Assembly (NCBI RefSeq): GCF_964204865.1 | Contig: NC_135258.1 | Span: 23,339,083-23,403,082, forward strand | Direction: 5' to 3' | DNA: 64,000 bases | DNA from: Styela clava | Taxonomy: Eukaryota > Chordata > Ascidiacea > Stolidobranchia > Styelidae | Part shown: in pieces, positions 1-64,000 of the stretch | How the letters are laid out: each line of letters starts with the position of its first letter | Numbering within the stretch: position 1 is the first letter of the stretch | Notes under the pieces: generated by a model | Databases searched by the model: none | What the model was told of the DNA's origin: nothing | What the model saw: the letters and a program-made list of their open reading frames with translations, nothing else | Program-made: the position numbers and the translations under genes

Positions 1-85
1 TGGAAAATTTAAATTGTTTCGCGACCCAGAGCGGAGGGCTTCGCGACCCAAATTTGGGTCGCGACCCCGTAGTTGCGGACCCCTG
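1..85. mobile_element. hAT-type transposon, terminal fragment
   Basis: Read on the reverse strand, the terminus begins CAGGGGTCCGCAACTACGGG and continues with short GGGTCGCGA repeats, the pattern of hAT terminal inverted repeats. The last element base appears to be 85, so 86-93 (CATTAGAG) would be the 8-bp target duplication. The other end lies outside the window, so the duplication cannot be confirmed. Confidence 0.6.
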
Positions 86-559
86 CATTAGAGCATATGC
101 ATGACTTGTGCGTCTACGTTCGCAGTTGACTTTGAGTAGCAAATTCCTTTGCTTAGCATCCCCTAAAAAATTCATTTTTTGTGCCTTAGTGTGTTACTCT
201 GCTTATACATCATTTTCGCGATCCGTGTTTCGTTCCTGATTTTCAATATCTGCCCTAGACTCTCATGGTAATTTGGACCATGTTTTTTGCAGTTTTGTTT
301 AAAAATAAAATTTATGGCATTTCATGAGTCTCCATTCCTCTGAATTTTTTATGACTATAAGAATGGTGACTGAATCTCATTCGTGATATTTATGCCATAG
401 ATTTTATCGATCTACTCGCTGAATTGTGCTCTTCAGAGATGGCAGATAAGCTTTGACTTGATAACCTGAGCCATTATATTTTACGAATGGTGCATGCCGG
501 GAAATATTACCAAAACTAATGTGGTTTTCTCAGCAAACACTCAAACGTTAATAAACTAT
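86..559. other. Intergenic stretch without recognised gene
   Basis: AT-rich sequence with no long open frame and no repeat that I recognise. Confidence 0.5.
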
Positions 560-1490
560 GTAGGACAGATCGAGAAATGGCTAATTCTAATATTGGTAAC
601 AATCAATTTAAAATATCAGCGATAGTTGGTGATAACCAGATTTTAGTTCATGATTCAGAATAGGTCAATGCGTTTGGATGTTATTTTGCATCAGTCAGCT
701 CCTGTAATAACTATTCCGGAAATTTTCTTATCAGAGTACGATAGTTTGAAGAAACTGTTCAATTTGAAGTAAATGAAGCGAATAGCATTCTAGATTATCC
801 ATATTTGGAATGGGAACTTGACATCGTTTTGCGGTCACGAAAGGATGCTTCACTCGGATGTGACGAAATATGGTATCCTATGCTCAGTCACTTGCCACAT
901 AATGGTAATAGCAATACTTTCCATGTTAAAATCTAAAAAACCAAATCACATATCGTCATTCAGGTCAATTTTGTTGGCGTCTAATTCGCGTTATGTAACG
1001 AAGTAACTAATTGCTTATCGTCTCAAATGGTATCTAGAAAAGTTTTGGTTTGATAACGACGGAACAATCTGGATTCAGACAATATTGCTGATTCAGACAA
1101 TATCGCTCAACAACCGACAATATCCTCCGGATTTATCTATAAATCCTCAACGAATAAAGGTCTTTTATAGTCGTGTTTCTTATATAGGAAAGGCTTACGA
1201 CATTGTTTGGCGCTGTGGCCTATTATAAAACTGTATAATACTAGAATATGTGGTCAATCTCTTATGTGGATTAAATCATTTTTGTACATTCGTACACTCC
1301 AAATTCAGAAAACTACATATTGAGTACGGCATTTAGGCATTTTATTTTCAGAAATCCTTCAATATTGCGGCAGCTAGCGGTAATCTAGTCGCAGTGTTTA
1401 TGCATTTGCTTGGGTGCATCAAAACTGTTGCAATTCCACTTTTGTTACAAGCCCAATGTAACAATATTCCTTTGAATATTATATTATTAC
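560..1490 (+). mobile_element. Degenerate LINE reverse transcriptase (Jockey-like)
   Basis: Forward-strand translation across several frames gives pieces typical of a Jockey-type non-LTR reverse transcriptase. They include a conserved block before the RT domain (NAFGCYFASVS), a KPNHISSFRSI block, RLKWYLEK, then GKAYDIVWRCGLL (the K-A-F/Y-D box) followed after a frame change by ICGQSLMWIKSFL. Several stop codons and frame changes show that the copy is dead and old. The clade is inferred from motif style only. Confidence 0.6.
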
Positions 1491-1677
1491 ATTATAGAAA
1501 ATGCCTACATCATTAAAGCGTCCTTTTGCAACGTTTTATATGATAACATTCTTTTAACGACATTTCTGCTGCAAAGGTTGTCAGTCTCCAGACCCCTCCA
1601 TGGAAAACGAAATCATCGCTAATTGATACATTGCTAGCTATTTACGATAAAACATGTTCACCAACCATACATCAATC

Positions 1678-1895
1678 GGTGCTCCAGAAGTGTGTGTACA
1701 AATATGGAGGTAACTAATTTCGTTCGCCTACTTCACCATCAAGTTGTGTAAACTGTAAGAGACTAAAATCTATGGACAGGGGGTATATTTACTTGATGGC
1801 TAACACAGACATTCCCCGAACTCGTAATAGAACTAAAATAGAGAGAATCGCAATAAAATTATGATACTTGGTACACACACTACGGGTCGTGTACC
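1678..1895. mobile_element. Short MITE, family shared with 6874-7088
   Basis: About 218 bp, starting GGTGCTCCAGAAGTGTGTGT and ending in an imperfect inverted copy (CACACACTACGGGTCGTGTA). The interior (ATGGAGGTAACTAATT, then a TTCGCCTA segment and an AGAATCGCAATAAAATTATG segment) is clearly shared with 6874-7088. No coding capacity. Confidence 0.6.
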
Positions 1896-2011
1896 CATCA
1901 ATCGGCATTTCGTGGCCATGCATACGACGAATTAAAAGACTATGTAGGCTACGTGCAACTGTTCACAGACCCACACTCCGTGTAGGTGTGTCAATGTGTA
2001 CCTCAAGCGAA

Positions 2012-2165
2012 AGTAGAGAAATATTAAAGTTATTAATAATAACGGATTGTCTCGACGCCCTTTCTCTGCTTAATCAACTATTCAGAATTTGAAAACGCAT
2101 AAATTGCGAAAATAGCAATTATAACCTCAGTGTTTACAAAACATAAAATACAAATTGCATTTCTT
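2012..2165 (+). repeat. Dispersed repeat, partner of 4578-4830
   Basis: This block and 4578-4830 share a series of segments in the same order: TCAAGCGAAAGT, GGATTG, AACTATTCAG-like, AATTGCGAAAA, AGCAATTATAACCTC, TGTTTACAAAAC and CACCAGCT. The copy here lacks about 100 bp found in the other. It is probably a decayed transposon; I cannot name the family. Confidence 0.5.
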
Positions 2166-4577
2166 TTGGCACCAGCTAGGGGTGTAAGTTCCAGAATTTC
2201 TAATCACAGCGATTCAAACTAACATCAATTCGAATTGATTCAAAAAAAATTCAGAAAATCGTCAAAATGGATAGATTCTATCAAAAAAATACAAGTCAGA
2301 TAACTCGAGGTAATCACACGACGCAGCGGCGTTGTCACAGCATCGTGCAAAACTGTTTCCTTGTTTATTTTTCTTGTATTTACAGAATTTTACCAATTCC
2401 GAGGTTGTTATATCTTATATGAGTCCAATTTTTAGAGGAACCATTGGTTTCGCTCAAATTTTTTAATCTGACTGAAATGTTGAAACGGTTCCAAGTACGA
2501 GCATGGAATAGGGGCACCATAACAGGGAAATCTCAATATTTCGTAACCTTCACACTCCAGTAGCTAAGACTCACTCCATTGCCAAAATTAAGCGCTTCCA
2601 ACTAGTCTTACAAACCACTGTTGGCTCTGACAATCAGCCTAATATTTTGTTAGTTATGACCAATTTCCCCAAAAAAAATTATTCGGGCGAAACGGACATA
2701 TGGTTGAGGAAAACGAACATCGATCATAAACATACCCTATAAACTGCTTAAATGCATCTGAATCGCATAAAAAAAAAGCTCCATACCAGCTCCAGAAGTA
2801 AACGAAAGCTTTGCTATTACATGCACACACTTTGATCAATTTAATGTACTTCAATATAACTAACAAAATGAAATTGAACTAATAAAACAAACAAGTTATT
2901 TCTATGCACATTATTACTAACATTTTTCACGTGCGAAAGATTGCCCATTTCTGCCAAAAGCTCCAGCACGAATATCATGAAACCATCTGAGGCTTCTCCG
3001 ACATTGTATTCATCCTTACATCATAGAAATAGCCTTATTAAAAGCCACGAAAAAGACACTATTTATAACGGCCTTGGAAAATTCTTTCCTATGTATAATT
3101 CTTCTTACTTTGACCATTCTCACACGAGGTTCATTCCAACTTTTGGTATCTATTTTCCTAAGCATTCAGCTTACTTTTTTCCGTATTATGCTCAAGGATT
3201 CCTCTTTATTTTCCAAAGCTTCCAGTTCCTTTCTTTTCCTTGGTGAGTATTCCTATACCAGTTACGGTTGCTTTCTTTCAGGGTGTTTTTTTGCGATGGT
3301 GCCTCCGGGAAAGACGAAATCTATTCAAATAAATTGTCACTAGAATCCAACAAATTTTTCTTTGGAGTTGCTGGTTCCGTATAGATTTACTGTTTAAGCG
3401 TGGAGCATGCTGCCCCCCTAAATAGCTTTACCGAAACAGATTTGATAATTGAGGTTGGGGAGTGAATGATAGTACTAAGACATCAAGAATAAGAAGTACT
3501 TTTCCAGAGCTGGAGTTACTTTGCGAGCAAATATCATCATTCATTCAAAAACAACTCTTTGTTTACGTAGTCCTTCCTTCATCTTTCTTATTTAGGCTAC
3601 TTTTTCCAAGACAGAATGATCACGATTAATAGATGTTAACAGGTAATATAACAGTCTGTATTTGACTGCCATAAGTCTTAATATTACTTTAGCCTCACAT
3701 TTCAAATATATGTTGCAAAAGATCCAGTACGTTCGGGCCCAAGATAGTAGAACAATCAAGATTTCTCGATTCCGGGGCCTTCTTTATAGTGTTCGAGAAA
3801 CATGCTGGTGAAGATTGAAGTGTTGTCCTTGGAAAAAAATGTGCGTCAGTCAGCAGTCCACTAATGTTTGCTTCTAACAAAAATCCAAATAGAATTCTGT
3901 TTAATATAGTGTCGACATCTATTTTTACTAGTTAATACTTTAAAACATAACCCCGTTAAAATCTGTTTTGTGTGTTTTTAAACTTCACCAATACAAAAAT
4001 GATCTAAAATTAGTTTCATCATAATTGATTACTGTGGCTGACATTTTCAAACACCAATTGGTGATATATCTCTGTAGCAGTTTTTAAAACTTCATATCAT
4101 TTCTGTTATATAACAAATATATATCATTTATTTACCGACAACGAGTGTTGGACTGACGAACGATATTGGTAACAAATCAGCACACCACGACTGGTTTAAG
4201 GAGGGGTTCAAATTAATAAATAAAATGGGCTTTGTCTGAGTAGATACATACTTGCAAAAAATGCAATCGACACATTTGGGAACCATAATTTTAATGCCGT
4301 TGAATGCCGTTCGGTAGGTCTTGCAAATGACGAAATTTGGCCTCAAATTCGGAATTATTGACGAAATCTCCGGAGATGTGAGATTCGAGAAAAACACCTG
4401 CGCCACATTTTAAAATGAAATATAAATGATTATCCAGCTAAGGTTCGGGTTGATATTGATACCTCGTTAACAATTTATGATAACATGTAGATGTACCATG
4501 TACAGGAAAACTATCAAGACTATATACAAGTATTTAAATAAGATTCGAAAAATCCATACGATGAGATGCTGCATATT
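2166..4577. other. Intergenic stretch without recognised gene
   Basis: Low-GC sequence with short open frames of up to about 100 codons (for example 2941-3246). These show no protein motif, no splice-site context and overlapping frames of equal quality, so I do not call them genes. Confidence 0.45.
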
Positions 4578-4830
4578 ATGTGCTTCAAGCGAAAGTTGAG
4601 AAAAAACTAAAATTACATCGTCTCTTCACATACATCGGAGCTATACGCAATACTGAGATGTCTCAGATCGAACGCGTATTGATGATTGCGGATTGCCTTA
4701 ATGCCCTTTTATCGCTTTACAACCATTCAGCATTTGGGAACATATTAATTGCGAAAAATCCGAAAATAGCAACTATAACCTCGGTGTTAACAAAACAAGG
4801 AATACAAATCACATTCCAATTGTCACCAGC
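4578..4830 (+). repeat. Dispersed repeat, longer copy of 2012-2165
   Basis: Same ordered segments as 2012-2165, with an additional stretch near 4620-4670. The 86-codon open frame over it is a by-product, because the other copy does not preserve the frame. Confidence 0.5.
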
Positions 4831-5209
4831 TCACGTATAGAAACTATCGGAAACGAATCTGGCATATCTGGCAAAAAAACCTATCAAGCAAACTTTCTCT
4901 TGATGCAATGCTTCACTTTCCGTCTCAGAATCAAACTACTATTTGGATACTTTGGGTCGAAAAAAAAGGAATACGGAATATGTGAATAACGATTTAGCAA
5001 GACAATAAAAAAGATTTTGTTCCATCACGATGTCACGCCTTGAAAACAAAAGTTTATCACGCAAATATCAAGTTCTTTTATTCCGACTGCAAACCGGTTA
5101 TTGCCTCTGAATGCAAATTTACATAAAATTGGATATCGTTCCCACGGATATCGCGAACAGTGTTTTTTCACCTCGACCAGTGGTTCATCAACTGGTCACT
5201 GGTCTAGAT

Positions 5210-6009
5210 CAGCGTGTCCCAAACTGTATTCCGCGGAACACTAGTGTTCCGCGAGCATCTTCGAGTGTTCCGTGGAAAAGGAATCTTAAATACGTCTAAA
5301 ATGGTCGCCATGACGATCTAAGAATCGTGAAGTTGTCGCCCAACTGACCGTTCTATATCGCGTCATCGTCGGCCTAAAGTGGACTAACTGTAAACAAATA
5401 CTAATACGGACTAACTAGGGCGAAGTAGTGGCATTTTCGTTAACCGTCGGCCTAGATTGTTGACTGTTAAGTTCATTATCAAATGTTTTTGATTTTTCTA
5501 TAGGCAAACAAGTAGGTTTAAAGAATGACGGCAAAAGGTCAACTGTTCTTCCTCCATCTCTGCCTGGTTTTACTTTAATATGCTGAAAAAATTCATCATT
5601 TTCGGTAAACTCTATTCAGAAAATAAATAAACGGCAGGTCTGGAGCTCGCGAAATTGCGGAAAGTTCTTTTATTACCATTAGACGTAACATTAGAGGCAA
5701 ACACTACGTAATGGAAAGTAAACGCCATAGAATGATAAAATGAATGAATTGATTCATATACACAGCATTTAAACTAAGAAACAATAAAACAGGTATAATA
5801 ATTGCAATATGTAAAATATTCAATCATATTTTAGGTATGTTCAACACAATTCTGTAAGTTTTCGCGGCGCATTCAGCAACTCCGCTATATTGGGAACCGC
5901 TACATTACACCGGTTTTCTCTATCAATTTATTGTTTCATTTTTTGGTGTTCCGCGAGGCGAGATCAAAAGTGTAAGTGTTCCATGGCCAAAAAAGTTTAG
6001 GAAACGCTG
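5210..6009. mobile_element. Non-autonomous hAT transposon (800 bp)
   Basis: The ends are CAGCGTGTCCCAAAC at 5210 and GTTTAGGAAACGCTG at 6009, near-perfect terminal inverted repeats of hAT type. The flanks carry a perfect 8-bp target duplication, GTCTAGAT, at 5202-5209 and 6010-6017. Subterminal TTCCGCGG and TTCCGCGAG repeats lie inside both ends. No transposase remnant is visible. Confidence 0.88.
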
Positions 6010-6017
6010 GTCTAGAT

Positions 6018-6873
6018 GATGGAGATTTGCGAACATATTCTAAAATGTGCTTCAAAAGCCATACCAAAATTTATCAATACGGTTCAAGAAATATATTTAT
6101 TTTTCTTGTTATGAAAATTTATTGCGCCTCATCATTTATTTTATTATAATTTATTGGCTCGTTTGTTTTATAAACGCTATCAAGTTCATCTGGATAAATA
6201 TTCAAATAACACAGATAATAAATATTCGACTTCGTTATAGACAAATAAATTGGCAACGACATACACGCAATAATCATAAATTTGTTGTAGGCTATGAGCA
6301 ATATTAATCATATCTTTTACACAGGATTTGATGCTTAATTAAGGCGAGCAGAGCAACAAACGTACAAACCTTGCTGACTGATCAATGAAATTGGGAATGT
6401 GCCCGAACCGTCACCAATTCACAGCATCTCAAGCACTCGTCTTTCCTTATCACCCAAAAATCTTTGAAATTCGTTGCTAAATTCTATTTAATGTTTGATG
6501 AATCAAAGTTCGAACTAGAATTTGTTGACTTGACGTAAAATAAACTTTCTTTTAATTTCATTGAGACTCTCGAAAGATTTTTAAGATGTTGTATAAATTA
6601 ATAAATTTGACATAACTGGATTCGTTTTCAGAAACTCATTTGAGGTCACCCATATTTCCGTGCGAAGAAAAACAATGAGGAAATATTGAAATATTTGCAC
6701 GCTTCGTCATGGTTTTTAAAACGGATGTTCTGTCATATCCTTCTCCAGAATGAAATTCCTTCGCATGTCATTGACCCGCGATTATTATTTAGGATATTGC
6801 TGTCACATGTTATTATTGTGGTACTCCTGCATTTTTTTTTCATTCAACTCAGATAGATGTATATACAAATTTC
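6018..6873. other. Intergenic stretch without recognised gene
   Basis: Very AT-rich. The 86-codon frame at 6047-6307 is hydrophobic and of low complexity because of its base composition, and has no gene features. Confidence 0.45.
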
Positions 6874-7088
6874 GGCGCTTCAGAAGTATGTGCACCAATA
6901 TGGAGGTAACTAATTTTGTTCGCCTATTTTACATCAAGTTGTGTAAGGGAACTGGAACCTATAGGCAGCAGGATATTAACTTGGCTAACATAGACAGTCC
7001 CTGAAGTCGTAATCGAACTGAAATAAAGAGAAAATCAGAATAAAATTATGGCCTAACCCTAACCTGGTACACATACTTCGGGAGTACC
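6874..7088. mobile_element. Short MITE, family shared with 1678-1895
   Basis: Begins GGCGCTTCAGAAGTATGTGC and ends with the inverted counterpart ACACATACTTCGGGAGTACC. The interior aligns with 1678-1895 (ATGGAGGTAACTAATT, TTGTTCGCCTA, CATCAAGTTGTGTAA, GGCTAACA). About 215 bp and non-coding. Confidence 0.6.
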
Positions 7089-7489
7089 AAAGCTTTTTCT
7101 TGTGTTTTCGAAAGTGTGTTTTATTTTAGCATGCATATTCATTCAACAAAGGGTATACAAATATATGGTACCTTCGTAATAATATGTACTTTGCTTCGAA
7201 GTATTTTACTTTGTCACCATACAACGAATAAAAGTTCATCAATCCAGAGGCAAATTGACCATTATTTGTAGCGTCGCTTTTCTTTCAAGAGCTGCCAAAC
7301 TTCTAAAAGCATAGCACGACCCGAATTTATAGCACAAACCAAAGTTCTAAGCCACTTGCAGAATGCAAAACAGCTAGCGACAAAATCGTGGTTTTTATGG
7401 ATCAGTATCATACCAAGACGCCATGCCTGATTCGTTATGGTAATTGCGCTTAATAAGCATATAACAGAAGGGGTCTCTATTTTTTTCAT

Positions 7490-8100
7490 GTTCTGACGGA
7501 TCAGAAGTTAGATTTGCCTCGGATCAGTATTAACAGTCATACATATGCATATGGGGGTCTATATGCTATGCAAAACATAGCATGATCGCCACCCTGACGC
7601 TTCCCTTTTATCATTTCCGTTGGGGTTGTCATGGTATTAACAGTTTGTATGCTCCCGCTCATTGGGGTGAGGGTATCGTTACTTGGGCGGCTAAGTGACT
7701 GTTTTATTTTGTAGTAGCAGAGTATTCCAGTCTGGTCTGAGATCAAATATGTGGACCGATCCCTGAGTGACTATTAGGTGGTCCATATATTGAGTAAATT
7801 TTATTAACCCTGCGATGTAGATTTTCCATGTCACAAGTTGTTCCATATCTATTTTGCCTGTCAAATTCAATATTTAGATTGATGACTTCAGATTTTAGTA
7901 CAAAGAAAATTTTGAGTACAGCAAGTTGGTATTTCTCTTCTTAGATATTGTCGAATATTTGTTGCCGGCATAATGTAAATTTGTGGCCTCGTATCATTTC
8001 TATTGTTTGAGTAACTGAAACATGAAGTGTAAGATACTGGGGGCACCTCAAAAAGATATGATGGGTGGTATCCGGGTTTTCCCAACAAAGTCTGCATTGT
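7490..8100 (-). mobile_element. LINE 3' fragment (L1/Tx1-like), copy A
   Basis: Reverse-strand translation at about 8090-7900 contains CRLCWENPDTTHHIFLRCPQ, a Cys/His cluster of the type found at the C-terminus of L1/Tx1-like ORF2 proteins. Downstream on the reverse strand the fragment ends with CTGATCCGAGGCA, TCTGATCCGTC and an A-rich tract, the same 3' terminus as copies at 8105 and 42,240. Stops and frame changes make it a fossil. Copy B lies directly upstream of it in the same orientation, as if inserted into it. Confidence 0.6.
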
Positions 8101-8104
8101 AGAT

Positions 8105-9235
8105 TTTCCTTTTTTTTTTAATAATTTACGGATCAGAGTATGGTCTGCCTCGGATCAGTATTACATTAACACGTCATATCCGAGTCATATCGGTATTATG
8201 CCTGGTAAGCATGTTGCCGCATATACAGCAGTCAGATGATATCCATTCATCAATTCCGTAGGGTCGTTTGATGATATTCTCGGGAGTATGCTACCATTGT
8301 GGGTAGCATAAATAAAAGGCTCATTACATTTAATGATGTTAGAGTCTGGTTTCTTCGTTATTTTATTGTTTGTATCCCGCAAGTATTTCTTTCCAATTAG
8401 GTTTCAAATTGGCTGTGTATGCATTGGAAATTTTTTGTCAAGTTGGTTGATAAAATCGGACCATTTGCGAGTTGTTTTCGGGATAATTTTGTCCTCGCCC
8501 GGGTCGACTGATCTATTTTCTTTATCTAACTTGATTTTGTAGTTGACGGCTGCTAATTTGAATATTAAATATAATTTTATGGTTATGGTCTGAACTGTCT
8601 GGTTGGGCATGGTGTGAGAGTTGTAGAAGATATTTTCTTCAGATATTTGGGCTGATATTTTAAGAGGCCTATTTAGTATGTCCGTGGTTTTGGCAAGGTG
8701 TCGGGAAATGTATGGGCAGTGTAAGAATATGTGAGTATTGTCTTCCCAGCCTCCACAGAATTTGCATTATAGCAGTTTTCTTTGGCCGTGCGTGTCACTA
8801 AACATAAATCTTTTGCGCACTTTATTCCCAAAGATGTACCCATCAGCCACTATTCTGTATGGACATATCTTCTCTTTGTTTGTTGCTTTATGTTTCAGAG
8901 TTCTTTGCTTTACGTGGGCGCAGGTTCAATCTATTCCCGTGGGGTAGGGGGACTCAGTTTTCAGGTTGTGCAGGAGTTTTCTATAGATGTGTTTGTGCTT
9001 CATGCCTGCCCACTGTTGTTTGGTAAGATGTATTTCCTTTGTTGTATCGGAATATTTTGCCAGATTTTGGGGACGAAGGGGAGATTTGTCAGTTTTTCTT
9101 TTATCGTGTGCCAAAATGTTGTATAAAATTCTTTGCTTAGCCCGTCAGGGCCGGGGGAATTTATTATTTTTCATATCTTTCATAATAGAGAATATCTCGT
9201 CCTCATTAGTAGGTTTTTCTAACTCCTCGTTTCGA
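8105..9235 (-). mobile_element. LINE 3' fragment (L1/Tx1-like), copy B
   Basis: Reverse-strand translation gives an RT segment with NNKFPGPDGLSKEFYTTFW (about 9175-9120), matching the N-K-S-P-G-P-D-G box of L1-like reverse transcriptases. A deletion removes the rest of the RT. The C-terminal part carries CKFCGGWEDNTHIFLHCPYI (about 8765-8705), the Cys/His domain that ends these ORF2 proteins. The 3' terminus near 8105-8160 repeats CTGATCCGAGGCAGACC and CTCTGATCCG and finishes in an A-rich tail. Confidence 0.7.
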
Positions 9236-9779
9236 TCGAGGCCGATTAGGCATATTATTATAGTAACAAAAGAAAGTTTCGCCACTGCCGCTGTTGAGAA
9301 ATGAACTCACCGATCGTGTGCCTTGACGTACGTACGATCGTACGATAACTTTTGCACTGTGCGAAAAAATTGTCTCACTCCAATAGTAGTGGCATCAGAA
9401 TGCCAATTTTTTTTAATTCCAAGCGAGCGAAGAATCGGACTCGGAGGAAATTGTAAATTGGGAAGTTTGAGCAGTCATGTAACATTTATGGTTTGGGAAT
9501 ATTTATTTTTTGCTGTTTAGATATTACATGGATACTTATATATCAAGGTTTTTCGAGGAATTTTCAACACTTATATACTACTAAAAATTAGGCAGGTCTT
9601 GAATTAGAATTGTGTGACTTGAATAAATCCTAAATAAATGACAGAATGATGAAGCATTTACTGCGGGTACAATTACATAATCAAATTAACAAATAAAATG
9701 GAACATAAAAAATAGAAAAAATTATGGAGATTTTATTAAGAATGCGCCAAAAGAACCGACCTAATTGGCTGCGGCGGAA

Positions 9780-9891
9780 ATTTTTGTATACGCGTGTGCA
9801 GTTATCTGCATTTTTGCATCTGATCTTATTACCGATCAGTCGATCGCGAGCTATTTTGGTCGATTGCGGTCGCAAGGATTGGCCACCCCTG
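9780..9891. mobile_element. hAT-like terminus, one end only
   Basis: Read in reverse from 9891 the sequence starts CAGGGGTGGCCAATCCTTGC followed by GACCGCAATCG, a hAT-style end with subterminal cGATCGc motifs. If it is real, the flanking GACTATAT (9892-9899) would be the target duplication. I could not find the matching left end. Confidence 0.4.
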
Positions 9892-9899
9892 GACTATAT

Positions 9900-11720
9900 A
9901 CCGACGTGCAATCCCACACTATAATTCTTTAAAGTCTCTGTAGCTCTTTGCACTTTAGTGATAGCTCGTAATTTTGCTCAGCTATCAGTTTTTCTTTGTT
10001 TCTGAGTGAGTGTGCGTGACCTTAAAAAAGTTTTGGCATACGACTTTATTTTAATATTTTAAACAAATATTAAATTTGAATTCGCATATACGAAATACCC
10101 TATTGTTCCCCTTTAAACATTTGTAATCGATCACAAAAATATTTGGCGCCACCCCCAAATACCAGGCTCATTTGCGATGAAGTGTTATCTGCGATAATAC
10201 CTGAACTACAATTGGGTGCTTATTATTTTCTGGTGATTTTTTTATAAGTTGAAAGTCCCCTTGAAATGCTGTTGAAAAGTTGCGCTGTGGTATAACTGTT
10301 TTTTTTTAATGCCGACAACAGCGAAAGATTAATGTGTTGTCACTTTCGTTGCTGGTTCAACTGGTCAATGTTGGTTGCATCTTCAAGCACTTCACATATT
10401 ACAACCAAAATCCCCATCATTTTGAATAACAGACGAATTTTTCCATATTCAAATTACATGATAAACAGCATTATTTGAAACCGATGTATTGGTATGTCTG
10501 GCTGTATTCCATTTCTATTTGCCCTTCCAATTGTCCGTTTTTAATCTGGAAGGGCCAGTCACCAGATCGGCGATGCTCGCTAGTTATCATTGGAACGAAT
10601 GAACAAACAAATTAGTAGACTCAAATTCAGAATTACTAATCCGGGCGTTTCAGCTACCCACAAAAAAGTCATTCACTATGTACAAACATTTACGATCCCA
10701 ATGATATTGACTTGTCTTCATAAACACATTTTAGCAGAGCATTGCCACAGATCCACTCCACCAGAATACATCCGGAAACAGTGAGACCTAAGTTCTTCCC
10801 TGTAACGTCCAGATCTATACTCCAACTGCCAAGAAACACTAAATAACGAAAGGAAAGAAACAAGACGTTTTCTCGCTTCTGATGTTATTTTTATCACCTA
10901 CTTTAACAATACAACAACAGCGCCCTTACCCAAAACCAAATTTATGACAGAAGCAAACTGAGCAGCAGGTGTGATTTTATTTGTGACAATTACATGCTAG
11001 TAAATAATTTGAATCAAAAATTGAAGGTTTGTACAAGATATCTACAACAATATAATCAATCGCCAGTGATGAAGTGTCAAAAGCAGTTTAGCACAGTCAA
11101 ATATATGTGAGTTAGTAAATGTTAGCACGCACCATGTTAAATGTATCATTCATTGAAGAATATAATAACATATTTACTATAAAATAACCACTTGCTTGAG
11201 ACTTGCTATGATACATAATAGCAAAAATTTAACTGCAGTGATGTGGTCGCAGAAGCATTAAAATGACTGTAAATGTGGAATAAGACTAAATAAAAGTATT
11301 AAAACAAGCATCACTGCTTATCTAAAGCATTACATCAATTGCTACAAAATAAAATTATCCTACGGGCCTCATTCAAAATTTAAAAAATGACTCATCCAAC
11401 AAAAACATTATACACACAATGTTTGTTAAGAATGCAACATCAAGACGAAAAATACTCGTTCACTATGACAAATCAAATATGCCTTTATCACCATGTCATA
11501 TCTTTGCAACAACCATACAATATCCTTACCACAGAACGAGATCACAAGACACAAAATAAAAGTGTAAAATCATATACAACAAGTCATGCCTAATCTGCTA
11601 CATAGATAACACCTATTTTAGACCGAGGAACACAACACAAAAAATGTTAGGGCAGTGCAAATGGTTTTTAATAACAATCGAAGAGGGATTTAGGTTATTT
11701 TTTCATCCGCGTTTAACAAA
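9900..11720. other. Intergenic stretch without recognised gene
   Basis: AT-rich. Short frames only, none with a recognisable motif. No repeat with clear ends was seen. Confidence 0.5.
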
Positions 11721-11741
11721 AAAACATTATTACAATGTGTC

Positions 11742-11747
11742 TTTATT
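11742..11747 (-). promoter_or_regulatory. Poly(A) signal of the adducin gene (candidate)
   Basis: AATAAA on the reverse strand, the first one met after the adducin stop codon and about 460 nt downstream of it. A T-rich TGTTTTTTTGTT element follows some 25 nt later, as expected for a cleavage site. It predicts a 3' UTR spanning about 12,203 to 11,725. Confidence 0.55.
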
Positions 11748-12203
11748 ACAATCGCATAACCAGATGTACCCAACTTGACAGAGTGACTGTATCAACACAG
11801 GTCACTGTCACATTGCTTGAAGTAATCAATGATACATATGGACAAGGTTAAATGTACATAAACTTTGAAATGTACCTTCATTTGAAAAAATAGCACTTGA
11901 TGTCGCCATGCAATATCATATCAAAACAAACAACATTTCATTAAAAGTGCAACACCTTATAGCAGACCGTTCCAAACAACATTTAATTATGTTCATGTTC
12001 AACAAGCATGAGCGACAAATAGTTGTGGACAAAAATGGAGTATGGGTATTGTACTATTATGTTATAATGGGACAAAACAAATTTAGTGACCCGTCCGTCC
12101 ATGAATCTATGTTAGTTGGAGAATGAAGATTTGCAAAAAACTCCATCTGAAATCAAGTCCAGTTCAGAATGAATATCAGATTCTATGAATTCTGATGCAA
12201 ATC

Positions 12204-12404
12204 CTATGCTTTTTCTTTCTTCTCCTTCTTTTTTAGAAAGCTGAGTGAACGGCGCTTCTGCTTCTTCTCTTTATTCTTGTGTTTTCCTTTGTCATCATGT
12301 TTTCCTTCATCTACATGAGCAGAATCACCATCTTCTTTTTCTACGACCTTTGATGGTGACATGGTTGCCCCTTCTTTGCCATTTGTCTTCTTCTTGTCGC
12401 CAAG
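12204..12404 (-). CDS. ADD: Adducin exon 17 (stop codon)
   Basis: 201 nt including stop TAG at 12,204-12,206, acceptor ATATGCAG. Lys/Asp-rich linker, then the basic MARCKS-related terminus [19 protein letters not shown], which in mammals binds calmodulin and is a PKC site. This segment made the gene identifiable. Confidence 0.95.
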   Translation of the reverse strand, partial: LGDKKKTNGKEGATMSPSKVVEKEDGDSAHVDEGKHDDKGKHKNKEKKQKRRSLSFLKKKEKKEKA

Positions 12405-15400
12405 CTGCATATTAGAAAAAGATACCAGTGTTATTCCTCTTAAAAAATTGAATGAAGGGTTCAACACTACAATTCACATACTACTGCAAACACCAACAAA
12501 ATATTTTTTATAACTTGATATGAAATAGAACAGTATCAAACTTACTTTTGGTTCTTCTTTCACAGACAAATCTTTAGCATGTGGCATATCCACTACTTCT
12601 GGCTCTTGCTTATCTTCAATTTTAGATTTATTGTTATTGTTAATTGAAACACTTTCAGGAGTTGCAGCAGTCAGAACTTCAACTGGCAAGACGGTTTTTT
12701 TCACTTTTGGTTGCTCAGGTGCGGTGACAACTGTTGCATTTTGCACATCTTCATTATATTGATCCTGTACAACAGATTCCGCAGCTCCTAGCAAATAAAT
12801 ATCATAACTTTAAAACTGCCAACTATAAAAAATTATGAAAATCCATCTTTGATGTTATCAAAAATAGCATAATTTCTGCCATGTCAAAAATATGAATATA
12901 CAAAATTAAAACTTACATTACAAAGGTAATTCAATACATATATTCCTATAATATTAATACCCCAAATTTACAGACTTATGCATGAGGCTTTCACATAAAA
13001 ATACATAACATTAAAATTAAACTATAAATTGAACTCTTTAATGCCATGCCAAAATTCCTTACAGTTCAAATAAACAGGATACAACATGGAATCTACTGAA
13101 CCTTACCTTTATTTCCATCAGTTTCATCAGATAAAGAAACTTTTGTTGTAACAACTTCAATTGTGTGTTCAGTTTCTTCTTGATATACATGAAATGTTGT
13201 TGCTAAAAAGGTAAAAATGTTTCATAAAATTTACAAAAATGAAACCAAACTACCATAATATGTTAAATCAGAGTGGTCCAAACCCAGGCCCACAGGCCAG
13301 CTGCATCATTGTCTGTTCCTGCGTCACATTTGCTGGTATATGTAACAATTGGCACTTTGGTATTGTTTCGTCAAAAAAATAATCTGAAAAATCTTCTGAC
13401 ACATTGTCACACCACTACTTCATTGAATTGACTACGGATATGGCTAGCTGAGACAGTCAGTAGATAATCAGGGTAACCAAGTACTGGACTATTTTGAATA
13501 CATTCTAAAATCCCTCACATAAATTTATTCACTTTTCTAAAATGCAAGGACATAGGTAATGGGCTTAATAATATTATCATTGTAAAGCAGCTATAAATAC
13601 AAATGACATGTGTGATGAGATAGTAATTAGTTGTTTTATTGCTTCTAAGAAAAGAGGATATAAGAAACTTACAGTATTCACACCTATGAATGGTGGTGTC
13701 TTGGCAAGCACAGAAAAAGTGTAACTATGTGTGTTTTAAATGTTTCAGATTCTACAGAAAAGTCAAAGTCCTTAATTAATAACAGCACACACTTTTTTTG
13801 ATAGGGCTAATTTTTGTTATAAATTTTGACTGTTGACTCAGCGTAAGTGTTCTTTGGTCCCTCGATATCACTAAGCAAAATTTCGCCACAATTATCCCTC
13901 TACACAAGAAATACGGTAATAGTTGTGCTGCCACAGGCTTTTTTTATATATCTGCTCACAAAACCATTCGCTGATTCAGCAAAACGCAAAGGTTATTAGG
14001 GGATCGTCGTCATAATCAAATAAGCTATTAACTAATATAGAACAGCTATTTTATAAGCTGTAAATTGCAAAAAATTTCCGGTATGTTGGGTCACTATCGA
14101 AACGAGGATGAAAACAATTCATTGCAACACAATTTGTTTTTAGATTTAGCCGCACAAACTATTTCGGCTAATTTGGAATATACTATAATATACGTAGAAT
14201 AGAATATACGGGTTATAAGCACTTTATGTCCGCGCTAATTGGAATCCTTTCATGTTGTCTATAACTTACCCTGAGATAGGTTTCTACATAGTCTCCAGTC
14301 AACAAATTTATCTTAATCTAATTTCTTTTTAATTCACAACGATCTTGGCTCACTGCAAGAGAGAAGGTATACAAACTTTGCAGTTTCAAGGAAATGTCAT
14401 TGGGAACCATATTTCCAATAGTCTCAAATTTTTGCCACCTCTCTGTGGTACCTCAAGTTGTGGGCATCGTAGTATGTGAGGTTGTGATCATAAACACTCT
14501 AAATATTTGCTTTAATAAAAATCAAACTAATATTTGAGATAACGTACATCATTGTGTAACTGAAAATGACTTGCCATCATGAAAACTTACGTTCATCGCC
14601 CTCAGAATCCTTCTTTGATTTTTGAGCAACCTCTTGCTTGTATTTCTCTAATTCTTCTTCACTCATACTTGCAAATGGATTTGGAGGGCCAGTCACAATC
14701 GTTGTAGAATGATAATCACGTTGAATTATCCCTTTACTGCCTGTGAACACGCCGTCCTTGAGAAGAATTTGTTTTTTAATTGAAATATATACTACTATTA
14801 CTATAAAAAGGATCCAAAAAGTGAGGGTTAATAGGAATTCCATTTACAATTCATTACTATTGTGGCACATATTACATAGTTTATTAACAGTCGGTCCATT
14901 CCAACTAACTTTTAATCGTGACAAAAATGTTTATTACTGCAGATACGTGTTGGAATACGACACATGAATTGATAGACTGTGTTGGCCATGGCTTACATCT
15001 TATTTAGCCTAGAAACTAAAATGAGAATGTTTGCCACATATTTTAGAGGTTTCTCTTTTCCTGAAATAAATGCATCCTCTTCACCATACCATGCTTATGA
15101 TGGAAAATTTACAAATCATATCATCCTGCATATTAAATTGAAAACAGTCTAAAATAACTATTCCCAAATTCAACCATGCCCATGCAGTTTTATTGCAGGC
15201 TGAGACTGATTGGCAAAATCAACTTGATCTCCAAATATCTGTTACCGCAATGAACTCTAATTAACATGGGTAGAAAACAACCACATAATAATATAAATCA
15301 ATTTAAAATGCAATCTTTTTTAAACCAACTCGATTTGATTTGAAGTATAAAATACATCATGTATGGAAATTCACACAAATTCTTATAATCCAGCACTTTT

Positions 15401-18400
15401 TGACTTAACGTTATACCCTCATAATAATAATTTCAACATTTCAGGATGAATCCTGTTTTAACTAAATGTATACATTTCCCTCAGATAAAGAAATTAATGG
15501 AGAATCAAAATATACTAATAAGGATGGTGCTTTAATCACATTTGAACTTTGTTATGCTTTGATGTTGAGAATGATATGACCATGAAGAATGGCAGCACAC
15601 AATATACCAGTTTATCTTGGTCGTTGATTTTCCCAAGTTCTAAGCTATCAAAAGCAGTCGATCGAGGAGAATCAGTAAAACACTAAAAGATGGATATAAT
15701 ATATTTGGGGAAAATATTTACTTCCCTTTTTTATACAACTCAAGTCAATGAAAAGCATTTATCTTCAAATTGCCCACAAGCAAGCATAAACCCTTTTACT
15801 CATAGACATTAGGAATATGTTATATGTGATTTATTTTATGATGACATAAAACCTTGAATGAGATTCTGAATTTTAGCGTTACACTGTTGATTTTTATAAT
15901 CAGGCAACACATTTGTCTCAACATCATAAACCTACTCTAATTTTTGATTTATAATTTAGTATCATGAAATTGCAGAACAACAATAAAAATCTTTTACAGA
16001 ACTCTGGTGATGTGCCGAACACATGATTGAAAATCACTGATCTGAAGTAAACAAACCTTAACCAAGCATAACCCATTTAAGGCCCAAAGCAAGGACCTAC
16101 AAAAATTGTAAATTTGGTGAAGATCCAAAAACTGTTTTTACCTGCAATGGCATACTACTGTCAGGTGGATGAACACCTTCAAGTTTTTGTGATTGTGGTC
16201 CTGGACCTCTTTCATCCCATCTTCCCTGAGCTCGAATCTTAATGAATGTACGTAGCAATGTAACGAATCGTAAAAATTACAATAATATTACTTGGCACAA
16301 CACACAGTAATAAACAAAAAGAATAGAAGAAAGGCAGTAATTAAACTTGAAATGCAGAAGCAAATAAAAAAGCAAAATATGAGATAGCACCAATTTATTG
16401 CATGCAACAAAAAGTAATATAGCAATCAATGAATTTCACTAGAAACTGGAAAGACAGACTATTACTACAATGGTTTACCACAACATTTTATGATTTGCCA
16501 AATTAGTTTGAATAACAAACTACTTTGTTAGGAAAGTGTTTTATATTCATTACTGGTAATTGATAACTAAAATGATTATAGTAAACACATATTGCAGCAC
16601 TGAACATATTATGTGCAGTATAAAGATCAGTTTTATCATAGGTAAGAGGAAGAAAGGACAAATCTCGTTTAAATGTCAGTATTCAACTGGTCATTTTGTA
16701 AAAAAATTTTGAACTTTATACGAGGCCCTGTCCCTCGCCTAAAACCCAAAACACCTATATCAATAGACTCAGTATTGACGAATACAAGTCTTGAACAGTT
16801 CTGCCAATCATACCTGTTTCCTTTTTTCAGCAACTTCTCTCGGATCTGTATTTTTAGGAACAAATTGGTTTGGATCTGATATACGTATCGGAGTACTATG
16901 GCTCGAACCTTCATCATTCCTCCACTTTAATTTCAGAAAAAATGAACAAAAACAAAAATCATGCAAAACAAACCAAAGTAAACCTTCAAAGAAATATACA
17001 AGAAAAAAACAAAATGGAAAAAAGCAGAAATCAAAAATTCAGTCTACCCATCAGCAAAGAGGAAAAGTTTTTCATTTGACAATTGAAAAAGCAGGCGATA
17101 AAATGAGATTGAAAAACCAGCACAAACAGTTCTATCGAAAATCCATACATACGTTACACAATATCCGAAAAACTAAATATTTAGAAAGAACTTATTTGAT
17201 TACCACAAAGCTATTACAATAGGGCCTATTTCATCAATCCACCAGTGAAGTCAATTTTATTGAGGAATCATTGAACTGAGTAAATGGGAGTTTCCTCTAC
17301 TCATATATCTAATCAATTTGAGGATCAAAAAGAACATTGAATGACCGTCGGTATTAGTAGTTTTACATTTATATTTTTCTCTAAGAGTGTAATATATATT
17401 ATTGTATTGCATAGATTGAACAAAATTTTTTACAAAAACATTATAAAAACCATTTAAATCCTTGAACATCAGAGTAATGTAATACTGACAAAGTATTTCC
17501 AAAATGCTGGGCTTTCAGAGATAAAAAAAAAAGTTTAACCAACCTTAGTTTTATTCTTGGGACTGACATCTCCATTTATTGGAGAAGGGCCGGAACCATT
17601 CTGGGAAATTTTTGTGTACTGATTTGGTGAATTTATCCATCTGGAATTTGGTGGATATGACTGTAACCTGGACCGAGCTTCTGCAAATCATTTGTATTCA
17701 TGAAAATTATGTCAAAGTCAAAAGTTCAAAGAGGCCATGGTGAGAGACTATAGTAGACAAAAATATCATGAAGTTTCATCAATTATAATAAATGCTGATA
17801 TTATCAATAGCATTACGACTGCTTGTAGATAATCATTTCTTGGATTGTTTATGCACTTATTTAACATTAACAAAATATTGGAAATACTGAATTTTTTCTG
17901 ACACCGTCAACCCCTTTTAGTCTTCTAAAGTTACAATGTTATAACAGAAATTAGAAATTATCGAAGACAAAATGAAAATTTCAACCTTGTATATCATCTA
18001 CTTGTACATTTCCTTGAACAGTTGCGGAAATTTCAACATCACCTTTCAATCTGGATCTTTTAAGTGATGGCATTAGGTTTTTGTATGTATATCCCGACCT
18101 ATAGCCCTGCATAACATAAAATAAGGTATTGTTAATACTAATGCTAGAATACTATTAATTTAGACATAAACAGTTTCCAATCCGGAAATAAGATAAGTTT
18201 CCTGTTTAATTCAAACAAGACTGATAAAATTTGTCTGGGTTTATTGTGTTATGAAGAATAGCCAATAAATAGCCCATACTGATATAAGCATTAAATTATA
18301 TTGAAAATGTCTCAACATTAAAGCAATACGTCTTTACATGTGGCATAAAATTTAAAAACATCAACGATATCAATTGTCAATGCCAGTAATCCTCGATGAT

Positions 18401-21400
18401 ATATTTGTCATGTTTAGAGCAAAATTCTATTTCATGTATATAAATTGACTTCTTCTATATTTCACACATCAACTATAGTTCAACATTATATAGCACAATA
18501 ACCATATTCAAATGAAAAAGCAGACAGAAACAATGAAATTTATGGCAGACATAATAATGACACTTGAAAAAGTCATAGGGATTCAATATAGTTCTGGAAT
18601 AGCACAAGCTGATGCTAATCAAACAATGATGTAATGCCTATTGCCTATGTACTCGTCTGCTCTCAAGTCACAGTCTAGCAAGCACAAACAATGATAAACC
18701 AAGCACTTTAGAACAGATCTTACAATGATTTGTGTACGACCAAATTTAGGTAACAGTAAAAATATATCATGAAATTAGCAAAGAAAAGCAGTTCTCTCTA
18801 TTTTCGATGAGACAATTATTAACCATTTTTAAGTCTATGCCGCCAAAAATATCTAACCTGGGAAAGATTGGATGATTGGCAAACAATGATATTGAGCTTA
18901 CGAAAAAGGTGATCAATTTAACCCCAAGGAACAGATGATAACTCGTGACAGGAAAATATATATAAACAATGAAAAATTTCATCAGAGTGTTACTTTCATG
19001 TCAGGTATGCTCACGGCATCTTCACAATTTTCATATTCACATTCAGATCAATCATGGTTTGTTCTGTTTACAGATGCGTTTAAAACAGATCAATAAACAT
19101 ATGCAAGAATTAACTGTCATCATAGACAAGACAAACTATTAGTACCGTAATACTAATCACATGAGATATTCTTCAAATGGTGCCATGCAGGCATTTTGAA
19201 ATGATACAATAGTACAGAAAAAACTTTGATATGAAAATACATTGATCTTATGTCAATGAGAGAACATTTGCATCTAAGTTCAACGAATACTCTGCAAAAA
19301 TTATAATCGATTTACTATTTTGATCAAATCATGCTTATATATTACATCACTTTTCCAGCGTAGCTATATTGGTCAGGGACCATTAAGCATGACAATACAA
19401 AACAAAATTACTTTCACTGCATCATCAATCTCAATAAACAGACTGTTTGAAGGAAATCGAATTTCATTTTATAGTTTTTAGACAAATCTATATTATCTTA
19501 ATTTGATAATACTTAGAAATCTCACAATTGGAATATTAAAAATGTGCATATACTAATCGTTGTATGCTAATAGGCACTCATGATCATCAAAATAAATCTT
19601 TTACTCATGCAAACCACAAGCAGTCTACATGAGCAGTTATGATGAGAAAGATTAAGTGAGGAAGCCTCATATTTGGTATGCAGTGGTAGCAACGTGAAAT
19701 GTAAATGGTTAAAATGGTAGTGAATAAACCAAACCTTGTAGTTCTAGAACTTAAAAGCTTTTGGGCAGAAAATTTCTTACCATGTTATCTAACATCCTCA
19801 TATGAGCTTCAAATTCCATTTCACCAACTTCCCACTTGATATCACTACTTGTGTCTCCACCATTCATCTGGTCTTTCCCATATTTCACAGAATCAAAAAC
19901 TTGCGACCTGATTGCTTTGTCTATTAAAGTAACTTTATCCAATTTCACGCATGAAAGAAGTTTGACCTACAAAAACAGTTGAACATAAATTTAACGAAGA
20001 CACTGCCAGAACATATAAAAAGAAATTATAACGAATGAGTAAACAAATCAAAATATATAAAAATTTATATACATGTTTTGTATCAATAACACATTAACTT
20101 TCATTTGGCTGACCACGTCTGACAATATAGTCGCAGTAATTTACACGATCCCAGATGGCAGTTGCAGCTATTATTACTCTTATCCCATCAGTTTAAAACT
20201 ATGTAAATTAACCAATCTACTGGTCTTTATTCTATTCATACAAGGAAAAACTGCAGATCTCTAAACTTCTGTAAATGTCTCCAATAAAATCTGACATTTT
20301 TGACTGAAAATGGGAGAAAAATTAATACAATCCTGATGCTATTGTAAAATAATTGAGTATATGAAATTGAATGAATATCAGACTATTTTGATATTCCTAG
20401 CTTATTAAGGCATAATAAGCATTAGAAAATAAATACCTGTATTTCACAAGCATAAACAACGTTGTTCAAAAGATGGAAAGCTTCTTCGATAGTTTCTCCA
20501 CAAACAAGCAAACCATGATTTCGTAGAAACATGACCTGAGGTAAAAAAGAAAATTATTATTGAATCAGTCTTCTTTGTACACTACTTGCTCAATTCATGT
20601 CACCTATATAATCAAATTTTTATATCCTAACTTTGCCAACGCTGCACGCTGTAAATGGTCAGACAACCATGAGCGTGGTTGTGTACAGCATTTTATACGA
20701 TAAACATATGTTTTCCTGCTGACTTGAAAAATCCAGATAAAATTAATCCATTATTATTCAGATATTTGTGAAATTTGATTTAACTTTTTCTTCTGATAGA
20801 AGTTTTTGAGATTTATTCAAATTAGTACATTCGGGAAAAGTGCACTGAAAAGTATATCAGGTATAGTCATCTATTTCAAACTATTCTACCTCGTAATGGA
20901 AATTCAAACAACTCGTATCCTAGGATATGTTGTCTGATCCATGGCCATACATAACAGAAATTAGAAGTTTGCGACAGAGGTTAAAAGATTTTAAAATCAA
21001 ATGATTAGCTTACCACATAAACCAAGCACACAGGCCACCAGGGAATAAACGTGTGCGTGTGTCGGAATTTAGAAAACCAAAACAGGGTTAGCGTAAATAC
21101 TATTTTAAATTACCAAGGGACTTGTACAGGAATGTCACAAAGCTAGCAACTCTGGGAATGTATTATAACTTTATCTCAACTGTAGATGAACTTGTATTAC
21201 ACAATACGAATACAGTCATTCAAATAATTTTGCTTCGAACTCAATGCAACCAAGTTAGGAAGCATATAGTTTGCTAGGACTTCCTGTAGTAATTGAATGG
21301 AAGAAGTCATCTGCTTAAATAACTGTTGGAAATGGGGACAAATCATAAAAACAGATCTGAGAGATGTGGAACTATAGGTTGAAATTTGGGAATCCAGAAA

Positions 21401-24400
21401 ACTCATCTAAAACAAGCATATTTTAGCCACACAGCATACATTGGTTTGGTGCACAAGAACCGTATACTATGTACCCTGTACTGTGTTCATATCTCAGAAG
21501 AGCAGCTACAAAGTCAGATAAGAATATTCTGTTTAATTGACAAACGCTGCTATTATTAACGTAAAGTAGTTTTGAAAATACTGCACATCCTCGCATATAA
21601 GCCGACCCCCTAAAATTGGCCCTAAACAATGAATGTATAGAAATAGGCATACAAGCCGATCCTACAAATCGTGCGCCCATATTGTGAGAACTTAGCATGG
21701 TTCGAGTGCTTGCTTTATCATACCCAATTGAAGATTCTTTCTACATACCAAAATACTTTCACAAATAGGCCTACTGCAGAAAATATATTGCTCATTTTAT
21801 ATGACAACAGTTCCACAACTATAAAACAATACCACAAAAATAGAAGGTGATCAGTACATATCGAAAAGTTGTTTATAAACAAAACACGCAAAATATTTCA
21901 ACTAAATCATAATATTATGATAAAGTGAGTAAATATTCAAAACTGGAATCAAATAACTCCTATTAACATATCTATGTTGGAAGCAGCAAAACTGTGATAT
22001 CAATGGAACGCGAACCAATTGAGTCAGACAAAATTATGTTAGGGGTTGGGTTATAATTTATTAATCGAGATAACTATATTGAGTACTGTCATGTTTAACA
22101 AAAATGGGTAAAATTGTCTGAAATAAAAAAACTGTACAATTTATTCAACTGCTGGCTTTACAAGCAGTATCCAAGTCTCACTCAGATCCTGAATCAATGA
22201 ATTCATATTTAAATACTGAGACACTAGAACTAAAAAAAACCTAATATAGCTGATAAGTTCAAAAGTGATCTTCATTGAAAAATGTCAAATTTTAGACTGG
22301 AAAAACTTCAACACTGTTAATAAGACAAATAAATCACCTTGTTATTTGGTCCCATATGTTTGATGAGCATTTTCCTTTCTTTCAGATCAACTGCTAATCC
22401 CATAAAGTTATGATAAGATACATCTCCAATGATCAGAGCTTCTTGTGAAACGGGAAGTAATCCACATTCCATTATAGATACCTAACATAATTATTCAAGA
22501 TGTTTGTCAAAACTTGCTTTGCTAGATTAATAGTATATTTATTATCTATTTAATATTCTGGAATAATTTTAACAGTTCAATAAATTTGTGGTATATTCCT
22601 TGGACAATAAAATTTATAGTACCAGCACAATTCTGCGTGATTTTATCAACTTGCTTTTCTCTATGCCTTTTATTCATATATCAAATGATGTTTAGTTGCG
22701 TTATTTAGTAGATAAAACACAGTCTAATAAATACAGCAGAAACTAATATAATAATTTCATAACTTCTCAAATTGCATCAAAACAACAAAAATCCTAATAA
22801 CAATATATAATTTTTGCAGCTGTATTATGGTACTATTAATAACATTTTTATTATTTCTCTTAATTTGAAACTATTAATAACAACAAAAAATGAAAGACCG
22901 CACTTACTGCAACACAATCTGGTATATGGGCGTGTATTACACAATTTAAGTCTGGTCTTCCTGAATGGATTGCTGAATGTATGATAAAACCTGCTCGATT
23001 CAATATAAATGTTGTTGTACCTTGGTCAATAACATCCCCTTGCATGTTGATCTAAAAATCAGATCATAATTTTTGAGTGAAATAGTCAAATAAAAAGTCC
23101 TGAAAGGTCCTTTGTTGACAAAGTTGTTATGTGCGAATGACAAGGCAAAGGAGGTCATGAGAGTGAGCTATATAAACCTATTCCTTTCCAAATTTAAATC
23201 TTTACATCTTAAGAAATGCAAAAGATTGGGACGCTAAGAATAATATGTAAAAATTCTATTTATCACGCTGCTAAAACTATCACCTAAGTAATTTACAAAT
23301 AAAAGAACTTTATATTGAAGTTGTCATTCAACAGGCCATGTTTTCAATTATTAAGAGCTACTGTACTTTCTGTGAAATTATATAATTCAGTGAATAGACA
23401 AAAAAAATGATTTTGTGCCACGGTCCATGGATTTTATTAGTGAGAGGGATTAGTTCTAACTGATATATTTCAAACCACTTGTTTGAGCTGTGCAGTGGTG
23501 CGTGTATGTATAGCACAATGAAATCCGAATTGACACTGCAAATTGCGCCAACAACCTCCCAGTGTTCCCTTTCAAAAACTAAAAACCCATATATCAGAAA
23601 TGAAGACCCTAATCTTACAATTTATACAAAACATTGAACAAATAAATTGTTAATCGTTGTAATACCAGGATGGATATCAATATTCAAAGATAAAACATTG
23701 CGTAATCTTAATTTTAATAATTTCATTTAGAAACACTGGGTACTTGAACTGAAATAAACAAAGTATAGATAAAAGCAGGGTGTGGGACCAGAGTGTTTGA
23801 CTGGGTAGGTACTTAAAAGAAGACGGAATACAGTTTACAATAGCAGACTTATACTATAAATGAATGGAGTGTACGTCCACACCCAATGAACAAGTTAAAC
23901 AGGTATAAGGGAGTTTAAACACAAGAATGATTTCATTATTTTCTGTCATGACAAAAATTAAGGTATCAGTATATAACACACAATCAAACCACACAGATCT
24001 AGATGATAATAATAGATATCAAACAAGTTCTTTTGCTGATGGTTACCTTACATATTTATCATCTGGAAGAGTCAGATAATAAATATCACTAATGGTTCAG
24101 CATGGTTCATTGATAAATAAAATTTTAAGCTAAATCATCCAAATCCATGTTCGAATATTATGTATTTAATACTGGAGTTTGCTCCACTGTGGTGCGGGGC
24201 ATTTTATCATGATGATTAAATGATATTGAAAAACACAAATTCCAGAAAAAAATACTAATATCATAAATTACATCATGCCAATATCATAAAAACTCCAAGT
24301 ATTAATAAGTATTCTGCAACATTACCTTCATCAACTTTGATGCGGATACTTCATGATATAGTAAACCAAATGGGTTGATAAGAAAATGCTCCTGTTCTTT

Positions 24401-27400
24401 GTCGACTTTATACTGTAACGTATGAAACATATTTGAAAATTTGAAATAATAAAGAAATGGTGAGCAGTTTTGTTAGAACTTTCCACAATTCGGTTGATTG
24501 TCAATTTAGTAACATAAGTACAAGGCACAAAACAATTGGGGTTTTTCTTTCATTTTATTGCAATAATATATTATTATATTTTTTGGATCGGTGAACTGCA
24601 TTTTGCCTCCAAATTCAAAAATTGCCAAACATGAAACTCTATTGCAAAAAAAGAAGAAAATTCATATTGACCGTTATGACCAGTTACTTTAAGGATTGAT
24701 TTCGTGAAGCAAGTTCGTTGTAACACCATTAAAATGAGTATAGCCTATGCTTTGACAAAAATAAAAATTCAAAGTGTTGCCAATGTTTCAGTCCTGCCCT
24801 CGATAAATTATTCATCCAGTTTTAGAATCATGCCTCGCAGTGCTATATAATAGACATGAAAATGAACTGTGAATTTTGGGGTAGCCAAGTCGAGTGGATT
24901 AAGTTGAATGGAAATAAATAGAACTATCATAATCAGAAGATAGAACAACTCATCCCAGTATTAAAAGTTATGCTCACTGAAGTTGAAAAATAATCTAACA
25001 TACACTAATATGATTATAGATTCCTTCAGACCACCCATTCAAGTCAACTAGTCTGTATAATGCAGCAAGTTTGCAGCGTATCTGCTTCTCCGTTTTTGAG
25101 TATCGTGTTGCCTCTGATCCTGTGATGTCATAAATTGGTGTAACACATCCAACACCTGCAAGACATGAAAAAGAAATGATAAATGAAACTGCGAAATGAC
25201 AAACGTACCTCATGAAAAAAACACAATTTTAAACTCATCAACAGAATGCTATCAGTCTGTAAATAATCTTACATTAAAACAACTTAAATATCTTTTAGCG
25301 GAGAATCTAATTTTCCTATAAACATAGTAGTGAGACCAATTAAAAAATATTGCAATATTTGTTTGGTAGCATAAAGCAGCTCTCAATAATATAAATAAAA
25401 CTGCATTCAAAATTGTGAATGTTTACTAATATCACAATGTACAACATTGATTGCTAGCACCATGACATAAATGTTAGTTGGAACAAATCGGTAACACAGA
25501 GTATGGTAAGAAATACAAAATTTCAGTACGTAAACTTTGTCATACGTTATATACTACTACAAATGCTAATGGAATATTTTATTATTCCAAATGAACAATG
25601 GGAAAATCCCTTAAAATGTATGCCTATTAAATAGGCAAGAACAAAGTTCATTGTTGTAGAAAATATTTGAACAACTATTAATATCAGAGATGTTTCATTC
25701 TTTATTGATATTATTAAGAACAGGGTTGTCCAAAGCGAATCAAATATTCGAATATCAATGTACTTGAATACTTTCCGGCTAATTTTCTAATAATAGTCAT
25801 TTTTTGTCATCAGCAAGGTGCTTTGTTTTCAAGGAAAAGCTTCAAACAATTTTCTGCGATTTGTTACATATTGTAATGGCAATGAAATAGAATCGGCACT
25901 TAAGATTGTTATGCTCTGTGCGCGAATGCGCCGCCTATTGTTGCAGCACCTTTGTTTATTGAGTTTATGAGTACTGCCGCCATTCCCTTCTAATTTACAC
26001 ATTCGTTTCCATTACGTCGAAAAATTGCAATATAGCGGCAATTGTCACGATACCCAATAAATTGTCGCAAGTCGGAAAAAAACAAGTTGATTTATTAAGA
26101 AAAATAATTCATACTTTTTTCTGATTTTAGGCAAATAATTTTGATAATAATATTTAAAAGTATCGACTTTTAACTAGGATGATTTTCTGTTACACAAAAT
26201 ATTCAAATCCGTGACCGATACCAGCATTTAAAATGCAGCATCAATTTAATTCTGTTCAATGTAACTAATGGTTGCATTGAGAATTCTGAAAAAATAAAGG
26301 TATTAGCCTATCAATCTAAAATACCATGGCAATCTGTAGACATGAAATGTGTGGTAAACTGCTGGATTAGCATTGATTTTTTATTCTTATTTCAGTACAT
26401 ACAAAAAAATAAAAGTATTGGTACTCGAAATAGTGAAAATGCGATATTTAATATCCCTGGTTGAAGCATATTATTGAAAATGGAGTTTACCGTTAAGTTT
26501 ATTTATCAGAAAACTTTGTCTGTTTGTCCTAGCCATAGTCAGATATTAAAAAAGGTGTGGTCATGCGCTTTGTTAAGAATTATGATACCAAATGAATTGT
26601 CACCAGTCAGAAAAAAAAGTTGATTTATTAAGAAATAGATAATTTATACTTTTCCTGTTTTTTGGCAAATGATTTGAATAATGATAGTTATAATATTAAT
26701 GTTAATTCATGTTCGATGTAACTCATGGTTGCGTCGACTTACAAAAAAAAGCATTAGGCTACTATTCTAAAATACCACAACAATCTGTGGATATAAAATG
26801 TTTAGTGAACAAATAATTATTTTTTGATTCGTATTTTCGTATTTACGAAAAAAAGCATTACTATTCTAAAATACCACGGTAACCTGTGGACATGAAATGT
26901 GTTGTATACTGTGCGATTATAATTAATTTTTGATTCGTATTTTCATACTCACAAAAAAATAAAGGCATTACTTTACTACTCTAAACTACCACGGCAATCT
27001 GCCGACATAAAATTACTGGTAAATAGCTAGTTGTAGATAACAGTTATTCCATTGTTCAATGTATGCAAATTCCTTCTTAAACTAAGAAAAGCTTCTGTTA
27101 CTTTACTCTGTAGTTTATTTTCAAATATAATGACTATTTTATATTTGAAAATAATATTTTCGAATGTATTTGAAATAGTGAATTATTCGGTATTGGCCAT
27201 TCCTGATTAGGAAGTGACAGCCAGTAAGTGAATGAACATTGCAATTAAAAAATCAATCATGCATCAGCATCTGCTGCATTCATTTTTCTTGAACTTTAGT
27301 GTTCCCATACATTATAATGTTCCCTTTACAATTGTATAACTTTCCAACAACAAATCTCGATCAAATCACTTCGAAAGAATATTAGTTCAATCAATGGAAG

Positions 27401-30400
27401 TAGTTCAGTAGTATACCAAGCAAAGATAACTACGGTACTCATTATATGACTGTTATTAAATTATATAAATGGAAACTCATTTAGAATGCCACATCAATTT
27501 TTATTGTCGTGACAAGTAGCAATTAAGCAATTGAAAAAATTGATTTTGCATGCCATGCTAGATGGCTTTGACATGAATATTTAATTACTATAATAGCTGC
27601 ATGATAAACTGCATAAATCAATTATATCAAGATGCAAGAGGCCTCAACATAAACCAGGCCATAGTTGTGCCATCTGTGAAATATCCAAAAAACAGGTATA
27701 TTGTAGTCTACGTACGTAGGATCAGAGAACCAAAGTTTGACATTGCACTGTACCTTGTTGGATTAACAAGAGGATGTGGAACAAGTTACATGAACTATGA
27801 TGTATTACAAATATTTATTATTTACGACATTGAAAATTAACAATAGTGTTACTATTATTAATATCTTCTGATTGAATCGAGCATGCAATTGAACATAACT
27901 GATCGAACTATTTAATTATGTGAATATATAATATATATACTACAGCCAGTTACTATAGCAATGCTGGAGCAAGCAAAACCCAAAATTGCAATAAATTATG
28001 ACATGACACAATATCATTGTCACCTGTTTTCATATTGAAAACTCCATCACCTGTACAAGTAATAGAAGAAACAAGTGAAAACTTCGAATAGATTGATTTA
28101 TACCAACAATTACTAGCAGAACAGCTGAGCAAAGAACATAAACTTTAAATATTGTAAATATGTAATGCATAGCAGCACCGGTTCAAACACTGCGTTTAAT
28201 CATAAAACATATTAGGAATTGGTTTTACAAAGCAAGTTGAACAAAATTTACTCCAATAAAGAAACTGAATAATAAACTTAGTAGTGATGTAACAACTTGC
28301 AAAACATCTAAATTCTAAACTGGCATGGAGGAAAGCCTGCTTATTAGCGCCTGTGCAATACCCAACTGTGTTTTAGAAGGGGAGTTTTTATTGCACGACC
28401 ATTAAAAATAGTGAGCCGAGACTGAGCGGTACAAAAGATTTTGTAAGACAAATTATGTTTTAAGCAGAATAATATTTTGTAGTTTCAATTTAGGATGTTT
28501 TAAAAGTATGCTAAAATAACAATTACAAATAGAAAGCAGTCAGTATAGCTGTTAATATTTGTTAGTCTTTTTCTGGGAAATACTATTGTTAATCAATCTT
28601 TCCTTTAATAGAGATATCGAAAAATTTCTTGGTTTATATATCAAGGCAGGATTGGATGACATAGCATCAAGAAGCACTAACAGCAATAGCCCTAATGGCT
28701 AAAACCATGCATGAACTGATATATAATTAAATAAATTACCCAGACTATATTGAGATCTGCTCATCGGCGACAACATATTTGCAATTTCCTTGGCAATTAC
28801 GTGACCTCCACCATCACCAGAACGCAATAAGTCAGTCACTACAGTTTCAAGTTCTTCTTTGAACACCTATTGAAGAAAATTATAACACAGTTCAATTATT
28901 ACGTGAGCTAATATTGACACTCGCTATGAATATTCACTGTTAACATTTACAAAGTCATAATCGTGAGATCATGCGTAAATTAAGCGAAAACCATATATAT
29001 CTAAAAAACTTAACCCTCAATCTATATTACTTTGATTTCATAGTTGGATCTTGTATAATAATACTTAAAAGAGAAACAAAATGAGAATGGATTGCACATT
29101 AAAGACTTGAATGAAAACTCCGATGTTAGCTCTTTAATAAAAAATAAACCCAAACAAACTAAAAAACTTGAATAAAATATAGATTATCACAAGAAACTAA
29201 GTTATCTTCACTACAATTTGATACAAAATAAAGGTCACATAGCAACTAAAAATAAGTAAATTTACCGGACTAGTTAATACAGATGAAACTCGTTTCTGCT
29301 GTCCTAGCTCATTGACATCTTGATCAATTCCTGTTGGCCTTCTAACAGGATGTATTCCCAGCTCAGCTTCGATATCAACACCTGAATGACTTCCTGGAGA
29401 CTGAGGATCAAGCATCTTTGAATAGGAATAGAAAACCATTCGTTTATATTTATTCTAGGGGAGACAAAAGCAGTTAAGCTGACTCAATCACATGGCGAAC
29501 CATGATCCTTCGTCTGGTGGCCATTTTCTTGGATACAGCAGAAATAATTAATTTACTAATTTATTGTTCCAGCTTGGATCGGGGACGAAGCTGGCCATAG
29601 AAGCACTACATGCCATTCAATACTATTTGATAATACCAAGGGTTGTAAGATTTCCTCGAATTTATTTCTTGAAAGGTTCGAAACCACTGTTCTAAATTAT
29701 CACTGAGTCGAGCATTCACTATATTGAGTAGCCTACACTTCATGTGGGTCATCACTGAGTGTTATATTTTGAATTCTTCACATACACATATAGTTCAGTA
29801 CTTATCAAAACTTTATAAATTGAGTAAACAAACATGACAAGTGCCACCCTTTCAAGATTTGTAAATCATGAAAACAAACATACCGTATTTGCTCGTTTTG
29901 TAGCCCGGGCCCGTATTTTTTTCAACCAACTCACTAACCGGGCCCTTATCCAAACCGGCCCTTATTCAAGACGGGCGCTCGTTATTTTCGATCGTTACAA
30001 TAATTAATACATTGTTATTTCCAGTTCCAGTATGATTCAAACGAGAATAATGAAAATTTTGACTTTTTCTACGCACCGCAGGTACAAATCCGCAAAAGAA
30101 GAAAAGTCTTGTGACGCCCTATCAATATTGAAACGACGCACTTGGGCGTCGCGACGCCCAGTTTGAGAACCATGGTGTTACGTAATCAATGCTATCTGTT
30201 ATGTACTTGGACGCCTAAGGCGTGAGTGTTATCTACAGGTGCTTAAAATTCAACAGCGTTGTGACAAAAGCGCTTCTTATTTCCTATTGTTCTCTACCAC
30301 TGAAAAATCAGCTTTTACATCTCTACCACTCATTCTCATTCTCTACCACTGAAAAATCAGCTTTTACATTCAAGCACCGGCCCTTATTTATTTTTATGTT

Positions 30401-30739
30401 CTGTTCACATGGGCGGCTTTTCAAACGGGCCCTAAAAAAACGAGCATATACGGTACTCTGCCACTGAAATATATTAAATTATGGGGTCTAGTGTAGTTTA
30501 GTATCACAAGTACTTCTATTGATTTTGTTTACAACTGACAACCCCCCAAAGGCCATTCATTAACAATTCATATTATTACTGTATTAAGAGAAAAGCACTC
30601 ATGCCTCACTAAAACAAATTTCAAGTTTTATGATCCACTACTCAGATACCATATTTTAACTATAGGTCAGACCAAAGAAAAATCCAATAAATACCTCTCT
30701 ATGAGATTGCTTGGTTCTTGTAGGACTTTTCATCGCCAT
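12204..30739 (-). CDS. ADD: Adducin, complete gene with 17 coding exons
   Basis: Adducin caps actin barbed ends and promotes spectrin-actin assembly in the cortical skeleton. Coding exons (reverse strand): 30739-30695, 29454-29266, 28866-28740, 25155-25004, 24412-24326, 23051-22908, 22481-22338, 20535-20437, 19966-19781, 18106-17986, 17680-17544, 16924-16814, 16237-16142, 14756-14591, 13202-13107, 12787-12546, 12404-12204. All junctions are GT/AG and stay in phase, giving 780 residues, close to vertebrate alpha-adducin. Order of parts: a head with the class II aldolase-like fold (residues about 115-350), including HAHIPD and RNHGLL that keep the aldolase metal-ligand histidines; a neck/oligomerisation region ([14 protein letters not shown]); a hydrophilic tail; and a C-terminal MARCKS-like basic segment ([17 protein letters not shown]) with the central serine that PKC phosphorylates in mammals. 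Adducins are not known to be enzymes. The first coding exon is the least certain, and 5' UTR exons may lie further upstream. Confidence 0.93.
12546..12787 (-). CDS. ADD: Adducin exon 16
   Basis: 242 nt, acceptor TTGCTAG, donor GTAAGT, enters in phase 1 and leaves in phase 0. Encodes a disordered Pro/Glu/Lys/Val-rich tail ([20 protein letters not shown]), as in the variable region of all adducins. Confidence 0.85.
13107..13202 (-). CDS. ADD: Adducin exon 15
   Basis: 96 nt, acceptor CTTTTTAG, donor GTAAGG, phase 1 at both ends. Acidic, Thr/Val-rich tail sequence ([20 protein letters not shown]). There is no strong homology, but the splice sites and phases on both sides agree. Being phase-symmetric, it could be skipped as a cassette. 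Confidence 0.75.
13269..13310. mobile_element. Decayed hAT terminus in adducin intron
   Basis: CAGAGTGGTCCAAACCCAGG followed by a GGCCCACAGGCC segment resembles the left end of the hAT element at 42,385 (CAGGGGTGTGCAAAC then GGCCCGCGGGCC). No right end was found, so it is a remnant at best. Confidence 0.35.
14591..14756 (-). CDS. ADD: Adducin exon 14
   Basis: 166 nt, acceptor TTCTCAAG, donor GTAAGT, leaves in phase 1. Encodes [20 protein letters not shown] then [20 protein letters not shown], the conserved SKAIIEKEYQPHVIVSTTGP and NPF segment of adducin. Confidence 0.93.
16142..16237 (-). CDS. ADD: Adducin exon 13
   Basis: 96 nt, phase 0, acceptor CATTAAG, donor GTAAAA. Encodes [20 protein letters not shown], equivalent to the IREQNLQDIKTAGPQSQ region. 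An AG further inside (before GGAAGATGG) could act as an alternative acceptor, also in frame. Confidence 0.88.
16814..16924 (-). CDS. ADD: Adducin exon 12
   Basis: 111 nt, phase 0, acceptor ATTAAAG, donor GTATGA. Encodes [20 protein letters not shown], equivalent to VPNLFVPLNTNPKEVQEMRN of human adducin. Confidence 0.92.
17544..17680 (-). CDS. ADD: Adducin exon 11
   Basis: 137 nt, acceptor TTTGCAG, donor GTTGGT. Encodes [18 protein letters not shown] and SPKNKTK, corresponding to the RWLNSGRG to SSPKSKTKW stretch, a low-complexity linker before the C-terminal tail. Confidence 0.88.
17986..18106 (-). CDS. ADD: Adducin exon 10
   Basis: 121 nt, acceptor TATGCAG, donor GTTGAA (weak after GT), leaves in phase 1. 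Encodes [20 protein letters not shown] and DVEISATV, parallel to GYRTGYPYRYPALRE and DVEVPASVTG in human. Confidence 0.9.
19781..19966 (-). CDS. ADD: Adducin exon 9
   Basis: 186 nt, phase 0, acceptor TTTGTAG, donor GTAAGA. Encodes the neck: [20 protein letters not shown] corresponds to WQIGEQEFEALMRMLDN of human adducin, the oligomerisation region. Confidence 0.95.
20437..20535 (-). CDS. ADD: Adducin exon 8
   Basis: 99 nt, phase 0, acceptor ACCTCAG, donor GTATTT. Encodes [20 protein letters not shown] and [10 protein letters not shown], the end of the aldolase-like domain with its third conserved histidine in RNHG. Confidence 0.95.
22338..22481 (-). CDS. ADD: Adducin exon 7
   Basis: 144 nt, phase 0, acceptor ATGTTAG, donor GTGATT. 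Encodes [27 protein letters not shown] and KHMGPNNK, matching the conserved KCGLLPISPEAL and GEVAYHDYHG regions of adducin. Confidence 0.95.
22908..23051 (-). CDS. ADD: Adducin exon 6
   Basis: 144 nt, phase 0, acceptor TTTTTAG, donor GTAAGT. Encodes [31 protein letters not shown] and HAHIPDCVA. The H-x-H pair equals two metal ligands of class II aldolases, which adducins have kept. Confidence 0.95.
24326..24412 (-). CDS. ADD: Adducin exon 5
   Basis: 87 nt, phase 0, acceptor GTTACAG, donor GTAATG. Encodes [20 protein letters not shown], one of the best conserved stretches of the adducin head. Confidence 0.95.
25004..25155 (-). CDS. ADD: Adducin exon 4
   Basis: Acceptor CTTGCAG, donor GTATGT, 152 nt. 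Starts the aldolase-like domain: [20 protein letters not shown], then [20 protein letters not shown] and YNHIS, aligned by eye with RCKLAAFYRLADLFGWSQLI in human adducin. Confidence 0.95.
25721..27205. mobile_element. hAT transposon in the largest adducin intron
   Basis: 1485 bp, left end CAGGGTTGTCCAAAGC, right end GGCCATTCCTG. The flanks ATTAAGAA (25,713-25,720) and ATTAGGAA (27,206-27,213) match at 7 of 8 positions, as for an aged 8-bp target duplication. Subterminal ATTCGAATAT-type repeats occur at both ends. Inside, four copies of a unit containing CTAAAATACCACGGCAATCT are visible, the last three spaced by about 105 bp. Confidence 0.75.
28740..28866 (-). CDS. ADD: Adducin exon 3
   Basis: 127 nt, acceptor CAATAG, donor GTAATT, leaves in phase 1. 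Encodes [16 protein letters not shown] and [14 protein letters not shown], the helical segment before the aldolase-like domain. The following intron (3.6 kb) is the largest of the gene and holds a hAT element. Confidence 0.9.
29266..29454 (-). CDS. ADD: Adducin exon 2
   Basis: Acceptor TTTTGTCTCCCCTAG, donor GTAAAT, phase 0 at both ends, 63 codons. The end of the exon ([20 protein letters not shown]) corresponds to the conserved QKKRVSMILQSP region of vertebrate adducins. If exon 1 is wrong, translation could start at the internal [10 protein letters not shown]. Confidence 0.85.
29470..29535 (-). repeat. Decayed SINE fragment
   Basis: Contains ATGGCGAACCATGATCC, TTCGTCTGGTGGCCATT and TTGGATACAG, a diverged copy of the 3' half of the SINE found at 31,661-32,084. 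It lies just upstream of the acceptor of adducin exon 2. Confidence 0.45.
29883..30453. mobile_element. MITE with TA target duplication in adducin intron 1
   Basis: 571 bp between TA dinucleotides. Ends: CCGTATTTGCTCGTTTTGTA at left and the inverted CGAGCATATACGG at right, both followed inward by GGGCCCGT-rich subterminal sequence. The TA duplication suggests a Tc1/mariner or similar superfamily. At about 30,285-30,372 a unit of about 45 bp containing CTACCACTGAAAAATCAGCT is present twice in tandem. No transposase. Confidence 0.7.
30695..30739 (-). CDS. ADD: Adducin exon 1 (start codon)
   Basis: Encodes [15 protein letters not shown] and ends in GAG before donor GTATTT. It joins in phase 0 to exon 2. 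I chose this start because the frame of exon 2 is closed by a TAG directly before its acceptor, so an upstream exon or the internal ATG of exon 2 must supply the start. The N-terminus of adducin varies between species, so homology does not help here. Confidence 0.65.
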
Positions 30740-31660
30740 TTAATTGATATTTCGAACTGATAATTTTCAGATAACTAGACACATTAAATTTCAAAATGAG
30801 TACATTAAATACTACTTGCCACGCATCGTGCACTACAAAAAACTGTTTAAAAAGTTAGCAAGCGAAAATGAATGGGTGCATTATATCAATTAGCGAAAGA
30901 GTCTGAATAACCCAACAAAAGTCACACTACATTGCACATTTGATTTGGATGAAACTTATTACATATTACTGTATTGATAAGATGTGCCATCCTCATGCGA
31001 GCCACGAAATTGTCTATGTTTCTGGTTATATTTTATTTGAATACATACAGTTCATTTCATTCTTTTCATAATACAGTAATATGATCACATTTAATGACAA
31101 TTAAGCAGATGGATTTCAAATCAAATTGTTTACTATAGAAAGAAACCAAATGTTCACTTACCAATTTTATCAATTAGAAATTTATCATTCTCAGCATGAA
31201 TTAATATCGTATCTGTCTACGATTCTTTTTTATGTACCGCATTCAAGGATGAATACGTCATAAAAAATTTAGATTATTTCCCATAGTACAATAGGGCACA
31301 GTTTTCCGATTCCAAGATGTCCCAACATTCTGACATTTGGTTCAATGAAACAAACACTCTATTTGTGTCTGAAACTAGGACGCTTGGCACAACATGAGAT
31401 TGTGCCACGCTGTCTCGAAAATAAATTAAATCTTTTGTGATCTGCGTCGCAGGCACATGACCAAAATTGTGTTTTTGTTTTGTTGTGCAATGCCTGTTTG
31501 TATCTAGTGAAGGAAGAGTTTGCACTCACTATTATAATTAATGTATTTTAATGTTGGGGCCATTCTTGGAATCGGAGAACAGTGCCATATTGTAGTATTG
31601 TTGCAGTGAATAGTTTCCATACACATTCAGACATTCCGTACTGTAAACAGGTTATCAATG
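30740..31660. other. Upstream region of the adducin gene
   Basis: Should hold the adducin promoter and any 5' UTR exon. I could not identify a TATA box or start site with confidence. Two reverse frames of 70-83 codons (31,274-31,763) overlap SINE sequence and look incidental. Confidence 0.4.
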
Positions 31661-32084
31661 ATAGGATAGGATTTACATATTTATCCCGGGGGGGGGGGGG
31701 AGAGGAAAGCCAATAAGATGGCTTATCCATATGGCGAACCACGACCTCTCGTCCGGTTACCATTCCAAGTCGGGTATGGGATTAGTTAGATTGTTTGTTT
31801 TCGGAATCATGGACTTGGTGGTGGAGGAAGCCGTAACCGACTGTTAGGTATAAAGAGCAAAAGATATTCAGCATTAACAATGTACTTCGTGAATGGGCAG
31901 ATGGACACATGTATAATAGTTAGAAGTTCAGCGGTTATGTGAACCACCCAACGACGGCGAGGAGTCCAGCAATCCTCTCGCACATAACCATCCCTGCATG
32001 GGATGCGAACCCACGCAGATCAATTAGAGGTGTGGTGGCGAGCGTATTCCTAACGCTTAGCCCGTTGAGCCACACTGCCGCGCC
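31661..32084 (-). mobile_element. tRNA-derived SINE, copy 1
   Basis: On the reverse strand it starts at 32,084 with a tRNA-like head: GGCGCGGCAGTGTGGCTCAA, an A-box-like GGCTCAACGGGCT, and a B-box-like GGGTTCGCATCCC. A unique body follows (CTTCCTCCACCACCAAGTCC, GGCGAACCATA-type blocks), then a tail of repeated ATCCT units. AATGAT occurs next to both ends as a short target duplication. Compared with the copy at 40,637 it has about 95 extra bases in the body. A run of 12 G lies at 31,688. Confidence 0.8.
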
Positions 32085-32364
32085 AAATGATCTTCCCATT
32101 CTATCTGTCTATTGTCAGATTGTACCATAATCAGATACCGTAGTACCGTGAGCTTATTGCTTGACCTATAGCCAAACTTTCTCACAATTTATTCTCATAG
32201 TGCTTTCTACATCTGTATCAGACATAACATGAGAAATTATTTTTGAAGGTCAGTCGCAGTCAGGACAATTAATTCTGTAATTAGTCTTCAATTCAATGCA
32301 GCCAGCCTGAATGGGTAACAAGTACAACTTAGTTTACGAGCATACCTCTGTACCTGCATGCCTG

Positions 32365-32854
32365 GGGGTCTAGTATAGTTTGGTACCGGTAGTCTACCAC
32401 AAGTACCGTACTTCCAGTGGGCATAGCATAACGAATTTTGCATATGCTATTCCTAACCCCCACCTGACTACCGTATGCCATCCAAAAATTACGTCACTAC
32501 GACGTCATCATCACGTCATAGGGCTTGTCAAAGTATAATTACGATCGCCCGAAATGGCATCTGCGCCGCTGATAACGAACTCGCTTAACGTCGGCGATCT
32601 CTCTCCTATCGGGATCGTTGTGACGAAAAAACGAGAGAAATAGCTTGCTCGATTTCGGATGATCGTCTGCGCGTTTTGGACTACCTTCCGCATGCTTTGG
32701 TGGGCCTTATTACGCCACTGTGACGTCGAAATGACCTAATTTTTCGGTGACGTAGTCAGGTAGAGGTTAGGATTGACATATGCAAAAATAGTTGAGCCAG
32801 GCCAACTAGAAGTGCATGTGGGTACTAAACTATACCGGTACCGTACCAGACCCC
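32365..32854. repeat. Inverted-repeat element rich in GGTACC palindromes
   Basis: Left arm starts GGGGTCTAGTATAGTTTGGT. The right arm ends with its inverted counterpart (GGTACTAAACTATAC and CAGACCCC). A second inner pair of arms of about 70 bp begins TTTTGCATATG (left at about 32,437, right ending at about 32,789) and contains CCTGACTAC and ACGTCA motifs. A single left-arm copy also occurs at about 30,482-30,515. Non-coding, presumably a MITE. Confidence 0.6.
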
Positions 32855-32900
32855 ATACCGGTACGGTACCACGTACCGGTACGGTACCGGTTATTGTTTT
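32831..32900. repeat. Cluster of overlapping CCGGTACGGTACC palindromes
   Basis: Several near-identical copies of TACCGGTAC and GGTACCGTACC follow one another, each self-complementary, at the right edge of the inverted-repeat element and just beyond it. The block can fold on itself in several registers. Confidence 0.6.
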
Positions 32901-33339
32901 AGAAGCGTTCCTACCTATCCACCTTATTGCAGTGAATTCTATCAATAAGAACATGATAAATTATAATGTCATATAATATATTAAAAATGTCCAAGATTGC
33001 CTGAACTGCTGTGACTTGCTTATACTGTCCTATAATTCCAGAATTCAGTACCGGTAACTCGAATCGACGATCCTCGCTTCCGCGCTTGAAATTAGCTTGT
33101 ATAGCCTACATACTAGAACTTGTTTTTGTCGCATCCTAACTTTGATTGAGGTAGGGTACCGTATGTTCCTTAATCTGTATCGATTTGTCGGTCTTCCGAA
33201 AACATCTCTATTTCCGTCAACGTGTAACCGATTGCTATGCATGTATTGCGGTATCAGTAGCACCATGCTAAAACATCCTCCACCATCAAGTCCATGCAGC
33301 GATTTCCTTACACCCCCCTCCCCCCGCTATAGGGGGTGA

Positions 33340-33359
33340 ACACACACACACACACACAC
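33340..33359. repeat. (CA)n microsatellite
   Basis: About ten CA dinucleotides, directly after a C-rich stretch with the motif CCCCCGCTATAGGGGG. Confidence 0.9.
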
Positions 33360-33532
33360 CCTATTTTTCAAACACCCCAACTAATTTTGAGGTGCGATTC
33401 CATTCTGTAATTCCCAACTCGGTTGTATTTAATTAATTATATAGAATATATATGGCATATTTATCAGTGTAGATCAGGGGTTCCCAAACAGTGGGGCAAT
33501 TACGTCCCGCGTAACGACTTAAAATGCCCGCC

Positions 33533-33992
33533 TGGTTTGAACATTTGACTGATTTATCTTGGTACTACTTACTTTTGGTGTGTTTACGTATAGTTCACTG
33601 CATCGCGATTATTGGCTGATTACTTGATTACTTCTTGTTATGGTTAACTGTCTAGAGCTTTAGTCTGTCTTTAGATCTGTTCTCATAAGCTTGTTAATGG
33701 TGCTATAGTCATTGGGTATGAATAATCTATTTCATAAGTTCCTTACATTGGGATAATCTGTTCTGACAAAGCCTCATTTAAATGTAAGTGAATTGGTATA
33801 TTCTTGCTTTGTATTGTGCCTGGTTGCCTGTACTCATTTTAATATTCATCTTTATTGTTTGTCAGGTCACTTTGTCTTACTGATATCTGGATTAAATCAC
33901 TTTGGGAGAAATCTATTCGTTTCATTTTGGGATATTAGTTAAAGAGACATAGTAGGCAAGGGTGATTTGTCAATGGGCAGAAATCCAAACTA
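33533..33992 (+). repeat. 5' LTR of the BEL/Pao element
   Basis: 460 bp, beginning TGGTTTGAACATTTGA and ending ATCCAAACTA. The outermost bases form a short imperfect inverted repeat (TGGTTTG and CAAACTA) instead of the usual TG and CA. I count only about five differences from the 3' LTR. Confidence 0.9.
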
Positions 33993-34105
33993 GTGACATT
34001 TAATGATACTGCACCTACACCTACAAACTGGAGTCTGAATCAAGCAGTTCTTCTTCAACCTTTCGAGGATTCAGCAATACATCAAAGCAAGAATGCCAAC
34101 TAACA

Positions 34106-35261
34106 ATGTCAGAATATTTTCAAGGTCAGAATTTCAAACAACTCAAGAGTAAGTTTCCGGTACTCAAAAGTAAATTTGGAAAGAATTTTAACACGATTTG
34201 AGCACTCTCTGGAAAGAAGAGATTTTGAAAAGGTCAAAATACTGTTTCATGATGCTAACGATAAAATAGCATTTTTGGTCTGTCTAATTGATACTATGGA
34301 ATTGGCTCTAATTGAAGAAGACAGTACTACACAAAGTGAGGAAAAACCCGTTATATCCAAATTTAGTGAAGAAATTTTACGTGTGGAAAACAAGATTGCA
34401 ATCGATTTTGAGAAATATGAAGACAAACTAGATATAAAGCCGGAGATATCATCTCTTGTAACCACTCAAAACAATTATAATAATGATCCTCCTATGATTA
34501 AGTTATGTGGTATGCATCCGCCATGCTGGAACGGACAAAAAGTAGACTTTTATACCTGGAAAGAACGTTTTACACATATAATGCACCATGCAAGAATTAC
34601 GGATGATTTAGTGCAAATTTCATGACTGTTACGCAATGGTGCAATGCCAAACGATTATCAAACAATGATATGTGACTGTAAATCAATTTCAAGTGTATGG
34701 GAACGCCTGGAAGAGCGTATTCCTAAATCAGTAGTTCAACGTGAAGTAATCAAGCAATACGAGCAAATAAAACCTTTATATAAGACCTCTCGTAATCCAG
34801 CGAACCTTAGGCGACTAACTCACGAAATTTCTCTCTTCTGCCGACGTATGGAAGATCTTGGGTTAAAACAGGATGCAAACTCGGTTATTTCTGTCAATAG
34901 AGCATTAGAGTGTCTAGATGCAGACACTGCACTGCGATATAATAGTTCCAGCAAAGGTAATCATAACTTGGAATCTATAACGAATTTTCTGAGATCTGAA
35001 GCTACAGCGTTGGAAATATCTGGTAACTTTATCAATCAAACCGAGAATATGAGGTTTCGACCGAGACAAAACCAGTCGCCAAGATCTAATTTCAATACGG
35101 TTAATCATACTACAGACGAGAATGATAACATGGGTTCAGTTCAGCCACGTCAAAGGACAGTCACTTGTATTTTTGAATGTGGAATTCAGCACCGCCTTAT
35201 AGACTGCAACAAATATCAAAACCTATCAATTCCTGAAAGAAAAAAACTTTATAGCAGATGA
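34106..35261 (+). pseudogene. BEL/Pao gag-like region, broken
   Basis: The only nearby ATG (34,106) is in a different frame from the body, which runs from about 34,176. A TGA at 34,623-34,625 interrupts it and the frame resumes at once. The region contains the WNGQKVDFYTWKERF signature of the gag domain of BEL elements (DUF1759-like) and SISSVWERLEERIP. It ends at a frame change around a run of seven A residues (35,240-35,246), just before the zinc knuckles. Confidence 0.8.
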
Positions 35262-36138
35262 TCGAAGATGTTTTATATGTCTAGGAACTCACTTTGCAAG
35301 AAATTGTGCAAGAACAACAGCCGATAGCTGTGTAAATTGTAACCAAAGACCGCATCATTGGTCATTATGTCCCGGAAAAGTACAGGGAAATTACAATACA
35401 ATGAGAAATTCTGGTATAAACGATTCGAATTTGGAAAGTCAACATATTCACTCTAATGCAGCAGTATTCAACCAATCTCAGATGCATTCAACACAATTGA
35501 GCGCTTTTAATTTGGATTATTCTCCATTACTTGTTGCAGAAGTGCAGGCGAGTGACAAAACATGGATCAAGGCAAATTTCTTTCTTGATGGTGGCAGTAA
35601 CCATTCTTTGGTAAGACGTAATTTTGTAAAATCATTGAAACAAAAGGCAATAGGTCATGGAACAATTCGGTTTGGTGTCGCAGGAGGAGCCATTCATGAA
35701 GAACCTTCTGAAGATTATAATTTAAAAATTAGACCTCTTTCACGAGACCAGATATTTGATATCAGAGTTACGGCTGTGAGAAAACCTTGTCACGATGTTA
35801 CACCAATTCCGCCATCTATTTTTAAACAGTTTGATTATCTAAGAAGAATTCAGGATAAAATACCAGTTGGGCAAAAAACAGTCGATGTACTTGTTGGTAG
35901 AGATTATGCACCTTTAATTCAAACAACGCATTCGTTACGTTCGCCAATTGATCCCGATAATCATCCTTCAGCAGCTTTCACATCTCTTGGATGCTATCTA
36001 TATGGAGGCATTATTCAAGCACCGCAACGATCTTTCAATCATGTGGCAAATATTAATAGTTTTTCATCATTAGAAAATGAAGAGTTGCGCAAGTTTTTCC
36101 ATGGTGAAGTTCTTGGAGTGCAACCCACAACTTTGTGA
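35262..36138 (+). pseudogene. BEL/Pao zinc knuckles and protease region, broken
   Basis: The second frame opens with two Cys/His knuckles (CFICLGTHFARNC and CVNCNQRPHHWSLC) at about 35,278-35,370. An aspartic protease domain of the A17/DUF1758 type follows, with FLDGGSNHSLV as the active-site-like motif. A TGA at 36,136-36,138 interrupts the frame, which continues beyond it into the reverse transcriptase. Confidence 0.82.
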
Positions 36139-37653
36139 GTTTGTTCCAACTCAGAAATTGCAGAATCAGCATTTATCAAACATGTAAAAGCGACAACCAA
36201 TATTAGTGATGATGGCCGAGTTTGTGTCAAAATGCCATGGAAACCTGGTTTCCCAGAAAAATTGCACAACAATTTTGAGAAGGCGTATGAACAAATGAAA
36301 AAACGGGAACAAGAATTGTGCAGAAAAGGAAAAACGGAAGAGTATAATATGGAGATTAAAAATCTGCTTGAGCGAGGCGTAGTACGACGACTAACACCGG
36401 TTGAAACGAAAACGGCTAAAGTTGAAAATGCGTGGTACCTCAATCATCGTATCGTAGAACGTCCGGATAAAACCTCAACAAAATTAAGAATAGTATTCGA
36501 TTCTGCGTGTCCTTTTAAGGGCATATGTCTCAATGATGGTTTAGAGAAAGGCCCCAGCTTTGCGGATTCTTTGTTCAGATGTTTCATGACATGGCGAGCT
36601 GATAGTGTGGCTATTGCTGGTGATATATCAAAAATGTTTAATCAAATTCAAATGGCAGAAGTCAATCAGAAATTTCATCGTTTCCTTTGGCGCTATGGTG
36701 ATTCATCGTTGCAACCAACAATCTTTCAATGGCTTCGGGTTATGTTCGGAGATAAATCTAGTCCTGACTTGGCATGTTTTACAATTAAATTTTTAGCCGA
36801 TATATTTCGAAAAGATCATCCTCTTGGAGCTGTTGTATTGGACAAAGATACATACATTGATGATGTCAGTCATTCTGTTTCGAATCACATTCTTGCAAAC
36901 AAGGTTATCAATGATGTTGATCAAATACTTATTCGTGGAAAATTCTCTATAAAGATTTGGAACTCAAACCATCCTGAAGTAGATCAAAATCCTGGTGAAA
37001 AAGTTGTTGATGTACTTGGTCATTCCTGGAATAAAACTGATGACAGTTTCAGTTCAAAATTCAAAGACATTTCTTTCATGCAAACAGGATTTTCTAAAAG
37101 AAAAGCATTAGCATGTGTAATGAAATTGTGGGACCCTCTGGGTTATTTACTCCCAGTCACAATGGAGTATAGAATAGATCTTCAAAAGATCGGGGCAGAT
37201 GGATTTAGCTGGGACCAAACTTTGCCAGATGATGTGGTCAAATGCTGGTATAACAATGTTCAAGAAATGTCCAAGTTAGCTCAAGTTTCAACTCCAAGAT
37301 GTCTGAAACCTGAAAACACAACTGGACCTCCTCGACTGCACGCATTTTCAGACGGTGGAGATTTAGCCTATGGCACTTGTGTGTTCTTACGGTGGCCTAC
37401 AACAGGTGGAGTTAAGCTAACATTCGTTGCAGCAAAAGGATTTGTGGCGCCACTCAAACACAAAAGTACTCCAAGAAAGGAGCTAATGGGAGCAATAGGC
37501 ATGAGCAGATTGGTGCATGGAATAAGTAGAGCACTACCGTACAATATTGCATTCAAATATTTCTGGATAGACAGCAAAGTTGTTATTTATTGGTTGAACT
37601 CCCAATCTGGAAAATTCAAACCATTCGTTGCTTCAAGAGTACAAGAATTTTAA
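36139..37653 (+). pseudogene. BEL/Pao reverse transcriptase and RNase H region, interrupted
   Basis: Long open stretch in the same frame as the protease. The first catalytic aspartate of the RT is in AGDISKMF (codon 36,622), and the polymerase box is YIDD (36,853-36,864). RNase H follows (HAFSDGGDLAYG, STPRKELMG, YFWIDSKVVIYWL). The domains themselves look intact; a TAA at 37,651-37,653 then cuts the polyprotein. Confidence 0.88.
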
Positions 37654-39337
37654 GATACACATAAGAATCTAACAAAAGAAGTCAAATTCATTCCAAGTCT
37701 TCTTAATGCTGCAGATTGTTTAACAAAACCTATTTCCTGCGAGAAGCTTACAATTTGGCATGAAGGACCTGAATTTCTAAGACAACCAATGGAATATTGG
37801 CCGAATGATGATGACTTAAAATTAGATGAATTACGTCAAGAAATATTGGAAGAAAAACCACCAACTAAGTCAAAAGCATATCGCGGAAAAAGACAATTCA
37901 ACGTCGTTAAAGCAGATTTGCCTTATCAAAATGATAATGATTTAGCGGCTCATTTTTCTTCATGGCAAGACTTGCTAAGAGCGACAGCTTGGATGAAGGG
38001 TGCATTTCAGCAAAAATCATTTGTCAATTTGGAATTTAAACCTGTCGATGTCGTACAATACATAGAGAAAGCAAAATTGTGTATATTCAGAATTTGTCAA
38101 AAATCTATGATTGATGAATTTGGGAAAGCTGTCAAAACTCTATGGAAATTAGACTTGTTATTCGATTCTCACGGAATTCTTCGTATTGGTGGAAGACTGA
38201 ATAGAACTGATTTATATATGGAAATGAAGCATCCAGTCGTGCTTCCGGGCAAACATTCCCTCGTTCGTCTTCTTGGAGTGTTCTATCATAAAAAGTTTTT
38301 ACATCAAGGGTATCGAGTTATATGGGCAAATATGAAGAATGACGGTATTGTTCTTATTGGTGAAAGAATACTCTTAAAATCAATAGCATCAATGTGTATA
38401 TTTTGCAGAATTCGTCGTAGAAAGTTGCTACAGCAACGCATGGGAGAACTTCCTTCATTTCGAATGCAACCACAGATGGCACCATTCAATTCTGTAGCAA
38501 TGGATTTTTTCGGATACTTGAAAGTAAAGCAATCTCGAAATGTAGTTATCAACGCGTCTGTTTTAATTATTACATGTGCAACCACTCGTTGTATTCATCT
38601 GGAACTGTGTCTGGCTCTGGATACTAATTCGTTTCTTCGGGCATGGAGACGATTTGTATCTATATATAAGGGGAATTCATCCTGCATTTGTATTTTCCGA
38701 CGGAGGTACTACATTTCAAGCTAGTCAAGCGCCTATCAAGGAATGGATCGAGAAATGGAATTTTCAGTTGATTCAACATGAGATGGCAGAGAATCAAACG
38801 AAATTTGATTGGAAATATAATGTGCCTTACGCGTCACATATGAATGGAGTAGTAGAATCGCTTATCAACTCGGTTCGCAAAGCACTCGATGCATCAGTGG
38901 TGAATTACAGCAGGGCTCTTATGACCTACGAAGAATGGACAACTGTTCTCAACGAAATTACTTATATCATCAATAGTCGACCACTTTTCCCAGATGGAAA
39001 CCCTTTGGAATATAATTGTATTACTGGCAATACTCTTTTACATCCATATGCAAAGCAGGTAGTCCCTCAAACTACACAAGAAGAGAGATTCAATCCACGA
39101 GACATGCTAAAAGTGGCAGAAAACAGAGTTGAAGTGTTCTGGAAAACATGGATGAAACACATACCGCCTCAGCTATTACTTGCTAACAAATGGTTTCGAA
39201 CAAGACGCAATCTTCAAGTTGGAGATTACGTATTAATTCTTCAACCTGGATTTAAAGGCGGAAGTGCACCAAGAGGTTTATGGAAAAAAGCACTGGTCCA
39301 CAACATTATGCCCAGTTCAGATGGTTTGAACATTTGA
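37654..39337 (+). pseudogene. BEL/Pao integrase region with DUF5641, frameshifted
   Basis: After the TAA the frame continues with a zinc-binding region (ending in CIFCRIRRRK), then the integrase core: first aspartate in MDFFGYL (codon 38,503), second in FVFSDGGTTFQAS, glutamate in HMNGVVESLINSV. A frame change near 38,675 separates the first aspartate from the other two residues. The C-terminal DUF5641-like domain (WFRTRRNLQVGDYVLIL) stops abruptly: its reading frame runs into the 3' LTR, where the stop codon lies. Confidence 0.85.
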
Positions 39338-39781
39338 CCGATTTATCTTGGTTCTACTTACTTTTGGTGTGTTTACGTATGGTTCACTGCATCGCGATTA
39401 TTGGCTGATTACTTGATTACTTCTTGTTATGGTTAACTGTCTAGAGCTTTAGTCTGTCTTTAGATCTGTTCTCATAAGCTTGTTAATGGTGCTATAGTCA
39501 TTGGGTATGAATAATCTATTTCATAAGTTTCTTACATTGGGATAATCTGTTCTGACAAAGCCTCATTTAAATGTAAGTGAATTGGTATATTCTTGCTTTG
39601 TATTGTGCCTGGTTGCCTGTACTCATTTTAATATTCATCTTTATTGTTTGTCAGGTCACTTTGTCTTACTGATATCTGGATTAAATCACTTTGGGAGAAA
39701 TCTATTCGTTTCATTCTGGGATATTAGTTAAAGAGACATAGTAGGCAAGGGTGATTTGTCAATGGGCAGAAATCCAAACTA
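39322..39781 (+). repeat. 3' LTR of the BEL/Pao element
   Basis: 460 bp, almost identical to the 5' LTR, followed by the CCGCC duplication. No purine tract precedes it: the bases before TGGTTTG are CCCAGTTCAGA. Confidence 0.9.
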
Positions 39782-40636
39782 CCGCCGAACTTAATTGAAA
39801 TAGTTAAACCGTAAATATTTGGTTAAACTATATATGCTGCAAGTTTTGAAAGTCATATAAAGTTAAATAAACCTATTTATGTTGGCATTTCGTTTTTTTT
39901 TATATGTATACTTGGGATGTTTTTTTGTGTAACAAAACAAGCCACAAATAGGCATTTATACGGGCCGCATACTAGATTGCAAATTTATTGTTGGAAGTGC
40001 TTGTTATTTATTCCTCGGGTATTCTTATCACCTAACTATTATAGTTATTAATTTTATTACATAACAAACTGCGATGCTAGGTGTATCTAAAATCAATCTT
40101 GCAGCCTATTTTGGTGCCTATGTTTCAAAATTTTCCCGGGCGCTTGAGCGCGCCCTGAACCCCAGACGTGCCGTTGCGACCTTTTTGCCGCTCCCCTTTT
40201 CTGGACGGCGAATATTCTTCTGCTTTAATTTTTGGTCCGCGATTAATCAACTTCTGGCCCCCTTGGTGTAGATCGTTTGCCAAATACATAACCAATTTTT
40301 ATGATTTACAAAATATTTACCACCCCGAAATTTCAAAACACCCCCCTAAAATGAAAAGCTGGGGAACATACTGAGTCCATGCATCTGAAAAAAGCAACTG
40401 GCTAACTAATCCCAAACGGGCGTCTCAAAAATGTCTTGCCCCAGTCCCACTTGTTTTACGTGCCCCACCAGCGCAGAACGAGTGGAACACGACATTTTCG
40501 AGACACCGAGTCCCATACCCAAGGGTTGTGCAACCTTTAATAGGCTACAGGAGGGATGGGTGAAACCGCATAATTGAATTCAGGTATATATACAGGCTTT
40601 GCAGCACGAAGGGATTGGAATTAAATACTCGCACGT

Positions 40637-40879
40637 TATAGGATAGGATAGGATTTACATATTTATCCCGGGGAGAGAGGAAAGCCGATAAGACGGCTTA
40701 TCCATATGGCGAACCACGGCCTCTCGTCCGGTTACCATTCCAAGTCGGGTATGGGATTAGTTTTACTGTATTGTTTGTTCGGAAGCATGGACTTGGTGGT
40801 GGAGGAAGCCGTAACCGACCAGCGGTTACGTGAACCACCCAACGACGGCGAAGAGCCCGTTGAGCCACACCGCCGCGCC
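40637..40879 (-). mobile_element. tRNA-derived SINE, copy 2 (deleted form)
   Basis: Same family and orientation as 31,661-32,084. The tail has repeated ATCCT units and the body is intact, but the head is shortened: the GGCGCGGCGGTGTGGCTCAA start is joined to the body without the B-box region. Such a copy could no longer be transcribed by Pol III through A and B boxes. Confidence 0.75.
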
Positions 40880-41224
40880 TATAAAGATTAAACTATATTA
40901 AAAGATACTCGTACGTTTTAGATTAGACTAACCTAGCGCCGCACGATGCGATTTTTTTTTTATCTGGGTTGGAGGTCCCAACTTAGACGTACTTGGTTGT
41001 TTTTTGACGGTAGCACTAGGCCTACTCACCCTACAAGTAATAAATGCATCATACAATGAGTGTAGAAAAAGGGTGACCAAAGTAAACTGGGAGGCATCGT
41101 ATTTCCTCACCCACAACAAATACCACGGTATTTCTCGGGAAGCAATTTTAAAAGAACTGCAGTTTCCTTTAAAAACTGATCAGAACAATAAACTCTCATT
41201 CTTAAGTATATTTAAAGTGAGTGA

Positions 41225-41430
41225 ACTCGCGATCACTTCTGGGTTTTTTCTGATTACGGCCCGCGAGACTTCCTTATAAGTTTTTGCGGTCCTTCAACCT
41301 CGCGACCTTGAACCAACCTGAAAAAACTTGTTTCGCGGGCCTTACCTCATTCAAAATTGACACTCCTCCGCGGGTCGCACACTTTTTCCTTGCCGCATTT
41401 GAAAATACCCAGCTGCGGTGCACGATATAT
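41225..41430. mobile_element. Diverged hAT end related to the element at 42,385
   Basis: Segments such as CTCATTCAAAATTGACACTC and CTCCGCGGGTCGCACAC match, in reverse orientation, the left subterminal region of 42,385-44,022 (ATTCAATATTGGCACTTCTC and CCGCGGGCCGCAC). It is an old relative without recognisable outer boundaries. Confidence 0.5.
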
Positions 41431-41904
41431 ATTGCTGCGATCGTCCAATGTCTAATCAGAGCCATTGTATGTTACATTACATATATATTACAGCCATAAA
41501 GACATTGTTCATTTTTTGATTTTACGATGGCGATGAGGACAATCAAAACCGATACAAAGATAATAATCAGATTGAAATTAAATTGGAAATTTGGGCTGCA
41601 AATTCCTTTCTATAATTTTCCTCAGTGAATCGTCGCCAGTGTTGATGCAAAGAGACTATAAAATCTTTCGATAGATAGTATACATACCGTAAGTGGTGTT
41701 TCTCGCGCGTTTGAACTACAAGGATTTATTTTTATTTTGGGAGATGTAGGTAGTGGCTCAGATTCGTGGGACACGTCGGATTAAACTGACTTCGGTTACA
41801 ATTACCGCATAATAAAAATGTGCTCTAGTGAAAAACGGGATATTTTTTCTCCTTCTTCCCCAGCCTAACTCCTTTTATGCGTTCATTTGCGAGAAAAAGC
41901 CTTG

Positions 41905-42330
41905 CCAACGGAGCATGCTGAGGGTCAACCCTGCCTTATCCCACGCATGATCTGGATATCAACCGTGAATGCAACATTTACGTCTACGATGCTGACAATA
42001 TTTGTATACATGCCTTTGATCAGTTAGGTGTTTTATCAGTCACTCCCACCGTTTCCAAGAGATTAAAAAGAAACTGGTGGTCGACCGTGTCAAATGCTTT
42101 GAATCGGTCCACGGTCATTATGCAAGATGGGATATTTTTTCATGGGGAAACCTGATTACACTATCCAGGTTGTTGTGAATATCTTGGATTGATCTTCCAG
42201 GCAGGGTCGATTTTTGGGTTTGTGTGATTACCCCATTTTTTTATTATTATTTGCGGATCAGAAGAGACATGCCTAAAACCTAACCCCATGCCTTCATGCC
42301 CAGGACGTGCCGACAGTCAATTTATGGTAT
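41905..42330 (-). mobile_element. LINE reverse transcriptase fragment (L1/Tx1-like) and LINE 3' end
   Basis: Reverse-strand translation of 42,230-41,905 gives KSTLPGRSIQDIHNNLDSVI, VDRFKAFDTVDHQFLFNLLE and IMRGIRQG, the consecutive boxes of an L1/Tx1-type RT, with stops and frame changes. Just upstream on that strand (42,330-42,235) lies a LINE 3' terminus with TCTGATCCGCAAATAATAAT, like those at 7,490 and 8,105. Two copies therefore abut here. Confidence 0.65.
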
Positions 42331-42384
42331 ACATTCTCTGAAGAGATTGTCACCTTACCACACCCATTGTGGTATGGTTTAGTT

Positions 42385-44022
42385 CAGGGGTGTGCAAACT
42401 GCGGCCCGCGGGCCAAACGCGGCCCGCAAGGCAAAATTGTGCGGCCCGCGGAGAAGTGCCAATATTGAATGATATGCGGCCCGCAAAACGAGTTTTTAAT
42501 CGAGTTTGATCTGGTATGTGAGAGTTATTCAAATTCCGGCTGGACGAGTAATACGTAGTCTTCACAGGCACCGCCAATCCTGCGATTCCGTATTGCCTGT
42601 TCATCCTGCGTTACACCCTACTATGTTGCAAACGTTTTTATTTTTCTTCCATTGCCAAATCCATTCAATAGTGTTATTGTCGAAAAGGTGAAAAAACTAT
42701 AGTGAACAAACGACAATTAACTATTATCTCTAAACTAACTAACTAGGTTTTAAATTGTTATAAACAATTTTCACCACTTGGCGTAAATTTTCACGTTATG
42801 AGTTTTATGCAAAACTCGAGCATGATTTGATGGCCAAGATCATTGCCGTTACTATACTGTAATGTTTTTTTACGAATGAAGTTAGAACACTCATTAAAAT
42901 AAGATTTTCTTACCGCAAAAACGACAAAAAATATAACCGTATTCGGTGCTTGAGATGTGGAATAATCGCTTACTCTAGCACGCATCATATCATATTTTCA
43001 CTAAATTAAATAAAGTTTTTACCAAGTTACATTGCAGCGGTGTTACGACGACCATGTATTTCACCGTAAAAGTTGCTCAATCGCAAATATATTTATCGCC
43101 CCGAATAATTCAAATATTTTTATCGAATACCGAATATTTTTAGAAAACCAAGACGCTCGCCATCCTGATGTTTGTAATTTAAATTACTGCCCGTTTATTC
43201 TTTTTCAATTGACAATTCTTACATAAAGGGGATGTCGAAGTTTGGTTTTATATATCTGCCAGAACTATTCACATCGGTGACGTAGCCTATGTCAAGGACA
43301 ACTACTAAGGAGTAAATTCAGGACTCGAGATATTTTATTCTGATTTTATCTTTTTCGTCGACTTTGTATTCATCATCACCGTTTGTGAATTAAGCGTCCG
43401 AATTTCATACGAACAATATTTTCTTCACTTACAGTGGAATGTGATATTTATGAAGTTGATACTTATACTTGAATACTTATACTCTTTTTACTGCGTCTGT
43501 CTTGTTTTCGCAATGGATAAAAACTCCAAAAAGCTGAAAAATTGGTAGTTGAAACGACAGAAAAATACTATCGACAAATCTGTAGTTTTTATATGTTAGC
43601 AAGAGCTGTGGGAAAAATATCATTGAATTCAAGAGTTCAATTTAATGACGCGCAAATATCGAAATGACATTCTAAAATCTTGAGGGATTGACAAATTCGA
43701 ACGGTTATTGTAACGTAACAATGTGCCAACTCGACACCGCGTGTCTTGGTTGACGATTCAATTTTGCCCCTTCAAAATTTTAGAAAGTATCTGCTTCTGC
43801 TTTGCAAAGCCTATAACGAAGTCCAATTTATTATCTATGGCTATTAAGTTACAATGCCCGAACAGCTTAGCTTGTGCGAAGCAAACAACGCATGTAATAA
43901 GATCAATAAACAAAATATTTGTACATGCAACTGCTAGAAATCTTATGGTAAAAAAGGTGCGGCCCGCGGTTTCACCCAGTTATCAATATTTGGCCCGCCT
44001 GTAATAAGGTTGCACACCCCTG
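42385..44022. mobile_element. Non-autonomous hAT transposon (1.64 kb)
   Basis: Terminal repeats CAGGGGTGTGCAAACTGCGG at left and the inverted GGTTGCACACCCCTG at right, with GCGGCCCGC subterminal motifs at both ends. A perfect 8-bp duplication, GTTTAGTT, flanks it (42,377-42,384 and 44,023-44,030). Short open frames inside do not resemble a transposase. Confidence 0.92.
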
Positions 44023-44194
44023 GTTTAGTTGACTAATCATTCCCGCTATTGTATATAGTATGATGCAGGTTGGAAGATCTAGGTTTAATCAGATTTCCAA
44101 CACTACAAAGCTAATGGCCATAAATATTTTACTGACAGGAGAGTCCGAGTCAAGCAAACCGTTTTAACGTTTTATTTGAGTGGGGTTGGTAACG

Positions 44195-44390
44195 TGATAT
44201 ACATATACAGCCATAAATATACATATAGCGCCAACTAAATATATATACATATAGCGCCAACTAAATATCCATATACAGCCAAGGTCATAATCATATACAG
44301 CCAATTAATATCCAAATACAGCCATTTTGGTGATGTCCAAATACTTCCAAGTCATATGCATGTACAGTCAATTAGATATACATATGATAT
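44195..44390 (+). repeat. Degenerate AT-rich minisatellite
   Basis: Repeats of roughly 25-35 bp built on ATACATATAGCGCCAACTAA and ATACAGCCA, at least six copies with much variation. Confidence 0.7.
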
Positions 44391-44399
44391 AATAAGTGT

Positions 44400-47300
44400 G
44401 TTAGGGTTAGGGTTTTGGAAATAACTCTCAGAAACTCCAAAACGGCTTTTGTTGAAGTTACATACGATAAGTGTAAAATATATGTAATAATTTATTGTGA
44501 TATTAGCATCATTTAGTCTCTAGTGACAATTAAGTCTCTACATGTTATTTGTTCGAAGCATACAAGGTCAGCCTCTCGTTGTTTACAATTTTATCGTACA
44601 TTTTGCCTCTGTATGCAGTGCATCGTGCGCTGCTTTGTAACCAATCATTGTAGACCCATTATTACCCTTTTTTCATTTGCCTGTAGCGCAAATCAGTAAT
44701 TACTTATCGATCTTGATCGGTAAGTATGTTGATAGGTATTTGTCTGTCTGTCTGTGTGTTAGATGCACGCGATATCTCACGAAAGCGATTTTGGATGGAT
44801 TATGTCGTATAATTAGCGAGTTATTAATTAATTAGTGATGGGACGCACGGTGTCACTATGGAGTAAGACCACTGTTTTGGGGGATCCCCTAACCTTCGAT
44901 CGATAAGTCTTCGGTTTCCAACCTAATTCTAGTTTTATTAGTTGTTTGCCTTTCGATCATTTTCGCATCACGCATTCGTCGTGTAAGAGCAGCAGGTATT
45001 TGTCCGTATTGTGGACTGTTTACTTATCTGTTATATATATGTTGCAATTGTTTTAGCCACCCGGATCGGAAAACGTTTGGTAGGAAATTAGCCTTTTGTT
45101 GTTGATATATGCTTTGTGACTTAAGGTAATCAATTTTGTTTTATTCATTTAAGAAAACCCCTGTTCTTTGCCAAGTGTATGAAGAAGAAGCTGATTTATG
45201 CATGTGTCTTATTTGTGGATAAAGGAACTGAAGGTGGCGCGTTCGATACGTTTTCATTGTGTCTCGTCTATATAGATTCCGGGCTATCAAATGACGTGAC
45301 ACGTGGTGCATGAATACATACAATCGGTTGTAATCCATAATGCCATAAGATAAAGCCCCACAACAGCTGATTGTAATAACATGCGAAATGTGTCGCTGCC
45401 AACGAAGACATTAAAAATCTCTTTTCAGTGAAATATTCTTTGGTTATTTTGTCAACGAACTAATCAATATAAAGTTTGGTGCAAACTATCATTACTCACA
45501 TTACATATCGATTATTCGAGAGAGCATCGACAGATTATGTTTATAGAATGAGACCATATTCGTTGACGCATTGGAGTATAGTGTGCTTATGCTTACAAAA
45601 ACTCCATAACGGCTATTGATTGAAATATATAAAAAAAAATGACTTGCAACTAGCGTAGAGTAGATGTAATAATGATATGAACATCATTCAGCGGTAAGAC
45701 GCATTTTGCCTGTGCATAATAGGACATAAAGTTGCCGGTGCATGTGGTTAAGGAAGAAATTAAATTAAATTATTGTTAAGCTTTCAGTTTGTTAAATAAA
45801 AAAACGATTCAACTGGAAATGTCATTCATTATATGCAAAGACCAGAAAAATATGGAAATGCCATTGACATGAAAATGAAACGATAGTTATGCTGTAATAG
45901 GTTATATAATACAACAAACCTGGCAAATAAAAAGTATAGTAATTTAGATGTCGTAAAGCAGTGGTTCTTAAATCTTTGTGATAAGACATCTTGTAAAAAC
46001 TCTCCGCGCATGCGACGCACTAGTGAGAAAATGTTTGAAAGCAAAATAAGAGAAACACTGAAAATCCAGGGACGTTCGCTGCGCTACCCACGAGGGGAAA
46101 TGTAAGGAAGAGATTTAAGTATAAACGAGCGTATGTTTCATTATGAGTTTGTTGGATGCACCAAGGTCGTTGCGCCGGACGAATGGCGGAAATTCGTCCG
46201 GCGCGTAGCCCCCAGCCACTTTAGTTCATTCAGTAGTTCAAGTAACAGGTCATAAACTGATCACTCTTGATGGATGTTTGGTTAGCTTTATTAGGACTTT
46301 GTTATGATATAGCTTTTGGATGAACCGTTTGTATCATTTTTAGTACAAGCTGAATATTCACAAAATTTTCGGATTTACTAAATTGAACTAACCTTACAGT
46401 GCACTCAGAAAGTAACATTGTGGTTTGATTTGATCAGTAATTATTGACTTCAGTTATGTAATAGTTTATTTAAATATGAATACCTACAGTCAGTAGAGTA
46501 TGACTTCCCAATTAAATATTTGTGCGAAGCAAAATTAAAATGACTCGTCAGTGCGCCATGTCGCACCCTTCGAAAACTCCTGTTGTAATGAAATAAGATA
46601 ATATTTTAGACTTTAGACTCTAAAGTTTAGAGCATTAAAATGGCACAACATTATATTCTACGAAATGAATGACGGCAAGATTATATAATTACACAACTTA
46701 ATTGTTAGCTCGTACTTGTAACTTGATTTCGAGAAAGGTATTTTCATTACATGTGAAAATATTAAATATCCCATCATACTGACTTATTAAGAACTGACTT
46801 GTCGATTATATTGGAAAACACTGCCACTGCTCGGGTGATATTTTTCGATTCAATTTAAAAAGCCTTAGAATGAATCTTCCACATTTTTATAATTCTTCAG
46901 CCCGTCGAAATTTTGGATGTGTTGCCGCTTAATTGCAATATGTTTCATTGGAAACACATCTAATTTTGTTGTTACCAGTGGGCAAGGTTGTATATGGAAA
47001 TAGGTCACGGATGCTATTGTAGATTGACACTACCATCGGTGTTCATGGTGGGATGATATGGCATCTTGCCAAGTTTTCAATTCTTTCATTTATTTTTAAT
47101 CTTCAATTGAATAAATACGACAATTCCAGTTCTGGTTCCGGAATTCGTCAGTTTCACATTTTTTATGAAACATTTTTTTCACACAGTGTACACTGCAATG
47201 TTTCAGATCTATCACAAGGCATGCTGCAATGGCAAAATACTTTGCAAGTCCACCGAAGGGATGTTTTGGGTACTCTGGTAGAATGTATTTCAGGTTTAAT

Positions 47301-47559
47301 GTTTGATGTGACTCCAAAAAACGTCAATATCATTTTGAATGAATGCCATTTCGAGTCCTTCATTAAATTTATTGCTATACGTCAGTAAACAGGGATCTAT
47401 ATTTTTGCAAATTGCTAGGGCGTTGGCTATAGCGAAATACCCACATTCACTTCCTCACTTCAATTTTGATGTTGTCACTATTGGTCCCCCTGAGCTGCAC
47501 AATTTCAGGATATTTACTCGATAAAAGACTGTCATACACTGATGCATGATTTTTTTGAT
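44400..47559. other. Intergenic stretch without recognised gene
   Basis: No coding exon recognised. The 111-codon frame at 47,053-47,388 has no motif. One strong hairpin is listed separately. Two TTAGGG units at about 44,402 are too few to be called telomeric. Confidence 0.45.
46172..46204. other. Perfect GC-rich hairpin, 12-bp arms
   Basis: GCGCCGGACGAA at 46,172-46,183 is followed by a 9-nt loop (TGGCGGAAA) and its exact complement TTCGTCCGGCGC at 46,193-46,204, in a low-GC surrounding. Its function is unknown; no poly-T run or gene is adjacent. Confidence 0.75.
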
Positions 47560-49795
47560 TATTTTGTGGACGGATTATTGCTAATAGCCGAAAAATGTTA
47601 GATCTTTAGCCATCGCATTTCTCGTATTATCAACGATCAGCTGTTGTGGGGAACTATGACATCATAGATTGGCGCCTATTGGATATTCATGAAGAACTAC
47701 GCGCACAGGCAGTTTTATGTTTCATATATTCCACCAAACGTTAATTTGATTATTTTGTGGACAGATTATTGCCAATAGCCGAAGAATAGTTCTTTCAAAT
47801 AAGATTTTCAGCCATCCCATTTCTCGTATTATCAACGATCAGCTGTTGTGGAGCACTATGACATCATAGATTGGCGCCTATTGGATATTTCTCAAAAACT
47901 CCTCACCGGCAGCTTTATGTCCTATGTTAAATAATGATCGTATTATGATATTTTATTCTTTATACTTCACGCTTGTTATAAGTCATTTCTCATGTTTTAA
48001 TCAAAAGTTGTTTTCGAGTTTCTGTACACGTAACGGTAGTAGTCTCATCCTACTAAGTACAATGACGATTCGTCTTGAATTAAACAAACTGCAAGGTGTG
48101 CGATGATAGTTTCGGCCAAACGTTAATTTGATAAAATTCTATGCAGTTTATTGTCAATAGCCAAAGCATAATTCACCAAAAGAAGATTTTCAGCGAGCAC
48201 ATTTCTCACGCTATTCAAGATAATCTGTTGTGGGGTATTATGACATCATAGATTGGCGCCTATTGGATATTTATCAAGATCTACGCGCACATGCAGTTTT
48301 ATATTTCACATATTCCACCAAACGTTAATTTAATTATTTTGTGGACAGATTATTGCCAATAGCCGAAGAATAGTTCTTTCAAATAAGATTTTCAGCCATC
48401 ACATTTCTAGTATTATCAACGATCAGCTGTTGTGGACCACTGTGACATCATAGATTGGCGCCTATTGGATATTTCTGAAGAGCTTAGTTGGGGCCTATTG
48501 GATATTTCTCAAAAACTACTCACCGGCAGTTTTATGTCTTATATTGAATGATGCTCATATCATGATATTTTATTCCTCATACTTTACGCTTGTTACAAGT
48601 CATTTTTCATATTTCAATCAAAAGTTGTTTTCGAGTTTCTGTACGCGTTACGGTAGTAGTCTCATCCTACTAAATACAATGACGATTCGTCTTACCTTAA
48701 ACAAACTGCAAGGTGTACAAGGATAGTTTCTGCCAAACGTTAATTTAATTAATTTATTTGCAGTTTTTTTTACCAATAAATAGCCAAAGAATAGTTCACT
48801 GAAAAAAAAATTTTCAGCCAGTACATTTCTCACGCTATCCAAGATGAGCCGTTGTGGGGTATTATTACATCATAGATTGGCGCCTATTGCCGAAGAATAG
48901 TTCTTTCAAATAAGATTTTCAGCCATCACATTTCTCGTATTATCAACGATCAGCTGTTGTGGGGCACTGTGACATCATAGATTAGCGTCTATTGGATATT
49001 TCTGAAGAGCTGAGTTGGGGCCTATTGGATATTTCTGAATGAACCAAGTTTGCGCCTATTGAATATTTCTGAAGAACTAAGTTGGCGCCCATTGGATATT
49101 TCTGAAGAATCAAGTTGGCGCCTATTGGATATTTCTGAAGAACTAAGTTGGCGCATATTGGATATTTCTGGAGAACTAAGTTGGCGCCTATTGAATATTT
49201 CTGAAGAACCAAGTTGGCGCTTAGTAGATATTTCTGAAGAACTAAGTTGGCGCCTATTGGATATTTCTTAAGAACTAAGTTGGCGTCTATTGGATATTTC
49301 TGAAGAACTAAGTTGGCGCCTATTGGATATTTCTGAAGAACTAACTTGGCGCCTATTGGATATTTCTCAATAACTAGCGCACTGGCAGTTTTATGTTTAT
49401 ATTTCCTACCATGCGTTTATTTGATTATTTTGTGGACAGATTATTGCCAATAGCCAAAGAATAGTTCTCTAAAAATAGATTTTTATGCAGCATATTTCTT
49501 GTGTTTTCAACGATAAGCTGTCGTGTGGGGTATTGTGACATCATAGATTTGGCGCTTATTGAATATTTCTGAAGAACTTAGTTGGTGCATATTGGATATT
49601 TCTCAAGAACTACGCACATTGGCAGTTTTATATTTTTTATTTTCCACCAAGCGTTGATTCGATTAGTTGGTGAACAGTTTATTGCCATTAGCCAAAGAAT
49701 AGTTCACTGAAGAGCGATTTTCAGCCAGCACATTTTTTGTGTAATCAATGACTGAATGAATGTTGTGGGGTATATATTATGATATTAACACTGGC
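47560..49795. repeat. Complex satellite with a unit of about 0.6 kb
   Basis: The blocks ATCAACGATCAGCTGTTGTG, CATCATAGATTGGCGCCTAT, ACCAAACGTTAATTTGATTA and GATTATTGCCAATAGCC recur. For example, CATCATAGATTGGCGCC is at about 47,662, 47,862, 48,246, 48,450 and 48,869. The spacing of the larger pattern is about 580-620 bp. The two similar 60-codon frames at 47,924 and 48,544 are part of the repeated unit and not genes. Confidence 0.85.
48985..49375. repeat. 33-bp tandem array
   Basis: About twelve head-to-tail copies of a unit with TTGGCGCCTATTGGATATTT followed by CTGAAGAACTAAG, at a strict 33-bp spacing, embedded in the larger satellite. Because 33 is a multiple of three, open frames with an 11-residue repeat appear on both strands; they are by-products. 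Confidence 0.92.
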
Positions 49796-49801
49796 AGTTT
49801 A

Positions 49802-50133
49802 CGCGGTGTGACTCATCGCACTAAGCGTTAGGAATACGCTCGCCACCGCATCTCTGATTAATCTGCGTGGGTTCGCAGTATCGAATCCATGCGGGGATGG
49901 TTATGTGCGAAAGAATTTCTGGCCTCCTTGCTGCCGTAGGGTGGTTCAAGTAACCGCTTGTCGGTTACAGCTTCCTCCACCATCAAGTCCATGCTTCCGA
50001 AAACAAATAACTAACTAATCCCATACCCGACATGAAATGGTAACCGGACGAGCGGCCGTGGTTCGCCATATGGTTAAGCCGTTTTATCGGCTTTCTTCTC
50101 TCCCGGTATAAATAGGTAAATCTATCTTATTTT
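49802..50133 (+). mobile_element. tRNA-derived SINE, copy 3
   Basis: Forward copy of the family at 31,661 and 40,637. It has the head CGCGGTGTGACTCATCGCAC with diverged A box, a B-box region GGGTTCGCAGTATCGAATCC (a small duplication splits the box), the CTTCCTCCACCATCAAGTCC body and a tail near AAATCTATCTTATTTT. It directly abuts a LINE fragment. Confidence 0.78.
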
Positions 50134-50139
50134 GATTGT

Positions 50140-50870
50140 CAAAATTGCCAAAATTGGGTTAATGTCCCACCACTCACAATCGATTACAATTTCTCCACCT
50201 GGCATGTCTTTATTTTTGCGTTCAAGTCTATCATGTTTATCCCACCATCTTTCCACATTTTTGTAAGGTTTTTTTGCTTATGGCTTCGATTTTTTTCGGG
50301 TGCCATAGGAATTTAAATAGCGCATTTTGGATTTTAATTACTGAAGTTTGGGGAATTATTTTGACTCTAGCGTGAAAAATTATGACGGACATAATTAGGG
50401 AATTAATTATGATTAGCTTTCCATACCAGGTGAGTTTACGCATTTTAAAATAATTTAAGGTTCGAATCAATTTATTTTCAAATACTCGTCACATTTTATC
50501 CTGTCCGATATTTCCAAAATTAATTCCAAGTATTTTGGTGGTTTCCTTATGTAGTCCTTATGAGGGGAGTTTTAAACGGAACTATATGGGGATTTAGTTA
50601 TGCTGAGAATTTGGGTATTGTCCTTGTTGATTCTTTGTCCGGCTGCCAATTAAAATCTATGTAATTCTTGAAATACTTCTGTAATGGATAATTACTTTTT
50701 AACTGCGAATGTAACGTCATCAGCGTACTGGTCAATCTTGTGTTCGTAATTCCCTAGTTTTATTCCATGTATACTAGTACTGAGTTGCACTGATCGTGCG
50801 AGTGATTCTATGTTTATGACATAAAGTAGCATGTTAAGGGGGCATCGTTGCTCAATTTCTTGGGCAGGGC
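50140..50870 (-). mobile_element. LINE ORF2 fragment (L1/Tx1-like) with YADD box
   Basis: Reverse-strand translation gives ARSVQLSTSIHGIKLGNYEH then DQYADDVTFAV; the YADD polymerase box is at 50,716-50,727. Downstream follow the post-RT blocks MRKLTWYGKLIIINSLIMSV and ALFKFLWHPKKIEA. Several stops interrupt it. The order and motifs match L1/Tx1-type elements. Confidence 0.78.
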
Positions 50871-51323
50871 TTAATTTCTAGGGCAGTAGGCCGAAGATGG
50901 AAAGGTCGCGGGAGGGCAGTAGAATAACGACATATAGGACTGTTACGTCACGTTCCACAAGATCCAAGTATAAGTAGGAATCATAACAGATTGTGAAGTA
51001 TTCTTTCGGATTCACAAAGTTTTCTTACTCGGTGTCATAAATATTATCGGTATGTTATTTATAGTTGGAAATAAAATCAAAACCTAGAACTACATAAACA
51101 AGGCAAGGTTTCCAATTGTTACGTGACGACAAACTCTATGAAAGTATGCCTTTTTTTTAGATAAAAACATAACTCGGGGAAAGCGTCCGTGGATGTGTTG
51201 TAAATATAATACATTTTCATGAATTAGTTGCGTTCTGGTTGTTACGATTTTTCCAGCTCATCACTGACTCCACCCTTACCCCCTTTATCATACCCATCCA
51301 CTTTCCTTGCACAACTGTCTGTA
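50871..51323. other. Intergenic stretch without recognised gene
   Basis: No gene or named repeat recognised. Confidence 0.4.
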
Positions 51324-52246
51324 CAGCGTTTCCCAACCTTTTTTGTTCGTGGACTAATTTCTCATCGGCGAAAACCTTTGCGGACTCAAGGTGCGTTTAT
51401 TGCAACCGTATACTTTGTGTGAAGAAGCAATAAAACCAAACACAACGGAATTTGAACGAATTTCATAATCAGAAATTCGCTGCAATTACGCGTCCGTTAA
51501 AAGGGCTGACTTTTTTATTTAGTATATGATGGCCTTTTCTCTCGCACTATATTCAACCAATGACAAGGACGAGAATTCAAAATGTTTTTCGATGTTAATT
51601 GTGTTCATGGTAACTCGCGGTTGCGTCGACTTACGACAAGATGATAGCATTACTTCTTCAAAATGCCACAGCAATCTGCTAACATATTGCCCGATTATAC
51701 GAGTATTTAGTTTTGATACATATTTTTAGAGATCTTGCAAATTTGTTATCGTCGTTAGAAAAATCCTACTATCTTCTATAAATTTCCAGAAAGTACAACT
51801 TAATTTAGTAGGCTACTTATTAAAAATATAGTTTAAGTATATTAGTAAATCAAAAATACATATTCACCGCCTTGCTTCATCATTAATTTAATGGTGATCA
51901 TTTCAATCTGCGATTGTGTTGACCAAATAAAAGCAATACTAATCAGAAAATATCACGACAATCCGTGGACACAAAAATGCGTGTGCTCGTGTTTTCGTCG
52001 GAAATTCGAATATTCGAATATATGCCCAGCCATACTCAGTATCTAGTTATAAATGACCTGATTAATGTTATGTGAATAAACTTGCTTTTTATGTTTTATG
52101 AGAATTTTAACGTAAATCGTAACTTGGCTGATAGTTAACTTACGCAAAAACATTTGCGGCCCGCTGTGAATTTCTGGCTCGTTGCGGACTCATTCAAACG
52201 CTTCGCGGACTCATTTGAGATCGCGGACTCGGGTTGGGAAACACTG
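51324..52246. mobile_element. hAT transposon, about 0.92 kb
   Basis: Ends CAGCGTTTCCCAACC at left and the inverted GGTTGGGAAACACTG at right, with GCGGACTC subterminal repeats. The terminal repeats resemble those of 5,210-6,009. The flanking 8 bp do not match (TGTCTGTA and GATAGGAT), so the copy is old or recombined. Its interior (about 51,590-52,040) shares GGTTGCGTCGACTTAC and CCACAGCAATCTG segments with the hAT element at 25,721. Confidence 0.7.
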
Positions 52247-52973
52247 GATAGGATACTATATAGTTAGGCTTACCATACGTTCCGCTTCAGGCAGGACAGT
52301 CCCGCTTTTTTAGCGTCTGGTCCCGCCGTCCCGACAAGTCAGCCAAAAGTTCCGCTTTGGCGTTCAGCCATCCAGCATAATACACGAACATGTTCTCGTT
52401 ACTGTTGTTGCTGTGCAGCGCAACGCTAGCCCACTTGATAAAGGTGAATGCGTTATTTTGTTTGTTTCGTTGTTTCCCGCTATCACTGTGATCGAACGTA
52501 TCACATGTAAAATCAATTCTAATTGATCCTGTTCGGACGTTCACGTGAATGTAACATTCAACAACGTCTTTTTGAAGGTATTATCTACAGAAAAAGTATG
52601 CTTGGGCAAATAAGTAAATCTCAATGCTTGAAAACGGCAGACTATTTCTTTATTCCTTTTGCTGTACATAAAAAATCTAAATTCGGAGCATTTGTATCGT
52701 TAGCGTCTATTCCTTTCTATTTTTTGAACTGAACCCGATATTTAGACAGAGAATATGCGCATGAACTCTCGATGACAATATTATGGTCAACGAAGACAGC
52801 CGGGATGGCTTTAAATGTAGGCCTATGTAGTAAAATCGGAAACTGTAAAGTTACAGGATCACAGCTAAGGGGTCGTATCTTTGGAGGCGTTCCGCTTTGA
52901 AGTCAAAAAAATAGGGGATCATAATATACGTTCTTGATTTATTGTTTTTTATACTTATCAATGGGGGTGCATG

Positions 52974-53439
52974 CAGTGATGAGCTGGAAAAATCGTAACA
53001 ACCGGAACGCACTTAATTCGCAAAAATATAATATATTTACAGCACGACGCGGACGTTTACAGAATGTTTTGACTGTCCTAAGATAGAGTCGAAGAACTGC
53101 AAAGAAATATGAAAAAATTATCTAAAATATGTCTGTGTAGAATTACAAGAATATTCATAGCAATTCAATACAAATGTTATTTTTTAGAAAGGTAAAGGGT
53201 GAATTTCCATGGGGATAAAAGTCGGGGAAATATCCATTACACGTTACTTCTGTACTAATTATTCGCGTGATGTGATATAAAAAGAATTATGAGTTATAAT
53301 GTAACAAAACATAAATTAATCAACAGTTTAACCAGAGAAACTGGACTTTTCATACCATAATTTTATTTTAACAACCGGAAAGCAAATGCAATAAAATGTC
53401 TAACAACCGGGACGCCGTTCCGGTTACAGCTCACCACTG
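52974..53439. mobile_element. hAT-like MITE, probable
   Basis: CAGTGATGAGCTG at the left and inverted CAGCTCACCACTG at the right, each followed inward by a GTAACAACCGGAACG-like motif. 466 bp. No clear target duplication, so the superfamily is tentative. Confidence 0.5.
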
Positions 53440-53476
53440 TGTATTGTATACCCTGTCGAATTTGACTCCTGGCACG

Positions 53477-56400
53477 GGGTCTCCCTAAAACCAGGCACTT
53501 GCGAATTCAGGCACTTTGATATTTTTTATTTTTACCGTACGTAATTGGGATTTCCAATTTACCTGACAAGATAATTAGACTTTAAATAATTTTTTGCATC
53601 CCTATATTGCAATAAAACAATATTATTCCAATTTATTAGGGTATAAATAATTTTTCAATAGTAAAATGTGGCAACATTGATTACAAAATATAGAAATCAG
53701 GCACTTGTGAAATTTCAGGCACTTGGTCAAAACCTATTTTACAATGTATCTGATTACTCTAAAACAGAAAATTAAATATATACACTTTGTATGGTTGAAT
53801 TTACAACATTTTGGTAAAATACAATACCGTTTGTGACTGATGGAGACGTGTCATATTTCGCAAGTGCCTGATTTTTCATTTTCCTCGGTGACAGTTGCCA
53901 TATTTTTTCGCAATTATTTCCTTGAATTATTTGCGTCAGCACTTACTATTCTTTGCTTTCTAACGCAAATTCATTGTTCCACAACAATTTGAGCGTTTTT
54001 AATATTGCAATGAGCAATACCATTTGACAACATATGGTCAACCATCGTACTTTCTGGATTTATTTGAAATTGAATATGAATAATAAAATCTGGCAAACTT
54101 AAGCACAAAATACGAAAACCAGGCACTTGTGAAATTTCAGGCACTTCGTAAAAACCTATTTCTCGATGTTTTTACTTACTTTGAAGCAGAAAACTAAAAT
54201 ATACACTCTTTTGTATGATTGAAATGACGTCTTTTTGGTAAAAAACAAGAACGATTGGGACTGGTGATGAGGGGTCAAATTTCGCAAGTGCCTGATTTTT
54301 CATTTTTTTCGATTACAGTTGCCATATATTTTTGCAATACTTTTCATAAAATCTTTTTCGTCAGAACTTACTAATCATTGCTTTTTAAAGGAAATTCCTA
54401 GTTCTACAACGATTTCAGCGTTTTTAATAATGCAATTAGTAATATCATTTGACAACATATAGATAACCATCGTACTTTTTGGATTTATTTGAAATTGAAT
54501 AGGAATGATAAAATCTGGCAACGGCAAGCACAAAATACTAAAATCAGGCACTTGTGAAATTTCAGGCACTTTGTAAAAAATCATTTCCCGATGTTTTTGA
54601 TTACTTTAAAGCCGAAAATCCAAATATGCATATTTTGTATGACTGAATTTGGTATTTTTATTGTATATTATATGTCGGGCGTATAGTTTCTTCATGTCGC
54701 GAATGAGCATCAGAATAGGTTGTGCAGAAAATGGTGCTCCCGTAGTATGTGCACAAAGTTGGCACACAACCCGAACATAGTATGTGTACCAAGATAGAGG
54801 TAATAGGTTGTGCGCCATCTTGGAGCACATAGGCTACTACGGAAGCGCCCTGAAAATACCCACATTTGCAACACCGACTTACCGAATACAAATTTTACAC
54901 TTCCACAATTTCGCTTTCGATACTTTCTCACATGTATCATGATACCAACGCTTGCAAACGAAGCATTGATATTGTACGTGCTCCCGTATACATTTCGCAC
55001 TTTAACAGACACTCCAATTATTATTTTCAAGAAAGCAAAATTCATGCATCGGAATGGCAGAGTATATGAGTGGCGACGATGCAGTGCGACAACGTTCCAA
55101 ATGTGATTGAATTTTTGTTGACTCCGACTTGTTCAATCTTCCATCTGGGCGTTTTGAAGAGGTATGTACTCACTTCAAATATAAATACTTGCACCACCTT
55201 CGGGCAGACGTCAAATTGAAATTAGCGATAAGAATAGCACTCAATATACATCGGATTGTCTTAAAAAACATTTTACCGAGAAAGCAAAGTATAGTAAGTA
55301 CTAAGTTCTGACGAAAATGATTTTATGAAATATATTGCAAAAATATATGGCAACTGTAATCGAAAAAATGAAAAATCAGGCACTTGCGAAATTTGACCCC
55401 TCATCACAAGTCTCAATCGTTTTTCTATTTTACCAAAGAAGACGTCATTTCAATCATACAAAAGAGTGTATATTTTAGTTTTCTGCTTCAAAGTAAGTAT
55501 AAACATCGAAAAATAGGTTTTTACAAAGTGCCTGAAATTTCACAAGTGCCTGGTTTTAGTATTTTGTGCTCGCTGTTGCCAGATTTTATCATTCCTATTC
55601 AATTTCAAATAAATCCAAAAAGTACGATGTTTATCTATATGTTGTCAAATAATATTGCTCATTGTAAAAACGCTGAAATTGTTGTAGAACTAGGAATTTA
55701 TTTTAAAAAACAATGATTAGTAAGTTCTAACTCAAATAATTTAGAAAAACTGTTGCGAAAATATATGGCAAAAGTTATCGAAAAAAATGAAAAATCAGGC
55801 ACTTGCGAAATTTGACCCCTCATCACCAGTCCCAATCGTTTTTGTTTTTTACCAAAAAGACGCCATTTCAATCATAAAAAAGGTGTATATTTAGTTTTCT
55901 GCTTCAAAGTGTATAAAAACACCGAGAAATAGGTTTTTACAAAGTGCCTGAAATTTCACAAGTGCCTGGTTTTAGTATTTTGTACTTAAGGTTACCAGAT
56001 TTTATTATTCATATTCAATTTCAAATAAATCCAGAAAGTACGATGGTTGACCATGTGTTGTCAAATGGTATTGCTCATTGCAATATTAAAAACGCTCAAA
56101 TTGTTGTGGAACAATGAATTTGCGTTAGAAAGCAAAGAATAGTAAGTGCTGACGCAAATAATTTATGAAAATAATTGCGAAAAAATATGGCAACTGTCAC
56201 CGAGAAAAATCAGGCACTTGCGAAATATGACACGCCTCCATCAGTCACAAACGGTATTGTATTTTACCAAAAAGTTGTAAATTCAACCATACAAAGTGTA
56301 TATATTTAATTTTCTGTTTTAGAGTAATCAGATACATTGTAAAATAGGTTTTGACCAAGTGCCTGAAATTTCACAAGTGCCTGATTTCTATATTTTGTAA

Positions 56401-56605
56401 TCAATGTTGCCACATTTTACTATTGAAAAATTATTTATACCCTAATAAATTGGAAATAATATTGTTTTATTGCAATATAGGGATGCAAAAAATTAGTCAA
56501 AGTCTAATTATCTTGTCAGGTAAATTGGAAATCCCAATGACGTACGGTAAAAATAAAAAATATCAAAGTGCCTGAATTCGCGAGTGCCTGGTTTTAGGGA
56601 GACCC
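53477..56605. mobile_element. 3.1-kb foldback element with 9-bp target duplication (MULE-like)
   Basis: Starts GGGTCTCCCTAAAACCAGGC and ends with its inverted copy (GCCTGGTTTTAGGGAGACCC). A perfect 9-bp duplication, CCTGGCACG, flanks it at 53,468-53,476 and 56,606-56,614; 9 bp is characteristic of Mutator-like elements. Each arm is about 1.2 kb (53,477 to about 54,660, and about 55,440 to 56,605) and is itself built of units of about 420 bp marked by CAGGCACTTGTGAAATTTCA and inverted GCAAGTGCCTG motifs. The right arm reaches some 120 bp further inward. The central 0.65 kb is unique and has no transposase; overlapping short frames there are not convincing. Confidence 0.9.
54732..54851. repeat. 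MITE-like palindrome inside the foldback spacer
   Basis: Starts GGTGCTCCCGTAGTATGTGC and ends in the inverted GGCTACTACGGAAGCGCC. The inner part (AGTATGTGTACCAAGATAGA) resembles the MITEs at 1,678 and 6,874. It looks like a nested insertion within the spacer. Confidence 0.45.
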
Positions 56606-56726
56606 CCTGGCACGACATTTGACGTTTTTCTTCATCATTTAGATCTGTACAGTGTATGTACGCTTGGTAGCAAGATATATACCGGTATCAGCAGGCTATA
56701 CCGGTATCCCGCACAACTTCAAACTA

Positions 56727-59429
56727 ATGGAAGATGCCACCTTAAAGACGAGTGCTGTTGGGGACAGAGGTGGGGCAGCGAGTGTGGTTATTGAGACTAT
56801 ATATCCAATTAGGGAGGATGAAGTGTCCCCAGTTTATTCAGCGGACAAGCCTTTGACGATTATGATCGAGCAGAATTCCGAGGGAGAAGAGTCATACGAA
56901 GAACCTCCATCTGAGGGCTTTGTATCACGACATGTATCTTGTTCTAGAAAACGAAAATTGGAAGCAAAGTTTTTAGATAAAAAATCAGTTATTTCTCTCT
57001 TATTGGAATCGGAGTCAAATATATCAATAATACCATGTGAACCAGAGTCAAATCAATATTATCTTCTGAAAGATAACAGAAATTATGTCTATGGTCGTCG
57101 AAGAACAAGTCGAAACACTTTCAATGTTGATAATCATAAATGGGATTATACATCACTAAAAAAACATTACTATGTTTTTTCGAATGGTGAATTCAAATAT
57201 GTTGATTTCATTGGTGGTCAATATTTGATTCATGTTCCAAAAATGTCACAAGATAAGACAGAACGACAACCTATGTCTTGTCAACCAGAGCCTGAAAAGA
57301 TTTTAATCATGAGAAAGTGGTATGGTTCAATTAGAGGCATTCTTAAAAGGCGAATTTCATACATTGAGAAATTTCCAGCTGGTATAAAGCCAAAACAACA
57401 GAATCTCATTTTGGTAGAATACTGTGAAGATGTCGACCATCATTTACAAAGAGCAAAAATGATGAAAATTGAAGGATGCAATGCTTACAGCAGTATATTT
57501 CAACCTGAAGAAGAAAATATAAATATGGTCGAACCGAGTCTTAAAGATTCTTCATTTTTTCATTTAACATCTATAAATCTAAAAGAAGTCGGAAATTGTC
57601 AAATCAATATGGGTGGTAATAACAATGGTCTATTTTTTGATAAGGATCGAGCAATTGAAATTTTGCTGAATGCTGAAACAAGTCTAGATGAGATTCCCCA
57701 AGGTTTAAAAGAGAATGAATATTTCATTATTAATAATGAAGATAATTATCGAAGGGCCTTAGAAGGAAAAAGAAGAACATATATAGATGACTGTGGTGTT
57801 TGGAAAAATGTATCAATGAAGAAGCATTTATATACACTCATAGATGACAAATATGTTTATGTTGACTATACTGGTGGTAAATACAAAATTTCCAATTTGA
57901 CTTTAAGAGCACAAACTGAGAAAAATCTTGAAAAATCGCAGATCTTTGTAATGAGAAAAGTGTATGGATCGTTAAAAAGAGATGAAAACTACAAGCGTAG
58001 AATATGTTGGATTGATGAATTTCCCGAAGGTGTATTCCCGAAGCAGAAAAACATTGCACTTGTAGAATATATTGGAAAGTATCCAAACGAAGATGTTCCA
58101 CATGGAAATCAAAAACTGCCTGGTGGCTTGCCATATGTTAGAACATCAGCTAAGCTCATGAAGGAACTGAAAGAAAAAGTTGTGCACAAGACTGCAAAAG
58201 AAATAATCAAAGAAATCGGATTGGATAGCAACCCAAAGAATATAAAACAATTGCAAAATTTACGCTATCGAAGTAATTTGAAAATTTCAGCAGGATCTGC
58301 TAATGATCAAGTTCATAATGATGAGCTTCAGCAGGTTTTGGCAATGGTTCATGGCCATTCATATGTTCAGCAATGTATATGCACAAAATACAAACCGCCA
58401 GTAGTTATTGCATACACTTCTCAACAAATGAATTCTTTCAAATACAGATGTCAAGAAAAATCTGGGTTGAATCGTGTTCTTGGTATTGACAGGACCCTAA
58501 ATGTTGGGCCAATCAGTTTAACAATATTAACTTATCCTCAACCTAACTTATTATGTCGTAAAACATCACAACCAGCAGTGATGATGGGGCCAGTGTTTTT
58601 ACATATCGATAAATCTTGTCAAACATATACATTATTATTTAATCATATAAAAGGATGTTTACTAGAAGCAGAGAAGGCTGATATCGATGGGATCAGTGTG
58701 GCCTGCAAACCAGAAGAGGAAAAAGCAATCATCAATGCATTGAATTTTTCGTTTCCTGCCGCAACTGTAACTCACTGCGTTGATCACATGAAAATGGATC
58801 TGAGAGACCATCTGTCATCAGAGATTTGTCTACCTGATGATGTTGCTGATAACATTATAAAGCAGATGTTTTCAACCCTGAGGGATTGTGTTGAGGATTA
58901 TGATTTTGATATGAAGTCGCTGCATTTACAGTCGGAGTATGATGCAACAATTCCTCAATTTGGTCCTTATTTTCGTAAAGTTGTTGAAAACATACGCCAG
59001 AGTCTGTGGCGACCAATATTAGAAGAAAGGCCTTTGCACAAATGGTCATTAGAAACTTGTAAAGCACTGGGACAACTGGTGCAGTCATGTGGAACATGGA
59101 CATCTCTGACATTACCAGACTTACTTTTAAACCTGTATTCGATAGTTCAATCACAAGAACAGGAAGAAATACAAGCACTTCACAACGAAGGCAGTTTTGC
59201 CCTTGCATCTTATGCAAAAAAATACCAAATTTCAAAAACTGAATGGCAATTAAAAACAAATAAGCAAAGAGCACGACTTGCTGAAAACTTGCGAAAAATA
59301 AGACCTGGTGTGCAAAAGAATGCTACAAAACCGCAAAGTGATTTGCCATATCAAACTCGCCCGTTACTAGAAGACCCGAAGACTATTATATTTTACAAAA
59401 CTGGGAAAGATGGTCAGCTATACTACTGA
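56727..59429 (+). CDS. MULE/Phantom-like transposase-derived protein, 900 residues
   Basis: One uninterrupted frame ending in TGA at 59,427. The first in-frame ATG is 56,727; the frame is open for 25 codons further up but without ATG, so an upstream exon is possible. Residues 1-80 are acidic and Ser-rich with a basic SRKRKLEAK. Residues 85-233 and 305-448 are two copies of one module, each ending in a KRRIxxIxxFPxGxxPKQxN and LVEY block. Residues 470-860 resemble the Mutator/Phantom transposase core: GIDRTLN (candidate first Asp, D588), GPVFLHIDKSCQTYTLLF, KPEEEKAI where families usually show S/T-D-G/E-E, FPAATVTHCVDHM (C684, H687), a candidate Glu in LETCKAL (E776), then LPDLLLNLYSIVQSQEQEEI. 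The second acidic residue appears to be Glu in place of Asp. No terminal repeats flank the gene, and a foldback element sits just upstream. Either a single-copy domesticated transposase or the body of an element whose ends I cannot see. Confidence 0.8.
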   Translation: MEDATLKTSAVGDRGGAASVVIETIYPIREDEVSPVYSADKPLTIMIEQNSEGEESYEEPPSEGFVSRHVSCSRKRKLEAKFLDKKSVISLLLESESNISIIPCEPESNQYYLLKDNRNYVYGRRRTSRNTFNVDNHKWDYTSLKKHYYVFSNGEFKYVDFIGGQYLIHVPKMSQDKTERQPMSCQPEPEKILIMRKWYGSIRGILKRRISYIEKFPAGIKPKQQNLILVEYCEDVDHHLQRAKMMKIEGCNAYSSIFQPEEENINMVEPSLKDSSFFHLTSINLKEVGNCQINMGGNNNGLFFDKDRAIEILLNAETSLDEIPQGLKENEYFIINNEDNYRRALEGKRRTYIDDCGVWKNVSMKKHLYTLIDDKYVYVDYTGGKYKISNLTLRAQTEKNLEKSQIFVMRKVYGSLKRDENYKRRICWIDEFPEGVFPKQKNIALVEYIGKYPNEDVPHGNQKLPGGLPYVRTSAKLMKELKEKVVHKTAKEIIKEIGLDSNPKNIKQLQNLRYRSNLKISAGSANDQVHNDELQQVLAMVHGHSYVQQCICTKYKPPVVIAYTSQQMNSFKYRCQEKSGLNRVLGIDRTLNVGPISLTILTYPQPNLLCRKTSQPAVMMGPVFLHIDKSCQTYTLLFNHIKGCLLEAEKADIDGISVACKPEEEKAIINALNFSFPAATVTHCVDHMKMDLRDHLSSEICLPDDVADNIIKQMFSTLRDCVEDYDFDMKSLHLQSEYDATIPQFGPYFRKVVENIRQSLWRPILEERPLHKWSLETCKALGQLVQSCGTWTSLTLPDLLLNLYSIVQSQEQEEIQALHNEGSFALASYAKKYQISKTEWQLKTNKQRARLAENLRKIRPGVQKNATKPQSDLPYQTRPLLEDPKTIIFYKTGKDGQLYY

Positions 59430-60192
59430 TGCACTTTTGTCTTGATTCAATACAATATCATATATGGTGGTACAAAGCTAGCTTTAAGTGGTCTCTACCA
59501 CCCTTATTCAATGTTTTGTGCTGAAGTTATAATAAAGGCGAATAAAACAGAATTCATATTTATGATTATTCGCGATTGGAATAGAACGATCAGCTTCCAC
59601 AGTACCAGCCTTAACTTAAGTTATGGCGAGTGTTTCATTATACTTTTATTTGAACAAATGATCAAAGACAGCATAGATTATCGAATATTAATGACACAAG
59701 TTATACAGCATACATACATAATAATCGACGAAGCATCCGTAAAAGTCAAATAAACAATGAATGCCCGGGGTCGTAGCCATGGGATCAGTGGTATGGAGGA
59801 TAGAATGTTAATCAACTTTGAACAATAAACACAAAATAATATATTGCACGAAATAATGTTAATAATACTAAGCACAAGATTATTATATACACAGAGAAGC
59901 TGAAATAAATATGTAAATAATTCATTTGAATGCTCTTGTTTGTATTTATCAATACACAATATAAATAGTATTCTAAACATTTTATGGTAAGTGGGCTGTG
60001 AAATAATTATATTTGTATAATGACAGCTACAGGCGGGACACTTCTGAGAAAATGACCAATAGCAGATATTATTTTGGGAAGAGATTGCTGGTCCAGGTCA
60101 TTTTTTTCATTTACCATCCCAAAGCATCTAAATTACAGATGGAAGAAACCATTGCAATGCATGATTGGCAGCCAGTTTATACATAACAGGGA
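59430..60192. other. Convergent 3' region between the transposase-like gene and synaptojanin
   Basis: Contains the presumed 3' UTRs of both tail-to-tail genes. A 103-codon frame at 59,442-59,753 lacks an ATG start and any motif; I treat it as UTR. Confidence 0.5.
59824..59829 (+). promoter_or_regulatory. Poly(A) signal candidate for the 900-residue gene
   Basis: AATAAA about 395 nt after the stop. Earlier AATAAA copies at 59,531 and in GAATAAAACAG at about 59,540 could be used instead, so the site is not decided. Confidence 0.4.
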
Positions 60193-60226
60193 TTTATTAA
60201 GATCCCTGTATTACCGATCATTTATT
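60193..60226 (-). promoter_or_regulatory. Poly(A) signals of synaptojanin (two candidates)
   Basis: AATAAA on the reverse strand at 60,221-60,226 and 60,193-60,198, about 210-245 nt after the stop codon. The second sits in the loop region of a short hairpin formed by ACAGGGAT and ATCCCTGT. Confidence 0.5.
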
Positions 60227-60437
60227 AACAATACTGATAATTGTTAACCTGCTAATTGTTCACTGCTCAAAATCTCATATCTGGTACTTCTTTATGTGTG
60301 AATGCTTCGTGATAATGTCTTTGGCTCAATTAACTTTCTAATTATGTAAGTGATCGAATATCAATTACACCCAATTAGGACCAAAAAGACATTTTAAATA
60401 AGTGCATCCTCACTAAAAGACATATAATTTGTGATGA

Positions 60438-63400
60438 TCAGAATTGATTGAAAGACATTTTAGAGAAATCTGTACTAAATGAGTTTGGAATGTCATTTGA
60501 ATTTTTATCCACAGCAGGGGATGTGCCCCATGGGTCATTCTTTGGTGGTACTTGCGGCTTAAGAGGTTTTGAAGTAAATGGCAGAACATATTGTTGGCCT
60601 GCCAGATGGAATGGATCATTTTGCACAGAAGGAACGGATTTTGCTTTATTAGAAATCGACTTAGGTGCTGGTGTTGGTCGCAATGGCACCAGTATATGAT
60701 TATCAAGTGGTGTTGCAACCGTGAATGGTCCAGTTGAAAGATTACTCTGTGGTTTTTCTGCAACCATCGACATATTGTTTGGTCTCTGGGAAACATGGGG
60801 CTGACCCACTCTTGGTGGTGGAAAATTAGTTTCTTGCTTAGTGTACCAAACATTTGCTGATTTTGACACTGTTGGGAGTGGCATCATTGTTGCAGGGGTT
60901 TTCCGAGGTGCTATTGTAGGTGGATTTGAATCCTTAGTTCCAGAAATTACACTAGGAATCAGTACCCCTGCTGATACAGGCCTTGGAGGCACATGTGCCG
61001 ATGTGGGAGCATAAGGGTCCAGGTCCAATAGTGACGGCTCAGAGTGATTTTCGGGGATGAAAGCAGCATTCATATGTTGACTCCTAACCTTAGGCGGTCC
61101 CTTGGGTGGTGTCAATGGTAATGGAGGAGGCATACCAGCTGTGTTTGGAGGAGGAGCGGGTGCTTTCCGTTTAGGAACATGACGACTTCGAGCAGTGGCT
61201 CTAGGAGGTCTAGATGGTAATGGTGCAGGTTCAGGAATAAGAATAGTTGATGGCTCAAGCGGGGTGAATGAAGCAGTTGACTGGGGGCCAATCGATAGAC
61301 CTGGTTTTGCTGTAGGAGGTCCTGGCATTATTGATGGAGATTGCGATGGAAGGGGTGGAGGTCCTGATGGCATAGTTGGTAGGGTGTTTGGTCTTGGTGG
61401 AGCACGCTTCTTTACTGGTCCACTAGAAGGTCGGGGTGGTGCTGATACTTTCTTGGTTAACTCTGGATTTGGTGGCATGTAGCTGTAAGAATAATGTTCG
61501 CTTTCAAAAGCCCACCCAGGGTCATTTACATCTTCCATGACCTCCTTGTTTGATTCATTAATTGTATCAGTGGCTTCCGAAACAGGAATATCATATAATT
61601 GCGTACTTGTTTGATGATATGTATTATATTCATACCTTGGTGATTCAGAACTGTCTTCTTCATGTTCCGCATCATTATGGTACACATCATAATTATATTG
61701 ACACGGTTCCCCCTCGTTTGCATATTTTTCAGCATATGATTCATTAGCAGAAAATGAATGTGAATGTTGTCGAAGTTCATGTTCAACATCTTCCTCCCAA
61801 CCTCTACTTTTTAATGTGACATAAATCAATGTTCCATCAACAGAAGTTTCATTCAAGTCTGTGGCTCTAACTGCTGCTGTACCATCACTGAAAATAACCA
61901 TCAGTTTCCCCTTGAAGTGTCGGGTGATGATAACTTCACCAATTTCGTTCAGCCTTGACATGATTGCTTCAAATAGTTCACCAGACAGTGGAATGTCACC
62001 AGTATTTTCTTCTTGGGTTAATGATATCAAGATAGTTGCATCTGGAGGACCTTGGGCTTCTACAAATTTATGAAATGTTGTATTGAGATGTTCTTCATCA
62101 GACTGTATAATATCGACATCAAGTATCGCTATAACGGGACGATGATCAGAAGTTTTAATATCAGCTTTATTATAATACAGCAATTTTCCAGGATTCCATT
62201 CTGGATCTTGACTTACTGAAACTAACGATGAGCCAGAATCTTGAGTGTCCGCAAACCATTTTCTTCGAAACCACAACACACGATCAGTCCAAGCTGGTGT
62301 CCTGGATTTTTCACTAGTATCATAGTCATCGGAAAACAAATCATACTTATAGGTTGGTGCAAAGTTAGTATCTCCTTCTAAAAAACACTGGAACACTCTT
62401 CCCTCTTTCTTTTCTGTACAGAGTTGGTCATTGCTTTGCAAAGATTTCCAATCCTTTTCAACAACTAATTGTTTAACCTCATCAATTGGCATATCTATCC
62501 GATAGTTCAGATCTCCACACCAGAAAATATAATCATGACAATAGATAGATTTATTTCCAGAGAAAACCATCTTCTTGGATATTTCAGCAAAATCATTATT
62601 TCGATCCTGTACTTGTCCTTGTCCAGCAGCTAGATGAGAGCATACAAAACACAAAGATGAGTTATGAAACTGCATTCGTATACCAATTCCTCCTTTGTTT
62701 CCAGTTGCACCCCCCAATCCAGTTTTTACAGTTCCAATTTCAACATCTCTAATATGAGGTGTATGATGCGGACGAACAAACACATAAAAGCACACACCAA
62801 CAAGCTGTTCTGAAGCAAGAAGGACATACTTGTACTTGTTAGATATTGTCTTCTGCAATTCTATTCCCCAGGTATGTTGATTAGTATGGCTTGTATTTAC
62901 AATGTTCCCAGCACTGAGTTCAACCATCTCTTGAAATCCAATAACATAAAAGTCCATTGCTTTATTCCAGTCAACCTCAGCATCATTATTGTCTGCAAGA
63001 TTGCTAAAGGAGTCACTTGACAAACTATCTTTGAATATTTCAACATAGCTAGCTGGGAAAGTTCCTTCCAATTCATCAGGATTGTATTCATCTCTTGAAA
63101 CCCTTCCCTTCCACCATTCACCTGTCATTTCAGTCACCTCAATTGTGTCGCCAGCAACAAAATCGAGATCGCCTTCCTGATGAGCTGGAAAGTCGTACAA
63201 AGCAGTATATCTTGGTAGCAATTTGGTGACATAAGCTGCAGGAAATATTCCATTACATCCATTGCAGGAACCTGACATCCATTCCCCATCCTCCAAGGCA
63301 TGATGCACATCAATGATATCACCTGATGCGAATGACAAATCACCTTCTTCGGCAGAGGAAAAATCATACAAGGCCTTGTAAAAATTATTGGTTGGTGACT

Positions 63401-64000
63401 GTTCGCATTTGATGAGCCAGTCATCTAATGTTTGATCTTTATATGCCAGTGATCGGAAATGCTTTCCACCATTTACGTTCCAGGTTCCGATGGCAACTCT
63501 AATTGGCAAGATAGATGTGTAATCTTTGAATTTATCACACATGCCTCTCAAAACCGCTGTGGGAGCACGCAAGCAATCACCAGACATTAAATTGTTTGCC
63601 CTTGCCATCAGTTCAATATCTGCTGAGTTGGTACCAAGTATGAGTAAATCAATTGCACCTTGTTTACTCTGGTCAAGAAAATTGTTTTGTATTGCACGTG
63701 TCACCGATCTTGCACCATCTTTAAATTTTGTTTTACCTTCTAAGGCTCCAGTACCAGCATACATTCGACTGATTAGATCACCAGTAATGGGCCAAGCCGT
63801 TTTGAAAGCCTCTCTGAATCTATCTTCAAGTTGCTTATTATTTCCAAGTCCCAAACTTTCCAGTTGCTTTGGTAACATCTGCATTCCAAAATACGTTTTT
63901 GTACTATTTGTACGATCCAAGCAATCAAGGCAATTAATCCTAATGACACCAGTTTGAGTGATGCGTAACTTTTCATCATCTTTATAGGTATAACATCCAT
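60438..64000 (-). CDS. SYNJ: Synaptojanin, 3' part, with two SH3 domains inside the 5-phosphatase
   Basis: Synaptojanins remove phosphates from phosphoinositides during vesicle uncoating. One open frame runs from the window edge to TGA at 60,438-60,440; the 5' end lies outside. From the N-terminal side: end of the Sac1 domain with the CX5R motif in RINCLDCLDRTNS (catalytic Cys codon 63,930-63,932); start of the inositol 5-phosphatase (VAIGTWNVNGGKHFRSLAYK); then, instead of the usual short loop, SH3 domain 1 (about 63,380-63,213; ALYDFSSAEEGDLSF to GIFPAAYV) and SH3 domain 2 (about 63,212-63,033; ALYDFPAHQEGDLDF, GEWWKG, GTFPASYV); then the rest of the phosphatase with FWCGDLNYRID, TPAWTDRVLW and SDHRPV intact. 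An RRM-like domain follows (about 62,045-61,800), then an acidic Tyr-rich linker and a proline-rich tail with a clathrin-box-like SLLDLDP, DPF and DPW motifs for AP-2, and many PxxP sites. No intron in 3.56 kb. Family assignment is very sure; the SH3 insertion is read directly. Confidence 0.96.
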   Translation of the reverse strand, partial: GCYTYKDDEKLRITQTGVIRINCLDCLDRTNSTKTYFGMQMLPKQLESLGLGNNKQLEDRFREAFKTAWPITGDLISRMYAGTGALEGKTKFKDGARSVTRAIQNNFLDQSKQGAIDLLILGTNSADIELMARANNLMSGDCLRAPTAVLRGMCDKFKDYTSILPIRVAIGTWNVNGGKHFRSLAYKDQTLDDWLIKCEQSPTNNFYKALYDFSSAEEGDLSFASGDIIDVHHALEDGEWMSGSCNGCNGIFPAAYVTKLLPRYTALYDFPAHQEGDLDFVAGDTIEVTEMTGEWWKGRVSRDEYNPDELEGTFPASYVEIFKDSLSSDSFSNLADNNDAEVDWNKAMDFYVIGFQEMVELSAGNIVNTSHTNQHTWGIELQKTISNKYKYVLLASEQLVGVCFYVFVRPHHTPHIRDVEIGTVKTGLGGATGNKGGIGIRMQFHNSSLCFVCSHLAAGQGQVQDRNNDFAEISKKMVFSGNKSIYCHDYIFWCGDLNYRIDMPIDEVKQLVVEKDWKSLQSNDQLCTEKKEGRVFQCFLEGDTNFAPTYKYDLFSDDYDTSEKSRTPAWTDRVLWFRRKWFADTQDSGSSLVSVSQDPEWNPGKLLYYNKADIKTSDHRPVIAILDVDIIQSDEEHLNTTFHKFVEAQGPPDATILISLTQEENTGDIPLSGELFEAIMSRLNEIGEVIITRHFKGKLMVIFSDGTAAVRATDLNETSVDGTLIYVTLKSRGWEEDVEHELRQHSHSFSANESYAEKYANEGEPCQYNYDVYHNDAEHEEDSSESPRYEYNTYHQTSTQLYDIPVSEATDTINESNKEVMEDVNDPGWAFESEHYSYSYMPPNPELTKKVSAPPRPSSGPVKKRAPPRPNTLPTMPSGPPPLPSQSPSIMPGPPTAKPGLSIGPQSTASFTPLEPSTILIPEPAPLPSRPPRATARSRHVPKRKAPAPPPNTAGMPPPLPLTPPKGPPKVRSQHMNAAFIPENHSEPSLLDLDPYAPTSAHVPPRPVSAGVLIPSVISGTKDSNPPTIAPRKTPATMMPLPTVSKSANVWYTKQETNFPPPRVGQPHVSQRPNNMSMVAEKPQSNLSTGPFTVATPLDNHILVPLRPTPAPKSISNKAKSVPSVQNDPFHLAGQQYVLPFTSKPLKPQVPPKNDPWGTSPAVDKNSNDIPNSFSTDFSKMSFNQF

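Follow-up and report, generated by a model that had tools for sequence, protein, structure and literature searches.

Two SH3 domains are encoded within the 5-phosphatase domain of a Styela clava synaptojanin, in the same reading frame as the rest of the protein. The pair had been predicted from the letters of the DNA by themselves, at 62967-63410 of a 64,000-nucleotide stretch of the genome (the whole of which we call the window), and both domains, recognized by Pfam as two stretches, lie inside that interval. The insert is common to nine synaptojanins, which make up a single tunicate clade, and it is therefore an old trait that has been kept in tunicates and not a local oddity of this gene.

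Locus and domain order

The synaptojanin frame runs off the edge of the window, and the start of the protein lies beyond it. Of the SAC domain, the window itself covers no more than the C-terminal end; the domain as a whole was supplied by P0001, a full synaptojanin of 1550 amino acids that is identical to the window frame over the residues given in Table 1. Pfam finds Syja_N in P0001 (E 1.3e-60), and a pattern scan finds the SAC catalytic motif NC.DC.DRTN, which has the form CX5R(T/S). The protein combines SAC, a 5-phosphatase domain with catalytic motifs, DUF1866 (which we take to be the RRM-like domain of synaptojanins) and a proline-rich tail, and in the family tree it stands beside named tunicate synaptojanins, with vertebrate and hemichordate ones neighboring. 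A tail of 440 amino acids, slightly longer than the one in Table 1, is 19% proline, with P..P.[RK] occurring four times and [RK]..P..P twice. As expected, the whole protein found no match in a phage collection.

Table 1. Features of the Styela clava synaptojanin frame (positions in the window)
Feature	Positions	Strand	Basis
Synaptojanin C-terminal part, 1186 codons + stop	60438..63998	-	ORF list; identity to P0001 residues 365-1550
5-phosphatase piece 1 (IRVAIGTWNVNGGKHFRS...DDWLIKC), with first Mg-binding Asn block	63405..63503	-	PDB alignment, Synj1 7a0v/7a17, query 165/166-198
SH3-1 (ALYDF, EEGDL, EWMSG, GIFPAAYV), boundaries approximate	63222..63386	-	Pfam SH3_1/SH3_9/SH3_2; nine-tunicate alignment; eight of the nine in a further alignment
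SH3-2 (ALYDF, QEGDL, EWWKG, GTFPASYV), boundaries approximate	63030..63218	-	Pfam second stretch; nine-tunicate alignment; eight of the nine in a further alignment
5-phosphatase piece 2, larger (FYVIGFQEMVEL ... SDHRPV)	62103..62969	-	Pfam PF22669 E 1.3e-82; PDB query 344-632
DUF1866	61743..62120	-	Pfam PF08952 E 2.4e-23
Proline-rich tail, start set by eye	60441..61451	-	Composition of slightly longer 440-aa tail
KRKAPAPP, SH3-ligand-like island	61149..61172	-	Motif scan: 9/9 tunicate tails, 1 loose match in 244 others
SFSTDF, C-terminal motif S[FY][ST]T[DN]F	60465..60482	-	Motif scan: 9/9 tunicates, 0/244 other tails

The SH3 pair within the 5-phosphatase domain

On the insert, Pfam reports SH3_1 at E 4.8e-23 in two stretches, SH3_9 at 8e-16 and SH3_2 at 3e-11; over the whole protein SH3_1 scores 80.9 bits in two copies, against a curated cut-off of 22.9. 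The pair is flanked by the WNVNGGK block on one side and by the GFQEMVEL block on the other. In a phmmer search of the PDB, human Synj1 (7a0v) is split around it, with query residues 165-198 matching 8-41 of the chain and 344-632 matching 54-348. This alignment leaves 12 residues between the matched 5-phosphatase pieces of human Synj1 and 145 in the window protein; about 150 had been predicted to replace the short human loop. The catalytic motifs that we searched for by pattern scan are present in the window 5-phosphatase, in line with the expectation that motifs on both sides of the insert would be intact. The further claim, that the segment lies in the same open frame with neither stop nor splice signal, holds for the frame, which is unbroken, and for donors, with no GTRAG donor-like site on the coding strand of 62901-63480; one acceptor-like site is found there. 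The GC3 of the insert (0.34) is inside the range of the flanking segments (0.23-0.38).

In the AlphaFold model, examined by whole-model fold searches, the SH3 pair is an insertion in a synaptojanin-like fold. The pLDDT over the two SH3 domains is 82-93 in the strands and 75 in one block; it is weak in residues 21-50 (61-68) and at the insert junction, residues 201-220 (66). Neither fold search has an SH3 chain among its 50 listed rows, the query in both being the whole model. The suggestion that both SH3 domains fold as a surface insertion is supported by the model as regards the insertion; the modeled strands may belong to SH3 beta barrels. The insert lies in the loop that follows helix 1 in the 5-phosphatase domain. 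From the topology of the fold it is expected on the far side of the catalytic domain from the active site, where the strands end opposite to the Mg ligands, with the SH3 domains near the junction of SAC and 5-phosphatase, and because of this placement simple blocking of the active site by the insert looks less likely.

Distribution and origin of the insert

A search for 5-phosphatase and SH3 domains joined in one protein of a related genome, suggested earlier as a check, was productive. Homology searches gave eight SH3-bearing synaptojanins in addition to that of the window, including those of Clavelina lepadiformis, Ciona intestinalis (P0006) and Phallusia mammillata; one search yielded all eight, and two more recovered parts of the set. 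Two others, P0008 and P0009, come from contigs (4341 and 4323 bases) that barely exceed the coding sequence, which suggests that these contigs are transcripts.

The loop that holds the insert could be measured in 269 of the 282 proteins fetched. It is shorter than 60 residues in 259 and 129-152 residues long in nine, which are exactly the nine tunicate synaptojanins; the single protein with 83 residues is a sturgeon prediction, whose extra residues are duplicated phosphatase sequence and not SH3. In the same count the three vertebrate Synj1 proteins of our tree have 19 residues. The 13 proteins lacking a measurement comprise 12 SH3-protein matches without the landmarks (intersectin-like, the named ones from nematodes) and one starfish synaptojanin, which has WNVNGGR instead of the landmark and, read by eye, a short loop; short loops were also read by eye in amphioxus, two hemichordates and three bivalves. 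Among the 269 measured proteins, then, a long SH3-bearing loop occurs only in the nine tunicates, in agreement with the original prediction, which knew of no such arrangement in human, fly or worm synaptojanin; the non-tunicate proteins are mostly vertebrate and often isoforms of one gene, and their number is not a number of independent lineages. The homology searches covered the best 120 of 1583, 1707 and 1646 matches, and further SH3-bearing synaptojanins may lie below rank 120. The method requires shared five-residue words, and known members were missed in single runs (P0001, P0004, P0007; P0002, P0004); given those misses, the absence of larvaceans (Oikopleura) among the best 120 of each set has no weight.

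An artefact, whether an assembly join, a mis-spliced model or contamination, might have been suspected of an insert read at one genomic locus only, but it is practically refuted by independent species: a join is very unlikely because eight other proteins of several sources, three of them from named species, carry the same insert at the same site, and the frame is continuous over 1186 codons with even GC3.

The tree was made from 14 rows, all synaptojanins and with no other 5-phosphatase as outgroup, using SAC and 5-phosphatase with the insert removed. All nine SH3-bearing proteins fall on a single branch (bootstrap 100, SH-aLRT 100), and the insert changes state once on the tree. Within it the window protein and three tunicate proteins group together (100/98), and Ciona, Clavelina, Phallusia, P0008 and P0009 form the other tunicate group (100/100). 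By this placement the window species is most likely a tunicate other than the three named ones, and perhaps a stolidobranch, of which the tree has no named row. On this tree the insert is older than the split of the two groups, and most simply the pair would have been gained once and then kept.

The proteins of Ciona, Clavelina and Phallusia have the architecture, insert site and clade of the window protein, but differ from it in a partly changed SH3-2 groove and in having no Pfam match to DUF1866 at E 0.001, which is also the case for P0008. DUF1866 is recognized by Pfam in the window and in P0003. In the four proteins without a match the corresponding region is 13-19% identical to that of the window, which would be consistent with fast decay or loss of the domain in one tunicate branch.

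Conservation and affinities of the SH3 domains

Compared pairwise with the other eight proteins, the window protein is 36-67% identical in SH3-1 and 34-68% in SH3-2; the figures for the catalytic domain, SAC, the tail and the DUF1866 region are 54-75%, 46-72%, 26-41% and 13-50%. In each pair the SH3 domains are less conserved than the catalytic domain and SAC and more conserved than the tail, the margin over the tail being small for the short-contig proteins P0008 and P0009 (34-36% versus 28-29%).

The positions of the binding groove are named after those of SH3 domains in general. In SH3-1 the Trp, the Pro and the last Tyr are found in all nine proteins, and the first site is Tyr in seven and Phe in two. 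SH3-2 retains Trp and Pro in all nine; its first site is Tyr in one, Phe in three and His in five, and its last site Tyr in three, Phe in four and His in two. Both domains of the window species look canonical by Pfam and alignment. In several species part of the usual groove is missing from SH3-2; the two domains are therefore probably not equivalent, and at least one of them may be unable to bind PxxP.

Searched against the PDB, the SH3-1 profile scores 62 bits with Crk, 61 with intersectin-2 and 60 with nostrin, with endophilin also among the top rows; GRB2 reaches 84 bits summed over its two SH3 domains and 48 for the better one. The SH3-2 profile scores 54 bits with STAC and up to about 50 with others, and 63 with GRB2 when summed (39 for its better SH3). 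As to a donor family, several adaptor SH3 domains are within a few bits of one another. SH3-1 and SH3-2 are 48% identical to each other (first sequences), and tandem duplication and capture of a ready pair would be indistinguishable at this level of comparison.

The proline-rich tail

All nine tunicate tails contain an island of the form KRxAPx[PA]P, and each of these islands, that of Ciona included, matches [RK]..P..P, the pattern of class I SH3 ligands. The looser pattern [KR][KR].AP.[PA] occurs in one of 244 non-tunicate tails (vole Synj2, KKSAPAA) and arises in 0.35-1.5% of tail shuffles, the motif having been chosen after the tail alignment was viewed. Because the island and the SH3 pair trace to the same stem, their co-occurrence would count as one event rather than nine, and we treat it as a lead rather than proof.

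A second island, [KR]..PPRP, is found in seven of the nine tunicate tails and 233 of the 244 others, and would by that distribution be an old one, lost or changed only in the short-contig proteins P0008 and P0009. As seven of the nine have kept it, partners in trans probably still bind the tunicate tail. Generic sites are less distinctive: the window tail has two class I sites against 1.3 in shuffles and four class II sites against 1.3, a number reached by 11 of 300 shuffles. In Clavelina and Phallusia class I sites are clearly more numerous than in shuffles (0 of 300 for each species), which is not so in the window or P0008; class II sites number 6-8 in the three vertebrate tails counted and 0-5 in the nine tunicates. 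A DPW motif is also present in the tails of seven of the nine tunicate synaptojanins.

Possible roles of the SH3 pair

The proline-rich tail of synaptojanin is ordinarily bound by SH3 domains of endophilin, amphiphysin and intersectin. The original prediction had offered two roles for SH3 domains in the catalytic core, binding to the protein itself or recruitment to other proteins, and self-binding is the better suggestion because all nine tails carry an island that is nearly absent elsewhere. With the SH3 domains and a likely ligand in the same chain, binding in cis or in trans is the simplest reading. That the tunicate SH3 domains bind their own tail and thereby regulate the enzyme thus seems to us quite possible, if still short of probable. 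SH3-1, and in some species SH3-2 as well, would grip the tail at the KRxAPxPP island, either in cis or on a neighboring molecule. The contact would produce a closed or self-assembled form that competes with endophilin-type SH3 partners, and this form would open when a partner SH3 domain or phosphorylation of the tail displaced the contact. The likelier effect would be on partner access, on the arrangement of SAC and 5-phosphatase or on clustering, not a plugging of the active site. The fuller proposal, in which a whole branch of the chordates took the SH3-proline switch of endocytosis into one enzyme, the SH3 pair and a dedicated ligand island arose together and opening, not recruitment, became the controlled step of an autoregulated or self-assembling synaptojanin, is one that we put forward with some doubt.

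The KRxAPxPP island may equally serve a tunicate endophilin or another partner. According to one study, worm synapses can do without the synaptojanin tail in transmission (PMC4435004), and a self-lock acting on the tail might therefore matter little; the importance of the SH3-tail contact is still argued (PMC4435004).

The pair may instead face outward, as an arm that recruits other proline-rich endocytic proteins such as dynamin or N-WASP; the phosphatase would then be brought to the vesicle neck, one chain doing part of the job of the endophilin SH3 domain. The canonical groove of SH3-1 kept in all nine proteins would suit such an arm, as would its best matches among adaptor SH3 domains (GRB2, Crk, intersectin-2, nostrin, endophilin). 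An arm could also be useful near SAC, given that in the worm SAC is bypassed when the 5-phosphatase is tethered to the BAR domain of endophilin, according to the same study (PMC4435004). We regard recruitment as a tenable but doubtful alternative; it leaves the tunicate-wide tail island, nearly absent elsewhere, unexplained.

A mainly structural role, in which the pair now serves as a spacer or as an interface of SAC and 5-phosphatase and peptide binding has been lost wholly or in SH3-2, appears unlikely. It would accord with the altered SH3-2 groove (His at the first site in five of nine, Phe or His at the last in six, with Trp and FP kept) and with the position of the insert in an end loop of the fold, which should adjoin the SAC junction, but all nine proteins have an unaltered SH3-1 groove and both SH3 domains of the window look canonical.

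Relation to known systems

The window protein resembles human Synj1 (7a0v, 7a17) in having SAC, 5-phosphatase, DUF1866 and a proline-rich tail, and the two are 58% identical over 323 aligned 5-phosphatase residues. Vertebrate Synj1, however, has no SH3 domain, nor the KRxAPxPP island in the tails scanned. The contact that we propose for tunicates is of the same kind as that between the endophilin SH3 domain and the synaptojanin tail, but the latter pairing is a recruitment in trans, whereas in tunicates SH3 and tail are on one chain. In phospholipase C-gamma an SH2-SH2-SH3 array separates the two halves of the catalytic barrel. This is likewise a case of signaling modules inside the catalytic domain of a phosphoinositide enzyme, although the catalytic fold is unrelated, SH2 domains are present and there is no proline-rich tail ligand of its own.

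Tunicates are the sister group of vertebrates, and they offer a natural experiment in which SH3 domains have been built into synaptojanin, a textbook enzyme of endocytosis. Direct testing is feasible in Ciona, which lends itself to laboratory work, and vertebrate recruitment models should be transferred to it unchanged only with caution. The architecture is already visible in database records through precomputed Pfam SH3 calls. In the titles and abstract openings of the open papers listed by full-text searches, we found no description of SH3 domains in synaptojanin, and work on the ascidian notochord mentions the protein as in other animals (PMC10007804).

Gene structure and neighboring elements

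At least 1186 codons of the synaptojanin gene are free of introns; in vertebrates synaptojanin genes are split into many exons. A retrogene origin was considered because of this long intron-free frame, and the lineage may have lost introns or acquired the gene by retroposition.

Elsewhere in the window, a Pao/BEL-type retrotransposon in several frames occupies 34104-39337 (+), with Peptidase_A17 at E 5.8e-35, DUF5641 at E 4.5e-8 and RVT_1 at E 1.7e-5, the last below its curated cut-off. An open frame of 928 codons at 56643-59429 (+) has no Pfam family above cut-off and a weak, sub-threshold resemblance to MULE transposase (E 0.11); by eye, two internal stretches of it are repeat-like to each other.
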